This document shows, piece by piece, positions 1-64,000 of a stretch of DNA of 64,000 nt. A program made the translations under genes and the position numbers. Below the pieces are notes generated by a model that was given only the letters and a program-made list of their open reading frames with translations, ran no database searches and was not told the DNA's origin. The number at the start of each line of letters is the position of its first letter. Position 1 is the first letter of the stretch. This DNA comes from Haloterrigena turkmenica DSM 5511 (GTDB lineage: Archaea; Halobacteriota; Halobacteria; Halobacteriales; Natrialbaceae), in the NCBI RefSeq assembly GCF_000025325.1, contig NC_013743.1:2356001-2420000 (forward strand), given 5' to 3'.

Positions 1-155
1 CCGTCGTCGAGATGGACGGCGAGTGGTTCGTCAAGTGGGAACCCGAGGTCTCGAGCGACGACGAGGCCACCCTCGAGTACGAGGTGGCCGACGGCGCGGA
101 GTACGATCTGGACGTAAAGGGCGTCGAAACTGAGAAACTCACGGTGAAACAATGA
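1..155 (+). CDS. top6B: DNA topoisomerase VI subunit B, C-terminal end (partial)
   Basis: Only the last 50 residues or so are inside the window, read in the third frame and ending at a TGA at 153-155. The segment contains [11 protein letters not shown] and ends EKLTVKQ, an acidic beta-rich tail. The assignment rests mainly on the next gene: its ATG overlaps this stop codon by four bases, and in haloarchaea top6A directly follows top6B. TopVI-B is the GHKL-type ATPase subunit of the type IIB topoisomerase, but none of its ATPase motifs lie in this fragment, so the identity is by context. Confidence 0.75.
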
Positions 156-1246
156 GCGCAGACAACGACAACGAGCAGGCCCGAAAGCAGTTGATCGATC
201 TCGCCGCGCAGTTCTACGATCAGTTCGAACTGGGCGAGATCCCCCACATGTCCGTGCCGACGCGGACGAAGAACAACATCGAGTATGACGAGGACGAGGA
301 GGTCTGGGTCTACGGCGACCGCGAGTCCACGCGATCGGCGAACTCGGTTCGGGGCGCCCGGAAGCTCCTCAAGGCCGTCTACACGATCGAGTTCCTCGCC
401 GACCAACTGGAGGAGGACCGCTCGTCGACCCTGCGTGAACTCTACTACCTCTCCGAGAGCTGGGACAACGACGAGGCCCAGTTCAACGATCAGGACGAGT
501 CTAACAGCATGGTCGAGGACTTAGAGATCGTCTCGGGGGTCACCCGCGAGGACTTCCACATGCGACCCGAGGAGTCGGGCGCGACGATCATGGGCCCGCT
601 GCATCTGCGAGAGCAGACCCGGCGGGGCGAACGCGAGATCCACTGCCAGGAGGACGTCGGCGAGGGCGGCTACCAGATCCCGAACAATCCCGACACGATC
701 GACTTCCTGGACTGCGACGCCGACTTCATTCTCGCCGTCGAGACCGGTGGGATGCGCGACCGCCTCGTCGAGAACGGCTTCGACGAGGAGTACAACGCCC
801 TGATCGTTCACCTGAAGGGGCAGCCCGCACGCGCGACCCGACGGATCACCAAGCGCCTCCACGACGAACTCGACCTGCCGGTGACGGTGTTCACTGACGG
901 CGACCCGTGGTCGTACCGCATCTACGGCTCCGTCGCCTACGGCTCGATCAAGTCGGCCCACCTCTCGGAGTACCTCGCGACGCCCGAAGCCAAATTCATC
1001 GGCATCCAGCCCGCCGACATCGTCGAGTACGAACTGCCGACCGACCCGCTCTCGGATTCGGACATCAACGCCTTAGAGAGCGAGCTCGAGGACCCGCGGT
1101 TCCAGACCGACTACTGGGAGGAACAGATCGAGCTCCAGCTCGACATCGAGAAGAAGTCCGAACAGCAGTCGCTGGCGTCCCACGGGCTCGACTTCGTGAC
1201 GGATACGTATCTGCCCGAGCGGCTCGACGATATGGGCGTCCTCTAG
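152..1246 (+). CDS. top6A: DNA topoisomerase VI subunit A
   Basis: This is the DNA-cleaving subunit of topoisomerase VI, a Spo11 relative that makes transient double-strand breaks with subunit B. At 364 residues it is full length. The winged-helix cleavage domain carries [12 protein letters not shown] at residues 93-104, which holds the active-site tyrosine (Y98/Y99). The Toprim domain shows the acidic residue in LAVETGG and the DxD metal motif in [14 protein letters not shown]. The ATG overlaps the stop of the preceding subunit B gene in an ATGA arrangement, implying coupled translation and equal supply of the two subunits. Top6A of this kind is nearly universal in haloarchaea. Confidence 0.96.
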
Positions 1247-1386
1247 ACGCCCGTCGAACCGCCGTTCAGCGGAATCCGCTACCAGTAGTTGGAGAGACGA
1301 TTTCTTTGCTGAGAGTGGCTGCGGAACTCGAGTTCAGTAAAATCGAATCGTCGACACTCCTTCCTGCTCGTCAAAGAGGTATTACG

Positions 1387-2034
1387 ATGTCGCCACTTAC
1401 GCCACCCATGGTAGACGTAACGGAGGTGACGCTCCGGTTCGTGCAATTATACGGCCCGCTCGCACTGTGCCTGTTTACCTTCCTCGAGGCGTCGATGCTG
1501 TTTCCGTTTCTCCCGAGCGAAGCCGTGGTTCCGGCGGCAGCTGCACTGCTCATCAGCGATCCCGTCTCGTTTTTCGTGTTCGTGCTCGCGGCCGGCGTCG
1601 GCGGGACGGTCGGAGCGTTCGTTCCGTTCTACGTGTTTCGCGGCTCTCGAGTCCGTGAGAGTGACTGGATCCGGGATCGAATCGCCGTTTCAGACGAGCG
1701 CATTGCCCGAGGACAGGCATGGTTCCGGCGATGGGGACAGTCGTCGGTCCTTTGGGGACGGTTCTTCCCCGTGTTACGCTCTGTAATCTCTATTCCGGCT
1801 GGGTTCGCCGACATGACGCCCGTAAGATTCGGCGTCTACACGGTAATCGGAACGATCGGATTCTACGCTGCCGCCGGAGGTGTCGTCTACTACGGACGAC
1901 AACGTTCGCTCTTCGAAGCAGCGTTCACCGCCGCCACCGCCAGCCCGATCCTCACCGTCGGAGGGATACTCGCACTCCTCGGAATCGGACTGCTCGTTAA
2001 GAGCCGATTCCGACGTTCGGCACTCTCGGAGTGA
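1387..2034 (+). CDS. DedA/SNARE-associated family membrane protein
   Basis: A 215-residue membrane protein of the DedA (VTT domain) superfamily, whose members are proposed lipid scramblases or transporters. It has a hydrophobic segment at about residues 20-50 with the family-like ...FPFLPSEAVVPAAAAL pattern, a second segment near 58-80, and the conserved region WGQSSVLWGRFFPVLRSVISIPAGFADM with the typical G-R-F-x-P-x-x-R core, followed by two C-terminal membrane segments. I chose the ATG at 1387. An in-frame ATG at 1408 (MVDVTEV) is a real alternative. The reading frame stays open far upstream, but that part is only the antiphase shadow of top6A. It is probably a single-gene unit. Confidence 0.85.
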   Translation: MSPLTPPMVDVTEVTLRFVQLYGPLALCLFTFLEASMLFPFLPSEAVVPAAAALLISDPVSFFVFVLAAGVGGTVGAFVPFYVFRGSRVRESDWIRDRIAVSDERIARGQAWFRRWGQSSVLWGRFFPVLRSVISIPAGFADMTPVRFGVYTVIGTIGFYAAAGGVVYYGRQRSLFEAAFTAATASPILTVGGILALLGIGLLVKSRFRRSALSE

Positions 2035-2152
2035 ACGCACTATATCGGTCGATTTGCAGACGCAGTTACCGAATCGGCCGACATCACTCCAGTTCTGATT
2101 TCGGACAAAATAACTCGCGCCCCGATCCGCTACGAATCGCCTCGAGGCGAGA

Positions 2153-2978
2153 TCAGTCGGATTCGCTGCGCTCCAGCACGGTCGACTCGGTCGCGGTCCG
2201 CTCGCCGGGTTCGGGCGTCTCGGCGTTCGCACATGCCCGGCAGTAGTAGTTGCGCCCCTCGGAGATCGTCAGCGGGACACCGAGGGCGCAGAACTCGTCC
2301 CGATAGATCCGCTCGAGACCGCGTCCGACGGGGTCCGCGCAGGCGGCACACGGCCGGTCGGGAGCGACGACCGTCCGCTCGTCGACCGAACGGACCCGGC
2401 CGTTTGACCCAATCGAGTGTCGGCCCTCGAGGCGGCGTCGAACCGACGGCAGAGCGCTCGCACCCAGCATCGCGAAGAGGGCGGCGAGCACGACCAACAC
2501 GACGGTCGCCGCGGGTCCGCTCGGCCTCGCCGCCCTCGACGCGGTCGGCTCGCAGAATCAGCCGCTCGGCGTCGCCGAAGTACCGGTAGGCGCCCCAGAG
2601 GACGTTGCCGATCCCCATCGTAAACCAGACAGTGACCAGCGCGACCGCGAGGTGCTCCGTCGCGTTCCCGAACGTCCGGCGCACCATGACGGCGCGGTCG
2701 CCGAAGTCGTGCTCGAGTTCCCAGCCCGCTCGCGAGGCCCGCTCGATCCGGTATTCGAGGAGGTCGCGATCGGTCGTCTCCGTCGTCGATCCCGTTCGCC
2801 GCTCGACTCGGTCGCCGCGGGTCGTGACGGCGGTCCGCCTCCGTGATTCGGCGGCCGACCGATCGTTCGAGGCGCCACAGTTCGGACAGTAGTTCATCGT
2901 CCCCTCGAGACCGGTGCCACACTGCGAGCAGTACCGGGACGCGGCCCCGTCCCGACCTGACCGACGATGGCCTCCCAT
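2153..2978 (-). pseudogene. Zinc-ribbon membrane protein, frameshifted
   Basis: The N-terminal part (start 2978) has a zinc ribbon with YCSQCGTGLEG and YCPNCGAS, followed by a WELEHDFGDRAVMVRRTFGN segment and one membrane span (VALVTVWFTMGIGNVLWGAY). Near 2508-2516 the frame is lost. The following membrane span (VVLVVLAALFAMLGA) and a second zinc site (PCAACADPVG ... YYCRACANAE) continue in another frame to the stop at 2153. Removing a single base in the GC-rich stretch restores one reading frame. The gene is therefore either freshly inactivated or carries a one-base sequencing error. The domain order (zinc ribbon, two membrane spans, zinc ribbon) is seen directly; the function is unknown. 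Confidence 0.7.
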
Positions 2979-3077
2979 ACGATGGTGGTCGGTGGCGGCG
3001 GCACTAACGCTTTGGAGCGGTCAATGCGGCAGTATGTCACGATAGCCGACCGATAGCCGTCGGCGATCCGACAGCGA

Positions 3078-3791
3078 TCAGCGCGGTTTCGATTCGTCGA
3101 GGACGACCGGGACGCCGCGGTTCGCGACGTCGACCACGAACGCGTCCGCGTCGGTCTCGATCGCCTCGAACGTATCGTAGTGGACCGGGAGGACGAGATC
3201 CGGCTCGAGTCGCGCGGCGAGGTCGGCGGCTTCCCGGCGGTCCATCGTGAACGTGCCGCCGATCGGCGGGAAAAAGAGGTCGACGGCCAACTCCTCGTGG
3301 ACGGGGAGCGCGTCGGTGTCGCCGGGCCAGAACGCGGTGACGCCGTCGACCGTGACGCCGAAGCCACAGCCCTCGCCCTCGGGATGGTAGGGTTCGCCGT
3401 TTTCGTCGACGTGCGGTCCCGCGGGATCGTTGTAGGCGTGCGTCGTGAACAGATCCAGCGGCCCGAGGACGAACGATTCGTCGGCGCGGACCCGTTCGAC
3501 ATCGTAGGGCAGGTCCTCGGGTCCCTCGTCGACCCGATCGATCTCCGCGGCGTCGATCGACTCGTGGACGAGGACCACGGCGTCCTCCCTGGCCACCCGT
3601 CGGACCGAGTCCGGATCGTAGTGATGGTCGTGGGAGACCAGTATCAGATCGCCGTCTCGCGGCTCGCCCTCGAGCGCGTCGTACCCCTCCGGGCCCGGAT
3701 CGACGTAGACGACGGCGCCGGTCCGGCCCTCGAGGCGGATCGTCGCGAGGCCGAGCCAGTCGACGGTCACCGCACCGAATCGAACGGTCAT
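3078..3791 (-). CDS. MBL-fold metal-dependent hydrolase (UlaG-like)
   Basis: A 237-residue metallo-beta-lactamase-fold protein of the short UlaG-like type. The metal-binding motif SHDHHYD lies near residue 53, a second ligand region is FWPGDTDALP, and a late histidine sits in LVLPVHYDTFEA. The start MTVRFGAVTVDWLGLATIRLEG is typical of this subfamily, whose first strand reads W-x-G-x-A-x-x-R-x-E. The substrate cannot be deduced; many haloarchaeal members are annotated only as hydrolases. It stands alone, convergent with nothing obvious, and 70 bases from the FAH-family gene on the same strand. Confidence 0.85.
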   Translation of the reverse strand: MTVRFGAVTVDWLGLATIRLEGRTGAVVYVDPGPEGYDALEGEPRDGDLILVSHDHHYDPDSVRRVAREDAVVLVHESIDAAEIDRVDEGPEDLPYDVERVRADESFVLGPLDLFTTHAYNDPAGPHVDENGEPYHPEGEGCGFGVTVDGVTAFWPGDTDALPVHEELAVDLFFPPIGGTFTMDRREAADLAARLEPDLVLPVHYDTFEAIETDADAFVVDVANRGVPVVLDESKPR

Positions 3792-3861
3792 GGCCGCCGC
3801 TACGCGCGAGCGACTCGAAAAAGGTTCGGCTGTGGTCGGTCGGCTCGAGGCGTCGGCGCGC

Positions 3862-4599
3862 TCAGGGCCGCCGGATGCTGTGCTCGAGCGTCCCGACGCC
3901 TTCGACCTCGATCTCGACCTCGTCGCCGTCCTCGAGGGGGCCGACGCCCTCGGGGGTCCCGGTCGCGATCACGTCGCCGGGCTCTAAGGTCATGTAGGTC
4001 GTGATCTCGGCGATCAGCTCCGGAATGGGGAAGATGAGCTGCTCGCGGGAGCCGTCCTGTCTGAGGTCGCCGTTGACCCGGGACTGGACGGTCGCGTCCT
4101 CGGGCACCTCGTCGGGCGTCGCCAGCACCGGCCCCATCGGCGCGGCGCCGTCGAAGGCCTTCCCGCGGATCCAGTTTTGTTCCTCGTTCTGATCGTCGCG
4201 GTTCGAGACGTCGTCGATGCAGGTGTAGCCCTCGACGACGTCCATTGCGTCCGAGACGGGGACGTGGCGACACTGCTCGCCGATGACGACGCCGAGTTCG
4301 GCCTCGTAGTCGATGCGCTCCTTGCCGGCAGGCGCGGTGACGGTGTCACCGTGGGCGGCGACGGCGTTCGGCCCCTTCAGGAAGAGCAGCGGTCGGTCGG
4401 GCAGGTCCGACCCCATCTCGTCGGCGTGGTCCGCGTAGTTGCGCCCGATGCAGACGATCTTCGACGGCTCGCAGGGCGGCAGCACGTCGATCGCGTCGTC
4501 CTCGAGGGCGTAGCTTTCGTTTCCGAAGTGAACGAAGCCGTCTTCGTACTCGCCGCGTCGAACAGCGCCGGCCGGATCGCGAAATCGAACGTATTTCAT
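3862..4599 (-). CDS. Fumarylacetoacetate hydrolase family protein
   Basis: A 245-residue FAH-superfamily enzyme, a fold that hydrolyses or decarboxylates C-C bonds in acylpyruvates and similar dicarbonyl compounds. It shows the family sequence IGRNYADHADE, the segment LLFLKGPNA, and the metal-binding IDYEAELGVVIG. Near the C-terminus is GDVIATGTPEGVGPLEDGD, the standard substrate loop. Length is normal for the single-domain 2-hydroxyhepta-diene-dioate isomerase/acylpyruvase class. I start it at MKYVRFRDPAG (4599); an upstream in-frame codon adds nine unlikely residues. The exact substrate is unknown. Confidence 0.92.
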   Translation of the reverse strand: MKYVRFRDPAGAVRRGEYEDGFVHFGNESYALEDDAIDVLPPCEPSKIVCIGRNYADHADEMGSDLPDRPLLFLKGPNAVAAHGDTVTAPAGKERIDYEAELGVVIGEQCRHVPVSDAMDVVEGYTCIDDVSNRDDQNEEQNWIRGKAFDGAAPMGPVLATPDEVPEDATVQSRVNGDLRQDGSREQLIFPIPELIAEITTYMTLEPGDVIATGTPEGVGPLEDGDEVEIEVEGVGTLEHSIRRP

Positions 4600-4830
4600 G
4601 TGCGAGTCGTTGTGTTGCGGGGTCAAAAGGATTGAGAAGTCGGCGTCGTTCGCGGATCGACGAGAAAACCGGCATTTGAAGGGATGAAGGGATACTATTC
4701 GGCGTTCATCGGCTCAGAAATAAGGGCGAGAACATGACAATGGTCCGACCGAGTGAGGGCGTGCCATTACGGCCGCGGAACGGAACGTTTTTTACTAGGC
4801 CTCGGCAACGACCTATTGCGTTCGACGCAC

Positions 4831-4905
4831 GCTCCGTTGGTGTAGTCCGGCCAATCATTTCGGCCTTTCGAGCCGATGACCTGGGTTCAAATCCCAGACG
4901 GAGCA
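4831..4905 (+). tRNA. tRNA-Glu (anticodon TTC)
   Basis: The 75-nt cloverleaf has acceptor stem GCTCCGT pairing with ACGGAGC and discriminator A at 4905. The anticodon stem TCGGC/GCCGA encloses loop CTTTCGA, giving anticodon TTC. The T-arm contains the GTTCAAATC core. CCA is not encoded. A T-rich stretch about 40 bases upstream is a plausible promoter. The 3' half is repeated just downstream (see the repeat entry). Confidence 0.97.
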
Positions 4906-5017
4906 TTTTGCTGCAAACAATACGTGAGTAGCAAAAGCAACTCTGGATTTGAAGTAGAGAAACGCGAGTGTAGCGAGCGTTTCGCGTGGTTCAAATCCCA
5001 GACGGAGCCTCCGTCTG
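4884..5017 (+). repeat. tRNA-Glu-linked palindromic element with duplicated tRNA 3' end
   Basis: A 21-bp segment of the tRNA 3' end (4884-4904) recurs exactly at 4988-5008. Between the copies lie a hairpin (stem 4906-4914 with 4928-4936, including one G-T pair, loop containing AACAAT and CGTGA), an inverted imperfect T-arm copy (GGATTTGAA, 4945-4953, matching TTCAAATCC at 4990-4998), and an inner stem GAAACGC/GCGTTTC (4959-4965, 4977-4983). Immediately after, CAGACGGAG-C-CTCCGTCTG (4999-5017) makes a further palindrome. The layout is matched by the element behind tRNA-Val at 29133-29276. No protein gene fits in it. The direct repeats resemble attachment sites. Confidence 0.85.
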
Positions 5018-5348
5018 AAACGGCTGGTTACTAACGAATTCGTGGAACGGGCTCCGTATGCGGGCAACGAATGCGAGGGCGGTCGCCACAACGTATTTAT
5101 CGACGGTGGCGTATCCCCGCTATCGTGTCCATCAGCCGGGGGACCGTCGATACACGGTTGATAACGGTCGCGCACGACGGAGCGCACTCCGGATTACCGA
5201 ACTCGAGGCCGGGAACTATCGGCTCGTTTGCGACCGCCGGTATCGATAGCTGGCGTTTCAGCGGTGGGATCGACCGGTCGCAGTATTATCTCGCCGCGAA
5301 AACCGTACGCCCTATTTTAGGACTCGCTACGCGAACCTGAGGCGTACG
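5018..5348. other. Intergenic stretch, no convincing gene
   Basis: No recognisable gene is seen. A TATA-like GTATTTATC near 5091-5099 is followed about 30 bases later by a GTG (near 5125) that opens a frame of roughly 70 codons to a stop at 5340. Its translation shows no family pattern and ordinary low-quality codon use, so I do not call it. Confidence 0.4.
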
Positions 5349-5453
5349 ATGAGGGACGAACTCGAGGAGGCGACCCAAGACGAGGTCGAGGAGGCGATCG
5401 AGCGGACTGAAGCGGACGACGACGACGAAGACGACCTCGTGGTCGGTTCGTAG
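5349..5453 (+). CDS. Small acidic protein, possible
   Basis: An ATG at 5349 opens a 34-residue frame, MRDELEEATQDEVEEAIER followed by an Asp/Glu-rich tail ending LVVGS. It is too short for family recognition. The amphipathic helix-like first half and the acidic end are typical of haloarchaeal microproteins, and no longer gene competes for the space. It may equally be a chance frame. Function unknown. Confidence 0.35.
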   Translation: MRDELEEATQDEVEEAIERTEADDDDEDDLVVGS

Positions 5454-5553
5454 TCGGTCCGAGGGAGGGCCGCAACTGGCGTCGCGGCTGACGGCGACGG
5501 ATCTCTCTTCACGGATCGCCGATAGCGGAGCACAAACCGCGGGCGGAAGCGTC

Positions 5554-5868
5554 TCACTCGAGTTTTCGCAGACAACCGTGACAGAACGAACCGACCGAAT
5601 CGATTTCCGTTGCACACGTCGGACAGCGATCAGTGCGACTCGTCGGCTGTGAGTTGGCCGACGGCGAAATGAGGCTCTTTTGTGGGTCCGTGTACGCGTC
5701 GACGACGTCGTTCCACGTGACCGCCGGATCGGGGTCGCCCACGTGAGCGCTCGTCCGAGTCACGAACGAACTCCGTTGCATGCGACCTAACCCGTACCAG
5801 AATCCGAGAAAGACCAGCGACGGCAGGAAGCAGAGCGAGAGGACTGCCCCGACGAGGAGGATGGTCAT
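5554..5868 (-). CDS. Small membrane protein with C-terminal zinc ribbon
   Basis: A 104-residue protein with one N-terminal membrane span (ILLVGAVLSLCFLPSLVFLGFWYGL, residues 3-27), a polar linker, and a C-terminal zinc ribbon CPTCATEIDSVGSFCHGC at residues 82-99. The start is the ATG at 5868; the longer open frame upstream is noise rich in arginine. The layout (membrane span, linker, two CxxC knuckles at the end) is the same as in the gene at 18211-18516. The ribbon would face the cytoplasm if the N-terminus is outside. Function unknown. Confidence 0.72.
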   Translation of the reverse strand: MTILLVGAVLSLCFLPSLVFLGFWYGLGRMQRSSFVTRTSAHVGDPDPAVTWNDVVDAYTDPQKSLISPSANSQPTSRTDRCPTCATEIDSVGSFCHGCLRKLE

Positions 5869-5957
5869 ACGGGCCGTTTCGGCCCATCCGCTATCAGTAC
5901 GGTCGTGAAGTTGTTCGCGAGTAAAATACCCCACTGCGCGGCCGCTCCCGGCTCCCG

Positions 5958-8339
5958 TCACTCGGCCGCGGGCAGCGTAAACGTGAACGTCGTCCCCTCG
6001 CCGGGTTCGGAGTCGATTCGGATCTCGCCGCCGTGGCGCTCGACGATTCGCTGACACAGCGCCAGCCCGATGCCCGTCCCCTCGTACTCGTCCTGGCCGT
6101 GCAGTCGGTCGAAGACGGTGAACACGCGCTCCTGATCCTCGGGAGCGATACCGATTCCCGCGTCGCTGACCGCGATCTCCCACTGCTCGCCCTGCCGTTG
6201 CGCATCGACGGAGACTCGAGGCGGGTCGTCATCGTGGTACGTGAGCGCGTTATCCAGCAGGTTCTGGAACACCTGTCGCAACTGGCTGGCGTCGCCCTCG
6301 ACGGTGGGGAGGGCGCTGAGTTCGAGCGCTGCGTCGGTCTCGTCGATCTGAAACTGCAGATCGTCGATCACGTCGTCGATGACGCCCTCGAGATCGACCG
6401 GTTCGAGCGGATCGCCGCGCGTTTCGACGCGGGAGTACGCGAGGAGGCCGTCGATCATCTCGCTCATCCGTTCGGCGCCGTCGACGGCGTAGTCGAGGAA
6501 TTCCTGTCCGTCCCCGTCGATCGCGTCGCCGTACCGGTTCTCGAGCAGTCGGAGGTAACTCGTGACCATCCGCAGGGGTTCCTGCAGGTCGTGACTGGCC
6601 GCGTACGCGAACTGCTCCAGGCGTTCGTTCGATTCCTCGAGTTTGCGCTGGAACTCCCGGCGTTCCGTGATGTCTGTCAGCGTCACGACCGCGCGGGTCA
6701 CCTCGCCGGACTCGTCCGTGACGGGCATGCCGTGTTGCATGATGACTCGCCGATCGCCATCGAACGCGTTGATCTCGTAGATGTTGGGCTCCGTCACCGC
6801 CTCTCCGTCCAGCACTCGGACCATCGTCCACTCATCGAGATCGACCGGCTCCCCAGAGTCCGCCCAGACCGCGTCGAACTTCGCGTACTCGTCGACGGAC
6901 GCCGCGTCGAAGACGTCGCCGCCCCAGATCTCCCGCGCGGTGTCGTTTGCCGTGCGCAGCGTGCCGTCGGCGTCCGCGACGACGGCGCCGACGGGCAGGA
7001 CCTGAAACAGCGTCTCGAGTTGCTTTCGTTGCTTCTCGGCCTCGAGTTCGGCCTGCTTTCGGTCAGTGATGTCCGTCAGCGCCCCGGGGAACGTCTTCGG
7101 GTTGCCGTCGTCGTCGGCCTCGACGGTCCCGCGGGCGACCACCCATCGGACCTCGCCGTCGGCGTTTCGGACGCGGTACTCCTCCTCGTACTCGGCGCAG
7201 TTCTCGACGGCCGCTTCGATCCGCCGTTCGACGCGGTCGCGGTCGTCCTCGTGAACCGACGACAGCAGCGACTCGAGGGGGACGCCGTCTCGCGCCGCTT
7301 CCGGATCGATGCCGAACGTGCGGGCGAAGGAGGGGCCGGCGACGAACTCGTCTTCGGGGATGTGCCACTCCCACGTTCCGACCGCACCGGCGTCGGTCGC
7401 GGCCTCGAGTTGGGCTTTCGCGTCCTCGAGGTATCGTTCTCGCTCCTTGCGTTCGGTGACGTCGCGGTCGGAGACGATGATCGACACGACGTCGCCGTCG
7501 TCGTCCGTGACGGGTCTGAAGACGCCGTTAATCGTGTATCGCTCGCCGCTCGGTCGGGTGAGATCCGTCTCGAACTCAACGTACTCGCCCTCTGCCGCCC
7601 GGTTCGTCCACTCTTCGACGTCCGCTCGGGCGTCGTCCCCCCGTCCCCACCACGGCGTCTCCCAGAACGGCTCTCCGGTGACGTCTGCGAGGTCGGCGTC
7701 GATGTACTCCATGGCCGTCCCGTTGATGTCGAGGACCGTGCCGTCCGGATCGAGCAGCCCGACGAGGATGTTCGGGTCCTCGAAGATCGCTTCGAACCGT
7801 CGTTCCGTCCGCGCGTTCTCGACCGCGGAGGCGAGCACGGTGGCGACGCTGCGGAGAAAGGCCGCATCGCGGTCGGAAAACGCTCGCCGCTCGGTCGCGT
7901 GCGCTCGCAGGAGTCCCCACGGCCGCTCGTCCGGACCGACGCTAACGCTGAGCCCGCTCTTGACCCCCCGTTCGCGCAGTTCGTCGGAGTCGGAGAACCG
8001 GTCGTCGTCGTCGAGATCCTCGACGACGACCGGTTGCGCGGTGCGAAGCGCCGCTCCCGCGTACGAACTCGAGTGTGCCGGTATCGTCGCAGTTCCGACC
8101 AGATCGTCGGGCCAGCCGACGCCGCGTCGAAGGCGGAGTTCCTCGCCGCTCGGGAGCAACTCGAGGACGCTCGCGTACTCGGCGTCTACGGTCTCGGCGA
8201 CGGCGGCGGCGGCGTCGTGCAGTAACTCGTCGAGATTGTCGGTTTCGAGGGCCTGCTGTCCGAGATCCGCGACGACCTCCTGACGGCGGATGCGGGGACC
8301 ATTGTTCGATTCGCTATCCGCATTCGGGGAGGTAGTCAT
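5958..8339 (-). CDS. Multi-sensor histidine kinase (GAF-PAS-PAS-PAS-HisKA-HATPase)
   Basis: A 793-residue soluble sensor kinase with no membrane span. Domains in order: GAF (about 28-175), three PAS/PAC units (about 180-297, 305-428, 436-562; each ends in a DVTERK/DITDRK/DITERR PAC tail), HisKA with ASHDLQEPLRMV and phospho-acceptor H583, and HATPase with the N box NLLDNALTYH, G1 DAGIGIAPED, F box VFTVFDRLHG and G2 GTGIGLAL. This bacteriophytochrome-like class is common in haloarchaea and usually works with unlinked REC-only regulators. A REC-only protein lies at 15034-15489, but no link is shown. The signal is unknown. Confidence 0.95.
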   Translation of the reverse strand: MTTSPNADSESNNGPRIRRQEVVADLGQQALETDNLDELLHDAAAAVAETVDAEYASVLELLPSGEELRLRRGVGWPDDLVGTATIPAHSSSYAGAALRTAQPVVVEDLDDDDRFSDSDELRERGVKSGLSVSVGPDERPWGLLRAHATERRAFSDRDAAFLRSVATVLASAVENARTERRFEAIFEDPNILVGLLDPDGTVLDINGTAMEYIDADLADVTGEPFWETPWWGRGDDARADVEEWTNRAAEGEYVEFETDLTRPSGERYTINGVFRPVTDDDGDVVSIIVSDRDVTERKERERYLEDAKAQLEAATDAGAVGTWEWHIPEDEFVAGPSFARTFGIDPEAARDGVPLESLLSSVHEDDRDRVERRIEAAVENCAEYEEEYRVRNADGEVRWVVARGTVEADDDGNPKTFPGALTDITDRKQAELEAEKQRKQLETLFQVLPVGAVVADADGTLRTANDTAREIWGGDVFDAASVDEYAKFDAVWADSGEPVDLDEWTMVRVLDGEAVTEPNIYEINAFDGDRRVIMQHGMPVTDESGEVTRAVVTLTDITERREFQRKLEESNERLEQFAYAASHDLQEPLRMVTSYLRLLENRYGDAIDGDGQEFLDYAVDGAERMSEMIDGLLAYSRVETRGDPLEPVDLEGVIDDVIDDLQFQIDETDAALELSALPTVEGDASQLRQVFQNLLDNALTYHDDDPPRVSVDAQRQGEQWEIAVSDAGIGIAPEDQERVFTVFDRLHGQDEYEGTGIGLALCQRIVERHGGEIRIDSEPGEGTTFTFTLPAAE

Positions 8340-8443
8340 TCAAGCCACATATTAGCGGGTGCGGTATAAGATCTTCTTTCGAATTCCGACAGCGATACTC
8401 AAACCACGAGCGTCCGTGAGTCGGTTCGACTCCCGCCCGCGAA

Positions 8444-9145
8444 TCAGCGATCGACTCGGATCCCTCGTGCGGCGGTCGCCTTGAACGAAGCGGCGATCTC
8501 GCGCCCGGGCACCAACTCGAGGCGCTCCGAACTGGCCTTCGTGACCAGCGCCTGGAGCGTCGGGTCCCCCTCGTCTCCCTCGAGATCGACGGTCACTCTG
8601 GTGATCGACTCGCCCGGCTCGAGGCGATCGACGGTGCCCCGAAACTGGTTGCGCAGACTGGTGCCGTCGGCCTCGGGGGCTTCGTCGGGATCGGTCAGGA
8701 CGACAGCGTCCGATCGAACGGTAACCTGGACCTCGCTCGCGCCGTCGGGAACGAGCGCCAGAATCGGGCCGATCCCCGTCTCGACGGTCGCGAGCTCCCC
8801 GGTTCGGTCGCGGACGGTGCCCGCGAAGACCGATTCCGTCACTCGAGCGACGCCGTCGAGTTCGGCCTCGTGGCGGTCGAACTGCCGGCGCAACTCGCGG
8901 GCGGTCGCGGTCAGTTCGGTCCCGCCGCCGCCGCTGCCGCCGCGCCGGCGCTCGGTGATCGGACCGACGGCGTCCTCGATCTCCACGACGCGGTTCTGGA
9001 GGCGGGCGTAGGACCGGCCCAGCTCCTCGGCGGCGCGGTGCATCGATCCGTACCGGTCGATGGCGTCGAGCATCTCGATATCGCGCCGATCGATCGTGAC
9101 GTCGTCGACCGCGAGTTTCGTGGTGTATTCCTTTTCGATCGTCAT
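8444..9145 (-). CDS. ModE-like molybdate/tungstate-responsive regulator (HTH + TOBE)
   Basis: A 233-residue regulator. Residues 1-95 form a ModE-type winged helix (MLDAIDRYGSMHRAAEELGRSYARLQNRVVEIE, then ERRRGGSGGGGTELT, the ModE wing with its glycine-rich GGSGGGG). The C-terminal part carries TOBE/MOP-like oxyanion-binding sequence (VFAGTVRDRTGELATVETGIG ... LRNQFRGTVDRLEPG ... LQALVTKAS). It is the last gene of the tup operon, 49 bases after the ATPase gene, so it is well placed to sense tungstate or molybdate and control uptake. Candidate operators are the paired palindromes at 11672-11687 and 11745-11760. Which oxyanion is sensed is not decided by sequence. Confidence 0.88.
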   Translation of the reverse strand: MTIEKEYTTKLAVDDVTIDRRDIEMLDAIDRYGSMHRAAEELGRSYARLQNRVVEIEDAVGPITERRRGGSGGGGTELTATARELRRQFDRHEAELDGVARVTESVFAGTVRDRTGELATVETGIGPILALVPDGASEVQVTVRSDAVVLTDPDEAPEADGTSLRNQFRGTVDRLEPGESITRVTVDLEGDEGDPTLQALVTKASSERLELVPGREIAASFKATAARGIRVDR

Positions 9146-9194
9146 GGCGGCCTCGAGCGGTAGTCGGCGGGTACGTGGCGGCTCTCCATGGTGG

Positions 9195-9962
9195 TCAATA
9201 TATCAGTTCGCCGTCGATAAATTGCCGGGTCCGGTCGTCGCGCGGGTCGTCGAACACGCGTTCGGTCCGGTCGGCTTCGATGATTTCGTCGCCGAGCAAC
9301 ACGGCGGTGCGGTCCGCGACGCGCCGGGCCTGGTGCATGTCGTGGGTCGCGACGACGACGCCGATCCCCCGATTTCGGGCCTGATCCACGGCGTTCTCGA
9401 TGACCGCTGTGTTCCGCGGGTCGAGATCGGACGTGGGTTCGTCCAGCAGGAGGATTTCGGGGTCGTACGCCAGCGCTCGGGCGAAGGCGACGCGCTGGGC
9501 TTCGCCGCCCGAGAGCGAGTCGGCGTCCTGATCGACCTTGTCGGCCAGCCCGACGGTCTCGAGGGCCTCGATCGCGTCACCGGTGCCGTTTCGCTCGCCG
9601 ACGAGTTGCGCGAACCCGTGACGGATCCGGTCGGGCCACGACCGGCGAACGCGGAGGCCGTAGGCGGCGTTTCGGCGGACGCTCGCGTCGAAGAGGCTGG
9701 CGTCCTGAAAGACCATGCCGATACGGCGGCGGTACTCGAGTCGCCGGTCGTCGGACTGTCGCCAGACGTCCTCGCCGTCGTAGCTGATCGTCCCCTCGTC
9801 GGGCGCGTCGAACAGCGCGAGCAAGCGGAGCAGCGTCGACTTGCCGACGCCGGAGGGGCCGATAATCGCGACGACCTCGCCGGGCGAGACCGACAGCGAG
9901 ACGTCGTCGAAGACGGGGTCGTCCCCGTAGCCGTGGGAGACGTCGATCGCCTCGAGGGTCAT
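9195..9962 (-). CDS. tupC: Tungstate ABC transporter, ATP-binding protein
   Basis: A 255-residue ABC ATPase. Walker A is GPSGVGKST (near residue 35), the signature is [15 protein letters not shown], Walker B is [12 protein letters not shown] and the switch histidine is in [12 protein letters not shown]. Length and sequence match small oxyanion importers without a C-terminal regulatory domain. The ATG overlaps the end of the permease gene by four bases, and the operon order is binding protein, permease, ATPase, regulator. It energises uptake through the permease at 9959-10675. Confidence 0.9.
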
Positions 9963-10675
9963 CGGTACCCCCCTTCATCGCTGCCCAGACGGATGACGAC
10001 GCCGTTGACGACCAGCACGATCGCGAGCAGGACGGCGCCGAGGATCATCGCCGTCTCGAACCGTCCCCGCTGGGCCTCGAGCTGGATCGCCGTCGTCAGC
10101 GTCCGCGTCTTCGACGTGCCGTCGGCCCTGGCGATGTTCCCGCCGACGATGAGGACGGAGCCGACCTCGCTGATCGCCCGTCCGAAGCCCGCGAGGACGG
10201 CAGTCGCGATCCCGTAGCGGGCCTCCTTGATGGTGACCAGCGCCACGTCGAGGCGGGTCCCGCCCATCGCGTACGCGGCGTCGCGGACGTTTTGCTCGAC
10301 GCTGCTCACCGCGGCGAGACTGACGCCGGTGATCACCGGGGCGGCGAGGACGAACTGCGACATGATCATCGCCTCGCGCGTGAAGACGAGTTCGAGCGAG
10401 CCCAGCGGGCCCTCGTTGGAGACCGTAAACAGGACGGCCAGTCCGACGACGACGCTCGGAAACCCCATGCCGGTGTTGATGATCGACGTCAGTACCCCCT
10501 TCCCGCGAAACTCCGCGAATCCGACGGTGAGCGCGATCGGGAGGCTGAACAGCGTGCTCAACGCGACCGCGGCCACGCTGACGTACAGGGAGACGACGAT
10601 GATGCTCCGGACGTAGTTCCACTCGAAGGGAAACTCGGCGAGCAGCGGAACCGTCGTCGCGCTCTCGAGGGACAT
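9959..10675 (-). CDS. tupB: Tungstate ABC transporter, permease
   Basis: A 238-residue inner-membrane permease with about five spans. The cytoplasmic EAA-like loop is [41 protein letters not shown], which contains the G-x-x-x-x-x-x-x-x-x-P/G arrangement that docks on the ATPase and the RAISEVGS sequence typical of tungstate/molybdate permeases. Its start codon overlaps the stop of tupA (TAA and ATG share 10675), so translation is coupled. The C-terminal end overlaps tupC by four bases. Confidence 0.9.
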
Positions 10676-11625
10676 TAGTCGTCCGACGAGTCACTCGAGT
10701 TCTCGGCGCTATCGGCGCTCCACCCCTCGGAGACGTACTGCTGGAAGTTCGGCTCCTCGGAGAGGGCCTCGGGGTAGAACAACTGCTCGCCGTTGGCGGT
10801 GTAGTTCTCGATGAGGTCCTGGCCCTCCGGGCCGGTGATGAAGCCGATGTAGGCCATCGCGAGTTCGTACTCGACGTTGTCGTGGACCGCCGGGTTGACG
10901 GCGACGATCCCGTAGGGGTTCGCGAGCAGTTCCGGGCCGCCTTCGATGGGTCCCTGCACGTGGATCTCGAGGTCGACCTCGTCTTCCATGTCCAGATACG
11001 TCCCGCGATCGGACAGCGTGTAGGCGCCCTGCTGGTTGGCCATGTTGATGACGTCGCCCATCCCCTGGCCGGCCTCCTGGTACCACTCGCCGAACCCGTC
11101 GACGCTGCGTCCCGTCTCGTCCCAGATCTCGAGTTCCTTCGTGTGCGTTCCGGAGTCGTCGCCCCGGGAGACGAACGAGGATTCCGAGTCGGCGATGGCG
11201 TTGAACGCCTCGGTGACGTCGTCGCTGCCGCCGATCGATGCGGGGTCGTCGGAGCTGCCGATGACGACGAAGTCGTTGTACATGAGATCGCGCCGGTTGA
11301 CGCCGTACCCCTCCTCCATGAACTCGTCCTCGAGCGACCGGGCGTGGACCATCACCACGTCCGAGTCGCCGTTTCGCGCGGTCTCGAGGGCCTGCCCCGT
11401 CCCCTGGGAGACGGCGTCGACGGAGACCCCGTAGCGGTCCTCGAAGGGCGCGTTGAGTTCGTCGAGCAGTCCGGTGTTGTACGTGCTCGAGGTCGTCGTC
11501 AGCGTCAGCGTCTCGCCGCTGATCTCGGCGTCGCTGTCGTCGCCGGTCATCGTCGAACAGCCGGCGAGTCCGGCGGCGCCGCCGGCGGCGAGCGCGGCGA
11601 CGAACTCGCGTCGTTGTATCGTCAT
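10675..11625 (-). CDS. tupA: Tungstate ABC transporter, substrate-binding lipoprotein
   Basis: A 316-residue extracytoplasmic binding protein. The N-terminus [23 protein letters not shown] is a Tat signal with RR motif and lipobox LAGC, so the mature protein is a lipid-anchored protein at the cell surface. The mature domain begins [19 protein letters not shown], the Thr/Ser-rich oxyanion-binding start of TupA proteins, followed by [21 protein letters not shown], which distinguishes TupA from ModA and WtpA. I use the ATG at 11625; the longer frame upstream adds non-signal sequence. It is first in the operon. Confidence 0.92.
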
Positions 11626-11671
11626 GGATACCACGATGAACGGCGGGGAGAAATAGCTTTGGTTCGCCGAA

Positions 11672-11687
11672 TAACCGCCGTCGGTTA
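11672..11687. promoter_or_regulatory. Candidate operator upstream of tupA, site 1
   Basis: TAACCG-CCGT-CGGTTA is a perfect inverted repeat with 6-bp arms, 47 bases upstream of the tupA start. A second 16-bp site with the same outer bases lies at 11745-11760. The position and symmetry suit binding of the ModE-like regulator encoded at the end of the operon; this is inference. The 319-base interval 11626-11944 holds no gene, only this divergent promoter region. Confidence 0.5.
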
Positions 11688-11744
11688 CGCCGAGGGAACA
11701 CAATCGCTCGAGGCGCACGGCCGCGGTAGTCTACCACTTGACGA

Positions 11745-11760
11745 TAACTAGAACCGGTTA
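11745..11760. promoter_or_regulatory. Candidate operator upstream of tupA, site 2
   Basis: TAACTAGAACCGGTTA shares TAAC and CGGTTA at the same 16-bp spacing with site 1 and contains the inner palindrome AACCGGTT. Its start is 73 bases from the start of site 1, which is close to seven helical turns. Confidence 0.35.
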
Positions 11761-11913
11761 TTCCGATCGCGCGACGGGGGTCGATGTCGGTCGCGCGGCC
11801 GTAAACTCGAATTCGCTTATTTCGCCCGCCTCAAATACCGAAATAGATGTCGAACGGGGATTTCCTACGTGAAGAGACGACGGGGTGCTGTTAGAACTGG
11901 ATATTCGTAAATA

Positions 11914-11925
11914 CCATATATATGG
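11914..11925 (+). promoter_or_regulatory. TATA box overlapped by a perfect palindrome, lrp promoter
   Basis: CCATATATATGG is a perfect 12-bp palindrome whose AT core is centred about 25 bases before the ATG of the Lrp gene (11945). That is the normal TATA distance for a leaderless haloarchaeal transcript. A dimeric regulator bound here would block TBP, so autoregulation by Lrp is possible. Confidence 0.55.
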
Positions 11926-11944
11926 AGGGATTCATAGTATACAA

Positions 11945-12409
11945 ATGACCTACGAACACCTGGACACTGATCTGGTAAACGAACTGCTCGGCGACGGACG
12001 CGCGAGTCTCCGCAGTCTCGCGGAGGAACTCGACGTCTCGGTGACCACCGTCTCGAATCACCTCTCGGACTTAGAGGAGGAAGACGTCATTCAGGGGTAT
12101 ACGCCGATCGTCGACTACGACGCCCTCGGCTACGACGTCACCGCGATCATGCAACTGAAAGCCGAAGGCAGCGCGCTACCGAAGATCACCGAGTCCCTGA
12201 AGGACCATCGACAGATGATCTCGGTCTACGAGGTCACGGGCGATTACGACGTCATCGCCATCGGGAAGTTCAAAGACACCGACGACATGAACGATCAGAT
12301 CAAGCAGCTGATCACTGATCCCGACATCAACCAGTCGAACACCAGCATCGTCCTCAACGCCGTCTCGGAGAACGAACAGTTCGAACTCGACCCCGACGAG
12401 GATAACTGA
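11945..12409 (+). CDS. Lrp/AsnC family transcriptional regulator
   Basis: A 154-residue regulator. Residues 1-55 form the AsnC-type helix-turn-helix ([54 protein letters not shown]). Residues 65-140 form the RAM ligand-binding domain, with [20 protein letters not shown] at its core. The start [11 protein letters not shown] is preferred because a TATA box lies 25 bases upstream; the frame is open further upstream without good sequence. It is divergent from tupA. Haloarchaeal Lrp proteins of this length often regulate amino-acid or nitrogen genes; the targets and effector are not shown here. Confidence 0.92.
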
Positions 12410-12479
12410 CTGACCGGCCGATTCGGCCGCCGAACCGTCGGCTCTCGTTCGCGATCCGTCGAGCGGGACCGGGGCGGCC

Positions 12480-12719
12480 TCAGACGGCCGACGCTGCGTA
12501 GTACTCGGTGTACGTGACGAGGTCGCAGCCCTCGAACGCATCGGCCGTCGCTCCGTCGGCGTCGTCGACCGCCGCGTCGGCCGGGGCGTCGGTCAGGAGC
12601 GGTACCTGCGCTTTCGCGTCCGCTTCGAGTTCGTCGTAGTGGCGAATGCGGCAGTCGGACGGAATCTCGTCGACCGGCTTGAGCGAGATATGTTGACTCA
12701 CGGTTGTGGCATTAGCCAT
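12480..12719 (-). CDS. Conserved haloarchaeal small protein, unknown function
   Basis: A 79-residue acidic protein starting MANATTVSQHISLKPVDEIPSDCRIRHYDELEADAK and ending CDLVTYTEYYAASAV. The pattern (E-I-P-x-D-x-R-I-R-H-Y-D-E-L, then V-x-Y-T-x-Y-Y) looks like a conserved haloarchaeal family I remember only as hypothetical. The start is the ATG at 12719; the frame is open upstream to 12779, but a TATA-like TCTTATCG sits there. No membrane span and no metal motif. It is convergent with the Lrp gene. Confidence 0.7.
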   Translation of the reverse strand: MANATTVSQHISLKPVDEIPSDCRIRHYDELEADAKAQVPLLTDAPADAAVDDADGATADAFEGCDLVTYTEYYAASAV

Positions 12720-12836
12720 AGACTGTGCGCTCTTCAGATTTACGCCCCGATAAGAGATCATTCTCAGGAAATGGGCCACAAGAAGCAGAGATAGTTGACG
12801 AACGTCTACGACGGGGTGCAGTCCGTCGTCCGAGCG

Positions 12837-13154
12837 TCAGTGGTCGATTCCGGGGCGCTGGAAGGTCGTTTCGTCCGACAGCGGCTCCTCGAGGGCGTCG
12901 TCGATCTCCGACGCCGCGAGCACGTCGTTCCGGTCGGATTCGCCGGGCCGTCTGAAGTAGTAGGTGTCGGCACAGCCGGCGACCATCGCCGAGAGCGGTT
13001 GCTCCTCATCGTGAACGATCGATACGAGGTCGCCCGTGACCGCGATCAGCGCCGCATCGTCGGGTTTCCGAAGGTGATCTCGAAGCTCGGCGGCGGTACA
13101 GTCCTCGGGCAGTTGCAGGTGGACACCGTCGACGGTCGCCCATCGCGTCTCCAT
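12837..13154 (-). CDS. Hypothetical protein
   Basis: A 105-residue soluble acidic protein: METRWATVDGVHLQLPEDCTAAELRDHL, then an alternating hydrophobic segment ALIAVTGDLVSIVHDEEQ, then a polar tail. The first half reads like a small ubiquitin-fold or TGS-like beta-grasp (V-x-L-x-L-P-E-x-x-T-x-x-x-L), but this is only a pattern impression. No cysteine motif and no membrane span are seen. It has its own upstream gap and no operon partner. Confidence 0.6.
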   Translation of the reverse strand: METRWATVDGVHLQLPEDCTAAELRDHLRKPDDAALIAVTGDLVSIVHDEEQPLSAMVAGCADTYYFRRPGESDRNDVLAASEIDDALEEPLSDETTFQRPGIDH

Positions 13155-13275
13155 ATCTCTTCGATGGGTCTTCGCGACCTATACCGTTGGGCCCGCAACT
13201 ACAGGCCGCACACCGGAGACGGCCCGTTCAGGCCGTCAGCGGCCGTCGATCGACCCGCAAGCGCTGAAACCGATC

Positions 13276-13404
13276 TCAGGTAGCGTTCTCGTCGAGTTGT
13301 TCGGGATCGTACCGGCGACCGCAGTTGACACACTGGTAGTCGCCCTCGATGTGCTCGTAGAGACGCTCCCCACACTCCCGGCACCGCCAGCGGGGATGGT
13401 TCAT
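13276..13404 (-). CDS. Zinc-ribbon microprotein
   Basis: A 42-residue protein starting [19 protein letters not shown] with two knuckles, CREC at residues 8-11 and CVNC at 25-28, spaced as in a rubredoxin-type zinc ribbon. It lies in the interval before the DUF309 gene on the opposite strand, and their promoters would be divergent (about 100 bases apart). Such zinc-finger microproteins are frequent in haloarchaea; some influence motility or biofilm in Haloferax, but nothing ties this one to a function. Confidence 0.7.
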
Positions 13405-13510
13405 CTGGTCGATGGTGGAGAACCGAACCCGAATAAGTACTCTGGTGGCTCGCTGGCGGTCGTCTCGCAGCCGGCGACGGAATTACCCGTCCGCCGCTCC
13501 AACTCGGCGT

Positions 13511-14002
13511 ATGGACGAGCACACCAGCGACCCGACCGTCGCGCCGCCCCCGGGGCTCGAGACGCCGACGGGCTGGCAGCCCGAGGCGGGGCGCTGGGAG
13601 CACGCGACGCTTCGTCGGGCGACGGTCCACGGTGTTCGGCTCTTCAACGCCGGCGCCTACCACGAGAGCCACGACTGCTTCGAACTCGAGTGGTACAACT
13701 ACGGCCGCGGGAGCACCGAGAGCGCGTTCTGCCACGGGATGGTACAGGTCGCAGCCGGCGCGTACAAGCGAGTCGACTTCGACAACGACGACGGACTGCG
13801 CTCGCTCTTTCGAACCGCACTCCGGTACCTTCAGGACGTCCCCCGTGACTACTACGGCGTCGACGTCCTCGAGGTTCGGACCGTACTGACGAACGCCCTC
13901 GAGGAGCCGAGCCGCGTCGACGACTGGCGGCTCCCCATCGACGGCGAGCGGCCGACCGCCGGGCCGGCCGATTTCGAGTACGCTGAGACACTCGAGGAGT
14001 GA
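13511..14002 (+). CDS. DUF309 domain protein
   Basis: A 163-residue protein of the DUF309 family. The signature is [43 protein letters not shown], matching the family pattern F-N-x-G-x-F/Y-x-E-x-H-x-x-x-E-x-x-W followed by a second helix G-x-x-Q-x-A-x-A. It is a small helical bundle with conserved His and Glu residues that could bind a metal. The start at 13511 is chosen because the longer frame overlaps the divergent microprotein promoter and has no conserved sequence. Biological role is unknown. Confidence 0.88.
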
Positions 14003-14136
14003 CAGTTCCGTCCGCTCGCCGACTCGATACCGGTCGTACCGGCGGGCAGCGTCGTGGTAACTAGACCCACGGGTATCGGACGGAATGGTCTCGTTTGTGA
14101 GAGACCGAATCGCCTTTGGCCACAGAGCCCAATGGG

Positions 14137-14940
14137 ATGATAATGAGAGTTGCACAGCTCGGATCAGGAACGCCGGAGATCGCAGTCGTCGCGGGCGTTC
14201 ACGGGGACGAACCCTGTGGCGTTCGCGCCGTCGAACGGTTGCTCGACGAACGTCCGACCGTCGAGCGGCCGATCAAACTCATCGTCGCCAACGAGGAGGC
14301 CTTAGAGCGGCGGGTCCGGTTCGTCGACGAGGACTTGAACCGCGCGTTCCCCGGGGACCCGGACGCGAAGACCCACGAGGGACGACTCGCGCATCGGCTC
14401 ATCGAGGAACTCGACGGCTGTCTGACGTTCTCGATGCACTCGACCCAGAGCCACGGCGAGCCCTTCGCGATCGTCAACGGCGTCAGCGAGACCGCAAAAG
14501 AGATCGTCCCCCAGCTTCCGGTGGCGGCGATGGTCGAGACGAGTAACTTCGCGGAGGGACGGCTCTTCTCCGCGATCGACACGGTCGAAGTCGAGTGCGG
14601 TCTACAGGGCTCGGAGACGGCCGCTCAGAACGCGGACCGACTGACCCGCGCGTTCCTCACGGCCGTCGACGCGTTACCCGGGGATACGATCCGCAGCGAT
14701 CTGCCCGTCTACCGGCTCACTGACGTCATCCGCAAGCAGGACGCCGACACCTACGAGGTCTTCGTCGACAACTTCACCGAAGTCGACGCCGGCGATCCGT
14801 TCGCCGCCGCCGACGGCGACACGCAGGTCGCCGACGAACCGTTTTATCCAATCCTGATGTCGCCGAACGGCTACCGAGACGTCTTCGGCTACGCCGCCAA
14901 AAAGCTCGACGTTTTGACGGCGCCGCCGGCCGCGGACTAG
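14137..14940 (+). CDS. Succinylglutamate desuccinylase/aspartoacylase family protein
   Basis: A 267-residue zinc carboxypeptidase-fold protein (AstE/AspA family). The metal and substrate motifs are AGVHGDEPCG (H, E ligands), DLNRAFPG (the family N-R) and SMHSTQSHGEP with the third histidine. The C-terminal part is the family's beta-rich domain (YEVFVDNFTEVDAGDPFAA). Members remove acyl groups from N-acyl amino acids, but many archaeal ones have unknown substrates. MIMRVAQL at 14137 is used; ATG at 14143 is equally possible. Confidence 0.88.
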   Translation: MIMRVAQLGSGTPEIAVVAGVHGDEPCGVRAVERLLDERPTVERPIKLIVANEEALERRVRFVDEDLNRAFPGDPDAKTHEGRLAHRLIEELDGCLTFSMHSTQSHGEPFAIVNGVSETAKEIVPQLPVAAMVETSNFAEGRLFSAIDTVEVECGLQGSETAAQNADRLTRAFLTAVDALPGDTIRSDLPVYRLTDVIRKQDADTYEVFVDNFTEVDAGDPFAAADGDTQVADEPFYPILMSPNGYRDVFGYAAKKLDVLTAPPAAD

Positions 14941-15033
14941 CGGTCGCGATCCGCACACGGCGCCGTCCCGTCGCGGATAGCGATCGAAGGCTCAGGCAGT
15001 GCTTTCATGCGTAGTCATCTCGAAACGGGAGTG

Positions 15034-15489
15034 ATGAGCGATGCATCAGGTCGCTCGAGGGGGACGATAGACGTGCTGTTGGTCGAGGATAACCCGGGAG
15101 ACGTCCGCCTCGTCGAGGAGGCCTTTCGCGACGCCGGCGCGGACAGCGAACTCCACGCCGTTACCGACGGCGAGGAGGCGCTCGACTTCATCTACCGACG
15201 CGACGGCCACGCGGACGCACCGCGGCCGGATCTCGTCATTCTCGACTGGAACCTGCCTCGGACGAGCGGCGAACAGGTGTTGATGGAGTTAAAAGAGGAT
15301 CCGGAGCACAAGCACATTCCCATCACCGTCCTCACCGGCTCCCAGGACGAGAGCGACGTCCTGCACTCGTACCGAAAGCACGCGAACGCCTGTCTCAAAA
15401 AGGCCGTCGAGCCCGACGAGTTTCTGGAATCCATTCGGGCCTACGCGGAGTTCTGGTTCTCCACGGCGCGGCTGCCGAACGGCGAGTAA
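15034..15489 (+). CDS. REC-only response regulator
   Basis: A 151-residue protein made of one receiver domain without output domain. The acidic pair is in LLVEDNPGD, the phospho-acceptor aspartate is D71 in VILDWNLPRTSGEQ, the conserved Thr/Ser is in VLTGSQDE, and the lysine is in ACLKKAVEPDEF. This is the RcpA-like type usually paired with hybrid or phytochrome-like kinases in haloarchaea. I use MSDASGRS at 15034; an ATG at 15007 adds nine residues. The cognate kinase is unknown, and the kinase at 5958-8339 is only a nearby candidate. Confidence 0.9.
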   Translation: MSDASGRSRGTIDVLLVEDNPGDVRLVEEAFRDAGADSELHAVTDGEEALDFIYRRDGHADAPRPDLVILDWNLPRTSGEQVLMELKEDPEHKHIPITVLTGSQDESDVLHSYRKHANACLKKAVEPDEFLESIRAYAEFWFSTARLPNGE

Positions 15490-15597
15490 CGCCGCCGGCA
15501 GTCGGTCGACCGGAGTCCGTTCCTCGACTCGAGGCCGATCAGTCGGCCTCCAATCGTCGACCCGGGGTTTCTCACCGTTCCGTCCCGCAGTACGCGT

Positions 15598-16929
15598 ATG
15601 TGCTCTCCGACGCGCCGACGCCTGCTGGCGGCGACCGGAGCCGCGGTTCCCGCGCTCGCGGGCTGTTTCACGGAGTCGGGATCCGACGCGACGGAACTCG
15701 CGACGCCCGAGTCCGTCCCCGCCGACGACTGGGTCAAACCCGACTGGCGGCCGGCCGACGCCGTCCCGAGCGAGGACGACGTCGCGGCGACGACGGTCGT
15801 CTCCGATCTCGCGATTCCGTGGGATCTCACCGTCGCCGCCGGCGACGCCTTCGTCACCGAACGCGACGGCGGCGTTCGTCGATTCGATGCGGACACGCTG
15901 GCCGAAGACGCCGATCTGGGACCCAACGACGGCGAGACACTCCTCGAGAGCGCGTCCCTCCCCGATCGCGCGTCGCCCGGCGAGGGCGGGACCCTCGGCG
16001 TCGCGGCCCACCCCGACTATCCCGACACCCCCGACCTGTTCGTCTACTACACGGCCGACGACGGGGGCGTCTCGAACCGGGTCGTCCGCTACGACCTCGA
16101 GGCCGACGCCCTCGAGACGATCCTCGAGGGAATTCCGGGGTCGTCGGTCCACAACGGCGGGCGGATCGCGTTCGGCCCCGACGACCACCTCTGGGTGCTG
16201 ACGGGCGACGCGAGGGAGCCGGCGCTGTCGCAGGATCCCGGGTCCCGCGCGGGTGCCGTCTTGCGGGTGACGCCCGACGGCGAGCCCCACCCCGAGAATC
16301 CCGACTGGGGCGACGACGGCGACCGACGCACGTACACGCTCGGCCACCGCAACCCGCAGGGACTCGACTTCACGCCGCAGGGAACGCCGATCCTCGCCGA
16401 ACACGGGCCGGGCGCGCGGGACGAACTCTCGATCCTCCGGCCGGGCGGCAACTACGGCTGGGATATCGTCCGCGGCGGGCCGGACGACCCCGAGTACGGG
16501 AGCTACGACGAGTACGAGGCGGCGACGCCGCCGGTCGTCAACACCGGCCCCAAAACGACGTGGGCGCCCTCCGGACTGGCGTTCTATGACGACGACGCGA
16601 TCGGCCCGTGGGAGAATACCGTCCTCGTCTGCGGGCTCACCTCGAGCGCGCTGTCCGTCGTCGGGCTCACGCCCCGAAGCGACTCGGACGGCGACGACGA
16701 GGCGAGTTCTGACGACACCGACGGCGTCCGGTACGACGCCGACTGGCTCGACGATCGCGTTACGGCGACGGTCCATCGGCTGTTCGCCGACGAGTGGGGT
16801 CGCCTTCGACACGTCGAGCCCGGGCCCGACGGCTCGCTGTACCTGCTCACGTCGAACCGGGACGGTCGCGCGGACGGCCCGTTTCCCCGGACGAACGACG
16901 ACCGGATCGTCAGGCTGGACCCGCGGTAG
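15598..16929 (+). CDS. PQQ-dependent sugar dehydrogenase-like lipoprotein
   Basis: A 443-residue secreted six-bladed beta-propeller of the soluble glucose/sorbosone dehydrogenase family. The N-terminus MCSPTRRRLLAATGAAVPALAGC is a Tat signal with lipobox. Core sequences are IPWDLTVAAGDAFVTERDGGVRRF, GGTLGVAAHPDYPDTPDLFVYYT, SSVHNGGRIAFGPDDHLWVLTGDA, YTLGHRNPQGLDF and EHGPGARDELSILRPGGNYGWD, which match the PQQ and calcium-binding strands of the family. An acidic loop (SDSDGDDEASSDDTDG) is a halophilic insertion. The sugar substrate is not predictable, and no PQQ biosynthesis gene is in the window. Confidence 0.9.
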   Translation: MCSPTRRRLLAATGAAVPALAGCFTESGSDATELATPESVPADDWVKPDWRPADAVPSEDDVAATTVVSDLAIPWDLTVAAGDAFVTERDGGVRRFDADTLAEDADLGPNDGETLLESASLPDRASPGEGGTLGVAAHPDYPDTPDLFVYYTADDGGVSNRVVRYDLEADALETILEGIPGSSVHNGGRIAFGPDDHLWVLTGDAREPALSQDPGSRAGAVLRVTPDGEPHPENPDWGDDGDRRTYTLGHRNPQGLDFTPQGTPILAEHGPGARDELSILRPGGNYGWDIVRGGPDDPEYGSYDEYEAATPPVVNTGPKTTWAPSGLAFYDDDAIGPWENTVLVCGLTSSALSVVGLTPRSDSDGDDEASSDDTDGVRYDADWLDDRVTATVHRLFADEWGRLRHVEPGPDGSLYLLTSNRDGRADGPFPRTNDDRIVRLDPR

Positions 16930-16990
16930 GAGCGTCGTCTCTGGCTCCGTCGGTACCGCGGACGCAAGGCCTATCCCTTCTCGTTGCCAT

Positions 16991-17344
16991 ATGACTGATA
17001 TGGAATTCCCACCGAACCAGGGTCTCGATCAGGAGGAGGTCGACGAGCAAGTCGAGGACGTCATCGAAAACAACGAAGTCGTCCTCTTCATGAAGGGGAC
17101 CGAGCTGATGCCCCAGTGTGGCTACTCCCGGAAGGCCCTCGGCCTCATCGACAGCCACCGCGACGAGTTTGAGACCGTCGACGTCCTGGACTCGCTGGGT
17201 GAGTTCCGGACTGCCCTCGAGAACCACAGTGGCTGGGAGACGATCCCCCAGACGTTCGTCGACGGCGAGTTCGTCGGCGGCTCGGACGTCCTCGAGGAAC
17301 TCGAGGAACGCGACGAGCTGGCCGAGACGCTCAACGCCGAATAA
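16991..17344 (+). CDS. Glutaredoxin family protein (monothiol, CGYS type)
   Basis: A 117-residue thioredoxin-fold protein. MTDMEFPPNQG leads into an acidic helix, then NNEVVLFMKGTELMPQCGYSRKALGLI. The CGYS motif corresponds to the CGFS of Grx4/GrxD monothiol glutaredoxins, which bind and deliver Fe-S clusters. The cis-proline is in TIPQTFVDGEFVGGSDVLEEL, the usual glutathione/Fe-S groove. Haloarchaea lack glutathione and use gamma-glutamylcysteine, so the ligand would differ. The start at 16991 follows from the family length; the much longer open frame upstream is noise. Confidence 0.9.
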   Translation: MTDMEFPPNQGLDQEEVDEQVEDVIENNEVVLFMKGTELMPQCGYSRKALGLIDSHRDEFETVDVLDSLGEFRTALENHSGWETIPQTFVDGEFVGGSDVLEELEERDELAETLNAE

Positions 17345-17464
17345 TCACTCCGAACCGCGCCGATGAATTAATCCGAACGCATCGGCCACGTATCCAATAG
17401 CAGGTCATATAAGTCACGCGCTCGTACTAGGAACCCAGCGACTGTCGCCGCAGATCATCCCACC

Positions 17465-18046
17465 ATGTCAACAGAGGAATCCAGACACGTTTATCGGCTG
17501 CATTCGACGCTTGAACTACCCCTCGAAGACCTTCGGGAACACATCGAGGAGGCAGAGTACCCGGACGGTATCACCGACGTGGAGATAACGCGGCGCAACA
17601 ACACGCTCATTCTCAAGGCCGTCGCCGAGGACGAATCGGTCAGCAAGTACACGCCGACCGCCCAGCTCAAGGCCAGCGTCACGGAGAACCGGGTCTACGA
17701 GGAGGATCCCGACGAGCGGCGCAACGCCTTCCGCTGGGACGAGGAGGAAGAAGAGGAGATCGAATCCGAACTCGTCGAGTTCGCGGCGTTCAAAGGCGAC
17801 CGCGAGACCGTCCTCCAGAACTCACTGTTGCAGTACCAGATGTTCCTGGTCCTCTGTGGCATCGCCGAAGCCGCCGAGAAGGGGACGCTGACGGCGATCT
17901 CGGAGCGCGACGGCGAACTCGAGGCGACCCGCATCGTCGAGGGCGAGCCCCGACCGGCAAACATCGAGGTCGTCGAAGGACCGCGAGACCACAACTCGGG
18001 CGAGGGCGGCGTCAACTGGCGGGACAACAAGTTCATCTCGGACTGA
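17465..18046 (+). CDS. Conserved haloarchaeal protein, unknown function
   Basis: A 193-residue acidic soluble protein: STEESRHVYRLHSTLELPLEDLREHIEEAEYPDGITDVEITRRNN, a central run of glutamates (EEEEEEIESELVEFAAFKG), then a helical part with LLQYQMFLVLCGIAEAAEKGTLTAIS. The leading alpha/beta segment resembles an ACT- or ferredoxin-like strand order but shows no motif. It looks like a family conserved among haloarchaea and annotated only as a DUF. It has its own upstream space of 120 bases with no partner. Confidence 0.75.
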   Translation: MSTEESRHVYRLHSTLELPLEDLREHIEEAEYPDGITDVEITRRNNTLILKAVAEDESVSKYTPTAQLKASVTENRVYEEDPDERRNAFRWDEEEEEEIESELVEFAAFKGDRETVLQNSLLQYQMFLVLCGIAEAAEKGTLTAISERDGELEATRIVEGEPRPANIEVVEGPRDHNSGEGGVNWRDNKFISD

Positions 18047-18210
18047 TTGGCGCCCGACCTCGCGTACAGTTTCATCGATCCGATAGCGACTGCGTTCTCG
18101 ATCGCTCGCGTTGATTTTGACCCCGGCGAGCGAACGCGACCGGCCGCTTCGCGGGCTGTCACGACTGGACGAGCGGTAGGTGTTTTGCCGCCGCCGCAGT
18201 ACCACTCGGT

Positions 18211-18516
18211 ATGGCAGACATCGGCACGCTCGAACTCGTCGGCCGGCTGGCCGTCGCCGCGTTCGTTATGATCGCACCCACGCTGCTCTTTCTCGGACTG
18301 GTGCGGGGCCTCGAGAAGCTCCGCGACGACGCGTTCATCGACCGGTGGCTGCAGGAACAGGGCCACGAGATCGAGGACGACGTACTGACCGTGCTCGCGA
18401 GCGGAATCGGTATCGAGCCGGAGACCGACTCGAGCCACCGGTGTCCGGTCTGTGGAAACCCGAACGCGTCGTCGGCGCGGTACTGTCACGAGTGCCTCGC
18501 CAGACTCCCCTCCTGA
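18211..18516 (+). CDS. Small membrane protein with C-terminal zinc ribbon
   Basis: A 101-residue protein with one N-terminal membrane span (LAVAAFVMIAPTLLFLGLV, residues 13-31), a helical linker (EKLRDDAFIDRWLQEQGHEIEDD), and a zinc ribbon CPVCGNPNASSARYCHEC at residues 78-95. The organisation is the same as in the gene at 5554-5868, with CxxC pairs at the very end, suggesting one family. It is convergent with the gene at 18540. Function unknown. Confidence 0.75.
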   Translation: MADIGTLELVGRLAVAAFVMIAPTLLFLGLVRGLEKLRDDAFIDRWLQEQGHEIEDDVLTVLASGIGIEPETDSSHRCPVCGNPNASSARYCHECLARLPS

Positions 18517-18539
18517 GGACCGAGGCGTCGCCGTAACGG

Positions 18540-19337
18540 TCACGTACTCCCGACAGTCGCCGAGTCGTCACCGTCCGGCGGGCGCTCGACCGGCGCCCGA
18601 GCGAGCGGCCGTTCGACGGACGCGGGATCGGTCCGGTGGACGCACGCCTCGAGGTCGCGGTCGAACGTCGAGTCGGCGTCGACGGCGAGGGTGACGGTCT
18701 CGCCGTCGACCGTGGTGACGGTGAGCAGCGTCTCGCGACGGCCGTCGATGCCCAGCCCGTCGAGTTCCGTGCGGTGGCCGGCGGCGTAGACGACCAGTCC
18801 GAGCCCGGCGAGCGTCACGAGCCCGTAGAGCGGCGGCGAGACGGTGGTCGTGAAGAGGGCGACGCCGAGGGGGACGAGCAGCGCGAGGACCCCCGCCCCC
18901 ACGGCGATTTGATCGGCCGCGCGACCGATGCCCGGTCGCGTTCGCAGTGACTGCACGGCCGCCGCGAGAGCGACGGTCGCGGCGGCGAGCGCGGCCGTGG
19001 CGACCCCCTGAACCGCACTGACACCGGTCGTAGCGACGGTCCCGACGACGAGAACGGCGAGGGCGGCGAGTCCGCCCAGAAGACGCAGGGATCGGTTCGG
19101 ACCGGCCGCGGATCGGTACTCGACGCGCGTTTGCTCCCGGCGCCGAATCGAGCAGACCCAGTCGTATCTGACGTCGACGAACTCGCCGGCGTCCGAGACA
19201 CAGAGGAGTCGGCGGTCGGTCGCGCCGATCGTCGCTCGCCCGCGAACGGCGTCCCCGAGGAGCCGTCCCGACGCGAGTGCCCGCACCGATTCGTCTTCGA
19301 CCAGATGGCTCCGGAACCGCTCTTCGACACGTCGCAT
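18540..19337 (-). CDS. Membrane protein with PH-like N-terminal domain
   Basis: A 265-residue protein. Residues 1-75 (MRRVEERFRSHLVEDESVRALASGRLLGD ... ATIGATDRRLLCVSDAGEFVDVRYDWVCSI) look like the short PH-like domain common in haloarchaea (G-x-x-x-x-T-D-R-R-L-L pattern). Four to six hydrophobic segments follow between about 85 and 190. The C-terminal half holds a second beta-rich cytoplasmic piece (ETLLTVTTVDGETVTLAVDAD). I start it at 19337. Function unknown. Confidence 0.72.
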   Translation of the reverse strand: MRRVEERFRSHLVEDESVRALASGRLLGDAVRGRATIGATDRRLLCVSDAGEFVDVRYDWVCSIRRREQTRVEYRSAAGPNRSLRLLGGLAALAVLVVGTVATTGVSAVQGVATAALAAATVALAAAVQSLRTRPGIGRAADQIAVGAGVLALLVPLGVALFTTTVSPPLYGLVTLAGLGLVVYAAGHRTELDGLGIDGRRETLLTVTTVDGETVTLAVDADSTFDRDLEACVHRTDPASVERPLARAPVERPPDGDDSATVGST

Positions 19338-19538
19338 GCGCGGTGACGTACCCCGACGCGCCACATAGTAAGCCACAGCTTTCAGTCGGACGGCCGCCGG
19401 CGAATCGTCGCCGCGGGCGGCCTCCCACCCCCCGAAACCGACGGCGGACTTCGACCGAAACCCTCGGGCCGAGCCCCGCGAACGAGCCCGCTACCCGACG
19501 GCCAGTACACGTTTACACTATCAGCGGCATTCACGGCT

Positions 19539-21044
19539 ATGGCATTTCGGCGAGACGAGCGCGCGGTAACCGTCCAGATCGGAGCGGTGTTGTTGCTCGC
19601 GATCGTCTTCGCCGCGCTGGCGCTCTATCAGCTCAACGCGGTCCCCGCGGAGAACGAACGGGTGGAGTTCACGCATAACCAGGCGGTCCACGACGAGTTA
19701 CAGGAGCTCCGAAACGCGATCAGGAACGTCGGTACCGACGGCGGAACGCGGTCGACGGCCGTCACGCTCGGCACCCGGTACCCGTCCCGAACGGTCGCGG
19801 TGAACCCACCCGCGCCGATGGGCCGACTCGAGACGACGGGGACGGCGACTGTCAGCATCGAGGCCCAATTCGCCGGGAACGAATCGGCATACGAGGGGAA
19901 TCCGCACAACCTGACCGGGAACCACTCCACGACGACGCTCGCCTACACCCCCGCGTACGGGGAGTACGACTCGGCGCCGACGACGCGGATCGAACACGGC
20001 TTCGCGTTCAACGAGTTCGGCGACGCGCGGGTCTCGCTGACCGACCAGCCGCTGCTCTCCGACGGGACGATCAGGCTGGTCGTGCTCGAGGGCGAGTTCT
20101 CGCGGTCGGGTAACGGCGCGGTGACGATCGATCCGACCGCGCTCAGCGGGCCGTCCGATCCGGTCCCGATCGAGGACGAGGGCGACGAGAACGTCACGAT
20201 CACGGTACCGACCGCCGCGCCGACGGCGTGGAACGACACGCTCGGCACGACGTTCGGCGACGGCGAGTCGGACGCGCGAGTGACCGCCTACGACGCGACG
20301 GACGAGGAGCGCGGCTCGCTCACGATCGAACTGGCCGCCGGCGAGTACGAGCTGCAGGTCGCTCGAGTCGGGATCGACGACGGCGGCGAGCGGAGTTCCG
20401 AGTACGATGTGAGAGAGCGTGACAGCGGCGAACGCGGTGGTAGTGGCGGCGCGTACGACGTCTCCTGGGCAGACCACGAGAACGCGCGGCCGTGCGACGG
20501 CGGTGAGCGCTGTGACTACCGCGTGTACTCGGAGGAGACTGCGACGTTCGTCGCGGAGGCGTCAGTCGAATCCGCGACGTTCGATTTCGCGTACCGGACC
20601 GACGATCCGACCGTTTCCGCGTTCGACGAGAGCGATCGAGCGGTCGATTTCGAAGCCGAGGGATCGGGATACGTCGATCTCTTCGTCTCGAGCGGCGGAA
20701 GCAGCGAGACGCTCGTCGTGTTCGTCGAGCACGACGAGATACCGCCCTCGATCGAGCGGTTCGACGCGGTCAGCGAGAATCACAACCGGCACGCACGAAT
20801 CTCCGTCGATTGGGAGGCGTCCGCCGGTGACGCGGGGATTACGCGTGGCGAACTCGAGTTGATCGACGACACCGGGACCGTGGTCGATACGTGGGAGCGC
20901 TCGTACGCGGAGGAGGAGCGCGTCGCCGAAGACGGAATCGAACTCGAGGAGAAAGGCGGGTCCGGAACCGAGTACGAGATTCGACTCACCGTCGACGACA
21001 GCAACGGCAACAGCCGTAACGAGACGATTACGCGGACCGGATGA
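19539..21044 (+). CDS. Secreted protein with pilin/archaellin-like N-terminus
   Basis: A 501-residue protein. The N-terminus FRRDERAVTVQIGAVLLLAIVFAALALY places charged residues directly before a hydrophobic helix, like archaeal type III (pilin-type) signal sequences, so it may be processed by PibD or simply anchored. The rest is beta-rich with many N-glycosylation sequons (NES, NLT, NHS) and two Ig- or CARDB-like stretches near the end (PPSIERFDAVSENHNRHARISVDWEA). Cysteines occur only in RPCDGGERCDYR. It looks like a surface protein. Role in adhesion is a guess; the fold assignment is not firm. Confidence 0.75.
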   Translation: MAFRRDERAVTVQIGAVLLLAIVFAALALYQLNAVPAENERVEFTHNQAVHDELQELRNAIRNVGTDGGTRSTAVTLGTRYPSRTVAVNPPAPMGRLETTGTATVSIEAQFAGNESAYEGNPHNLTGNHSTTTLAYTPAYGEYDSAPTTRIEHGFAFNEFGDARVSLTDQPLLSDGTIRLVVLEGEFSRSGNGAVTIDPTALSGPSDPVPIEDEGDENVTITVPTAAPTAWNDTLGTTFGDGESDARVTAYDATDEERGSLTIELAAGEYELQVARVGIDDGGERSSEYDVRERDSGERGGSGGAYDVSWADHENARPCDGGERCDYRVYSEETATFVAEASVESATFDFAYRTDDPTVSAFDESDRAVDFEAEGSGYVDLFVSSGGSSETLVVFVEHDEIPPSIERFDAVSENHNRHARISVDWEASAGDAGITRGELELIDDTGTVVDTWERSYAEEERVAEDGIELEEKGGSGTEYEIRLTVDDSNGNSRNETITRTG

Positions 21045-21166
21045 TCGGTTCGAAACCGGTGACAGCTCACGCCAACGACTGAATCTGCCGTCCACATAAT
21101 ACGGTCTCGACGACTGTCGAACTTTCCATCGACACTACCATATGGCTTCTCACCCAATACGGGGGT

Positions 21167-22504
21167 ATGACTGCAGTCGGTATCGACGCCATCGAAATCT
21201 GGACCGGGAATCTCAAACTCGACTTACCCGGCACGTTCGCCCCCGAGAAGGGCGAAGACCCCGAGAAGTACACGAAAGGGCTCGGGCTGAACGCCAGTTC
21301 CTTCCCCGACAGCTACGAGGACATCGTCACGATGGGCGCCAACGCCGCCCACCGACTGATGGAGCGCAAAGGGCTCGAGCCCGACGACATCGGTCGGATC
21401 GACGTCGCGACCGAGAGCGCCTTCGACAACTCCAAGCCCGTTTCGACGTACGTCGCCGGCTGTCTCGAGCAGGTCTTCGAGGGCGACTTCCATCACGCCA
21501 ACAAGGGCGAGCGGAAGTTCGCCTGCATCGCGGGCACCCAGAGTCTGGACGACGCGTACAACTGGATCCGCGCGGGTCGAAACCGCGGTCGCTCGGCGCT
21601 GGTCATCGCGACCGACACGGCGCTGTACGCCCGCGGCGACGCCGGCGAGGCGACTCAGGGCGCCGGCGCCGTTGCCATGCTGATCAGCGAGGACCCCAAT
21701 CTGGTCGAACTCTCCGCCGAACAGGGGTACGGCTCGGCCGACGAGACCGACTTCCTCAAACCCAACCAGCAGTTCCCCTCCGTCGACGGTAAACGCTCCG
21801 TGCAGGTGTATCTCGCCCGGATGCGCGAGGCCCTGAAGGACTACGAGAGCGTCGCCGGCGACGTCCACGAAGCGGACTTCGCGTACGCGCCCTTCCACAC
21901 GCCGTTCCCGGGGATGGTCCGAAAGGCGGCCCTGCTGGCCTACCGCCACGTCATCCGCGATACGACGCTCGAGGACGACCTGGCCGATGAGATCGGTCGC
22001 CAGCCGCGTCCCGAGGCGTTCGATACCGACGACGACTACCGCGACGCGCTGCGGGAGTACATGGACCTGCTCAAGGAGACCGAGGCCTACCAGGAGTGGT
22101 ACGCGGAGACGATCGATCCGACGCTGTCGATCTCCCGCGAGGTCGGCAACTGGTACACCGGCTCCGTCCACGTCGCCCGCGCCAGCGCGCTCAAACACGC
22201 CCTCGAGAACGGTCGCGATATGACCGGCGAGTCGCTGCTCGTCGCCTCCTACGGCAGCGGCGCCCAGGCCGAAATCCACTCCGAGGTCGTTCAGGAGGGC
22301 TGGGAAGATGAGATCGAGGCGCTGAACGTCGACGAACAACTCGAGGATCGGTACGACATGAGCTGGGACGACTACGAGGAGGTCCACGACGTCCACAACC
22401 ACGACATGGACGTCGACGTCGAGGAGTTCACGGCCCCCGAGTCGGAGTTCGTCTTCGACGGCTGGGGCCGCATGGGCGAGCGAAAGTACCGCTACGTCGA
22501 GTAG
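21167..22504 (+). CDS. hmgB: Hydroxymethylglutaryl-CoA synthase
   Basis: A 445-residue enzyme of the archaeal mevalonate pathway that condenses acetyl-CoA and acetoacetyl-CoA to HMG-CoA, the route to isoprenoid lipids. The nucleophile is C120 in KFACIAGTQSLDDAYNWI, the general acid Glu is in ATESAFDNSKP, and the histidine is in YAPFHTPFPGM. SYGSGAQAEI closes the thiolase fold. Length and acidic C-terminus match haloarchaeal HmgB. The ATG at 21167 starts MTAVGIDAIEIWTGNLKLDL. It is monocistronic. Confidence 0.97.
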   Translation: MTAVGIDAIEIWTGNLKLDLPGTFAPEKGEDPEKYTKGLGLNASSFPDSYEDIVTMGANAAHRLMERKGLEPDDIGRIDVATESAFDNSKPVSTYVAGCLEQVFEGDFHHANKGERKFACIAGTQSLDDAYNWIRAGRNRGRSALVIATDTALYARGDAGEATQGAGAVAMLISEDPNLVELSAEQGYGSADETDFLKPNQQFPSVDGKRSVQVYLARMREALKDYESVAGDVHEADFAYAPFHTPFPGMVRKAALLAYRHVIRDTTLEDDLADEIGRQPRPEAFDTDDDYRDALREYMDLLKETEAYQEWYAETIDPTLSISREVGNWYTGSVHVARASALKHALENGRDMTGESLLVASYGSGAQAEIHSEVVQEGWEDEIEALNVDEQLEDRYDMSWDDYEEVHDVHNHDMDVDVEEFTAPESEFVFDGWGRMGERKYRYVE

Positions 22505-22620
22505 GCAGTTCGGAGCGGTTTTTTAGCGTAGATTTTTGCGAGCGAACGTTCGCGCGACTCGTTTCTTCCACCGAGACGCAGGTCAGTGGACTAATCTGTC
22601 GGGACGTTGCAGTCGGGGAT

Positions 22621-23802
22621 ATGCCAGAGCGCCCAGAGCCGCCGGCGTGGGTCGTCGAGCAACCCGCCCTCACCGCGCTCGCGCTGATCGCCATCGTTCT
22701 CGGACTCCTCATCGTCCTGCCGTACCTGCAGTACGTCCTCTTCGGGGTCGTTCTCGCGTACATCCTCCTGCCGCTCCAGAAACGCCTCGAGGAGCGCGTC
22801 CGACCGATGATCGCCGCATTCGTCAGCGTCATCGTCGCGCTGCTAGTCATCGTCATCCCGCTCCTCTACATCCTCAGCGTCGCGTTCCAGCAGTCGACGC
22901 TGCTGGTGGAGGCCATTCGTGAGGGCGAGATCGACCTCCAAATGATCGAAGGTGCGCTGGCCGACCGGGGGTATCCGGTGGATCTAACCGGCCTGTACGA
23001 ATCCTATCAGGACGCGATTTCGACCGGTCTCCGCGGCCTCGCGAACAATGCGCTCGATATCGTCGGCGGGCTACCGGGGATTCTGATCGGGTTGACGATT
23101 ACGCTGTTCGTCTGCTTCGCGCTGTTGCGGGACGGGGATCGCCTGATCGACTGGCTCTATCGCGTCGTCCCGATCGACGACGAGATCCAGCGGGAGCTAT
23201 TTACCGAACTCGATCACCTCATGCAGGCGTCGGTCATCAGCAACGTCCTCGTTGCGGCCATTCAGGCGGTGATGCTCGGGGTCGGACTCGCAGTGCTGGG
23301 TATCCCCGCCGTCGTGTTGCTCACCGTCCTCACGTTCGTGCTGACGCTCCTCCCGCTGGTCGGCGCGTTCGGCGTCTGGCTTCCGGTCTCGATCTATCTG
23401 GTCGCCATCGGTCGTCCCGTCGCCGCCGCAGCGCTCGCGGTCTACGGCCTCTTCGTCACCGTCTCGGACACCTATCTCCGACCCGCCCTCATCGGACGAA
23501 CCAGCGCTATCAACTCCGCGATCATCGTCGTCGGTATCTTCGGCGGCCTCATCACCTTCGGCGCCGTGGGGCTGTTCGTCGGCCCCGTCGTCCTCGGCGG
23601 TGCGAAGGTCGTGCTCGACATCTTCGCTCGAGAGCGCACCGACGGGACGGGGACCGGAGCCGGGATCACGACCGACGCGCCGCTCGAGCGGTCGCGATCC
23701 GGGGCCACCGACACGGAGGCAGCCGACCAAACGGCGTCGAACGCCGACGCGGAGCGTGACGATGGCGTCGATTCCGATGCCGACGACGGTTCCGGCGCCT
23801 GA
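22621..23802 (+). CDS. AI-2E family transporter-like membrane protein
   Basis: A 393-residue polytopic protein with about eight membrane spans, beginning LTALALIAIVLGLLIVLPYLQYVLFGVVLAYILLPLQKRLEERV. The AI-2E/PerM core is present: an amphipathic middle region (REGEIDLQMIEGALADRGYP), then LLRDGDRLIDWLYRVVP and the paired C-terminal helices with VSDTYLRPALIGRTSAINSAIIVVGIFGGLITFGAVGLFVGPV. The family name comes from TqsA; archaeal members are not shown to move AI-2 and some are Na+/H+ antiporter-like. The last 50 residues are an acidic tail. Confidence 0.9.
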   Translation: MPERPEPPAWVVEQPALTALALIAIVLGLLIVLPYLQYVLFGVVLAYILLPLQKRLEERVRPMIAAFVSVIVALLVIVIPLLYILSVAFQQSTLLVEAIREGEIDLQMIEGALADRGYPVDLTGLYESYQDAISTGLRGLANNALDIVGGLPGILIGLTITLFVCFALLRDGDRLIDWLYRVVPIDDEIQRELFTELDHLMQASVISNVLVAAIQAVMLGVGLAVLGIPAVVLLTVLTFVLTLLPLVGAFGVWLPVSIYLVAIGRPVAAAALAVYGLFVTVSDTYLRPALIGRTSAINSAIIVVGIFGGLITFGAVGLFVGPVVLGGAKVVLDIFARERTDGTGTGAGITTDAPLERSRSGATDTEAADQTASNADAERDDGVDSDADDGSGA

Positions 23803-23813
23803 TCGGCGGCCCC

Positions 23814-24596
23814 TCAGTCGTTCTTCCAGTCGCCCGGCTCGACGCCGTGGATCTCACCTTTCGCCTTCCGTCCCCCCGGAAACAGGCCGATCGCGATTAC
23901 GCACGCGAAGAAGACGGCGAGCAGTACCGCCACGGCCGTACCGGGGACCCCTGGCAGTTCGGCGGCTTCCGTCCACTGCTGTTCCGGAGTGAACAGCGTG
24001 ATCTTGAAGACCCACCCGATCCCGGCGACAGCGAACAGGAGCCCGTATACGCGTCGGATGCGACGAGACAGGGTCTCTCGAACCGAGACCTTGAACGTCG
24101 GGTTTCGGAGGTCGTCGCTCAGCTCCTCGCGCCAGGCAGGGTGTTCGACCCCGATCGGTTCCAGCGCGTTCGCGAACACGTTCTCCTGGACGAAGCGGAC
24201 GCGGGCGCGCCAATGGTCGTAAAAGCGGTAGCGACGCACCTCGAAGAACAGGAAGATCGACAGGACGAAGATCCCGATCAGGAGCAGGAAGGCGGGCATG
24301 CTCCGACTCGAGAAGACGAGCGACAGCAGGGCGGCGAGCAGCGTGATCGCCCAGTCGGTCGTCCGGTCGATCCGATCCTGCGCGCTGTTGGCCTGGCTGA
24401 CCTCGCCGCGGTAGAAGTGCGGCAGGACGTCGAGCAGGAACTCGGATTCGCTTGCGACCGCCGCGCCGATCTCCTGATCTTCGCGACCGAGCGGACCGTC
24501 TCGGCCGGTGCGTTCGTTCCTTTCGTCTGCGTCATCGAGGGGGTGTTTTCGATCGTCGCGTTCGGTCGCCTCGGCGTCGTCGCGTTCGTCGACCAT
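23814..24596 (-). CDS. DUF2270 domain membrane protein
   Basis: A 260-residue protein. An acidic, disordered N-terminus (about 45 residues) precedes FLLDVLPHFYRGEVSQANSAQDRIDRTTDWAITLLAALLSLVFS, the recognisable DUF2270 start. Two membrane spans follow (AITLLAALLSLVFS and AFLLLIGIFVLSIFLFFEVRRYRFYDHWRARVRFVQENVFANAL), then FKVSVRETLSRRIRRVYGLLFAVAGIGWVFKI and a last span. The R-R-Y-R-F-Y-D-x-W-R block is the family hallmark. Function unknown. The start is placed at MVDERDDAE (24596). It is convergent with the AI-2E gene. Confidence 0.88.
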   Translation of the reverse strand: MVDERDDAEATERDDRKHPLDDADERNERTGRDGPLGREDQEIGAAVASESEFLLDVLPHFYRGEVSQANSAQDRIDRTTDWAITLLAALLSLVFSSRSMPAFLLLIGIFVLSIFLFFEVRRYRFYDHWRARVRFVQENVFANALEPIGVEHPAWREELSDDLRNPTFKVSVRETLSRRIRRVYGLLFAVAGIGWVFKITLFTPEQQWTEAAELPGVPGTAVAVLLAVFFACVIAIGLFPGGRKAKGEIHGVEPGDWKND

Positions 24597-24812
24597 GCGA
24601 CCCCCCGACACCGCCGGTCAGCTTAGTGGTCCGTGTAGCGACTGCAGGGGTCGTTACGGTCACGTCCATCGGCGGCTACCCGATAGCCACGCCGAAACGA
24701 GTGCGTTCATTACCCCCTACCCGCTAGAGGCGAGTATCGTGCCTCGGATCGAACGCCGCTGTCGACGCGGGGGGAGACGGATCGACTCGATCGATCGAGA
24801 TCACGCTTAGCC

Positions 24813-26150
24813 ATGCACGGATCACACACCACGGGGAGCCCGTACGCTCCCCACACGGAGGAGGACCGCTCGGCGATGCTCGAGGCTGTCGGCGCCGAAT
24901 CGGTCGACGACCTCTTCGACATTCCCGACGCCGTCGAGTTCGACGGGGAGTTCGGAATCGACGCGCGATCGGAACGAGAGACGAGGCGACTCGTCCGAAC
25001 GATACTGGGACGCAACGACGACCTGACGGAGCTGCTCGGGCGGGGCCACTACGGCTACTACGTCCCGTCGCTGGTCGACCACCTCGCGGACCGCTCGGAG
25101 TTTCTCACGTCCTACACCCAGTACCAGCCCGAGATCTCGCAGGGGTTCTTACAGGCCCTGTTCGAGTACCAGTCGCTGCTGGTCGAGCTGACGGGGCTGG
25201 AGGTCGCCAACTGCTCGATGTACGACGCCGCGACGGCGCTGGGCGAGGCCGCCACGCTGGCCGAGCGCGTCCGCGACACCAGCGGCCACCGCGTGCTCGT
25301 CCCGGATCTCTTACTCGAGGGACGGCGCTCGACGCTCGAGAACTACGTCGCCGGCACGGACCTCAAGGTCGAAGAGTACCCCACCGACGACGCCAACGTG
25401 GACCTCGCGGGGCTCGAGGAGCTGATCGACGAGGAGTGCGTCATGGTCTACGCCGAGAATCCGACCGTTCGGGGGGCGATCGAGGAGGGCCTCGAGTCGG
25501 TCGGCGAGTTGGCGACCGAACACGACGCCCTGTTCGTCCTCGGCTCGGACCCGGTCGCGCTCTCGCTGTTGCAGCGGCCGGCGGACGTCGGCGCAGACGT
25601 CGTTGTCGGCGACGCGAGCGTGCTCGGACTGCCGACGAGCTACGGAATGGGACTGGGGCTGTTCGCCACGACGGAAGACTATCTCCGACAGGTTCCCGGG
25701 CGACTGGTCGGCGCCAGCGAAGACGCGACCGACCGGCGGGCCTACACGCTCACCTTGCAGACTCGCGAACAGCACATCCGTCGCGAACGGGCGACGAGCA
25801 ATATCTGTACCAACCAGGCATGGGTCGCGCTGCGAACCGCGATGCACGCCGCGTACCTGGGGCCGAACGGGATGGTCGACCTCGCCGAGCGCGGGGTCAC
25901 CCGCGCCGAGAACCTCGCCGAGCGCCTCGACGACCTCGTCGGCATCAAAGCGCCGGTCCACGACCGCCACCACCTGCGGGAGTTCGTCGCCCGCGTCGAC
26001 CAGCCTGCGCCGGCGATCGCGGACGACCTCGAGAAGCACGGCTTCGCGGTCCACGTCGTCGGCGACCACGAACTGCAGGTCTGCGTCGCCGGCGTCCCCG
26101 ACGAGCGGATCGATCCGTTCGTCGCGGCGTTCCGGGAGGTGATTCGATGA
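24813..26150 (+). CDS. gcvPA: Glycine dehydrogenase (aminomethyl-transferring) subunit 1
   Basis: A 445-residue P1 half of the split glycine decarboxylase P-protein of the glycine cleavage system. It carries [35 protein letters not shown] at the start, [44 protein letters not shown] and, late, [17 protein letters not shown]-like sequence (here [17 protein letters not shown]). It lacks the PLP lysine, which is in the partner gcvPB. Its stop overlaps the gcvPB start in ATGA, so the two subunits are made together. Confidence 0.96.
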
Positions 26151-27670
26151 GCGACCGAGACGAGAGCGGCGACGATCCGCGATCCGAACAGGTTCGCTAC
26201 GATCAGGCCCGATACGTCGAGAACGGCCAGTACGAGCCCCTGCTCTCGGAGAAGGACCAGACTCGCGTCGAGATCGGCGGAGGCGACGGGGACGCCGGTG
26301 ACGGATCCGGGGACGGCGGCTCTCCCCTGCCCGACGACCTGACCCGGGACTCTCTCGAGTTACCCGAACTCTCCGAGCCCGAACTGGCTCGCCACTACAC
26401 GCGGCTCTCCCAGATGATCTACGGGATCGACAGCGGTCCCTACCCGCTGGGCTCGTGTACGATGAAGTACAACCCCAAGTTCACCGAGGACGTGGCCGCG
26501 CTCCCGAAGGCGGCCGTCCACCCCGACCGGTCTGAGCGATCGACCCAGGGATCCCTCGAGCTCATGTACCGGCTGCAGGACTACCTGGGCCGGATCGGCG
26601 GGATGGACGCGGTGACGCTCCAGCCCCCCGCGGGCGCGGCCGGCGAGTTCGTCGGTATCCGCGTCGCCGCGGCCTACCACGAGCACAACGGCGAGGGCCA
26701 CCGCAACGAGGTCATTATTCCGGAGAGCGCCCACGGAACCAACTTCGCGAGCGCGGCGCTTGGCGGCTACGACGTCGTCTCGCTGCCCAGCGACGACGGC
26801 GGCCGGGTCGACCTCGAGGCGCTCGAGGCGGCCCTCAGCGAGAACACCGCGGCCCTGATGCTGACCAACCCGAACACGCTCGGCCTCTTCGAACGCGACA
26901 TCGAGGAGATCGCCGAGATGGTCCACGACGTGGGCGGCCTGCTTTACTACGATGGGGCGAATCTCAACGCCCTGCTCGGTCGAGCCCGGCCGGGCGACAT
27001 GGGCTTCGACGTGATGCACTACAACGTCCACAAGACGTTCGCGACGCCCCACGGCGGCGGCGGCCCGGGCGCGGGCCCGGTCGGCGTCGTCGACGAACTG
27101 GCGCCGTTCCTGCCGGCGCCTCGCGTGCGAGAGAACGGCGAGAGCAAGAGCGAACCGGGCTACGAGCTGTTCGACCCCGAACACACCATCGGTAAGGTCC
27201 ACGGCTACCAGGGCAACTGGCTCGTCCTCGTCAAGGCCTTCGCCTACATCGCGCGACTGGGCGACGAGGGGCTCACCGACGCCAGCGCGACGGCAGTCCT
27301 GAACGCGAACTACCTCGCGAGCCGGATCGAGTACGAGGTTCCGTACGAGCCGTTCCACCACGAGTTCGTCGCCAGCGCGGGCGAGCAGGACGCCGCCGAC
27401 GTCGCGAAGCGGATGCTCGACTACGGCGTTCACCCGCCGACGACCAAGTGGCCCGAGATCGTCCCCGAGGCGCTGATGACCGAGCCGACGGAAGTCGAGG
27501 GCAAGGAGACGCTCGACCGGCTCGCCGCGGCCTTCAACGCGGTTGCGGGAGAGGACGACGAGACGCTCGCGGACGCGCCGGAACGGACCACCGCACGCCG
27601 GATCGACCAGACTAACGCGGCGCGGTCCCCGCAGCTCTCGTGGCAGGCCCTCGGGTCCGACGAGGAGTGA
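26147..27670 (+). CDS. gcvPB: Glycine dehydrogenase (aminomethyl-transferring) subunit 2
   Basis: A 507-residue PLP subunit that decarboxylates glycine and passes the aminomethyl group to GcvH lipoamide. The PLP lysine is in [25 protein letters not shown]. Other hallmarks are [35 protein letters not shown] and [20 protein letters not shown]. The first 90 residues contain a disordered [16 protein letters not shown] stretch. The ATG overlaps gcvPA by four bases. gcvT and gcvH are not next to it here and are probably elsewhere. Confidence 0.96.
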
Positions 27671-27800
27671 CCGCCACGGTCGGTTTCGTGGACTGTTGAG
27701 TTCGAGGTCGGTCGGTTCCGAAGGCAGTGGCTACCCGAGTTCGAGTCACCGACGTTCGAAAAACGGATACGGAATCGAAATCGTCGCGTCTGGCCGTCAG

Positions 27801-27974
27801 TTACGCGCTCGAGTCGACGGCGGTGCCGTTGTCGCCGATTTTCACGAAGCCGTAGTCGCACTCCGGGCAGTGCCACTTGACCTTTTTGCCGAGGTGCAGC
27901 GTCGTACTCGCCGCGCGGTAGAAGGTCTGTTCGGTGCCGCAGTTCGGGCACTCGTGATCGAGTTCCATGGCCAT
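27801..27974 (-). CDS. Zinc-ribbon microprotein
   Basis: A 57-residue protein, MAMELDHECPNCGTEQTFYR at the start and KWHCPECDYGFVKIGDNG near the end. Two CPxC knuckles (CPNC at residues 9-12 and CPEC at 36-39) make a zinc ribbon; the C-terminus is SSA. The first two methionines at 27974 and 27968 are both possible starts. This is a recognisable haloarchaeal microprotein type, sometimes called a ribosomal-protein-L37ae-like ribbon. Function is unknown. It is convergent with gcvPB. Confidence 0.8.
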   Translation of the reverse strand: MAMELDHECPNCGTEQTFYRAASTTLHLGKKVKWHCPECDYGFVKIGDNGTAVDSSA

Positions 27975-28123
27975 GCGCGGCGATTGGGCGCCGCGGGTGT
28001 AAAACGTACTGGTTGCGCCACGGCGGACGTCCGAACTCGTTCGGTCCGTCTGCGTCGGCGTCCGATCGAGCGCTCGAGCGACGGTCGGCGGGGATTAAGT
28101 GCGTCTCGTCCGTTCACTCGGAC

Positions 28124-28657
28124 ATGTCGATCTACACAGGTCGCGGCGACGACGGGCAGACGGATCTCCGGGACATGACCCGCGTCTCGAAGGCCAGTCC
28201 GCGCATCGAAGCCTACGGCACCGTCGACGAACTCAACGCCCTCGTCGGGACGATCCGCCCGACCGGTCACGACGACGTCGACGAGCGACTCCGGGAGATC
28301 CAGAACCACCTCCACGTCGTCCAGGCCGACTTCGCGAACCCCGATCCCGACGAGGATGACCCCGCGGTCCGCGCCGACCACATCGAGACCGTCGAGGACT
28401 GGATCGACGAGTACGACGAGGAACTCGAGCCCCTGCAGTCGTTCATTCTGCCGACCGGCAGCGAGCGCGGTGCGCAACTCCACCACGCCAGGACCGTCTG
28501 TCGACGCGCCGAGCGGCGGGCGGTCGCGCTGGCCGCCGAGGAGGAGATTAACGAACAGGCCGTCCAGTACCTGAACCGGCTCTCGGACGGCCTGTTCACC
28601 TTCGGTCGCGTCGTCAACGCCCGCGACGGCGAACCGGAAGAGTCGCCTCAGTACTGA
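28124..28657 (+). CDS. Cob(I)yrinic acid a,c-diamide adenosyltransferase (PduO type)
   Basis: A 177-residue ATP:corrinoid adenosyltransferase, the enzyme that makes adenosylcobalamin from cob(I)alamin. N-terminal SIYTGRGDDGQTDLRD is the PduO ATP loop, followed by RVSKASPRIEAYGTVDELNALVG, whose Arg and Glu contact ATP, and SFILPTGSERGAQLHHARTVCRRAER in the last helices. Length fits the single-domain PduO type. Translation starts at MSIYTGRG (28124). It stands alone and is not in a cobalamin biosynthesis cluster here. Confidence 0.92.
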   Translation: MSIYTGRGDDGQTDLRDMTRVSKASPRIEAYGTVDELNALVGTIRPTGHDDVDERLREIQNHLHVVQADFANPDPDEDDPAVRADHIETVEDWIDEYDEELEPLQSFILPTGSERGAQLHHARTVCRRAERRAVALAAEEEINEQAVQYLNRLSDGLFTFGRVVNARDGEPEESPQY

Positions 28658-28760
28658 TTTCGCGGATCCGGCTCCTCGAGGCCAGTGACGGGCGATCCGC
28701 GTTTCTGTCCCCTGCGAAAGGACTATATTGACTGCTCGCCTCTCTATGGAAGAGAATCAC

Positions 28761-29036
28761 ATGAACAAACACTTCCACGACAGCCGGTACTACCTCGCTC
28801 GCTCAGCCGAACACGCGAAACTCGGACTCGGCGAGACGCTCACGCCCTACGCGACGCGGCTCCGCGCGGCCGTCGGCCGGGACGAAGAGCCGGAGGAGGA
28901 ACCGACCCGACTCGAGGCGGTCCGCGAGGAATTACTGGACCTCGAGCGGAAAGCCGAGGCACAGGCCCGTGAGGCGGCTGGGAGCGCTCGAGCGACGCTC
29001 TCGAGGCCCGGAGCGGACGAGCCAGTCGACGCCTAG
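28761..29036 (+). CDS. Conserved haloarchaeal small protein, unknown function
   Basis: A 91-residue protein: MNKHFHDSRYYLARSAEHAKLGLGETLTPYATRLRAAVGRDEE, then a long charged helix (LEAVREELLDLERKAEAQAREAA) and an Ala/Ser tail. The opening (M-N-K-H-F-x-D-x-R-Y-Y-L-x-R-A-x-E-H-A-K-x-G) is a pattern I know from many haloarchaeal genomes under a DUF name. An ATG at 28746 would add MEENH. The helix suggests a coiled coil. It is 43 bases upstream of tRNA-Val. Confidence 0.78.
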   Translation: MNKHFHDSRYYLARSAEHAKLGLGETLTPYATRLRAAVGRDEEPEEEPTRLEAVREELLDLERKAEAQAREAAGSARATLSRPGADEPVDA

Positions 29037-29079
29037 TGAAAGGAAGTCTTAAGTCGGACGCACTGATACAACCCCCTGC

Positions 29080-29154
29080 GGGTTGGTGATCTAGTCCGGT
29101 TATGATACCTCCTTCACACGGAGGAAGTCGGCAGTTCAAATCTGCCCCAACCCA
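29080..29154 (+). tRNA. tRNA-Val (anticodon CAC)
   Basis: The 75-nt cloverleaf has acceptor GGGTTGG pairing with CCAACCC, discriminator A at 29154, and anticodon stem CTCC/GGAG with loop TTCACAC, giving CAC. The T-arm has the GTTCAAATC core. A TATA-like CTTAAG lies about 30 bases upstream. Its 3' end is repeated downstream. Confidence 0.97.
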
Positions 29155-29276
29155 CTACTTCTGTCGCGAACAAATCCGTGAGCGACAGAATCGTTACGTT
29201 GGGCAGTTTGAACTAGACCGAGGTTCTGCGCCGAAGGCGCAGAACCTCGGACGTAGTTCAAATCTGCCCCAACCCA
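29133..29276 (+). repeat. tRNA-Val-linked palindromic element with duplicated tRNA 3' end
   Basis: A 22-bp segment of the tRNA 3' end (29133-29154) recurs exactly at 29255-29276. Between the copies are a hairpin with a 9-bp perfect stem (29159-29167 with 29182-29190, loop containing GAACAA and CCGTGA), then a large inverted repeat: an inverted imperfect T-arm copy (about 29199-29215), a 15-bp perfect stem (29218-29232 with 29236-29250) around the triloop GAA, and the direct copy. The order is the same as behind tRNA-Glu (4884-5017). The direct repeats resemble attachment sites, but no integrase is seen. Confidence 0.87.
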
Positions 29277-29561
29277 GGAACTTCCACATCGGTTTCGCAG
29301 GATCCCACAGGAGAGTCGTCTTTCGACTTGCCTGGTGATTGCAACTCACGTCGTCCACACCGCTTTTCGTCCGAGCCCGGTGTCGGACTGCGGTTCGCTC
29401 AATCGAACTCGCTCGAGGTCGGGGAACCGATCGTTCGGTCAGAGAGACATCTCACCCGTCAATTGCTGTCACCAGCTCGAGACTACCGAATCGGGAGCCT
29501 CGTACCGGCCGGTATCGGTGACACTATTCTCGAGCGTATCCATCGCAGCGAATAGTCTCGG

Positions 29562-30383
29562 TCAGGTTTCGAACGGAAGGTCGCTGAAGAACTCGTCGCT
29601 CTGGTAATCGAGGTGATCCAGTCGCGGACCGAGCAGTTCCCGGATGAGGACGACCAAGGGATTGGTCGGTCCGTCGCCGATCATCGCGGTTTCCGTTTTC
29701 GTCCCGTCGGGGTTCTCGTCCCAGAGACCGACGACCACGTGCTCCCGATCCGCGACTATCAACCGACTCACCTTCGGATAGCGCGCCTGTTCGTACATCC
29801 AGTCCATCTGCGGCTCCCATATCGTCGCTTCCGGAAGGCGGTCACGAAAGAACTCTCGAGCCGCTCGGCTTTTCGTCCCGGCGTGGAACGCGACGCCTCG
29901 CTCGATGGCCCTCTCCGCATGGGGGAGACAGGCCTCGTCGAGCAATTCGTCGGAGGTGTAAATCAGAAACAGTTCGTTTTCGGCCGTATCGGCCAACCTC
30001 CGACAGTGATCGTACACGTCTTCCCGACCCTCCAGTCGTCCGACGGTACTCTCGTTCGGTCTGTGCCCCGTTCTGAGCCGTGAGAACAGTTCGTCGAGTA
30101 GCGCGACGTCCATCCATTCGGCGTCACCCGCCGAGTGGTTCGCGCTCGTGACGAAGTTTTCGTCGGGGTCGTACGCGACCAGGCCCGCTTCGTCGAGCCG
30201 AGGGAGGTGATTATGATAGAGTGAGACGACCAGCTGCTCGTTGTCCTCGTCGGTCTCCGAAGCGAGCCGTTCGGCGAGCTCGGTCACGGAGAGGCCGCGA
30301 GACGCATCAGTGAGAACGGATACTACCGCTCGATTAGTGGCCTCCGTCAAGAGCCGGATTATTTCTTCCTCTTCCGAATCCAT
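29562..30383 (-). CDS. Winged-helix regulator with TrmB-like C-terminal domain
   Basis: A 273-residue regulator. Residues 1-75 form a helix-turn-helix of the haloarchaeal type (SVLTDASRGLSVTELAERLASETDEDNEQLVVSLYHNHLPRLDEAGLVAYD). The C-terminal half (from about 110) has LADTAENELFLIYTSDELLDEACLPHAERAIERGVAFHAGTK and VSRLIVADREHVVVGLWDE, the phospholipase-D-like, sugar-sensing pattern seen in TrmB regulators and related wHTH proteins. Its gene has an AT-rich upstream region of about 250 bases and no operon partner. Ligand and targets are unknown. Confidence 0.75.
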   Translation of the reverse strand: MDSEEEEIIRLLTEATNRAVVSVLTDASRGLSVTELAERLASETDEDNEQLVVSLYHNHLPRLDEAGLVAYDPDENFVTSANHSAGDAEWMDVALLDELFSRLRTGHRPNESTVGRLEGREDVYDHCRRLADTAENELFLIYTSDELLDEACLPHAERAIERGVAFHAGTKSRAAREFFRDRLPEATIWEPQMDWMYEQARYPKVSRLIVADREHVVVGLWDENPDGTKTETAMIGDGPTNPLVVLIRELLGPRLDHLDYQSDEFFSDLPFET

Positions 30384-30639
30384 TACCAGTGGATATCTCG
30401 GTGACGATAATAAGCAGAAGGTTTCAGTTTGGTCACATAATTATCGAATATTAGCCCATCAATTTTTGTTATATGTGAAATTTCATTGAGAATCAACGAG
30501 TATCTACAGTATCGAATCTCCTTCGGTGATTCCTTGCGAGCCGATCAACTCCTTTCAGGCGACGGTCGATCAGTTCGACTGATCGTCTCGTTCCCGACCG
30601 TGACGAACGCTTAAGATGACCCTCGTGGCACGATATAGT

Positions 30640-30780
30640 ATGGCATACAAGCTCCAGTGCGACAGTTGCGATCTCGAGCGGGAGTGTACCGACTGGGCCG
30701 ACGCCAATCGCGACGCCAGGGACCACGAGGCCGAGTACTCCGACCACTGGGTGACCATCCACGAGTTACAGCGGGCCTGA
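30640..30780 (+). CDS. Zinc-finger microprotein
   Basis: A 46-residue protein, MAYKLQCDSCDLERECTDW followed by a helix DANRDARDHEAEYSDHWVTIHEL. CDSC plus a third cysteine (residue 16) and the histidines at 28, 35 and 41 give possible CCCH or CCHH zinc ligation. A TATA-like CTTAAG is about 27 bases upstream of the ATG, supporting real expression as a leaderless transcript. Similar small proteins occur across haloarchaea. Function unknown. Confidence 0.72.
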   Translation: MAYKLQCDSCDLERECTDWADANRDARDHEAEYSDHWVTIHELQRA

Positions 30781-30852
30781 CGCGGTCGCCCGGCACCCGG
30801 CAGTAGTTCCCCTTTCCACAGGCTCTTGTTCGCACACCACACTGACAGCAGT

Positions 30853-31302
30853 ATGCAGTACTATGAGGACATCGAGATCGGAGACACCCAGGAGTGCGGC
30901 GAGTACACCGTCACGAAGGAGGAAATTCTCGAGTTCGCCGAACAGTACGATCCGCAGCCGTTTCACACCGACGAGGAGGCGGCCGCGGAGTCCGCGTTCG
31001 GCGAACTCGTCGCCTCGGGGTGGCACACCGCGTCGATCTGCATGCGGCTGCTCGTCGACGGCTCGATTCGAGATCAGGCCAGCATGGGCGCTCGCGGCGT
31101 GGACGAACTCCGCTGGAAGCGGCCGGTCAGGCCCGGCGATACGCTGTCGGTCCGGACGGAGGTCGTCGACAAGCGCGTCTCCGAGAGCGATCCGAAACGC
31201 GGCTACGTCGACAGCCGCCTCGAGGGAATCAACCAGAACGACGAGGTCGTCATCTCCTGGATCGGACTGGGGATGGTCGAGCGCCGGAATCCGGACGCGT
31301 AG
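30853..31302 (+). CDS. MaoC family dehydratase
   Basis: A 149-residue hot-dog fold protein of the R-specific enoyl-CoA hydratase type. The active-site motif is QYDPQPFHTDEEAAAES, with the catalytic Asp and His at the D-x-x-x-x-H spacing of this family. VASGWHTASICMRL and LRWKRPVRPGDTLSVRTEV are other core strands. The single domain length suits a homodimer. It hydrates trans-2-enoyl-CoA to the (R)-3-hydroxy form or acts in a related step. It is monocistronic and not near the main acyl-CoA island. Confidence 0.9.
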   Translation: MQYYEDIEIGDTQECGEYTVTKEEILEFAEQYDPQPFHTDEEAAAESAFGELVASGWHTASICMRLLVDGSIRDQASMGARGVDELRWKRPVRPGDTLSVRTEVVDKRVSESDPKRGYVDSRLEGINQNDEVVISWIGLGMVERRNPDA

Positions 31303-31397
31303 CCGGCGCCGCCGAGAGCGGCCACTGCAGCGCAGCGACACCGGATCGTCCGACGCGGCGCACTCGAGACGGACCGTTGCCGACCGCCGGCGTCACC

Positions 31398-31805
31398 TCA
31401 CTCTGCCGGACCCGCCTCGAGATGGGCGGCGAGAATCGCCGTCTGAACCGTCCGCAGGTCGGCGTCCTGGATGGTGGCGGCGGCCCGGAACCGCTCGCGA
31501 ACGTCGGTGACTCGAGTCGGGTCGGCCGCGAGGTGGACGAGATCGAACGCGTCGGGATCGGTCCGTTCGGCGGCCGCGAAATCCGCCCGATCGTAGAGGT
31601 CGGCGAAGGCGTCCACGACGTCCGCGACGAGGTCGTCGGTCGCGTCGGCGCCCGGATCGCCGACGGGGACCGAATCCGCGGTCTCGTCGAAGTAGTCTCC
31701 GACGTCGAGGACGCCCGCTTCGTCGTACAGGTACTCCTCGAGCGCGTCGGTCACTGGCGCCGAGAGATAGACGCCGAACACCTTGTATCGGTCGTCGCCG
31801 GTCAT
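31398..31805 (-). CDS. Hypothetical acidic protein
   Basis: A 135-residue protein starting MTGDDRYKVFGVYLSAPVTDALEEYLYDEAGVLDVG. A helical region (LVADVVDAFADLYDRADFAAAERTDPDAFDLVHLAADPTRVTDVRERFRAAATIQDADL) follows. No metal motif and no membrane span. Codon use is like that of its neighbours. The start is set at 31805 because an upstream methionine adds an unlikely extension. It is 71 bases from msrA on the same strand, so a shared transcript is possible. Function unknown. Confidence 0.62.
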   Translation of the reverse strand: MTGDDRYKVFGVYLSAPVTDALEEYLYDEAGVLDVGDYFDETADSVPVGDPGADATDDLVADVVDAFADLYDRADFAAAERTDPDAFDLVHLAADPTRVTDVRERFRAAATIQDADLRTVQTAILAAHLEAGPAE

Positions 31806-31876
31806 GGCCGGTTGTTCGGCCTCGAGATACAAATAAGGACGATTGACGGTCGACTCGATCGAACACAGGGCGTCGA

Positions 31877-32551
31877 TCAGAATCGCCGTCGGAGCTCCGT
31901 CCGCACCGTCGGCGGGAGGTCCAACGCCGCCAGCAGTTCGTCCCGCTGGGCTGGATCACCGTGTCCGGCGGCGAACCCGTTCAGTCGGGCGACGACCGTC
32001 GAGTCGACGAACGCGTCGCTGTACAGCGCCTCGAGTTCGTCGCCGACGACCGGCGTCGAGCGGAGTTCGTACTTCTGGTGGTACTCCTCGGCGCGGGTGA
32101 ACTCCTCGAGCCGTTCGACGTCGGTCGCGGCCGACCGTCCGGCTCGGTCCTCGAGCGCGGTCCGCCGGCTGACGGCGGTCTCGTACTGGTCGTCGTCGCC
32201 TGCGAGGACGACGCTCCGGTACTGGCGTTTCGGCGCCGTCGACGCCCAGTCGTGGATCGACCAGTAGGTCTCGAGCAGGTCGTCGTAGGACAGTTCGTCC
32301 GGGTCGTACTCGAGCTGGACGACTTCGGTGTGGTCGCCGAGCGCGTAGTAGCTGGGCTCCGGCGTCGTGCCGCCGGCGTAGCCGACGCGCGTTCGGACGA
32401 CGCCCTCGACGGCGCCGAACCGCGCGTCGGGTCCCCAGAAACAGCCCGCGCCGAATGTCGCCGTCGCCGTCTCGTTCGACGGCACCGTGCCGGCGTCGCG
32501 CTCGAGAGATTGGATCGTCGACGCCGTCCCGTTCGCGTTCGAATCGGCCAT
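31877..32551 (-). CDS. msrA: Peptide methionine sulfoxide reductase A
   Basis: A 224-residue enzyme that reduces the S-epimer of methionine sulfoxide in proteins. The catalytic motif GCFWG with nucleophile Cys is near residue 36, followed by GVVRTRVGYAGGTTPEPSYYALGDHTEVVQLEYDP, the canonical substrate loop. Other family sequences are SIHDWAS, KRQYRSVV and EYHQKYELR. A 30-residue N-terminal extension is low complexity. The start is the ATG at 32551 with no conserved sequence upstream in the same frame. It is monocistronic. Confidence 0.94.
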   Translation of the reverse strand: MADSNANGTASTIQSLERDAGTVPSNETATATFGAGCFWGPDARFGAVEGVVRTRVGYAGGTTPEPSYYALGDHTEVVQLEYDPDELSYDDLLETYWSIHDWASTAPKRQYRSVVLAGDDDQYETAVSRRTALEDRAGRSAATDVERLEEFTRAEEYHQKYELRSTPVVGDELEALYSDAFVDSTVVARLNGFAAGHGDPAQRDELLAALDLPPTVRTELRRRF

Positions 32552-32646
32552 ATCGAATCGAGGGGCTCGAGACGGATGCGTTCGTCGCCGGCGCCGTCGC
32601 TGTGCACCCGTGCGTTGGTCGACTAACCGCCCACCATCGGCCCCGC

Positions 32647-32790
32647 TCAGAACTCGTAGTGAGCGATCTCCGACGAGCCGCAGGTCGAACACGCCTCGGG
32701 CTCGTGATTGAACTTCTCGCCGCAGTTCCGGCACTCGTAGAGCTCTCCCTCGTCGCCGACGAACTGCTTAATTTTCGTAACGACCCCCAT
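32647..32790 (-). CDS. Zinc-ribbon microprotein
   Basis: A 47-residue protein with MGVVTKIKQFVGDEGELYECRNCGEKF and CSTCGSSEIAHYEF, two CxxC knuckles (CRNC at residues 20-23, CSTC at 34-37). The amphipathic first 14 residues (VVTKIKQFVGD) are a common start of haloarchaeal ribbon proteins. It lies 96 bases upstream of msrA on the same strand. Function unknown. Confidence 0.78.
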   Translation of the reverse strand: MGVVTKIKQFVGDEGELYECRNCGEKFNHEPEACSTCGSSEIAHYEF

Positions 32791-33402
32791 CCATCCACCC
32801 GTTCGGGAGAGACGACCATTAATCAACGGGCCAGCATTGTTCGCGGGCTATCACGTCCGATGACCGTCACAGTAGTACGACTTATCGGGAAGCGATCTTC
32901 AGTGCCGAAACCGGTTCGTCCGCCCGAATAAATCATTAATACATTATCAATACAAAAATAAGGTAGGTTATCGAAGCGTACCGACAGCAGAATTGGAACT
33001 ACATTGGTATTTAGCGGCTTTAGTCATCTAATATCTCACTAAACCCCTTTTATATCCACATATGGACGCTATCCACTCGAAATATGAACAATCGTTGATA
33101 TATGTAGTTAATGTGGAGTGAAAACGATAGGCGGACGGGGTGATGATCGAAACTCTGCAGATCAGGGCATAGAACCCTCGAATAGATGGTCATTCGTCAC
33201 TACCTAGTTATATACAATATTTTATATAACTCTAAATTTAACTGTCTGTTCTCGTATGCTTCTTCACTCTATCCAATTGTCCGATATCCATCGCCCTGTC
33301 CGTAGCGATCGCCGATCGAAAGGTCTCGCTCGAGGACTGTCGCCGCATCGAAGTCGACGGAGAACCGGGATCGCAAGGGCGAGGGGCGTCGTCGCGCCGA
33401 AT
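32791..33402. other. AT-rich gene-poor stretch
   Basis: About 610 bases carry no recognisable gene. From about 32930 to 33260 the composition is much richer in A+T than the neighbourhood, as in a horizontally acquired or decayed segment. I see two strong TATA-like sites (TATAAAAGG on the minus strand near 33046-33056, and TTTATATAAC at 33221-33230 on the plus strand) but only very short frames follow them. Confidence 0.5.
32968..33027 (-). other. Possible TATA-driven micro-ORF or small RNA, 19 codons
   Basis: On the minus strand GGATATAAAAGGGG (33057-33044) sits about 24 bases before an ATG at 33027, the exact leaderless spacing. The frame is 19 codons, MTKAAKYQCSSNSAVGTLR, with a stop at 32968; a T-rich run follows at about 32958-32951. 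The arrangement looks like a short transcript with or without a peptide. Statistically it could be chance in AT-rich DNA. Confidence 0.25.
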
Positions 33403-33984
33403 TCAGATCTCCGTGACGTAGGCGTAGGTCTCCGGGAGTGCCTCGGCGTCCTCCCGGAGGAGCGCGACTACGAGGTAGTCGACGTACTCCTCGAAGTAGT
33501 CGACGAGCGCGGCGATGCGATCGGTGTCGATCGCCTCGGGCGAGTCTAGCAGGACGAACGGGACCGTCTCGTGGGCTTCGTGGACGAGAAAGACGGCGAG
33601 CGCGAAGATCAGGCCAGTGACCTCGCGTTCGCTCTCCGAGAGGTGCTCGATCCGGTCCTCGCGGCGTTCGAGTTCGTCCTCGATCAACGCGAGTCGGTCC
33701 TCGAGATCGCGACGCTTGCGAACCGCGTCGGACCGCGGGACGGCGTCGTCGGTCAACGTCCGATACAGGTGGTCGACGTCGGCGTCGGAGACGGACTCGC
33801 CCGCGTCGTCGAGCGCCGCCCGGACCACGGCGCGGTTGAACGCGGCCGCGGGGTCCCGGAGACTCCGCCGTTCGGTGCCGTCACCGATCCACTCGGCCTC
33901 CAACCGCGCGTCCCACTCGTCGAGACCGTAGTCGTCGATGACGCGTTCGACCTTGGTTCGCCGCCCGCTAGCGTCCTCGCCCAT
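33403..33984 (-). CDS. RdfA N-terminus fused to SMC-related ATPase tail
   Basis: A 193-residue chimeric protein. Residues 1-90 (GRRTKVERVIDDYGLDEWDARLEAEW ... SLRDPAAAFNRAVVRAALDDAG ... DHLYRTLTDDAV) match the N-terminal region of RdfA, the haloarchaeal rod-determining factor. Residues 95-193 match the C-terminal end of the archaea-specific SMC-related protein: LSESEREVTGLIFALA (C-loop), VPFVLLDSPEAIDTDRIAALV (Walker B and D-loop) and a final VTEI. No Walker A or long coiled coil is present, so it cannot be a complete ATPase. In haloarchaea these two genes are usually neighbours, so deletion between them explains the fusion. The frame is intact. Confidence 0.72.
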   Translation of the reverse strand: MGEDASGRRTKVERVIDDYGLDEWDARLEAEWIGDGTERRSLRDPAAAFNRAVVRAALDDAGESVSDADVDHLYRTLTDDAVPRSDAVRKRRDLEDRLALIEDELERREDRIEHLSESEREVTGLIFALAVFLVHEAHETVPFVLLDSPEAIDTDRIAALVDYFEEYVDYLVVALLREDAEALPETYAYVTEI

Positions 33985-33996
33985 ATGAGTGAAGAG

Positions 33997-34137
33997 TCAT
34001 TCGACAAACACAGGTGTTCCGACCGATTCCACGACCGTCCGGCGAACCGACTCACCTGCCATTACAGGCATATGTCTGTAATTCCGGGCTGCGTTCCGTC
34101 TGACTGAACGACGGAATTCGTCGATATCCTCGCTCAT
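33997..34137 (-). CDS. Possible small protein upstream of the RdfA fusion
   Basis: A 46-codon frame, MSEDIDEFRRSVRRNAARNY then RHMPVMAGESVRRTVVESVG, ends 12 bases before the RdfA fusion start on the same strand. It is unusually basic for this genome (eight arginines and few acids), which argues against a real haloarchaeal protein. It shows no motif. It may be a chance frame or a piece of a degraded gene. Confidence 0.25.
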   Translation of the reverse strand: MSEDIDEFRRSVRRNAARNYRHMPVMAGESVRRTVVESVGTPVFVE

Positions 34138-34221
34138 CCCCTCATCCGTCGGGTAGGACGCTATCTCCCGGATGATACGCTCGTTCAGGACTGGTGAACG
34201 TCCCCGTGCGATCGACCCCGG

Positions 34222-34998
34222 TCAGTCCGAGAAAAGAAGGTTGACCTCGATCGTGTTCGCCGCGGAGAGCAATTGATCGCGTAGCTCCTCGTGGTCCCAC
34301 TCGCTCTCGAGTCGGTGTTGTGGCCCGACGACACAGATAGCGCCGTAGACGGTGCCGTCGTTGCCGTGAATCGGCGCGCCGATGGCGCTGATCCCGGACA
34401 GGTACTCGCCTCGGTTGTAGGCGACTCCCTCCTCGCGGATCTCCTCGAGTTCCGCGACCAGGGTCTCGTAGTCCGTGATGGTCTCGTCGGAGAACGCGGG
34501 CAGCCCCCAGTCGTCGACGATTCGATCGACCTTCTCGTCGTCGAAGTGGGCGAGCATCGCCTTGCCGATCGCCGAGCAGTGGAGGTACGTGGGGGTTCCG
34601 ACGTCGATATTCGAGGAGACGGAGCGCTCGCCGTCGTGGGCGCCGATGACGATTCCGAGCCCGTTCTGCTCAGTCGAACAGAGCACCCGCTCGCCGGTCC
34701 GGTCCGCTAGGTCCGCCATGGGCGTTTCCGCGGCGTGGTACAGCGGCTCGGCGTGTTTGACGTGCTCGCCGAAGGAGAGAAATCGGAGGCTCAGCCGGTA
34801 TTCGTCCCCGTCCTGGACGACGTACCCCTTCGAGCGCAGCGTCGTCAGGTGCGCGTGAACTGTACTCTTGGCCAACCCCGTCCGCTCGGTCAGTTCGGTC
34901 ACTCCGGCCCCCTCGGCCTGCCACAGCGCCTCGAGGATGTCGAGGGTCTTGACGACTGCCTGTACCCTGTTCCCACCTTCCGCGTTCGTTGTTGCCAT
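34222..34998 (-). CDS. IclR family transcriptional regulator
   Basis: A 258-residue regulator. The N-terminal winged helix is KTLDILEALWQAEGAGVTELTERTGLAKSTVHAHLTTLRSKGYVVQDGDEYRLSLRFL, typical of IclR. The C-terminal effector domain has DLADRTGERVLCSTEQNGLGIVIGAHDGER, YLHCSAIGKAMLAHF and GISAIGAPIHGNDGTVYGAICVVGP. It is divergent from the acyl-CoA dehydrogenase gene; their starts are about 145 bases apart, so it is a natural candidate regulator of that operon. The inducer is unknown. Confidence 0.93.
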   Translation of the reverse strand: MATTNAEGGNRVQAVVKTLDILEALWQAEGAGVTELTERTGLAKSTVHAHLTTLRSKGYVVQDGDEYRLSLRFLSFGEHVKHAEPLYHAAETPMADLADRTGERVLCSTEQNGLGIVIGAHDGERSVSSNIDVGTPTYLHCSAIGKAMLAHFDDEKVDRIVDDWGLPAFSDETITDYETLVAELEEIREEGVAYNRGEYLSGISAIGAPIHGNDGTVYGAICVVGPQHRLESEWDHEELRDQLLSAANTIEVNLLFSD

Positions 34999-35114
34999 AC
35001 ATCATCTTCACCGGACGGAGTGATATAATTGTTCCACCCTACTGAACAGCGGTCCTGCCGGTTCGGTCGCGGCGACCGGCGAGTCGGCCGGCCGAGATAT
35101 GTGTCATGGTAACA

Positions 35115-35122
35115 CTTATAGG
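35115..35122 (+). promoter_or_regulatory. TATA-like element of the acyl-CoA dehydrogenase operon
   Basis: CTTATAGG sits 22-29 bases before the ATG at 35144, the usual TATA distance for leaderless haloarchaeal mRNA. It lies in the divergent interval shared with the IclR gene, whose own AT-rich element (ATTATATC, read on the minus strand) is at about 35022-35029. Confidence 0.45.
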
Positions 35123-35143
35123 GCACGTTCTGTCATATGGCCT

Positions 35144-36340
35144 ATGGACTTCAGCGAACCGTCCGAAGCGGTGCAGATCAAGAAGGCACTCGACGGCTTC
35201 ATCGAACGGGAAGTCGCCCCGCTCGAGAACGAGTACGATCAGTTCCTCGGCGCCGACTACGAGAAGCACATCGTCGACGAGAACCACCGACAGGTCCCCG
35301 AATACCGGAACGTCGTCGAACAGATCCGGAAGAAATCGGTCGAGGCGGGCTTCTACGGAATGACGATGCCCGAAGAGGTCGGCGGCGGCGACGTCGACAT
35401 CCTCACGCGGGCGATCGTCGGCGAGCACATGTCGAACCGGCCGCCGGGATTCCACAGCGCCGTCTTCGGCGGCGCCGGTGGGCCGACGCCGATCCTGCTC
35501 GAGTGCGACGACGAGCAACGCGAGGAATACCTCTACCCGCTGATGGACGGCGAAATCACGACCTGCTTCGCGCTGACTGAGCCCGGACACGGCAGCGACG
35601 CCCACTACATGGACACTCGAGCCGAGAAGGACGGCGACGAGTGGCTCATCAACGGCCAGAAGGTGTACATCACGAACGGGCCGTACGCGGACTTCGCGAT
35701 GGTGTTCGCCCGGACGAGCGGCGACGACGGCGACCTCGAGGGGATCACCTGCTTCCTCGTCGATGCCGACAACCCCGGCTTCGAGGTCGGCACGATCCAC
35801 CGCGCAATGGGGATGACCCCCGGCACGCACGCTGAACTCCACTTCGATGACTGCCGAGTCTCGGAGGATCAGGTGCTGGGCGAGGTCGATCAGGGGTTCC
35901 AGTCGGCGATGAGCTGGATCGGCGGCGGCCGGATCAACATCGCCGCGGGGTCGGTCGGCACCGCCCAGTTCCTGCTGGACATGTCAGTCGACTACGCCCG
36001 GAACCGAGAGACCTTCGACGAGCCGATCGGCCACCGACAGGGCGTCTCCTTCCAGCTGGCCGAACTCGCGACGGACATCGAACAGGTCCGCCAGCTCTAC
36101 CGCTACGCGGCCTGGAAGATGGACAACGGCGAGCGCGCCCGCAAGGAGGAGTCGATGGCGAAGCTCCGCGGCGCCGAACTCGCCAACGAGGCCGCAGACA
36201 TCGCGATGCAGGTCCACGGCGGCGCCGGCTTCATGAAGGACCTCCCGATCGAGCGCAACTACCGCTCGGCCCGCGTCTTCCGCATCTTCGAGGGGACCGA
36301 CGAGATCCAGAAACGAACGATCGCCCGCGAACTCATCTGA
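35144..36340 (+). CDS. Acyl-CoA dehydrogenase
   Basis: A 398-residue FAD enzyme that introduces the alpha-beta double bond into an acyl-CoA. The FAD-binding parts are CFALTEPGHGSDAHYMDTRAEKDGDEW and VYITNGPYADFAMVFART; the C-terminal helical domain has GGRINIAAGSVGTAQFLLD and MQVHGGAGFMKDLPIERNYRSARVFRIFEGTDEIQKRTIARELI. The catalytic acid is expected as the E in IFEGTDEIQ. The start MDFSEPSEAVQ lies 22 bases after a TATA box. It is the first gene of a two-gene unit with the MBL protein; the divergent IclR is a likely regulator. Confidence 0.94.
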   Translation: MDFSEPSEAVQIKKALDGFIEREVAPLENEYDQFLGADYEKHIVDENHRQVPEYRNVVEQIRKKSVEAGFYGMTMPEEVGGGDVDILTRAIVGEHMSNRPPGFHSAVFGGAGGPTPILLECDDEQREEYLYPLMDGEITTCFALTEPGHGSDAHYMDTRAEKDGDEWLINGQKVYITNGPYADFAMVFARTSGDDGDLEGITCFLVDADNPGFEVGTIHRAMGMTPGTHAELHFDDCRVSEDQVLGEVDQGFQSAMSWIGGGRINIAAGSVGTAQFLLDMSVDYARNRETFDEPIGHRQGVSFQLAELATDIEQVRQLYRYAAWKMDNGERARKEESMAKLRGAELANEAADIAMQVHGGAGFMKDLPIERNYRSARVFRIFEGTDEIQKRTIARELI

Positions 36341-36343
36341 GCG

Positions 36344-37342
36344 ATGAGTACGCCGACGGATCGCGCATCGGGGTCGGTCTCGATGCCGATCACGCGACTC
36401 GATTTCGACATCGAATGGCCGCCGAAACACGCCGCTGCGTATCTCGTCGAGACGCCGGCACCGGTGCTCGTCGACACCGGCGATCCGGCCGACAGGGCCG
36501 CAGAGACGATCCGCGAGGCGCTGGCCGAGCAGGGCCACGAACTCGCGGACGTCGAAGCGGTCGTCGTCACCCATCCCCACAGCGATCACATCGGTCAGGT
36601 ACCGCTGCTCCGCGACGCCGGTGCGACCGTCTACGCGCCCGCGCCGGCGCTCGAGCGACTCGAGCGCGACGCCGACGAACTCGCCGCCGGCGTTCACGAG
36701 ATCGGCCGGTCAGTGGGCTACAAGGGCGAAGCGATCGAGCGCGAGGCCGAACGCGCCCGGGATTCGCTGCACCGAAACCGGCGCCTGCTCGATCCGGACG
36801 AGGCCGTCGGGTTCGCGTTCGACGACCCGATGACGGTCGCGGGACTCGAGTTCGAGCCCATCCACACGCCCGGTCACCAGATCCACCACGCGAGCCTCGC
36901 GGCGACGATCGATGGCCGGCGCGTCCTCTTCAGCGGGGACGCGCTCATCGAGCCGTTCCGCCCGGGGGCGATTCACGTGGGGATCGATCACGGGGCCTAC
37001 GATGCCGTCGACGCGTTCCACGAGGCGATGGACCGGCTCGAGGGCAGATCGTTCGATCGGGTCTTCCCGGGCCACGGCCCCGTCTTTACGGACGCCAAGC
37101 GGGCCGTCGAGCGCACGCGCAGCGAGCTCGAGTCGCTGACCGCGGAGGCGCTCGAGGCCGTCGTGACGGTCGGACCGGCGACGCCGATCGAGGTCACGCG
37201 AAACCGCACCGGCGAGATTCGATATCCGGCGCAGGTACTCGACACACTCGGCGCGCTCGGCACGCTGGAGCGGCGAGAGCGGGTCCAGTACAAGGACCGC
37301 GACGGCGTCCGCCACTACTCGGTCAGGAAGGCCGGGCCGTGA
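36344..37342 (+). CDS. MBL-fold metallo-hydrolase
   Basis: A 332-residue metallo-beta-lactamase-fold enzyme. The metal motif is VVTHPHSDHIGQ (THxHxDH), the second part is IHTPGHQIHHASL, the third VLFSGDALIEPF, and a late His is in RVFPGHGPVF. The C-terminal 70 residues form a small winged-helix-like domain (TPIEVTRNRTGEIRYPAQVLDTLGALGTLERRERVQY), as in LACTB2-like hydrolases. It starts four bases after the dehydrogenase stop codon, so it is in the same operon, which suggests a thioester- or lactone-hydrolysing role, inferred from position only. Confidence 0.9.
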   Translation: MSTPTDRASGSVSMPITRLDFDIEWPPKHAAAYLVETPAPVLVDTGDPADRAAETIREALAEQGHELADVEAVVVTHPHSDHIGQVPLLRDAGATVYAPAPALERLERDADELAAGVHEIGRSVGYKGEAIEREAERARDSLHRNRRLLDPDEAVGFAFDDPMTVAGLEFEPIHTPGHQIHHASLAATIDGRRVLFSGDALIEPFRPGAIHVGIDHGAYDAVDAFHEAMDRLEGRSFDRVFPGHGPVFTDAKRAVERTRSELESLTAEALEAVVTVGPATPIEVTRNRTGEIRYPAQVLDTLGALGTLERRERVQYKDRDGVRHYSVRKAGP

Positions 37343-37379
37343 TCGAGCGACGGACCGACGGGACACAGCATGCGAGCGC

Positions 37380-38318
37380 TCAGACGACCCTGTTCTCGAG
37401 GTCCTCCCCGCTTCGGAACCGGTCGTAGTTCCGCAGGAAGACATCGGCACACCGCTCCCAGTAGTGGGGCGTCGATCCCGCCATGTGGGGCGTCACGAGC
37501 ACGTCGTCGCGGTCCCACAGCTGGGACTCCTCGGGCAGCGGTTCCGCCTCGAAGACGTCGAGCGCGGCGCCGCCGAGTTCGTCGCCCTCGAGCGCGTCCA
37601 CGAGCGCCGGCTCGTCGACGACCTCGCCGCGGGCGACGTTGACGAGCACGGCGTCGTCGTCAAGCGTCGCCAGCGCCTCGGCGTCGATCAGTCCGCGGGT
37701 CTCGTCGGTCAGCGGGCAGGCGAGGACGAGATAGTCGCTGTCGGCGAGGACGGACTCGAGGTCGTCCGGCCCGTAGACGGCGTCCAGCGCCGCGGGCGCG
37801 TCGGTCGGATCGCGTTTCGTGCCGACGACCCGCGCGTCGAAGGCGGTGCAGTAGTCGGCGACCTGCGAGCCGATCGCCCCGACCCCGACGATGCCGATCG
37901 TTCGATCGCCGAGTTCGCCGCCCGTGTAGCGCTCCCACTCCTGCTGGCGCTGCTGAGCGATCGCGCGATCGAAGCGGCGTTCGAAATGGAGCAGATATCC
38001 CATCACCTGCTGGCCGATCGGCCGCGCGTGGATGCCCGAAACCGTCGTCAGCGCGACGTCGCGGGCGGCGAGCGCGTCGTGATCGTACATGTCCGTGCCC
38101 GCGCTAAGCGCCTGAACCCACCGCAGGTCGTTGGCCGCGTTCAACACATCGTCGGGGAGCCGTCCGGTCACGACGACCTCGGCGTCCACGACCGCCTCGA
38201 GCAGCGCGTCCTCGTCGGTGACGTGCTCGAGGTCGATCCCGGGCCGACGATCGCGAATCTCGTCGATGAGTCGCGGACTGTCGTCCCCGAAGAGATGCGG
38301 CGTTACGACGACGGTCAT
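37380..38318 (-). CDS. D-2-hydroxyacid dehydrogenase
   Basis: A 312-residue NAD(P)-dependent dehydrogenase. The Rossmann motif is IGIVGVGAIGSQVADYC, the catalytic Arg is in LVNVARGEVVDEPALVDAL, the Glu is in DVFEAEPLP and the His is in VTPHMAGSTPHYW. The family reduces 2-oxo acids to D-2-hydroxyacids. Substrate specificity is not readable. The sequence begins MTVVVTPHLFGDDSPRLIDEI. It is convergent with the MBL gene and divergent from the molybdoenzyme gene. Confidence 0.93.
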   Translation of the reverse strand: MTVVVTPHLFGDDSPRLIDEIRDRRPGIDLEHVTDEDALLEAVVDAEVVVTGRLPDDVLNAANDLRWVQALSAGTDMYDHDALAARDVALTTVSGIHARPIGQQVMGYLLHFERRFDRAIAQQRQQEWERYTGGELGDRTIGIVGVGAIGSQVADYCTAFDARVVGTKRDPTDAPAALDAVYGPDDLESVLADSDYLVLACPLTDETRGLIDAEALATLDDDAVLVNVARGEVVDEPALVDALEGDELGGAALDVFEAEPLPEESQLWDRDDVLVTPHMAGSTPHYWERCADVFLRNYDRFRSGEDLENRVV

Positions 38319-38639
38319 CGGTCCTCGCGATCGGATGTGCGTCGTACGCGTGCGGTGACTCTCGGTGGACGACAGTGTGTGCGAGGCAGCATGCTCGTAC
38401 CGATCATTGCGCCGACGAGAACAAAATAGTACGTGTCGGTACTCCCGCTCAGGGATGACGGCGAACCGGTCGCTCGGTTCCGTCGGCTCTCCGCTCCTCG
38501 GACGGGATCGGAGAACGCGCGCAGACCGAGGACAGCGGCTGTCGACCGTCGACGGTGCGCTCAGCGCGGCCGAACGGCGTTCCGGAAACCGGCCACAGCC
38601 GCGAAGCTTTCATGTCCGCCCGCCCCATATTGGCAGATA

Positions 38640-40178
38640 ATGTCACGCGTGTGGAGGTCGATCGCTCGGGTGCGCACGTGGCTTCCCGTGGTGGCCGTGG
38701 CGCTCGCCGCGGGGCTCGCCGCCGTAGGCGGGTCGTACCTGTCAGTCGGTCGGCGGCCGGCCTTCGTCGCGACGCCGGTGGACCGCGTCGTCATCGCGGC
38801 TAGCCCCGAGGCACTCGTGACCGTCGCGATCACGCAGTTAGGGACGCTCGGCCACCAGGTGGCCTTCCTGACGGCCATCGCGCTGACGTGTCTCCTCTTC
38901 GGGCTGTCGGCGCTGCCCGGCGTGTTGCTCCTCCGGTGGCGCGAGCCCGTCCCCGACGCGCTGGCCCGCCGGAGCGTCAGGACTATCGGCGGCGTGATCG
39001 CCGGGACGGTCCTGCCGGGCGCGCTCGCGTTCGGGCTGACGCGGTCGCCGGTCTCGAGCGCCGGCACCGCCGCAGGGGTCGGACTCGTCCTGCTGGTGAC
39101 GGCCGGGACGGGTGTACCCGGCGCCGGCGCGGACGGCCCCCTTGGATCGCTGGGACGGCGGCGCGTCCTCGGGGCCGTCGGGTCGGCGATCGGCCTGAGC
39201 GCGGTCGGACTCTTCGTCCGCGGAACCGGCGAGGAGTCATTTCCGCCGGGCCTCGAGATCCCCGAGGACGCCCGTCCCGAGGTCCGGGAGCTGCTTACGC
39301 GGGCGAAAGATCAGTCCCTCGCCGTCGAGGGGCTCGAGCCGCTGGTCAGCACAGACTTCTACGAGGTCGACATCGCCAACGTGAACCCCGACGTCGACCG
39401 CGGGGCGTGGTCGCTCTCGATCACGGGCGCCGTCGAGGAGGAAGCGGAGTACGATGTCTCGGACATCGAGGCCATGGAGCTGGAGGATCGGTTCGTCACG
39501 CTGCGCTGCGTCGGCGATCAGTTGAACGGCCGGCAGATGGACACCGCCCTCTGGGGCGGCGTTCCCGTCGAGCGACTCCTCGAGGAGGCGAACCCTCGAG
39601 GCGACCGCGTCGTCCTGCACGGGGCGGACAGCTATTACAACGAGTTCCCGATCAACGCGCTGTGGCCGGGGCTGTTGGCCTACCGAATGAACGGTCGCCC
39701 GCTGCCGCGGGCACACGGCGCGCCGGTGCGCGCGCTCGTCCCGGGCCACTGGGGCGAGATCAACGTGAAGTGGCTGACCGAGATCGAGGTCCGCGACGAG
39801 GACACGATGGGCTACTGGGAACACCGCGGCTGGCACGGCACCGGTCCGGTCGAGACGGTCGCCAAGCTCTGGCAGGTCAACCGCCTGGGCGGCGGCCGCG
39901 TTGAGGTGGCCGGTCACGCCTACGCCGGCACCAGAGGGATCGAGGCCGTCGAGGTCTCGACCGACGGCGGCGACACGTGGGACGACGCCGAACTGTCCGA
40001 TCCCCTCCCGGGCGAGGACGTCTGGCGACAGTGGCGCCACGAGTACGGAGCGTCGGGAACGCACGAGATGATCGTCCGGGCACGCGACGGTGACGGGGAC
40101 CACCAGATCCCCGAGGAGGACGGTCCGAAGCCCGACGGGGCCACCGGCTGGGTCTCCAAGACCGTCGGACCGCAGTGA
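38640..40178 (+). CDS. Membrane-anchored sulfite-oxidase-like molybdoenzyme
   Basis: A 512-residue protein. Five hydrophobic segments fill residues 14-192 (the first WLPVVAVALAAGLAAVGGSYL). The rest is a sulfite oxidase-family domain: the Mo-ligand cysteine is C290 in FVTLRCVGDQLNGRQMD, with the downstream ADSYYNEFPINALWPGLLAYRMNG and VPGHWGEINVKWLTEIEV. A C-terminal Mo-co dimerisation domain contains VEVSTDGGDTWDDAELSDPL. Related haloarchaeal proteins are annotated only as molybdopterin-dependent oxidoreductases; the substrate is unknown. The membrane part may replace an electron-transfer partner. Confidence 0.88.
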   Translation: MSRVWRSIARVRTWLPVVAVALAAGLAAVGGSYLSVGRRPAFVATPVDRVVIAASPEALVTVAITQLGTLGHQVAFLTAIALTCLLFGLSALPGVLLLRWREPVPDALARRSVRTIGGVIAGTVLPGALAFGLTRSPVSSAGTAAGVGLVLLVTAGTGVPGAGADGPLGSLGRRRVLGAVGSAIGLSAVGLFVRGTGEESFPPGLEIPEDARPEVRELLTRAKDQSLAVEGLEPLVSTDFYEVDIANVNPDVDRGAWSLSITGAVEEEAEYDVSDIEAMELEDRFVTLRCVGDQLNGRQMDTALWGGVPVERLLEEANPRGDRVVLHGADSYYNEFPINALWPGLLAYRMNGRPLPRAHGAPVRALVPGHWGEINVKWLTEIEVRDEDTMGYWEHRGWHGTGPVETVAKLWQVNRLGGGRVEVAGHAYAGTRGIEAVEVSTDGGDTWDDAELSDPLPGEDVWRQWRHEYGASGTHEMIVRARDGDGDHQIPEEDGPKPDGATGWVSKTVGPQ

Positions 40179-40333
40179 ATACGGAACCGACGGCCGGGAA
40201 CCGAGAGCCCGATACGACGCCGTCCCTTCGCTGCGTCCCGCTGCAGATTTCGGCGGGCAGCCGGCCTGCTACATAATAGCGCCCCGTAATAGCAGCCAAG
40301 AATACCGGAGTAATCTCAGAATAAATAATGAGG

Positions 40334-40340
40334 TTTTATA
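40334..40340 (+). promoter_or_regulatory. TATA-like element of the sugar ABC operon
   Basis: TTTTATA lies 45-51 bases before the ATG at 40385, in an AT-rich stretch (about 40270-40345) that differs from the GC-rich flanks. It would give a short leader of roughly 20 bases. The interval 40179-40384 otherwise holds no gene. Confidence 0.4.
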
Positions 40341-40384
40341 TGGGTGGTTCCTGTTAGCACTGTACGTGCGTGGATTGATCACAG

Positions 40385-41794
40385 ATGTCGAAAAGCAACT
40401 TCAATAGACGTCAGGTACTGACGGGAACCGGTGTCGGAGTGGCGGCAGCCGTGGCGGGCTGTCTGGGTGGCGGTGGCGGCGACGGTGACGTCCACTTCAT
40501 CACGGACTACTACAACAGCCAGTGGGAACAGCTCTGGGGAGAGCTCGAGTCGGAGTTCGAGGACGAGACTGACATCCCGATGAACATCGAGGAAGGGGGA
40601 ATGTCCGGCACCCAGGAGGGTCGACTCGCCCAGTTAATCCAGTCGGGTAATCCGCCGGACGCCAACACATCGACGTTCGACCAGGTAGCCGACATCTGGG
40701 AAACCGGTCAGCTCGATACCGTCAACGACGTCGTCTCGTCGATCGAGGAGGTCAACGGGGAGATCAACACTAACGCGTTCCTCGGTGAGGGCGACGAACT
40801 CTACCAGATCCCCCACGGCCTGTACGTCTCGAACTTCCAGTATCGGGCGGACATCTACGAACAGCTCGGGCTGGAGGAACCGAAGACTTTCCAGGACGTC
40901 CTCGACAATGCCCAAGCCATCGACGAGGCGGACGACGTGGACGCCCGCGGGTACGGACTGGCCGGGATGCCGACCGGCAAGAGCCAAGACGAGTTCCTGG
41001 TACTCCTGGCGAGCGCGGGCGTCTCCGGCATCGGCCTCCGCTGGAAGGACCCTGACGCGCGCGAGGAACTCGAAATACACTTTCCCGAGGAGGAGGTGAC
41101 GACGGTGCTGCAGTATATGAAGGAGCTCTCCCAGTACTCGCCCGACCCGACCAGCATCGGCTGGGCGGAGTCGCTCAGCCAGTGGGTCCAGGGTCAGTAC
41201 GCGCAGTGCTATCACCTCAACGCCTGGCCGGTCGGCGTCACTGCGCTCACGGCCGAGGCCCAGGACAGCGACGCCCTCCGCGGGCTGGCCGAGGCCACCC
41301 AGGTCCGGGCGTACCCGACCTGGGGAGAGATCGACAAGGACGAGAACTGGTTGTCCGCACCGGCGCCGGACGGCTATCACGTCTTCTCGAACGGCGACAG
41401 GCCGGAGGACGTCAAGCAGTGGTTCGAGTGGCTCTACGCCGACAGCATGGAGCGGACCGTGCGGTTCTACGAGGCGGATCCGGGCCGGTTCCTGCCGACC
41501 TACTCCGACGTGATCGAGTCCGACGCGTTCCAGAGCCAGGGCATCTTCGAGGCCCACCCCCACCTGCTCGAGAAGCTCCAGTACTGTCAGGACGAGATCT
41601 GGGGCAACCACTACGGCAGCGTCGACGAGGCCAACATCTCCTCGCCCGAGTCGCTGTACATGCAACGCCAGTGGTTCTACGGCGAGATGGTCAACAGCGT
41701 CGTCACCGACTCGATGACCGTCCAGGAGGCCTATGAATGGGGTCTCGGGCAGCTCGAGCAGGCGTTCCAGGAGGCCCAGGAGACGTTCGGTTGA
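40385..41794 (+). CDS. Sugar ABC transporter, substrate-binding lipoprotein
   Basis: A 469-residue extracellular solute-binding protein. SNFNRRQVLTGTGVGVAAAVAGC is a Tat signal with RR motif and lipobox AGC, and a glycine-rich linker follows. The mature domain starts DVHFITDYYNSQWEQLWGELESEFEDETDI, typical of the type I MalE/UgpB class. It is the first gene of a four-gene operon. The sugar cannot be named from sequence; no sugar-catabolic gene is attached in this window. Confidence 0.92.
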   Translation: MSKSNFNRRQVLTGTGVGVAAAVAGCLGGGGGDGDVHFITDYYNSQWEQLWGELESEFEDETDIPMNIEEGGMSGTQEGRLAQLIQSGNPPDANTSTFDQVADIWETGQLDTVNDVVSSIEEVNGEINTNAFLGEGDELYQIPHGLYVSNFQYRADIYEQLGLEEPKTFQDVLDNAQAIDEADDVDARGYGLAGMPTGKSQDEFLVLLASAGVSGIGLRWKDPDAREELEIHFPEEEVTTVLQYMKELSQYSPDPTSIGWAESLSQWVQGQYAQCYHLNAWPVGVTALTAEAQDSDALRGLAEATQVRAYPTWGEIDKDENWLSAPAPDGYHVFSNGDRPEDVKQWFEWLYADSMERTVRFYEADPGRFLPTYSDVIESDAFQSQGIFEAHPHLLEKLQYCQDEIWGNHYGSVDEANISSPESLYMQRQWFYGEMVNSVVTDSMTVQEAYEWGLGQLEQAFQEAQETFG

Positions 41795-41899
41795 TTGACC
41801 GCGACGGCATCGATCCCTCATTTCCCGCGTTCGGCGTGGAACGAACCGTTTACGGGCGACCGTGACATTAACATACATGGGTGAAGAGGATTCCTAGAT

Positions 41900-42853
41900 A
41901 TGGCCAGTGAAACCGGAGAATCGATACGACCCCGCGGGGCGTATATCCCGTGGGACCATTTACCCGTTGAGCGGGAGACCGTTGCCGGAGTCGCTACCGT
42001 TCTCCCCGTCGTCGTACTGTACGTTCTCATCGCGGTGTTCCCGATCGCGTTCGCGTTCTGGGCATCGTTACACAACATCCACACGCTCAACCCCGAGTGG
42101 AAGTGGGTCGGCCTCGAGAACTACCGCGAGGTCATGAACATCGCCACGTTCTGGGGCTCGCTGTGGCGGGGGATCGTCTACATGGTCGGCAGCACGCTCA
42201 TCCAGCTCGTCGTCGGGCTCTGGATGGCGCTGGTGCTCAACCGCATCACCCGCGGTCAGAAGCTCCTCACCGCAGTGGTCTTCACGGCCTATCTGATCCC
42301 GACGATCATCGTCTCGCTGGTGGCGCTGCGAGTGTTCGATCCGCCCGGCGGCGTGTTCCAGATGATGGGCGCCGAGTGGTTCAACCTGTGGAGCAGCCAG
42401 ACGGCCCCGCTGGGCTCGCGCGGCTGGGCCATGCGGCTGCTGATCCTCATCGGGAGCTGGAAGTTCGCCGTCTTCGTCACCATCTTCACGCTCGCGCAGC
42501 TGCGCGCGATTCCCGACCGGTTCTACGAGGCGGCGAAGATCTGCGGCGCGAACCGGTGGCAGATGTTCCGCGACATCACCCTGCCCCGCCTCATGGGGAT
42601 CGTCCTGGTCGTCGTCCTACTCCGGTCGATCTTCATGTTCAACAAGTTCGACATCATCTGGCAGCTCACGCAGGGCGGCCCCGGTAACGCTACGACCACG
42701 CTCCCCGTGCTCGCCTACAAGACCGTCTACACCGATCAGGCGTACGGACTCGCGAACGCGATCGCCGTCGTCATGTTCCTGTTTCTGCTGGCGTCGGCGG
42801 TCGTCTACTTCAAGATCTTCAATCCCAGCGAGGAGGTGGAGACGACCACATGA
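41900..42853 (+). CDS. Sugar ABC transporter, permease 1 (MalF/UgpA type)
   Basis: A 317-residue permease with six membrane spans, beginning ETVAGVATVLPVVVLYVLIAVFPIAFAFWASL. The cytoplasmic EAA motif is RFYEAAKICGANRWQMFRDITLPRLMGIVLVVVL, with the E-A-A-x-x-x-G-x-x-x-x-x-x-x-x-x-I-x-x-P spacing. The last five codons overlap the next permease gene in ATGA. It forms the channel with the product of the following gene. Confidence 0.93.
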   Translation: MASETGESIRPRGAYIPWDHLPVERETVAGVATVLPVVVLYVLIAVFPIAFAFWASLHNIHTLNPEWKWVGLENYREVMNIATFWGSLWRGIVYMVGSTLIQLVVGLWMALVLNRITRGQKLLTAVVFTAYLIPTIIVSLVALRVFDPPGGVFQMMGAEWFNLWSSQTAPLGSRGWAMRLLILIGSWKFAVFVTIFTLAQLRAIPDRFYEAAKICGANRWQMFRDITLPRLMGIVLVVVLLRSIFMFNKFDIIWQLTQGGPGNATTTLPVLAYKTVYTDQAYGLANAIAVVMFLFLLASAVVYFKIFNPSEEVETTT

Positions 42854-43722
42854 GCCAGAAAGAACCACCGGGAGGCATCTTCGGCCTCTCGTACGACCGT
42901 GAGACTGGCCTCTTCGAGGCGCTGAAACTCGTCAGTACCGCGATTATCGTACTCGTCGGCGCCTGGCCGATCTACTGGATGACCCAGCTCGCCTTCACCG
43001 AGTACGGGACCGTCGAGAACAGGATCACTGTCTTCCCCACGCCCGACATATTCACGCTGAATAACTTCACGGTCATCACGGAGCCGGAGATGTACACCTA
43101 CATGTTCAACACGGTCGTGGTGGCCATCGGGACCATCGTCACGGTCGTCATCGTCTCGCTGCTCGCCGGCTACGGCCTCGCGCGACTCCAGTTCCCGCAG
43201 AAGGAGAACTTCGCGCGGATCCTCCTGATCGGCTACCTCTTCAGCCCCATCGTCATCGGCATCCCGCTCTACCAGATCTGGCGGTCCATCGGGTTGCTCG
43301 GCACCAGAGTCGGGCTCATCATCGCGCTGTCGGCCGTCTCGATGCCCTTCGCGGTGTGGCTGATGTGGAAGTACATCATGACGATCCCGGAGGCCCACGA
43401 GGAGGCGGCCTGGGTCGACGGCGCCTCGCGCTGGCGGGGCTTTCGCGACGTCGTCGTGCCCCAGTGCCGACCGGCGATCATCGCCGCGGCCCTGTTCGCC
43501 TTCGCGCTCGCGTGGAACGACTTCACGTTCGCGCAGATCCTCCTGCCCCAGACCGATACCACGACGTTCGCCCCCGGCATCCTCCGGGCGATGGGACAGG
43601 CGCAGTTCCTGCCGGACGCCTACCTGATGGCGATCTCGCTGGCCATGACGCTTCCACCGCTGCTGTTCGCCTACTTCATGCAGAGCTACCTGCTGAAGGG
43701 GTTCCAGGTCAGGGCCCTCTGA
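42850..43722 (+). CDS. Sugar ABC transporter, permease 2 (MalG/UgpE type)
   Basis: A 290-residue permease with six spans. Its EAA loop is EAHEEAAWVDGASRWRGFRDVVVPQCRPAIIAAALF, again with the ATPase docking spacing. Typical MalG features are the short N-terminus ahead of LVSTAIIVLVGAWPIYWMTQLAFT and the last span ending in YLLKGFQVRAL. The start codon overlaps the end of permease 1 by four bases. Confidence 0.93.
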   Translation: MSQKEPPGGIFGLSYDRETGLFEALKLVSTAIIVLVGAWPIYWMTQLAFTEYGTVENRITVFPTPDIFTLNNFTVITEPEMYTYMFNTVVVAIGTIVTVVIVSLLAGYGLARLQFPQKENFARILLIGYLFSPIVIGIPLYQIWRSIGLLGTRVGLIIALSAVSMPFAVWLMWKYIMTIPEAHEEAAWVDGASRWRGFRDVVVPQCRPAIIAAALFAFALAWNDFTFAQILLPQTDTTTFAPGILRAMGQAQFLPDAYLMAISLAMTLPPLLFAYFMQSYLLKGFQVRAL

Positions 43723-43766
43723 GAGCGTACCGAATCTATAATTAACACCACGAGACACACCAACAC

Positions 43767-44852
43767 ATGCCAGACATCGAGATCCGGGATCTGACGAAAG
43801 TGTACGAGGAATCGGGCAACAGAATCGTCGCGGTCGACGACGTCGACCTCACCATCGAGGACGGCGAGTTCGTGACGCTGGTCGGGCCGTCAGGCTGTGG
43901 CAAGACCACAACGCTGCGCTGTGTCGCGGGGCTGAACAAGCCGACCAGCGGGACAATCAAGTTCGGCGACCGCGACGTGACGGACAAGCCGGTCCAGGAA
44001 CGCAACATCGCGTTGCTCTTCCAGGATATCGCGCTGTACCCGCACATGAGCGTCGAAGAGAACATGGCCTACGGCCTCAAGATCGCCGGCTTCTCGCGGG
44101 AAGAGCGCATGGCCCGCGTCGAGGAGGCCGCGGAGCTGCTCCAAATCACGGACCAACTGAAGAAGATGCCCGCGGACCTCTCAGGCGGACAGCAACAGCG
44201 CGTCGCGCTGGGTCGATCGCTCGTGCGCGACCCGGAGATCTTCCTGTTCGACGAGCCGATGTCGGATCTGGACGCCAAGCTCAAGGCCGAGCTGCGGCCG
44301 GTCGTCGAGAAGGTGACCGACGAGATCGGCTGTCCGACGCTGTACGTCACCCACGACCAGGAGGAGGCGATGACCATGTCCGATCGCGTCGCGGTCATCA
44401 ACGACGGCAAACTCGCGCAGGTCGCCCCGCCGAAGGAGGTGTACGACGAACCGGCCTCGCAGTTCGTCAGTCAGTTCATCGGCCAGCCGTCGACCCAGTT
44501 CTTCGACGGGAACGTCAGGGCCGTCAACGGGACCGCCGAACTCGCGGTCGGCGGCTACGAGTACGACCTCGCCCGCGACGGGCTCGAGGGGTGGGCCGGC
44601 GAGAGCGTCCGCGTGGGCCTTCGCCCGCAGTACATCACGGTCAGCAAGGATCCCGCGGCGGGCATCCCGGCGACGCACCTGCTGGACGAGCCGCTGGGCG
44701 ATGCGACCCACAGCTTCTTCGAGACGGAGTTCGGCGAGATCGTCGTCGTCACCGACCCCGACTTCGAGGGCGAGGGCAAGGAGTACAGCCTCGTTTTCCA
44801 GGACGAATACATCCAGTTGTTCGACACCGACTCGGGCGTCCGAATCGCCTGA
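43767..44852 (+). CDS. Sugar ABC transporter, ATP-binding protein (MalK/UgpC type)
   Basis: A 361-residue ATPase. Walker A is GPSGCGKTTTLRC, the Q loop LLFQDIALYP, the signature LSGGQQQRVALGRSL, Walker B IFLFDEPMSDLD and the switch VTHDQEEAMTMSDRVAV. The last 120 residues carry a TOBE-like regulatory domain (VRVGLRPQYITVSKDPA), as in MalK, which may allow control by other proteins. The gene starts 44 bases after the last permease and is probably on the same mRNA. Confidence 0.95.
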   Translation: MPDIEIRDLTKVYEESGNRIVAVDDVDLTIEDGEFVTLVGPSGCGKTTTLRCVAGLNKPTSGTIKFGDRDVTDKPVQERNIALLFQDIALYPHMSVEENMAYGLKIAGFSREERMARVEEAAELLQITDQLKKMPADLSGGQQQRVALGRSLVRDPEIFLFDEPMSDLDAKLKAELRPVVEKVTDEIGCPTLYVTHDQEEAMTMSDRVAVINDGKLAQVAPPKEVYDEPASQFVSQFIGQPSTQFFDGNVRAVNGTAELAVGGYEYDLARDGLEGWAGESVRVGLRPQYITVSKDPAAGIPATHLLDEPLGDATHSFFETEFGEIVVVTDPDFEGEGKEYSLVFQDEYIQLFDTDSGVRIA

Positions 44853-44874
44853 GCCTGCGCCTCGACCGTGGCGG

Positions 44875-45450
44875 TCAGCTCTCTCCGTTCTCGCCCGCTC
44901 GAGCGGCCGCGCTCGTGTCCGCGTCGGCCGAGACCGCCGCGTCGCGATCCGTCGGCGCCGTCGAGCGAACGACGACCGTCTCGGCTGCGTGGTCGCCGAG
45001 GCGGCGTCCGTCGGTCAGGAGGGCCGACACGGCGCCGATCACGAGCGGCGGCACGCCGAGGAGATCGACGTAGCGCAGGAGGTTCCGCAGGGCGCTAGCG
45101 TGGTACGTACACGGCCGACCGTCCGCCATGACGACCAGCAGGTCGCGGTTGACCTTCCCCGGCGTCCGGCCGTAACGCCACTCGAGGACGAAGGAGTAGG
45201 TGGCGTAAATCGGCAACAGCGCGAGCAGCGAGAGGACGACGACGTAGCCGCCCAGTTCCTCATAGGGCTCGCTGAACGCGAGACTCAGCGCGTAGATCAG
45301 TGGGAACTCGATCAGGACGTAGCAGACGAACAGGTCGATCGCCGCCGCGGCGCCGCGGGCGAACAAGACGTCGCGGTCGTCCGCGGACTCCAGTACCGGC
45401 GCCGGTTGCCGCTCCGTGGGCAGGAACCCGTCTAACTTCCAGTCGATCAC
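44875..45450 (-). CDS. RDD family membrane protein
   Basis: A 191-residue protein. After a short N-terminus (VIDWKLDGFLPTERQPAPVLESADDRDVLFARGAAAAIDLF) come three spans; the RDD core has the R-G-x-A-x-x-x-D pattern in FARGAAAAIDL, then FVLEWRYGRTPGKV and RNLLRYVDLLGVPPLV with the usual charged residues. The family is poorly understood and includes some sodium or lipid-linked functions. A GTG at 45450 gives the family length; a longer frame from 45522 is possible. Confidence 0.82.
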   Translation of the reverse strand: MIDWKLDGFLPTERQPAPVLESADDRDVLFARGAAAAIDLFVCYVLIEFPLIYALSLAFSEPYEELGGYVVVLSLLALLPIYATYSFVLEWRYGRTPGKVNRDLLVVMADGRPCTYHASALRNLLRYVDLLGVPPLVIGAVSALLTDGRRLGDHAAETVVVRSTAPTDRDAAVSADADTSAAARAGENGES

Positions 45451-45540
45451 GTTTCCCTCGCCCCGCTGTTCATGACGGATGCATTCGTCAGCGCGCACAA
45501 AATACCTGCCGTCAATCGACACCGGGGGCGGCGGCTGCGG

Positions 45541-45822
45541 TCACTCCATCGAGACGTCCGAACGGAGCGTCGCGAGAAAGTAGATCAGCATGAGAAGGGT
45601 GATCCCGCCGAACACTTGCGAGTCGATCGACAGGTAGCCGTCGATCCGATACAGCAGGACGCTGGTGACCGCCAGCACGACGATGGCGCCGGCGGTCCGC
45701 CACCGCTCCCAGACCTTCTCTACGGTCACCGCAGCCGTTGACTTCTCCACCGCGTCCGACGCCTCGCGGATGTTTTCGAGACCGCCGCTCTGCGAATTCC
45801 GTCGCGTCGTATCTCCGCTCAT
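45541..45822 (-). CDS. Small two-span membrane protein
   Basis: A 93-residue protein with a charged N-terminus (MSGDTTRRNSQSGGLENIREASDAVEKSTAAVTVEKVWERWR) and two membrane spans near the C-terminus (AGAIVVLAVTSVLLYRI and FGGITLLMLIYFLATL). Charged residues flank the helices in a normal topology. No known domain. It lies 91 bases upstream of the RDD gene on the same strand and might be cotranscribed with it. Confidence 0.62.
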   Translation of the reverse strand: MSGDTTRRNSQSGGLENIREASDAVEKSTAAVTVEKVWERWRTAGAIVVLAVTSVLLYRIDGYLSIDSQVFGGITLLMLIYFLATLRSDVSME

Positions 45823-46158
45823 ATACACCGGTATTCCGGTCTGAGCGTAAATAGCTATGGGTATTGATGACATTGATCAGGCGCCGGTCGCTGCACCCGA
45901 TCGTCGTTGTCGTCATCATCATCATTGTCGGCCTCTCGGGACCCTCGAGGTCGACGGCGAGGACGACCACTTCGGCCCCTTCCCGCGCGAGGACGCGACA
46001 GTCTTCGCTTCCGATCCGTCCGGATACCGCGGTCCGACCCGGTCCTCACCGACTGAGTGGTTCATGCGACCATCCACCGTGGTAAATATCCGCAACCTAT
46101 TTGGAAGGGGTCGGAAAAACGAGGGGTATGAACGGACGAACCCGACAGAGGGAGCGCC
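45823..46158. other. Divergent intergenic region, no gene seen
   Basis: The 336 bases between the small membrane protein and the thiolase-like gene hold promoters for both directions. A plus-strand frame runs through it but gives low-complexity sequence (RCRHHHHC) and no family pattern. TATA-like GGTAAATATCC near 46080-46090 may serve the thiolase-like gene. Confidence 0.45.
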
Positions 46159-47307
46159 GTGGCTGAGCCGATCGTCGCCGGCGTCGCCGAGAGCGACCTC
46201 GGAGCGACGCCCGATCGAAACTGGCTCGACAACGCCGGGATCGCGACCGTCCGCGCCCTCGAGGACGGCGGGCTGACCCTCGCGGACGTCGACGGCGTCG
46301 CGGTCGCCGGCGGAGACGACTACATGCCCGCGCTGGTGCTCGCGGAGTATCTCGACCTCGAGAAGCCGTCGCTGCTCGAGGGTACCGAGATCGGCGGCTC
46401 GTCGTTCGAGAACTTCTGCGGCCACGTCGGCGACGCCATGGCCCGCGGCCGGGCCGACGTCGTCGTAATCGCCTACGGCTCGACGCGCAAGACCGGCCCG
46501 GGACGGGACCGGTCGCTCGAGGTGACCCACCCCGTCGACGGCTTCGTGCGGCCGACCGGGCTCTTCCGCCCGCCCGGCGCCTACGCGATGGCCGCACGTC
46601 GGCACATGCACGAGTACGGAACGACGGAGGCGCAACTCGCCGAGATCGCCGTCGCGACCCGCGAGTGGGCCGCGATGAACCCCAAGGCCGCACATCGGGA
46701 TCCCATCACCGTCGAGGACGTCCTCGAGTCCCGGCGGATCGCCGAGCCGTTTAATCTGCTGGACTGCTGTCTGGTCTCGGACGGCGGTGGGGCGGTCGTG
46801 CTGGTGTCGGAGGCGAAAGCCCGTGAGCTCGGAGTGCCCGAAATCGCGGTGGCGGGGATCGCCTCGACGAGCACCCACCGACAGGACATCAGCGAGATGC
46901 CCGACATGACGACGACCGGCGCCGCCGTGACCGGGCCGAAGGCGTTCGACGAGGCCGGGATCACCCACGACGACGTCGACGTCGCCCAGCTCTACGACTC
47001 CTTTACCTACACCGCGCTGGTGACGCTCGAGGACCTCGGCTTCTGCGAGAAGGGCGAGGGCGGCGCGTTCGTCGAGGGCGGAACGACCGCGCCCGGCGGC
47101 GAGTTGCCGATGAACACGCAGGGCGGCGGGCTCTCGTACTGCCACCCCGGCCACTTCGGCGTGTTCGTGTTGATCGAGGCGACGCGGCAGTTACGCGGCG
47201 ATTATACTGGTGACCGGCAGGTGGATGGCGCTGAAGTTGCCGTTGCGCACGGAACCGGCGGTGTGCTGTCCTCGAGTAGCACCGTGGTCTTGCGGAGGGA
47301 AGCATGA
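46159..47307 (+). CDS. Thiolase-like protein, Ser-type (Ltp family)
   Basis: A 382-residue thiolase-fold protein starting with GTG (MAEPIVAGVAESDLGATP). At the position of the thiolase nucleophile cysteine the sequence reads TEIGGSSFENFC, with Ser, as in lipid-transfer-type thiolases and retro-aldolases rather than acetyltransferases. The C-terminal part has NTQGGGLSYCHPGHFGVF with His and Cys, and a late glycine-rich strand. It is translationally coupled (ATGA) to a DUF35 zinc/OB-fold protein, the typical partner of this class. A non-thiolytic C-C bond step on an acyl-CoA is expected; the substrate is unknown. Confidence 0.87.
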   Translation: MAEPIVAGVAESDLGATPDRNWLDNAGIATVRALEDGGLTLADVDGVAVAGGDDYMPALVLAEYLDLEKPSLLEGTEIGGSSFENFCGHVGDAMARGRADVVVIAYGSTRKTGPGRDRSLEVTHPVDGFVRPTGLFRPPGAYAMAARRHMHEYGTTEAQLAEIAVATREWAAMNPKAAHRDPITVEDVLESRRIAEPFNLLDCCLVSDGGGAVVLVSEAKARELGVPEIAVAGIASTSTHRQDISEMPDMTTTGAAVTGPKAFDEAGITHDDVDVAQLYDSFTYTALVTLEDLGFCEKGEGGAFVEGGTTAPGGELPMNTQGGGLSYCHPGHFGVFVLIEATRQLRGDYTGDRQVDGAEVAVAHGTGGVLSSSSTVVLRREA

Positions 47308-47753
47308 CTGCCGACGAGTCGGCACCGACCGCGTCCGTCGAGGATCGCCGCGAGGAGTGGGCGGGACCGGTTCCGGTCCCGACCGGCGCGAACACGGAGT
47401 TCTGGGCAGCGACCCTCGAGGGCGAGTTGCGCTACCAGCACTGCGACGAGTGCGGGACCGCGCAGTTGTACCCGCGGGCGGTCTGTACCGGCTGTAGTGC
47501 CGTCGATCCGCCGTTCGAGCCGAGCGAGGGCCGCGGGACGGTCTATTCCTATACGGTGTGTCACGTGCCGGGCGAGCCCGGGTTCGGAGACCGGACGCCG
47601 TACGTCGTCGCCGCGGTCGACCTCGCGGAGGGACCGCGGCTGCTCGCGCTCGTGGACTGTGAACCCGAAGCGATCGAGATCGGCGATCCGCTCGAGGTCC
47701 GGTTCTGGCAGGTCTCGGACGAGGCCGCGCTGCCCGTATTCGTTCCCGAGTGA
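47304..47753 (+). CDS. OB-fold/zinc-ribbon protein (DUF35), partner of the thiolase-like protein
   Basis: A 149-residue protein. A zinc ribbon CDECGTAQLYPRAVCTGC (about residues 49-66) precedes an OB fold (SEGRGTVYSYTVCHVPGEPG). This arrangement is the DUF35 partner that forms a complex with thiolase-like or hydratase-like proteins and binds acyl-CoA. Its ATG overlaps the end of the thiolase-like gene by four bases. Together they make a two-subunit enzyme unit. Confidence 0.9.
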   Translation: MTADESAPTASVEDRREEWAGPVPVPTGANTEFWAATLEGELRYQHCDECGTAQLYPRAVCTGCSAVDPPFEPSEGRGTVYSYTVCHVPGEPGFGDRTPYVVAAVDLAEGPRLLALVDCEPEAIEIGDPLEVRFWQVSDEAALPVFVPE

Positions 47754-47835
47754 GGGACGTCGGTTCGGTCGGATTCTCGATTTTCCGTGATTCGCGAGGG
47801 CTCGAGCGAACGACTCGCACTGGCGACGGGGATTT

Positions 47836-48023
47836 CCACACCCTCCCCATTCGATTTCTGCTCGCGGGCCGATGCCAGCTTGCACGGTTCGCGGAACCGC
47901 CGGTTCCGCGCTACCGTTCGCTCCCGTCGGTCGCTCACTCATCCCTCGCACGTCGTCGACCTCCCCTCGCATCGCCCGGGAACGTCACCAGCGCGCGCCG
48001 CTGCTATGGACGTCTCGGTGAGC
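47836..48023. repeat. Diverged dispersed repeat, copy A, with hairpin
   Basis: This interval lies between two convergent genes (stops 47753 and 48061). It contains CCCTCCCC, CTCATCCCT and GCGCGCC in the same order as the interval at 57331-57472, and a hairpin CGCGGAACC-GCC-GGTTCCGCG at 47890-47910 (9-bp stem, 3-nt loop). The hairpin may end transcription from both sides. No gene is found in 47754-48060. Confidence 0.5.
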
Positions 48024-48060
48024 AGTCCCACACGAAAGACGGACCGAATCGAGACCGCGC

Positions 48061-49092
48061 TCAGTCGTCGCCCAGCGCCGCCGTCGCCGACCCCGTCAGC
48101 AGCGTCTCGCCGCGCTGGTTAGTCGCCTCGAGCTCGATCTCGACAACGCCGTCGTCGGCCCGTCGGTCGACGATCTCACCGGTCGCGACGATCGCGTCGC
48201 CGGGGAAGATCCGCGACTGAAAGCGCACGCCGAACGAGGCGACCGACTCGAGATCGAACCAGCCGGTGACGACCCGCGAGGCGACGCCGGCCGTGAACAT
48301 CCCCTGCCCGAAGACGCTCTCGTTGCCCGCCGAGCGGGCGTAGGGCTCGTCGTAGTGGATCGGGTTGAAGTCGCCGCTCGCGCCGGCGTACTTGACGAAG
48401 TGCTTGCGCTCGAGGTCCTCGACGACGACCGTCGGGCCGGTATCGCCGACGGTGACCGCGTCGATCGAATCGACCGCATCGACGCTTTCGGCGGCGGGTA
48501 CCTGCCCGCCGTTGGCCGCCGCTTCCGGGTCGCTCGCCAGGTCCGCGTCGTCGGCATCCGAGCCGTCGGCCTCGTCGCCGCTCTCCGAACCGTCCTGCAC
48601 GGCGCCCGAGGTCTCGATGGCGGTCGCGCGATCGGTGAGCGCGAGGTCGCCGCTCTCGTCGCGGTACTCGGTCTCGTAGACGGCGAAGGTCATCGTCCCG
48701 GCGCGGCCGCCGTCGCGCTGGTAGACGTCGACCAGCGTCGTCTCTCCCGTCAGGACGTCGCCGACCGTCAGCGGGCGCTCGTACTCGTAGTGCTGCTCGC
48801 CGTGGAGGACGTACTCGGGCCGGAAGCCCAGATCGAAGCCGTACCCCTCGAGGTCCTCGGGGCGATACCGCGGGAACCGACTGACGCGGGCGTACGTCGG
48901 CGGCGCGGGGACGTCCTCGTACCCGCGTTCGCGCGCGATGTCCGCGTCGCGGAACAGCGGATCCGTCTCCGTGATCGCCCGCGCGAACTCCTCGACTTTC
49001 CCGCGTTCGATCCGGAACTCCTCGGCGGTGACCGTCGAGTCGCCAACCATCGCCTCGAGTTCGTCCATCGACTTAGTCGGCACGCCGACCAC
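48061..49092 (-). CDS. Double hot-dog MaoC-family enoyl-CoA hydratase-like protein
   Basis: A 343-residue protein with two hot-dog halves. The first (about 1-150, AMVGDSTVTAEEFRIERGKVEEFARAITETDPLFRD) matches the FAS1-type dehydratase N-domain. An acidic linker (about 150-200) separates it from the second half, which has SGDFNPIHYDEPYARSAGNESVFGQGMFTAG, the D-x-x-x-x-H hydratase motif. It is expected to hydrate enoyl-CoA, giving the (R) isomer. A GTG at 49092 is the longest start; ATG at 49068 (MDELEAMVG) is a good alternative. Confidence 0.88.
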   Translation of the reverse strand: MVGVPTKSMDELEAMVGDSTVTAEEFRIERGKVEEFARAITETDPLFRDADIARERGYEDVPAPPTYARVSRFPRYRPEDLEGYGFDLGFRPEYVLHGEQHYEYERPLTVGDVLTGETTLVDVYQRDGGRAGTMTFAVYETEYRDESGDLALTDRATAIETSGAVQDGSESGDEADGSDADDADLASDPEAAANGGQVPAAESVDAVDSIDAVTVGDTGPTVVVEDLERKHFVKYAGASGDFNPIHYDEPYARSAGNESVFGQGMFTAGVASRVVTGWFDLESVASFGVRFQSRIFPGDAIVATGEIVDRRADDGVVEIELEATNQRGETLLTGSATAALGDD

Positions 49093-49426
49093 CTCGTGCG
49101 TCGGAGCGTCGCCGTCCGTTTCGTCCGCGTCGATCCGCCGGCCACGACCGGGGCGTCGGCCCGATCCGGGTTCGCGTCATTGCCACGAGAGTTTTGCGAC
49201 GAGTTCTATAAGCGTATTCCTCACGGTCGATCGAGAGGTACCGACGGCGTCGCCGTCGCCGTCGAGGCCACGACGCCCGAGGCACCACCGAGCCGACGAC
49301 GCTCGAGCCGAGGGCGTTCGAGAGGCAGCGTTCGACCGACGATCTCGAGCCCGCCGCCGGCGAGCGCGCGCCGGAGCGAACGGACGAACCACTTAACAGA
49401 TCGGTCGTTGAACCTCGCTACGTAGT

Positions 49427-49498
49427 ATGTCAGCGAACACCACGGCGGCGACGGTAGCGGCGGTACTGACTCGAGCGGTCGGAAGGCGGTCGCGATGA
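49427..49498 (+). CDS. Possible 23-codon leader ORF of the SDR gene
   Basis: An ATG at 49427 opens a frame of 23 codons, MSANTTAATVAAVLTRAVGR then RSR, whose TGA overlaps the ATG of the next gene (ATGA at 49495-49498). TTAA at about 49393-49396 could be its TATA element. The peptide is Ala/Thr-rich with a basic end and no family. Either a coupled leader or chance. Confidence 0.3.
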   Translation: MSANTTAATVAAVLTRAVGRRSR

Positions 49499-50265
49499 CG
49501 ACGGCCCAGTTCAGCCTCGAGGGACAGACGGCCGTCGTCACCGGCTCCTCGAGCGGTATCGGGAAGGCGATGGTCGAGCGGTTCGCCGACGACGGCGCGA
49601 ACGTCGTCGTCACCTCGCGGGAGCTGGAGAACGTCGAACCCGTCGCCGAGGCGATCAACGAGAGCGAGGCCGACGGGCAGGCGCTGGCCGTCGAGTGCGA
49701 CGTGACTGACCGCGAGGCGGTCGACGAACTGATCGCGCGGACCGTCGACGTCTTCGGCGGGCTCGATACCCTCGTCAACAACGCCGGGGCGAGCTTTCAG
49801 GCGCCGCCGGCGGAGATCAGCGAGAACGGCTGGAAGACCATCGTCGACATCAACCTCCACGGCACGTTCCACTGCTCGCAGGCGGCGGGCGCGTACATGC
49901 GTGAGCACGACGGCGGGAAGATCATCAACGTCGCGAGCGTCGCCGGACAGCGCGGCTCGCGCCAGATGAGCCACTACGGTGCCGCGAAGGCCGGTGTGAT
50001 CAACTTCACCAAATCGGTCGCCGCCGACTGGGCCGAGGACGACGTCTGGGTCAACTGTATCGCGCCCGGACTCGTCGCAACGGAGGGCGTTAAGTCCCAG
50101 ATGGGCGTCGACGACGACGCCGACGCCATCGACCGGACGACGGCCGACCGGACGATCGGCACCCCCGAGGAGGTTGCCGACCTCGCGCAGTTCCTCGCGA
50201 GTCCGGCCTCGTCGTACATCGTCGGCGAGACGATCACGATCACGGGGACGCCCCGACTGGAGTAG
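49495..50265 (+). CDS. Short-chain dehydrogenase/reductase
   Basis: A 256-residue SDR. The cofactor motif is VVTGSSSGIGKAMVERF, NNAGASFQAPP holds the NAG motif, the Ser is in NVASVAGQRGS, and the catalytic YxxxK is in SHYGAAKAGVINFTKSVAADWA. It resembles FabG-like and 3-oxoacyl reductases. NADH or NADPH preference is not decided. It sits between the MaoC gene and the acyl-CoA synthetase gene in the acyl-CoA island and may reduce or oxidise a 3-hydroxyacyl intermediate. Confidence 0.92.
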   Translation: MTTAQFSLEGQTAVVTGSSSGIGKAMVERFADDGANVVVTSRELENVEPVAEAINESEADGQALAVECDVTDREAVDELIARTVDVFGGLDTLVNNAGASFQAPPAEISENGWKTIVDINLHGTFHCSQAAGAYMREHDGGKIINVASVAGQRGSRQMSHYGAAKAGVINFTKSVAADWAEDDVWVNCIAPGLVATEGVKSQMGVDDDADAIDRTTADRTIGTPEEVADLAQFLASPASSYIVGETITITGTPRLE

Positions 50266-50299
50266 CGCCGTCTGAATCCGTTCCGTGTTACCAGTACCC

Positions 50300-50309
50300 A
50301 TATATTTTT
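50300..50309 (+). promoter_or_regulatory. TATA box of the acyl-CoA synthetase gene
   Basis: ATATATTTTT starts 37 bases before the ATG at 50337, so it drives a leaderless or near-leaderless transcript. Confidence 0.5.
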
Positions 50310-50336
50310 CAGGGAGATCGTCAAAGTACGCCCCAT

Positions 50337-52004
50337 ATGGACCGCGAGCTCGTCCCGGCGGAGTCGCTGCTGTCGCCGCCGTACGACGGCAACGTCGCCA
50401 ATCTCCTCGAGCGGACGCTCACGGAGTACCCCGACGAGACGGCGATCGAACACGACGGCGAGGCTGTCACCTACCGCGAACTGGACGCGACGATCGACCG
50501 CTACGAGCGCGGGCTCCGCGCCGCCGGCCTCGAGACCGGCGACCGGGCCTGCGTCTACGTGCCCAACGGCATCGACTTCTGTGCGGTGATCTGGGCCTGC
50601 TGTCGGGCCGGGATCATCGCCAGCCCGCTGAACCCGGCCTATCGGCGCCGCGAGATCGAGTATCAGGTCGACCACGCCGCCGCGGCGGCGATCGTCGTCG
50701 CCGGGGACCCCGTCGACCACGTCGTCGACGCCGTCGCCGACCTCGAGGCCGAGATCCTCACGACTGCGCTGGCCGGCGACGTCGACGGCGAGTGCGACTC
50801 GCTCGCTGACCTCGGCGACGAACCCGTGGGCATCGTCGCCGGGGACGACAGTGGGGCAACGACCAGCGACGGCGACGGCGGTGCCGCGACGACCGCCGAC
50901 AGTCGTTCGGTCGAGATCGTCGATCGGTCGGACGACGACGTGCTGCTCCAGCCGTACACCTCGGGGACGACCGGCGACCCGAAGGGCGTCCTACTGACCC
51001 ATCGGAACTTCCGCGTCCAGATCGCCACCAGCGTCTCGGGGTACAGCGCCAGCCCCGTTCAGGGCGACGCACTGATCATCCTCCCGATGTACCACATCAC
51101 GGGGCTGCTCCAGATGATGGCCGCGCTGTGTGCCGGCCGGACGCTCCACCTCGTGCGGCCCGACCGGTGGGACCCCGAGCGCGTCCTCGAGTTGCTCGAC
51201 GAATACGACGTCCCGTCGTTCGTCGGGGTCGCGACGATGTTCAACGACCTGCTCAAGGCATACGATCCCGAGGCGTACGACCTCGAGTCGCTCCAGAAAG
51301 CGGGACAGGGCGGTGATAAACTCCCCGAGCCCGTGCAACGGGAGTTCGAGGAGACGTTCGACGCGCCGCTCTTGGAGGGGTACGGCCTCACGGAGACGAC
51401 CGCGACGACGCACACGCTCCGCCGGTCGACGCTCGGGATCCGCGCCGGCAGCATCGGGCAACCGCTCGGCCACACGCGCTCGAAGATCGTCGACGAGAAC
51501 GGCGAGGAGGTCGACGTCGGTGAAGAGGGCGAGATCCTCGTCGATGGCCCACAGGTGATGAACGGTTACTATAAGAACCCCGAGGCGAACGAGGAGGTCT
51601 TTACGGAAGATGGCTTCTTCCGGACCGGCGACATCGGCTCCCGCGACGAGGACAACTACTACTACGTCAAGGGCCGCGAGAAGGAGATGATCCTGACGGC
51701 GGGATACAACGTCTATCCCCGAGAGATCGAGGAAACGCTGTACGATCACCCGGGCGTGCTCGAGGCGGCGGTCTTCGGCGTTCCCGACGACCGACGGGGC
51801 GAGACGGTCGCGGCCGCCGTCGTCACGGGCGACGGCGCGGACCTCGACGAGGACGAGATCGAGGAGTACGTCCTCGGGGAACTCGCGCCGTACAAACACC
51901 CGCGGTACGTCGAGATCCGCGAGGAACTCCCCAAGACGGGCAGCGGCAAGGTGCGGAAGACCGTCCTCCGCGAGGAGTTCCGGGAGGCATACGTGAGCGG
52001 ATGA
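50337..52004 (+). CDS. Acyl-CoA synthetase (AMP-forming, class I adenylate-forming)
   Basis: A 555-residue ligase that activates a carboxylic acid to its CoA thioester. The P-loop is LLQPYTSGTTGDPKGVLLTH, the adenylate motif GYGLTETTATTH, the aspartate-containing FFRTGDIGSRDE, and the C-terminal lysine LPKTGSGKVRKTVLREEF. An acidic low-complexity insert (GDDSGATTSDGDGG) near residue 165 is typical of haloarchaeal members. The substrate is unknown. It follows the SDR gene by about 70 bases with its own TATA box. Confidence 0.94.
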   Translation: MDRELVPAESLLSPPYDGNVANLLERTLTEYPDETAIEHDGEAVTYRELDATIDRYERGLRAAGLETGDRACVYVPNGIDFCAVIWACCRAGIIASPLNPAYRRREIEYQVDHAAAAAIVVAGDPVDHVVDAVADLEAEILTTALAGDVDGECDSLADLGDEPVGIVAGDDSGATTSDGDGGAATTADSRSVEIVDRSDDDVLLQPYTSGTTGDPKGVLLTHRNFRVQIATSVSGYSASPVQGDALIILPMYHITGLLQMMAALCAGRTLHLVRPDRWDPERVLELLDEYDVPSFVGVATMFNDLLKAYDPEAYDLESLQKAGQGGDKLPEPVQREFEETFDAPLLEGYGLTETTATTHTLRRSTLGIRAGSIGQPLGHTRSKIVDENGEEVDVGEEGEILVDGPQVMNGYYKNPEANEEVFTEDGFFRTGDIGSRDEDNYYYVKGREKEMILTAGYNVYPREIEETLYDHPGVLEAAVFGVPDDRRGETVAAAVVTGDGADLDEDEIEEYVLGELAPYKHPRYVEIREELPKTGSGKVRKTVLREEFREAYVSG

Positions 52005-52168
52005 CTCGATAGCCTCAGCCGGACGGACCCGGAGCGTCGAGCGACTCGGCGCCCGAACGGCAGTTTGGGAGGACGGACGTACGGATCGATCTGATCCCGG
52101 GCGAACCCCCGCACAGCGACCGATCACAACGTTGAACACGGCATGACCGAAATCACACACCGACTTCG

Positions 52169-53473
52169 ATGACCGACGACGCGACGCCGGACGACACGTA
52201 CTCGACCGGCGAGATCAGGACCGTCGCCCTCGCGGTCATCGCCGGGATCTTCTTCGGCGGCGTGGCCACCGGCGTTGCCTTCCCGACGCTGCCGCTGCTC
52301 GACGAGCGGCTCGTGATCAGCACGGTGATGCTGAGCGTGATCCTCTCGGCCAACCGCATCGCGCGGCTATTCATGAACACGCCGGCCGGGACGGTCATCG
52401 ACCGCGTCGGCGCGCGAACGCCGATGATCCTCGGGCTCTTCACGCAGGCGCTCGCGCCGTTCGGCTACATCGCAGGCCTCCGGACGCCGCCGATCATCCT
52501 TGGGACGATTCCCGGGTTCGGCGAGGTGTCGCTCCCGGGCGTCGTCTTCGTCCTCGCGCGGACGTTCTGGGGGCTGGGAAGCGCGTTCGTGTTCATCGGT
52601 GCGTTCGCGACGATCACGTACGTGACGACCTCGGAGAACCGCGGCCGCTGGGTCGGCTACATGCGCGGCGGCCAGTCGCTGGGGTTCCCGACCGGTCTCA
52701 TCCTCGGCGGCCTGCTGACCGACGTCGCCTCGATGGAGATCGCCTTCTTCACGGCCGGGATCCTCGCCCTGATCGCCGGCACGGTCGCGACGTTCGTCCT
52801 CCCTGACGTCCACGCCGGTGCCGACACGAGATCGGCGAAGCTCGGCGAGGTGCCGGCCCTGCTGCGCGGACAGCCGACCGTGTTGCTGATCGGGTTCGGA
52901 AACTTCACCGTCCGCTTCCTCTGGGGCGGGATCATCCTCTCGACGCTCGCCCGCTTCGCGGACTTCCACGGCCTCGAGCTCGCCGTCCTCGAGGCCGCGG
53001 GCATCAGCGGCGTCGTGATGGGCGTCGGCGTGCTCACGATGGGCGGGACGACGGTCGGGACCGGCTGGATCTCCGATATGGTCAGCGACCGGACGCTGCT
53101 GACGGTGCCCGCGTTCCTGTCGATGGGGGCGGGTTTCCTCCTGATCGCGTACGTGCCGACGATCGAGTCGCTGTTCGGCGCGCTGGTGTTGATCGGCGCC
53201 GGCATGGGCGCGGCCGCCCCCGCGATGCTCGCGATCCTGGGCGACCTCACGCCTGGCGACGAGCTCGGACGGATGGGCGGCGTCTATCAGGTGTTGGGCG
53301 ACGTCGGCCTCAGTCTCGGCCCGCTGATCGCGCTCCCCGCCGTCGACAGCTGGTTCGGCTATCAGCTGACCTACGTCCTCTGTGCGGTGCTGGTCTGTAG
53401 CTGCCTGCTGATCGTCTCGCTGCCGCTCCTTCGGAACCCGGACGTCACGACGTCGACCGCGAAAGCGGACTGA
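52169..53473 (+). CDS. MFS transporter
   Basis: A 434-residue transporter with 12 predicted membrane spans. The first spans contain VIAGIFFGGVATGVAFPTLPLL, and the loop between spans 2 and 3 has FMNTPAGTVIDRVGARTPMILG, the D-R-x-G-x-R MFS signature. The charged middle loop is GADTRSAKLGEVPALLRGQ. The last residues are DVTTSTAKAD. The substrate is unknown; position next to the acyl-CoA synthetase suggests a carboxylate or aromatic acid, as inference. A palindrome ACAACGTTGA lies about 34 bases before the start. Confidence 0.92.
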   Translation: MTDDATPDDTYSTGEIRTVALAVIAGIFFGGVATGVAFPTLPLLDERLVISTVMLSVILSANRIARLFMNTPAGTVIDRVGARTPMILGLFTQALAPFGYIAGLRTPPIILGTIPGFGEVSLPGVVFVLARTFWGLGSAFVFIGAFATITYVTTSENRGRWVGYMRGGQSLGFPTGLILGGLLTDVASMEIAFFTAGILALIAGTVATFVLPDVHAGADTRSAKLGEVPALLRGQPTVLLIGFGNFTVRFLWGGIILSTLARFADFHGLELAVLEAAGISGVVMGVGVLTMGGTTVGTGWISDMVSDRTLLTVPAFLSMGAGFLLIAYVPTIESLFGALVLIGAGMGAAAPAMLAILGDLTPGDELGRMGGVYQVLGDVGLSLGPLIALPAVDSWFGYQLTYVLCAVLVCSCLLIVSLPLLRNPDVTTSTAKAD

Positions 53474-53528
53474 ACGGCGCTGTTTCGTTACGCGTGAAAA
53501 GCGAGGCGGTGCGATTTTGTGGTGCTCT

Positions 53529-54163
53529 ATGCCAAGAATCGACCGAATCAGTGGGTGTAGTGACTGGCTTGATTTGAGTTTTGTGGAGCGAGAACGGACA
53601 CCGCGTCAGTTGATGGAGCTCGGTATTCGACTCTATCTCGCGTATCTCTCGCTTTCAAATACAGTTCGGAAATTATAGGGTTTCGGTGTCAACCGCAGTC
53701 GCAAGACAGTCCACGATTGGGTTCACAAGTGCGATCTACAGCCGGCAGCTGACGAGAGCCCGAATCACGTCGCGCTTGACGAGACGGTGATTCAACGTGA
53801 CGAACACCGCTATTGGCTGTACACTGCGGTTGATCCGCAAGCGAACAAAACACTCCATACATGGCTGTATTCAACGACTGCGACCGCGTTGACAGAACGA
53901 TCCCTGCAAGAACTCACGGCGAAACATGATCTTGCTGCTGCTGTGTTCCTCGTCGATGGATCGAAACATCTCCAGACTGCACTCCGTCGATCCGGGCTCC
54001 GATTTCGATACGAAAAACATAGAATCGGAACGCTGCTGAACGTATCTTTAGTGATATAAATTGACGGTTCTCTTCGTTCTCAAACTGTTTCAGCCACGCA
54101 AAACCGTCAACAGCCGAATCGTGGCTCCAAGCCTTTGCCGTCCGGTACAATTCGACGAACTAA
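53529..54163 (+). pseudogene. Decayed IS6-family transposase
   Basis: The reading order is that of haloarchaeal IS6-type DDE transposases: MPRIDRISGCSDW start, HTH-like GVNRSRKTVHDWVHKCDL, first aspartate in NHVALDETVIQRDEHRYWLYTAVD, second in AAAVFLVDGSKHLQTALRR, and the C-terminal part FSNCFSHAKPSTAESWLQAFAVRYN in another frame. An in-frame TAG interrupts near 53680, a frameshift lies near 54020, and an additional stop follows in the C-terminal frame. The element is therefore dead. Clear terminal inverted repeats are not seen; the best candidates are only partly matching. It lies between an MFS gene and a 3-hydroxyacyl-CoA dehydrogenase gene. Confidence 0.83.
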
Positions 54164-54220
54164 GCACGACCGACTGAACCGATCGAAACTGTTATCGAAG
54201 GTTGTGTGGGTTATGATATC

Positions 54221-54958
54221 ATGGATCACAAAGCGGCGGCCGTCGTCGGCGGCGGTATCATGGGCGCCGGCATCGCACAGGTACTGGCCCGCAACGGCTA
54301 CGAGGTCCGCGTTCGCGAGATCGACGAGGAACTGGCTACGGAGGCCCGCGAACGCGTCGTGTCGGGCAACTACGGCCTCGAGGATGCCGTCGAGGGCGGC
54401 TATCTCTCCGAGGACGAGATGGAGTCGGTCTTAGAGCGGCTGACGTTCACGACGGACCTCGACGAGGCGACTGTCGGCACCGAGTTCGTCATCGAGGCCG
54501 TCACCGAGGACCTCGCGATCAAGGGTCAGGTCTTCCGCGACCTGGATGAGGTCACCGACGACCAGCCGCTGTACTCGAACACGAGCGGGTTCTCGGTGAC
54601 GTCGATCGCCAACGCCGTTTCGGCCCCCTCCCGCGTCGCCGTCACGCACTTCTTCAACCCGGTACCGATCATGTCGATGGTCGAGATCGTTCAGGCCCCC
54701 GAGACCGACGAGGCGGTCGTCGAGCGGGCGGAGGAGCTCGTCGACGAACTCGGCAAGACCAGCGTCACCATCGACGACGACCCCGGCTCCTACGGCTTCA
54801 TCGCCAACCGCTGTCACGCCGCGATGCGCGAGGAGGCCCAGAAGATCGTCGACGAGGGCATCGCGACCGAAGAGCAGGTCGACAAAGCGCTCGAGGAGGG
54901 ATACAACCTCCCCGTCGGACCGTTCTCGCTGCGCGGTATCGGTGAGGAGTGGGACTGA
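54221..54958 (+). CDS. 3-hydroxyacyl-CoA dehydrogenase
   Basis: A 245-residue NAD-dependent beta-oxidation dehydrogenase. Rossmann motif AAVVGGGIMGAGIAQVLARNG, catalytic His in RVAVTHFFNPVPIMSMVEIVQ with Glu nearby, Asn in SNTSGFSVTSI, and the C-terminal substrate domain ends in VDKALEEGYNLPVGPFSLRGIGEEWD. The protein is about 40 residues shorter than typical 280-290-residue members, but the ending looks natural. MDHKAAAVVGGG at 54221 is chosen; an ATG at 54206 would add MGYDI. Confidence 0.9.
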   Translation: MDHKAAAVVGGGIMGAGIAQVLARNGYEVRVREIDEELATEARERVVSGNYGLEDAVEGGYLSEDEMESVLERLTFTTDLDEATVGTEFVIEAVTEDLAIKGQVFRDLDEVTDDQPLYSNTSGFSVTSIANAVSAPSRVAVTHFFNPVPIMSMVEIVQAPETDEAVVERAEELVDELGKTSVTIDDDPGSYGFIANRCHAAMREEAQKIVDEGIATEEQVDKALEEGYNLPVGPFSLRGIGEEWD

Positions 54959-55065
54959 CGGAACGATGTAGTCGTATCGCTCCGGGCCGGGGACTCAGCG
55001 CGCACCACCGCCACTGCACGCCATTCCCCGCGCTGAGCGTGGAGTAAAATGGGCGTCTCGAGTAG

Positions 55066-55863
55066 CTACTTTCCTTCGAACTCGGGTTCGCGGTCCTCGT
55101 CGAACGCGGCCGCGCCCTCCGCGTGGTCCTCGGTCTCGAGCAGTTCCCGGAAGAGTCGATTGTCGTAGCGCAGCCCCTCCTCGAGTCCCGACTGCACGGC
55201 CATGTGCGCGGAGTCCTTGATCGCCTGGACGGCCAGCGGCGCCTGGCCGGCGAGGTCGGTGACGAACGCGTCGACCTCTTCGTCGAACTCGTCGTCGTCG
55301 TAAACGTGATTGATGATCCCCTCGTCAGCGGCCCGCTGGGCGGAGATGTACTCGCCGGTCATGGCCAGTTCCTTCGCGACCGCGGGGCCGGCCAGCTTCG
55401 TCACGTACTGGACGCCGCCGGCGCCGGGGAGAAGCCCGAGGTTGACCTCGGGAAAGCCGAGCGTACTCGACTCGCTCGCCAGCCGGAAGTCGCAGGCGAG
55501 CGCAGTCTCGAGCCCGCCGCCGAGACAGTAGCCGTCGATCTTCGCGATCACCGGCGCCGGGAAGTTTCGGATGAACTCGTAGTGGCCTCGCTCGGAACTC
55601 GCGCCGGCCGACTCCTCGGAGAAGCCGCCGACGTCCGCGCCGGCACAGAACGCCTTCTCGCCGGCGCCCTCGAGGACGACCGCGCGCAGCGCGACGCCGT
55701 CGGCGTCCTCGTTTTCGGCCTCGAGACGCTGCAGGCCGGCGATGATGTCCGCCCGAAGCTGGTCGTTCAGCGCGTTGAGCGCGTCCGGCCGATTCATCGT
55801 GACCGTGCCGACGCCCGTCTCGCTGTCGAACGCCACTCGGGCCGCGTCGAGATCGTCGTCCAT
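55066..55863 (-). CDS. Enoyl-CoA hydratase/isomerase
   Basis: A 265-residue crotonase-family enzyme. Motifs are AFDSETGVGTVTMNRPDALNALNDQL, ALRAVVLEGAGEKAFCAGADVGGF with the oxyanion-hole backbone, and ACDFRLASESSTLGFPEVNLGLLPGAGGVQYVTKL with a catalytic Glu in FPEV; the second Glu lies in the AVAKELAMTGEYISA region. It hydrates trans-2-enoyl-CoA to (S)-3-hydroxyacyl-CoA. It lies opposite in strand to the dehydrogenase and thiolase genes, so it has its own promoter. Confidence 0.93.
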   Translation of the reverse strand: MDDDLDAARVAFDSETGVGTVTMNRPDALNALNDQLRADIIAGLQRLEAENEDADGVALRAVVLEGAGEKAFCAGADVGGFSEESAGASSERGHYEFIRNFPAPVIAKIDGYCLGGGLETALACDFRLASESSTLGFPEVNLGLLPGAGGVQYVTKLAGPAVAKELAMTGEYISAQRAADEGIINHVYDDDEFDEEVDAFVTDLAGQAPLAVQAIKDSAHMAVQSGLEEGLRYDNRLFRELLETEDHAEGAAAFDEDREPEFEGK

Positions 55864-56002
55864 ACCCGATGATCGCTACTGAGCCCCAAATAAGTGCACG
55901 GAGTCGCTCGAGGAGCGTCTGAGTGACGGGGAACATCTCGAGCGGCAGTGACGCTCTCAGCCGGGCGGAACGACTATCCCGTTCGCCGTGTGATGGTGCC
56001 AC

Positions 56003-57226
<1,224 letters not shown>

Positions 57227-57330
57227 GTCGTCGAAATACGAGGTAGTGATTCGAGATGTCTGATCTACTGGCCTGAAACCAGCGACTGAAGTCTCGCGGT
57301 CGGAACTCTGCTATCGTGGCAACAGGAGTA

Positions 57331-57472
57331 GCCACTCCCTCCCCAGCCGATTGCGGTCCTCGCTCCCCGAAGTCGCTGCGGTCCTCATCCCTTGCGCACT
57401 GTCGTCGGTCGCCCTCACGTTCGTTCGGTCGACCGACAGTGCGCGCCACAGCATGGACGGACTGAACCCAGC
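57331..57472. repeat. Diverged dispersed repeat, copy B
   Basis: Located between convergent genes (57226 and 57512). It shares CCCTCCCC near its start, CTCATCCCT in the middle, GTCGTCGGTCG, and GCGCGCCAC followed by ATGGACGG near its end with copy A (47836-48023). It contains an imperfect hairpin (CTGTCGTCGGTCG with CGGTCGACCGACAG, 57401-57440). No gene is found in 57227-57511. Confidence 0.5.
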
Positions 57473-57511
57473 TAATACCTACGAAAAACGCTGCCAACGG
57501 TACGGCGTCCG

Positions 57512-58762
57512 TTACTCGTCGAGCGCGTCGATGCGCAGGTCCTCGTCGAACTGCAGCGCGTTCTCGATCTCGGTCTCGTCGACGTCGTCGAAGGCCCAGC
57601 GGGCGATCGAGCGGCGGTGGACCTCGTCGGCACCGTCGACGATCCGGAACGCGCGGACGTTCTCGTAGAAGTGCGCGATCGGGAGGTCCTTCCCGATCCC
57701 GTTGCCGCCACAGCACTGCAGGGCGAGATCGATGGTGTCCTGCGTGACGTTCGCGGTGAACATCTTCGACATCGCGACCTCGATACGGGCGTCGCTTCGG
57801 TCGAGTTCGCGCGCGGCGTGGCGGACCATACAGCGGGCGGCGTGCAGGCGCGTCTCGGCGTCGGCGATCCGGTGGCGCAGCGCCTGTTTGTCCTCGAGTT
57901 TCGTCCCGAAGGCCTCCCGTTCCTGCAGGTAGGCCTTCGCGATCTCGAGGGATCGCTGGGCCATCCCGGAGTAGCGCATGCAGTGGGTGAGTCGGCCGCC
58001 GCCGAGGCGCATCTGAGCGATGCGAAAGCCCTCGTTCTCCTCGCCGATCGTGTTCTCGACGGGGACGCGAACATTGTCGAACTTCACTTCGGCGTGGCCG
58101 CCCTCGCGCTCGGTGATGCCATGGCCGCCGAGGTGGGGGACGTTCCGCACGACCTCGACGCCGTCGGCGTCTCGCGGAACGAGGATGATCGAGGTGCCCT
58201 CGTAGGGATGGGCGTCCAGATCGGTCCGGGCCATCACGAGGTAGAAGTCGGCGTCCAGCCCGTCGGAGGTCCACCACTTGTGGGCGTTGACGACCCACTC
58301 GTCGCCGTCCTTGACGGCCGTGCTCTGGAGCATCTTCGGGTCCGATCCGCCGCCCTGTTTGGGCTCGGTCATCGCGAACGCCGAGGAGAGCTCGCCCTGC
58401 ACGAGCGGGCGGAGGTACTCCTCTTTCTGTTCTTCCGTGCCGACCATCTCGAGGGTGTGCATGTTCCCCTCCTGGGGCGCGTTCGCCCGAATCGCGAGCG
58501 CGCCGATCAGCGAGCGACCGACCTGCTCGAAGGAGGGGAGCATGTCGCTGAAGTCCAGCCCCTGCCCGCCGTACTCCTCGGGGACCTGCGGCGCGAAGAG
58601 GTCGCGCTCTCTGGCCTGCTCCCACAGGTCCTCGATCTCGGCCATCGAGATCTGCTCGCCGGTAGCGAGTGCCTCGCGTTCGCGCGGGATGACGACCTCG
58701 TCCATGAAGTCCGCTACGCGACCCGCAATCGCCGTCGCCGTCTCTGAGTCGTGGTACTCCAT
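57512..58762 (-). CDS. Acyl-CoA dehydrogenase
   Basis: A 416-residue FAD acyl-CoA dehydrogenase. FAD-binding SSAFAMTEPKQGGGSDPKMLQS and VVNAHKWWTSDGLDADFYLVMAR, helical C-terminal domain with GGGRLTHCMRYSGMAQRSL and LALQCCGGNGIGKDLPIAHFYENVRAFRIVDGADEVHRRSIARWAFDD. The expected catalytic-base position is in VDGADEVH, here without the usual Glu-Gly-Thr. The start MEYHDSETATAIA (58762) is preceded by two palindromes of the ACAACRTTGT type. The gene's length and structure resemble long-chain or branched acyl-CoA dehydrogenases of haloarchaea. Confidence 0.93.
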   Translation of the reverse strand: MEYHDSETATAIAGRVADFMDEVVIPREREALATGEQISMAEIEDLWEQARERDLFAPQVPEEYGGQGLDFSDMLPSFEQVGRSLIGALAIRANAPQEGNMHTLEMVGTEEQKEEYLRPLVQGELSSAFAMTEPKQGGGSDPKMLQSTAVKDGDEWVVNAHKWWTSDGLDADFYLVMARTDLDAHPYEGTSIILVPRDADGVEVVRNVPHLGGHGITEREGGHAEVKFDNVRVPVENTIGEENEGFRIAQMRLGGGRLTHCMRYSGMAQRSLEIAKAYLQEREAFGTKLEDKQALRHRIADAETRLHAARCMVRHAARELDRSDARIEVAMSKMFTANVTQDTIDLALQCCGGNGIGKDLPIAHFYENVRAFRIVDGADEVHRRSIARWAFDDVDETEIENALQFDEDLRIDALDE

Positions 58763-58778
58763 ACCGGGGAATGTACAC

Positions 58779-58822
58779 ACAACATTGTAAATGTATATCA
58801 AAGAGATTGGATACAACGTTGT
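58779..58822. promoter_or_regulatory. Pair of ACAACRTTGT palindromes upstream of an acyl-CoA dehydrogenase
   Basis: ACAACATTGT (58779-58788) and ACAACGTTGT (58813-58822) are centred 34 bases apart, 17 and 51 bases upstream of the ATG at 58762. A third variant ACAACGTTGA lies at 52126-52135 before the MFS gene. The pair fits an operator for a dimeric regulator of fatty-acid genes; the protein is not known. Confidence 0.45.
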
Positions 58823-58842
58823 GAAGTGAATGCGCCTCAGCG

Positions 58843-60140
58843 TCAATTGGTTCGAGAGAGCGAAACTCTCTCGTCATCACAAGACGGCTTCCCGTCTCGG
58901 ACGACCCCGAGGCTTCCTGCTTCGATGACGCGACTTGCAGACACGGACTCAAACTGAGTCGTGTCCGTAGCGGTCGCAGTCTCCACAGGCGTGTCTTCGG
59001 GCCATCCCAGCCCTAGTTCAGAAAAGCCTCTCTGTAGCACATTCAACGCCGCATTCGCGTCCCTATCAGTTTCAAAGCCACACGACGGGCACGAGTGGTC
59101 ACGCACCCAGATAGGTTTCGCTGTCTCCACACCACACTTAGCGCACTCTTTCGTTGTTCCATGAGCAGCCACTTGCACAACGTGCGTGCCGTACAGATTG
59201 CCCTTGTATTCGAGAAGTGTAATGAACTGTCGCCACGCTGCATCCTGCTTGTTCCGAGCGTTCCCGTTCTGTTGGAGCATCCCAGCTACGTTAAGGTCTT
59301 CTACGAATACGGCATCGTACTCTTTGACGAGCCACGTCGTTATCTTGTGCTGGTAGTCCAGCACCTTCCGACGGATATGTCGCTTGACTTTTGCCACTTT
59401 CCGGCGTTGTTCCTCGTAGTTGTTCGACCCTTGCTCCTTGTGAGACAACTTATGTTGCTCGCGGCGGAGTCGCTCGTACTTGTCTTCGAGGTCGAGCCAG
59501 TCCACGGTCTTGCCGTCGCTAGTGTGGATGTAGTTCTGAATGCCGAGGTCGATTCCCACACTGTTGCTCGCATCGAGCGAGTCCACATCGGGTTTCTCTG
59601 GGACGTGTTCGTCGTCGGTTTCGAGACTGAACGTGACGAACCACTCACCAGTCACTTCCTTTTTGAACGTGACTTCCTTGATAGAAGCGTGTTCGGGGAG
59701 TTGACGGTGATAGCGTATCTTCATCCAACCGATTTTGCTGAAGCGCACGTAGGCGAACCCGTCTCGGCCCCTCTTGTTATCGAGGTCGAAACCTGACTGG
59801 TTATACGTGATGCTTCGGTACTCGGATGGAGATTGCCGTTTGAGACGACCAACGTTGTATCCTTTCTTTTTCTTCTTGCGAAGATTGGAGAGGTTGCGGT
59901 GGAAGCGTGCGACGGTGGCTTGTGCGGCTTTCGAGTGGATTTCCGCAAACATCGGCACTTGCGCTTCCACTCGGGGAGTTTGTTGTTCTGGTCGTACTCG
60001 CGCGGTTTGTCGTCTTCGGGACTGTTAGTGTAGTCCCATCGAACGTGGTTGTAGAGTTGGCGATGAACATCGAGGTGATGTTCAGCAGCCGCCGCTACCT
60101 CGTCACTCGGATAAGCATGGTAACGGTGACTATGTTCCAC
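58843..60140 (-). pseudogene. IS200/IS605-family TnpB, frameshifted
   Basis: The N-terminal part (start GTG at 60140, EHSHRYHAYPSDEVAAAAEHHLDVHRQLYNHVRWDYT) is in one frame; after NKLPEWK near 59964 the protein continues in another frame (AQVPMFAEIHSKAAQATVARFHRNLSNL). One missing G restores the frame. The C-terminal part is complete: RuvC aspartate in VGIDLGIQNYI, Glu in VFVEDLNVAGM, zinc finger CAKCG ... CPSCG and the last aspartate in ETDRDANAALN. No tnpA is near, so this is a solo TnpB (IS1341 type). The 3' end (58843) is 80 bases from an acyl-CoA dehydrogenase gene. Confidence 0.85.
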
Positions 60141-60319
60141 GCTATCTGTTAGTTAAGAATACTTTTACTTAATGGATTATATCTGTTCTGCCTAGCGGAT
60201 TCATCCTCAGAGTCAGGTCTCAAGGTATTCTCCTATACCGTTTGATAAAGCTAGAGTTCTGTTCAAGTCGTCGCTTCGCTACTCACTCGAGCGACTCCTC
60301 TCGCCGGTCGAGACGGTCG

Positions 60320-60499
60320 CTACAGCAGGAACCCGCCGACCATCGCCAGCACGAAGACGGCGGCGACGACGGCCAGCGCCTCGTACCGGTACCCACCGTC
60401 GTCGGTGACGTCCGGCGTCGCGAAGACGACCCCGAGGAGGCCACCGACCGCGACGAGGAGCACCGCCACGGCGTAGATCGAGTACAGGAGGTCTGCCAT
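60320..60499 (-). CDS. Small two-span membrane protein
   Basis: A 59-residue protein of two membrane helices (LLYSIYAVAVLLVAVGGLLGVVF and EALAVVAAVFVLAMVGGFLL) with a short polar loop (ATPDVTDDGGYRY). The start is the ATG at 60499; the frame is open upstream but with unlikely sequence. It lies 155 bases downstream of the cytochrome b gene on the same strand and is probably independent or a small accessory. Function unknown. Confidence 0.65.
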   Translation of the reverse strand: MADLLYSIYAVAVLLVAVGGLLGVVFATPDVTDDGGYRYEALAVVAAVFVLAMVGGFLL

Positions 60500-60654
60500 A
60501 AGATAGCATACGACGCGAAGCGACGTAAATCCCCCGCGGAGGCGTCGGATTTCCGACGGACTCGAGCGGGGAACGGGCTCGAACCGTCGACTATCGACTC
60601 GAGTCAGGGCGTTCGAGTGTGTAACTCGAGCGAGCGGAAAACCGACCACTGCGG

Positions 60655-61689
60655 TCAGTCGTCGGCCTCGCTGGGGCCGTCGTCGCGAGTCGACCCGCTC
60701 CCGTCCGCGGCGGGCGTCCGTTCGGTCGGTCGCTCCCGCTCCCGGCGCTGACGCATGTACCGCGCCCGAAGCACGTTGCCGAACACCGAGAGGACGAGTC
60801 CGACGAGCAGCACGAAGATTCCGATGTTAATGCCGATCGTCCGGAGGACGCTCCCCTCGTCGAACACCAGCGAGTCCGGCACCGGGTAGCCGCCGTACTC
60901 GAGGCTGGCCATCATCACGCTGACGATGCCAACGACGACAAGCACGCCCATCACGTTCGTCGCCCACCGCCACGAGGACTTGCGCCGGAGGCGTTCGATC
61001 CCGGTCGTCTCGTGGTCGTCCGGATCGCCGTGGAAGTTCGGGGTGTGCTCTTTCGGCAGGAACGCCTTCATCTCGACGGGGTAGAACGCCGGGTGGAAGC
61101 CGTGCTCGAAGGTATGGAACATCACGCCCATCAGCATGATGACCCCGAGCAGGCCGTGGAAGGCGACGAAGGCCATCACGACCGACTGGGAGTCGTAGAA
61201 GTCGATCAGCCAGGTCTTGCGCCAGATGAGCAGCCCCGAGAGCATCAACAAGAGCAACTCGACGGTGAAGATCCAGATGACGCCCTTCCCGATGTAGGAG
61301 ATCAGCGGCACCTCGTCGGCCTTGTAGCCCGCGAACTGGCGGGCCGCCGGGTGGCGCTCGTCGGCCCGTCCCAGCGCGAACTTGACGTCCTGAACGAAGG
61401 CCGTCACGTCGGACGGAGCGGGCAAGATCGACCGGAAGTTGGACCGACTGGCCGATCGAAGCAGCATGTAGGGCACCCAGAACCCGGTCAACGCGATCAG
61501 CGCGAAGCCGGCCAGCCGGTGGATCGAGAGCACGCCCTGGTTGCCGCCCATCAGTTCGACGAGCCACCACAGCTCCGTATTGAAGGCGATGGCGTACCCC
61601 GTGAAGAACAGGATGAACACCGTCAGCGCCAGCAGCGAGTGGAACATCGTCGTCACCCGCGAGAACTTCCCGTGATCGAGGTTCGTCAT
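60655..61689 (-). CDS. Formate-dehydrogenase-like cytochrome b subunit
   Basis: A 344-residue membrane protein with five or six spans, starting NLDHGKFSRVTTMFHSLLALTVFILFFTGYAIAFNT. Histidines suited to heme ligation occur in TMFHSLLAL, VLSIHRLAGF, AFHGLLGV and MFHTFEHGFHP; this is the FdnI/FdoI cytochrome b556 pattern. The C-terminus is charged and low complexity. Its ATG overlaps the stop of the upstream gene by four bases (GTGA/ATGA type). It anchors the oxidoreductase and passes electrons to the quinone pool. Confidence 0.87.
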   Translation of the reverse strand: MTNLDHGKFSRVTTMFHSLLALTVFILFFTGYAIAFNTELWWLVELMGGNQGVLSIHRLAGFALIALTGFWVPYMLLRSASRSNFRSILPAPSDVTAFVQDVKFALGRADERHPAARQFAGYKADEVPLISYIGKGVIWIFTVELLLLMLSGLLIWRKTWLIDFYDSQSVVMAFVAFHGLLGVIMLMGVMFHTFEHGFHPAFYPVEMKAFLPKEHTPNFHGDPDDHETTGIERLRRKSSWRWATNVMGVLVVVGIVSVMMASLEYGGYPVPDSLVFDEGSVLRTIGINIGIFVLLVGLVLSVFGNVLRARYMRQRRERERPTERTPAADGSGSTRDDGPSEADD

Positions 61690-62441
61690 CGGTGATCACC
61701 TCCGCCATCGCCAGACTTGCCGTCTTCCGGCGTTCGTCTCGCTGCGTTCGGCTCACCGACGTCAGACCTTCGGTCTGACGAGGATCGCGGTCCTGCGGAC
61801 CGCTCACTTCCGAAAGATTCGCCGTCTTCCGGCGTTCGCCTCACTGCGTTCGGCTCACCCCCGTCCGTCGCCGCGGCGCTCTCTCTGGCGCGACTCGAGC
61901 CCGCGGGTGGGCGCATCCGCGTCGCCAGCCGGCGGAACGCGGCCCAGTGGATGAACACCATCAGGAGGATGAAGATCCCCATGACGACGTCAGCCAGGTG
62001 GACCAGGGTGATGGCGGCCTCGAGGATCGGACCCGTGTTGCCGACGACCCAGTCGGCGCCGACGCCGCCGCCCTCGATGGTCGGGCGAACCCGCATGACG
62101 TCCTCGAAGAACGGGGCGCGCCCGGTGACGAACGCGGCCGCGCCGACCGCCAGCGCGAGGCCGAACAGGGCGCTGAGCCAGAAGGCGATTCGGCCCGACC
62201 GACCGCCGCCCCCGTCGCCGCTCTCGTCGTCGCCGTCACCGCCGCTCCCCTCGCCGGTGGCCGGGCCGGGCCCGGCGTCCGCTCGCTGTTCGTCGGACGG
62301 TACCCCATCCTGTGCCTCGCGTTTCCGGGCACTCGAGGTGGCCTCCCGATCGACCGCATCGGTCGTCCGCTCGCGCTCCCTCGCGGCCCGGACATCGTCG
62401 CCTGCGTGGTCGTGTGTGTCCGCTGATCGGTCGTCGCTCAT
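61686..62441 (-). CDS. Membrane protein of the formate-dehydrogenase-like operon
   Basis: A 251-residue protein. The first 85 residues are an acidic disordered part (DVRAARERERTTDAVDREATSSARKREAQDG). Two membrane spans follow (IAFWLSALFGLALAVGAAAFVT and ITLVHLADVVMGIFILLMVFIHWAAF), then a charged tail in which GEPNAVRRTPEDGES and GEPNAARRTPEDGKS repeat. It lies between the Fe-S subunit and cytochrome b genes. Function is unknown; it may be an accessory anchor. The tail repeats come from direct DNA repeats with hairpins between. Confidence 0.72.
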   Translation of the reverse strand: MSDDRSADTHDHAGDDVRAARERERTTDAVDREATSSARKREAQDGVPSDEQRADAGPGPATGEGSGGDGDDESGDGGGGRSGRIAFWLSALFGLALAVGAAAFVTGRAPFFEDVMRVRPTIEGGGVGADWVVGNTGPILEAAITLVHLADVVMGIFILLMVFIHWAAFRRLATRMRPPAGSSRARESAAATDGGEPNAVRRTPEDGESFGSERSAGPRSSSDRRSDVGEPNAARRTPEDGKSGDGGGDHR

Positions 62442-62443
62442 GG

Positions 62444-63118
62444 TCACTGGAACAGTTGGGCGTCCTCCTCGCCGAAGATGATCGCCATGGCCTCGTCGTT
62501 GAAGAACGGCTGGCTGTCGCGGGCCTCGAGTTCGTCGGCGATCTCGCCGGCGCCGCCGACGAGGATGGCGTCGGTCGCACACTCCTCGGCGCAGGCCGGC
62601 CCCTTCTGGACCTCTTGGCGTTCGCGACAGCCGGTGCACTTGTCCATGATGCCGCCGGTGCCGAAGATCTGGGCCGCGCCGTCGTTGCTGTCGGGAAACT
62701 GCGGCGCGCCGAACGGACAGCCCGATAGACAGTACTGGCAGCCGACGCAGAGGTCCTCGTGGACCGATACGAAACCGTCGTCTTCCTTCTGGAGGGCGTT
62801 GGTCGGACAGACCGAGACGCAGGGCGCGTTCTCGCAGTGGTAACACTGCATCGGCAGGCTGGTTTCGCCGGGGTTCTCCCCCGCGGCCAGCCGGCCGGTC
62901 TTGTCGGCGTTCTCGCCCTGCGGGCCGGCGACGCCCTCGGCCATGGTCGTGATGTCGATGCGCTGGTTGTCGATCTCTCGGTCCCAGGTGCGCTTGCAGG
63001 CGACGACGCAGCCGCCGCAGTCGATGCACGCCTCGACGTCGGGGAAGATCCGCATCCCCTCGCCGGTGCTCATGACGCCTTGACTCATCACCTGGCCGGA
63101 GGATTCGTCCTGTGTCAT
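62444..63118 (-). CDS. 4Fe-4S iron-sulfur subunit of a formate-dehydrogenase-like complex
   Basis: A 224-residue electron-transfer subunit with four Fe-S cysteine groups: CIDCGGCVVACK, CYHCENAPCVSVCP, CVGCQYCLSGCPFG and CTGCRERQEVQKGPACAEEC. That arrangement is typical of the FdhB/HybA/DmsB class. It starts MTQDESSGQVM and overlaps the catalytic subunit stop by four bases (TCAT/ATGA). The C-terminus ends in EEDAQLFQ with no membrane span. Confidence 0.93.
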   Translation of the reverse strand: MTQDESSGQVMSQGVMSTGEGMRIFPDVEACIDCGGCVVACKRTWDREIDNQRIDITTMAEGVAGPQGENADKTGRLAAGENPGETSLPMQCYHCENAPCVSVCPTNALQKEDDGFVSVHEDLCVGCQYCLSGCPFGAPQFPDSNDGAAQIFGTGGIMDKCTGCRERQEVQKGPACAEECATDAILVGGAGEIADELEARDSQPFFNDEAMAIIFGEEDAQLFQ

Positions 63119-64000
63119 AGTTGCTCACCGCCGTTCTCCATGTCCCACTCGCGGACGTCGTACTGCTTCTGCCTCCCGAGGCCGTTGCTGTCCTGCGGGT
63201 AGTCGATGAACTCCATGTCGAGGTCGTCGACCACGCTCTGGGTCGCCTTCTGGACGTGGACGACGCCCGACTTCGTCTCCTGCATCTGCGTCTCGGCGTC
63301 GAACCCGCTGGGCGTGATGATGTTCGCGCTCTCGCCGATCGCCAGCGGCTCGGTGCCGTCGGGCCAGTTCGGCGTCCTGTCCTCGCCGTGGAAGACCCCG
63401 CCCCAGTGGTAGGGCAGGAAGACCTCCTCGTCGTTGACGCGGTTGGTCACGTTGGCCTTCACGAGGATCGACCCCTTGTCGGCCGACGTGACGACGACGT
63501 GATCGTCGCCGCCGACGACGTCGAGTTCCTCGGCCAGACTGGGGCTGATCTCCGCGTACATGTGCGGCTGCCGGTCGGCGGTGTACTTGTTGTTCCGCGT
63601 CTCGGCGCCGCCGCCCTGATGTTCGACCTGTCTCCCTGACGTCATGATCACGGTCCGGCCGCTCTCGAAGTCGCTGCCGAGCTCCGTGTGGACCGCTGCG
63701 GTCGCCTGCTCCTGTACGCTCGCGTTGTTCTGATCGAGTCGCCAGAAGTTGGTCTGCTCGCCGTTGGCCGGCCACTCCTCGACCAGATCGGGTCGCGGAC
63801 TCTCGACGGGCTCGCGGTGGACCGGCACCGTGTCGATGAAGTTCCAGACGACCGCCCGGGCCTTTCCGCGCCCCGTCGGCGGGTCAGGCTGGGCGGCGTC
63901 GTACTCCTCGAACTCCGCGGGATCGACGTCCACCTGATCGCCGTACTGTTCGTTGACCGCCTGAGCCGCCTCGTACACCGACACGTCCTCGTCGAGGGCG
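63115..64000 (-). CDS. Molybdopterin oxidoreductase / formate dehydrogenase catalytic subunit, C-terminal part (partial)
   Basis: The gene runs off the window; about 295 C-terminal residues are visible. ALDEDVSVYEAAQAVNEQYGD precedes a region with GRGKARAVVWNFIDTVPVHREPVESPRPDLVE, the FdhA-like NFIDxxPxHREP core, then TSGRQVEHQGGGAETRNNKYTADRQPHMYAEISPSLAEEL, the C-terminal molybdopterin dinucleotide-binding domain pattern. It binds Mo or W bis-MGD. The catalytic Sec/Cys is in the missing part. The tungstate importer at 9-11.6 kb would fit its metal need. Confidence 0.85.
   Translation of the reverse strand, partial: ALDEDVSVYEAAQAVNEQYGDQVDVDPAEFEEYDAAQPDPPTGRGKARAVVWNFIDTVPVHREPVESPRPDLVEEWPANGEQTNFWRLDQNNASVQEQATAAVHTELGSDFESGRTVIMTSGRQVEHQGGGAETRNNKYTADRQPHMYAEISPSLAEELDVVGGDDHVVVTSADKGSILVKANVTNRVNDEEVFLPYHWGGVFHGEDRTPNWPDGTEPLAIGESANIITPSGFDAETQMQETKSGVVHVQKATQSVVDDLDMEFIDYPQDSNGLGRQKQYDVREWDMENGGEQL

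Follow-up and report, generated by a model that had tools for sequence, protein, structure and literature searches.

Gene-less palindromic units directly 3' of tRNA genes across the haloarchaea, probably placed there as non-autonomous insertion units

The rtT repeats of Escherichia coli tyrT are tandem units 3' of a tRNA gene that all repeat the 3' end of this tRNA, and they represent tandem duplications of one 178-bp unit at one locus. CRISPR arrays are extended from one end, where the repeat is duplicated, IMEX are integrated at dif by the host Xer recombinase, some of them via a folded single-stranded site, and in IS608 a guide 5' of a hairpin faces a cleavage site 3' of the same hairpin. 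Casposase inserts preferentially at the extreme 3' end of tRNA genes, with target duplications of 14-15 bp (PMC6977970). Archaeal tyrosine integrases count the T-loop among their preferred sublocations, and the tRNA 3' end is restored and duplicated upon integration (PMC8371274). The attC site of integrons is an imperfect inverted repeat with an unpaired spacer, a variable terminal hairpin and little sequence conservation (PMC2727003), and the PATEs that are abundant in Haloquadratum are gene-less and palindromic, with no target duplications (PMC3119063).

The window, by which we mean the whole 64,000-nucleotide stretch of Haloterrigena turkmenica DSM 5511 DNA analysed here, contains tRNA-Val(CAC) followed by a unit with a fixed order of elements: a hairpin (H1), an inverted copy of the T-loop (I), a palindromic core that includes the palindrome H2, and D, a direct copy of tRNA nt 54-73 (Table 1). 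H1 starts inside the T-run 3' of the gene and has its arms at 29159-29167 and 29182-29190. The first-pass annotation had described an exact 22-bp copy of the tRNA end, a perfect 15-bp stem and an inverted T-arm copy at this locus. The first two descriptions hold, as the D match reaches 29255 via AG to give an exact direct repeat (29133-29154 / 29255-29276) and the H2 arms (29218-29232 / 29236-29250, GAA between them) pair perfectly; the inverted copy is present in imperfect form, short of one T-loop base. The coordinates likewise bear out the observation that the tRNA-Glu(TTC) unit (4906-5009) repeats this order with different sequences. The DNA folding z-score of the tRNA-Val unit is -11, and its core family (type A) also occurs 3' of tRNA-Pro(TGG) and tRNA-Gly(GCC). 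Overall, the tRNA-Val unit is one member of a class-wide haloarchaeal family of units of ~100 bases each, without genes.

Table 1. Coordinates of the tRNA genes in the window that carry units, and of the elements of these units.
Feature	Coordinates	Strand	Description	Basis
tRNA-Val(CAC)	29080-29154	+		ARAGORN, Rfam RF00005
Duplicated target, tRNA-Val	29135-29154		tRNA-Val nt 54-73, TTCAAATCTGCCCCAACCCA	
H1, tRNA-Val unit	29159-29190	+	9-bp stem TTCTGTCGC/GCGACAGAA, 14-nt loop GAACAAATCCGTGA	sequence
I, tRNA-Val unit	29200-29213	-	inverted T-loop/T-stem copy, imperfect	
Core, tRNA-Val unit	29214-29256	+	type A (AGACCGAGGTTCTG...), including palindrome H2	repeat search
D, tRNA-Val unit	29257-29276	+	exact copy of tRNA-Val nt 54-73	repeat search, 22 nt, 100%
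tRNA-Glu(TTC)	4831-4905	+		
H1, tRNA-Glu unit	4906-4936	+		
I, tRNA-Glu unit	4942-4953	-	TCTGGATTTGAA	
Core, tRNA-Glu unit	4954-4989	+	GTAGAGAAACGCGAG...GCGTTTCGCGTGG	
D, tRNA-Glu unit	4990-5009	+	19/20 nt identical to tRNA nt 54-73	

The flanks of all 46 tRNA genes found by Rfam in this genome, and of the tRNAs of two congeners, were scanned for D, called as a copy of tRNA nt 54-73 with at most 5 mismatches in 20 and at most 300 nt downstream. D was present 3' of 21/46, 26/43 and 26/44 tRNAs in the three genomes and never upstream, and a control with the tail of a different tRNA gave D-like matches at 0.4-1.1%. Direct copies behind 21 of 46 tRNAs, none upstream and 0.7% with foreign tails show that the layout of the tRNA units is not due to chance. 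The first-pass annotation had proposed a repeated, tRNA-linked process and had staked it on a genome-wide scan for inverted T-arm copies; the proposal is upheld, with an inverted 12-mer downstream of 17, 22 and 16 tRNAs versus upstream of 2, 1 and 0, and with enrichment behind tRNAs both genome-wide and class-wide.

Across the class, the I-core-D pattern GATTTGAA-N(25-55)-TTCAAATC matched 261 of 292 haloarchaeal genomes, and a reversed control matched none; the palindromic unit noted behind tRNA-Val is real and belongs to something far more widespread than the first-pass annotation had indicated. Within the phylum, the pattern was found in 18/19 haloarchaeal genomes versus 4/101 others, these four having 1-2 matches each, as chance would give. 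A search for a second core, type B, in 84,980 bacterial and archaeal species yielded at least 120 matches, and among the 80 of these that were listed all were haloarchaeal but one, a metagenome-assembled genome labelled only 'Euryarchaeota'. Genera with type-B cores include Natrinema, Natrialba, Halorubrum, Haloferax and Haloarcula. On the loci examined, type-B copies lie 34-328 nt 3' of a tRNA gene in 121 of 128 cases, involving 33 tRNA kinds, and all 121 tRNA-linked copies have the same orientation. Four of the other seven sit at the edge of a contig, and a tRNA end stands directly before at least one of the remaining three (L401).

Five seemingly isolated units in two genomes could all be traced to a tRNA or tRNA end in their context. 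In front of three of them stands a tRNA 3' end (tRNA-Gly, -Pro or -Arg) that an insert of ~1.5, 19 or 54 kb has displaced; a fourth is found 2.3 kb 3' of tRNA-Trp, and the fifth follows a tRNA-Pro(CGG) overlooked by the tRNA scan. At locus L375 (G001:C1:2722755-2724563), an insert of ~1.5 kb separates tRNA-Gly(TCC) from a displaced tRNA fragment of 29 nt that keeps its unit; the insert contains a metallo-beta-lactamase-like gene, with no integrase seen. We also observed tandem identical tRNA-Asp and tRNA-Gly(GCC) genes ~310 bp apart, each group being followed by a unit (G000:C1:371042-371499 and 2291297-2291756).

A sample of 197 units at 150 loci defined the anatomy of the family. The duplication is 20-21 bp long and starts at G53/T54, G stands directly before D in 193/197 units, and the T-loop boxes read GTTC(A/G)AA / TT(T/C)GAA(N). 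D ends on the discriminator base, and in the copies read no CCA follows it, so that a DNA origin is favoured and retro-copying of a mature tRNA is disfavoured for these copies. H1 stems vary by locus, with 132 distinct 5' arms among 150 hairpins; the H1 loop is 14 nt long in 41/150 and carries a recurring motif, GA(A/G)CAA..CG(T/C)GA. Core families are set by paired feet (TAGA/GCGTAG, TCAGGGA/GACCGTGG, CCCTG/CTTCGG, TCACG/ATCGGG and others), and since these feet differ among families the recognised sequence is not obvious. The commonest internal loops among 183 folded units are small (1x1, 0x1 or 2x3) and lie just inside the T-loop stem.

Alignment of flanks between congeners revealed units that one species has and another lacks, the difference being set precisely at the tRNA 3' end: homology with empty sites begins at the base that directly follows the tRNA or D. 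Such differences occur at tRNA-Arg(GCG), Glu(CTC), Gly(TCC), Pro(TGG), Gln(TTG) and Ile. The tRNA-Arg(GCG) site is empty in three of six congeners and occupied by a different unit in each of G001, G002 and G005, and the distal flank equals the empty-site flank in two of these three carriers. Differential loss from an ancestral array at this locus is possible but less simple, and deletion between the 20-bp direct repeats is another possible source of empty sites. In arrays, the proximal D is nearer in sequence to the tRNA than the distal D (22 vs 4, p = 5e-4), as if new units enter beside the tRNA. Cores, furthermore, are exchanged: H1 and flanks are conserved around swapped cores at Thr(TGT), Val(CAC) and Arg(TCT) (H1/core 0.92/0.48, 0.87/0.55 and 0.97/0.67, respectively), the reverse case of a kept core with swapped H1 and flanks occurs at Ser(CGA) and Leu(TAG), Pro(TGG) shows core exchange as well between G000 and G005, and 12 cores are closer to the core of another tRNA than to their orthologue. 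An inverted core between I and D at tRNA-Ser(TGA) of G001 (L276) is as expected from recombination between inverted T-loops, and it counts against the insertion reading given below.

The two tRNA-derived parts of the units relate differently to the local tRNA, which bears on the earlier suggestion that each palindrome is custom-built by copying the local tRNA end. D follows its own tRNA, with 1.07 mismatches at nt 61-73 versus 6.96 to other tRNAs (197 units). I matches the tRNA almost always at nt 54-61 and nowhere past nt 64, with a match of 0.76/0.61/0.48 at nt 62/63/64 to its own tRNA versus 0.48/0.38/0.26 to others (197 units). In 101 units with an exact D, I averages 1.82 mismatches over the four positions nt 62-65 and matches fully in no more than 11 units, and custom copying of the inverted arm was rejected on these figures; its agreement at these positions nevertheless beats permutation (1.86 vs 2.56, with 0/2000 permutations as low). 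Where D and tRNA disagree, I sides with the tRNA in 31 cases and with D in 13. Being mismatched even beside an exact D, and closer to the tRNA than to D, I is neither a fresh copy nor corrected from D. The custom-built palindrome was therefore half right: the expectation that the tRNA-derived part always matches the local tRNA holds for D, a true local copy, and fails for I, which comprises the T-loop plus a weak and partial local match at nt 62-64. A guide or recognition role of I, with units surviving best at tRNAs that fit it, would explain this weak match, and the simplest account of the tRNA-specific end D is a duplicated target or att site. Local copying, the main reading of the first-pass annotation, could take the form of a polymerase in replication or repair that changes template at the tRNA end and makes the palindrome out of local sequence; it would account for an exactly local D, for the quasi-palindromes with the perfected H2 of the window, and for the covariation of nt 57, identical in tRNA, I and D in 184/197 units (AAA 161, GGG 23) even where orthologous tRNAs differ, as at Arg(TCT) and Ser(TGA). 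We regard it as improbable, given that the core is not local (near-identical cores stand 3' of different tRNAs, are common to the whole class and keep one orientation), that I is a poor copy even in young units, and that the H1 loop motif recurs. The alternative already raised in the first-pass annotation, mobile units with tRNA-specific ends, fits these data better than local copying.

Conserved hairpins directly 3' of transcribed genes could instead point to a structured RNA or a tRNA 3' trailer with a cellular function, for example through a k-loop-like H1 or T-arm antisense; H1 loops are often GA...UGA like archaeal k-loops, with GA..YGA in 85/150. The mismatches in the stems speak otherwise: H1 and core stems contain 64 G-T versus 59 A-C mismatches (25:26 and 39:33), whereas in the host tRNAs, taken as control, the acceptor and T stems contain 59 versus 8. 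Lacking the G-T over A-C bias of tRNA stems, the units keep their palindromy at the DNA level, and on this test we dismissed an RNA element. Units, moreover, are present or absent between congeners, many tRNAs have none, and Rfam at the gathering score yields no family other than tRNA; a function of this kind is very improbable. Nearly as hard to sustain is the idea that ordinary integrative viruses or plasmids using tRNA genes left the units behind as scars or attP remnants, even though att sites usually lie at tRNA 3' ends, integrases are known to use the T-loop as a sublocation and the direct repeats resemble attL/attR. Two specific unit patterns gave 0 and 1 match in 2.9 million viral contigs, the single match sitting 3' of a tRNA-Glu gene, and no match in phage and plasmid records, while among the listed matches of a broad pattern in viral, phage and plasmid collections there were only AT-rich or unstructured chance ones; a viral or plasmid attP was rejected on these scans. 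Genuine islands, whose att lengths differ (~12-29 nt), sit on the tRNA side of the unit and push it away from the gene, so that the unit is not their attP, and the units themselves are fixed in size and order and carry no cargo.

Position and orientation specific to tRNA genes, exact presence and absence, a local D, polar arrays and exchanged cores characterise the units, which are palindromic as DNA rather than RNA and did not occur in the plasmids and viruses searched. We consider it probable that they are haloarchaea-wide insertion units, gene-less and non-autonomous, which a recombinase acting in trans places at tRNA 3' ends in a fixed direction. Each insertion would add one unit, always in the same orientation, precisely at the 3' terminus of a tRNA gene; the gene would stay intact while a second copy of its last 20 nt, D, comes to lie on the far side. 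Since each insertion would add D at the far side, repeated insertion would build arrays in which the newest unit adjoins the tRNA. Together, the inverted T-loop and mismatched palindrome may form the recognition structure, I could pair with a T-loop, either that of the target or that of D, and units can swap cores at the T-loop borders. We infer a site-specific recombinase, possibly the Xer-like enzyme of the host, with the folded structure as its substrate. Because the repeat hides the junction, a target duplication of the Cas1 kind and an element-borne tRNA end are indistinguishable by sequence; the latter would suit either a tyrosine recombinase or an IS200/IS605-like cleavage after TTCAA.

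The chromosome of this genome (3.9 Mb) encodes only three clear tyrosine recombinases. The Xer-like one, at G000:C1:1880557-1881594 (L511:2558-3595), scores 110 bits against an XerA cut-off of 220 and 24.6 against an integron-integrase model with a cut-off of 265 (one of three recombinases scored). The protein was found in 87/87 haloarchaeal genomes, nearly always as a single copy and also in genomes without a pattern match (for example G041, G042 and G019), and this universality makes a correlation with unit number impossible. It may serve only chromosome dimer resolution and is a candidate enzyme for unit insertion, nothing more. A further, tentative picture, which we think rather unlikely, is a haloarchaea-only chromosomal recombination system, an integron-like platform spread over the tRNA genes, in which tRNA T-loops dock foldable gene-less cassettes with exchangeable cores and the host Xer-like recombinase inserts them directionally beside the tRNA.

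Relative to the described systems, the tRNA units resemble attC in the imperfect palindrome, unpaired spacer and terminal hairpin at the unit 3' end (183 folded units), as well as in the variability of that hairpin and the low sequence conservation, and integrons in having one site per unit and polar arrays. They differ in lacking the GTTRRRY / RYYYAAC boxes and cassette genes and, apparently, an attI platform and a nearby integrase; their target is any tRNA T-loop, and the stem test shows no strand preference. Targeting of tRNA 3' ends with duplication is shared with casposons and Cas1, but the duplication spans 20 bp, from T54 to nt 73, rather than 14-15 bp, and the ~100-bp gene-less units have an internal I in place of terminal inverted repeats and cas1. 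Growth from one end would be shared with CRISPR arrays, but the structure of the units is conserved and not arbitrary. Palindromes near both ends (H1, H2) without terminal inverted repeats are common to the units, IS200/IS605 and PATEs, and by analogy the guide-hairpin-cleavage layout of IS608 may be compared with I-H2-D. PATEs show no target duplication, whereas a 20-nt direct repeat, which could be element-borne, flanks each tRNA unit, and the units sit 3' of tRNA genes or of tRNA ends displaced from them. A restored and duplicated tRNA 3' end also links them to SNJ2-type and other integrase elements, although SNJ2 has an att of 13-14 bp, not 20 bp, and tyrosine-integrase elements carry an integrase and attP, in contrast to the cargo-free units. 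IMEX target dif rather than tRNA T-loops, and Xer use by the tRNA units is hypothetical. The rtT repeats are confined to one locus, whereas the units are diverse and occur at many tRNAs throughout the class. No compared system fits all features of the tRNA units, and a search of literature available without subscription found no description of them.

If our reading is correct, an active kind of mobile DNA that has no name yet is shaping the surroundings of many tRNA genes in almost all haloarchaea, among them the genetically tractable genera Haloferax and Haloarcula. The fast turnover of tRNA flanks would be explained, with a bearing on tRNA genes as integration hotspots, and each tRNA would hold a polar record of insertion order comparable across species. 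A compact recombination tool accepting many tRNA-like sites might also be derived from such a system.

A rarer, kindred layout occurs at tRNA-Ala and tRNA-Arg(GCG), where the inverted last 10-11 nt, a stem (GTCACACTCGCTTCGCTCGCGTGAC) and the direct last 12-13 nt follow one another (L048, G000:C1:441700-441995; L254; L257; L103). By strict scan, this last-12-13-nt class (Ala, Arg) accounts for 3 of 229. In addition, a long haloarchaeal hairpin, GTTTCGTGATGACGAGAGAGCTTCGCTCTCTCGAACCAC, is common to L261 and L062, nested in the core of one unit and in H1 of the other.
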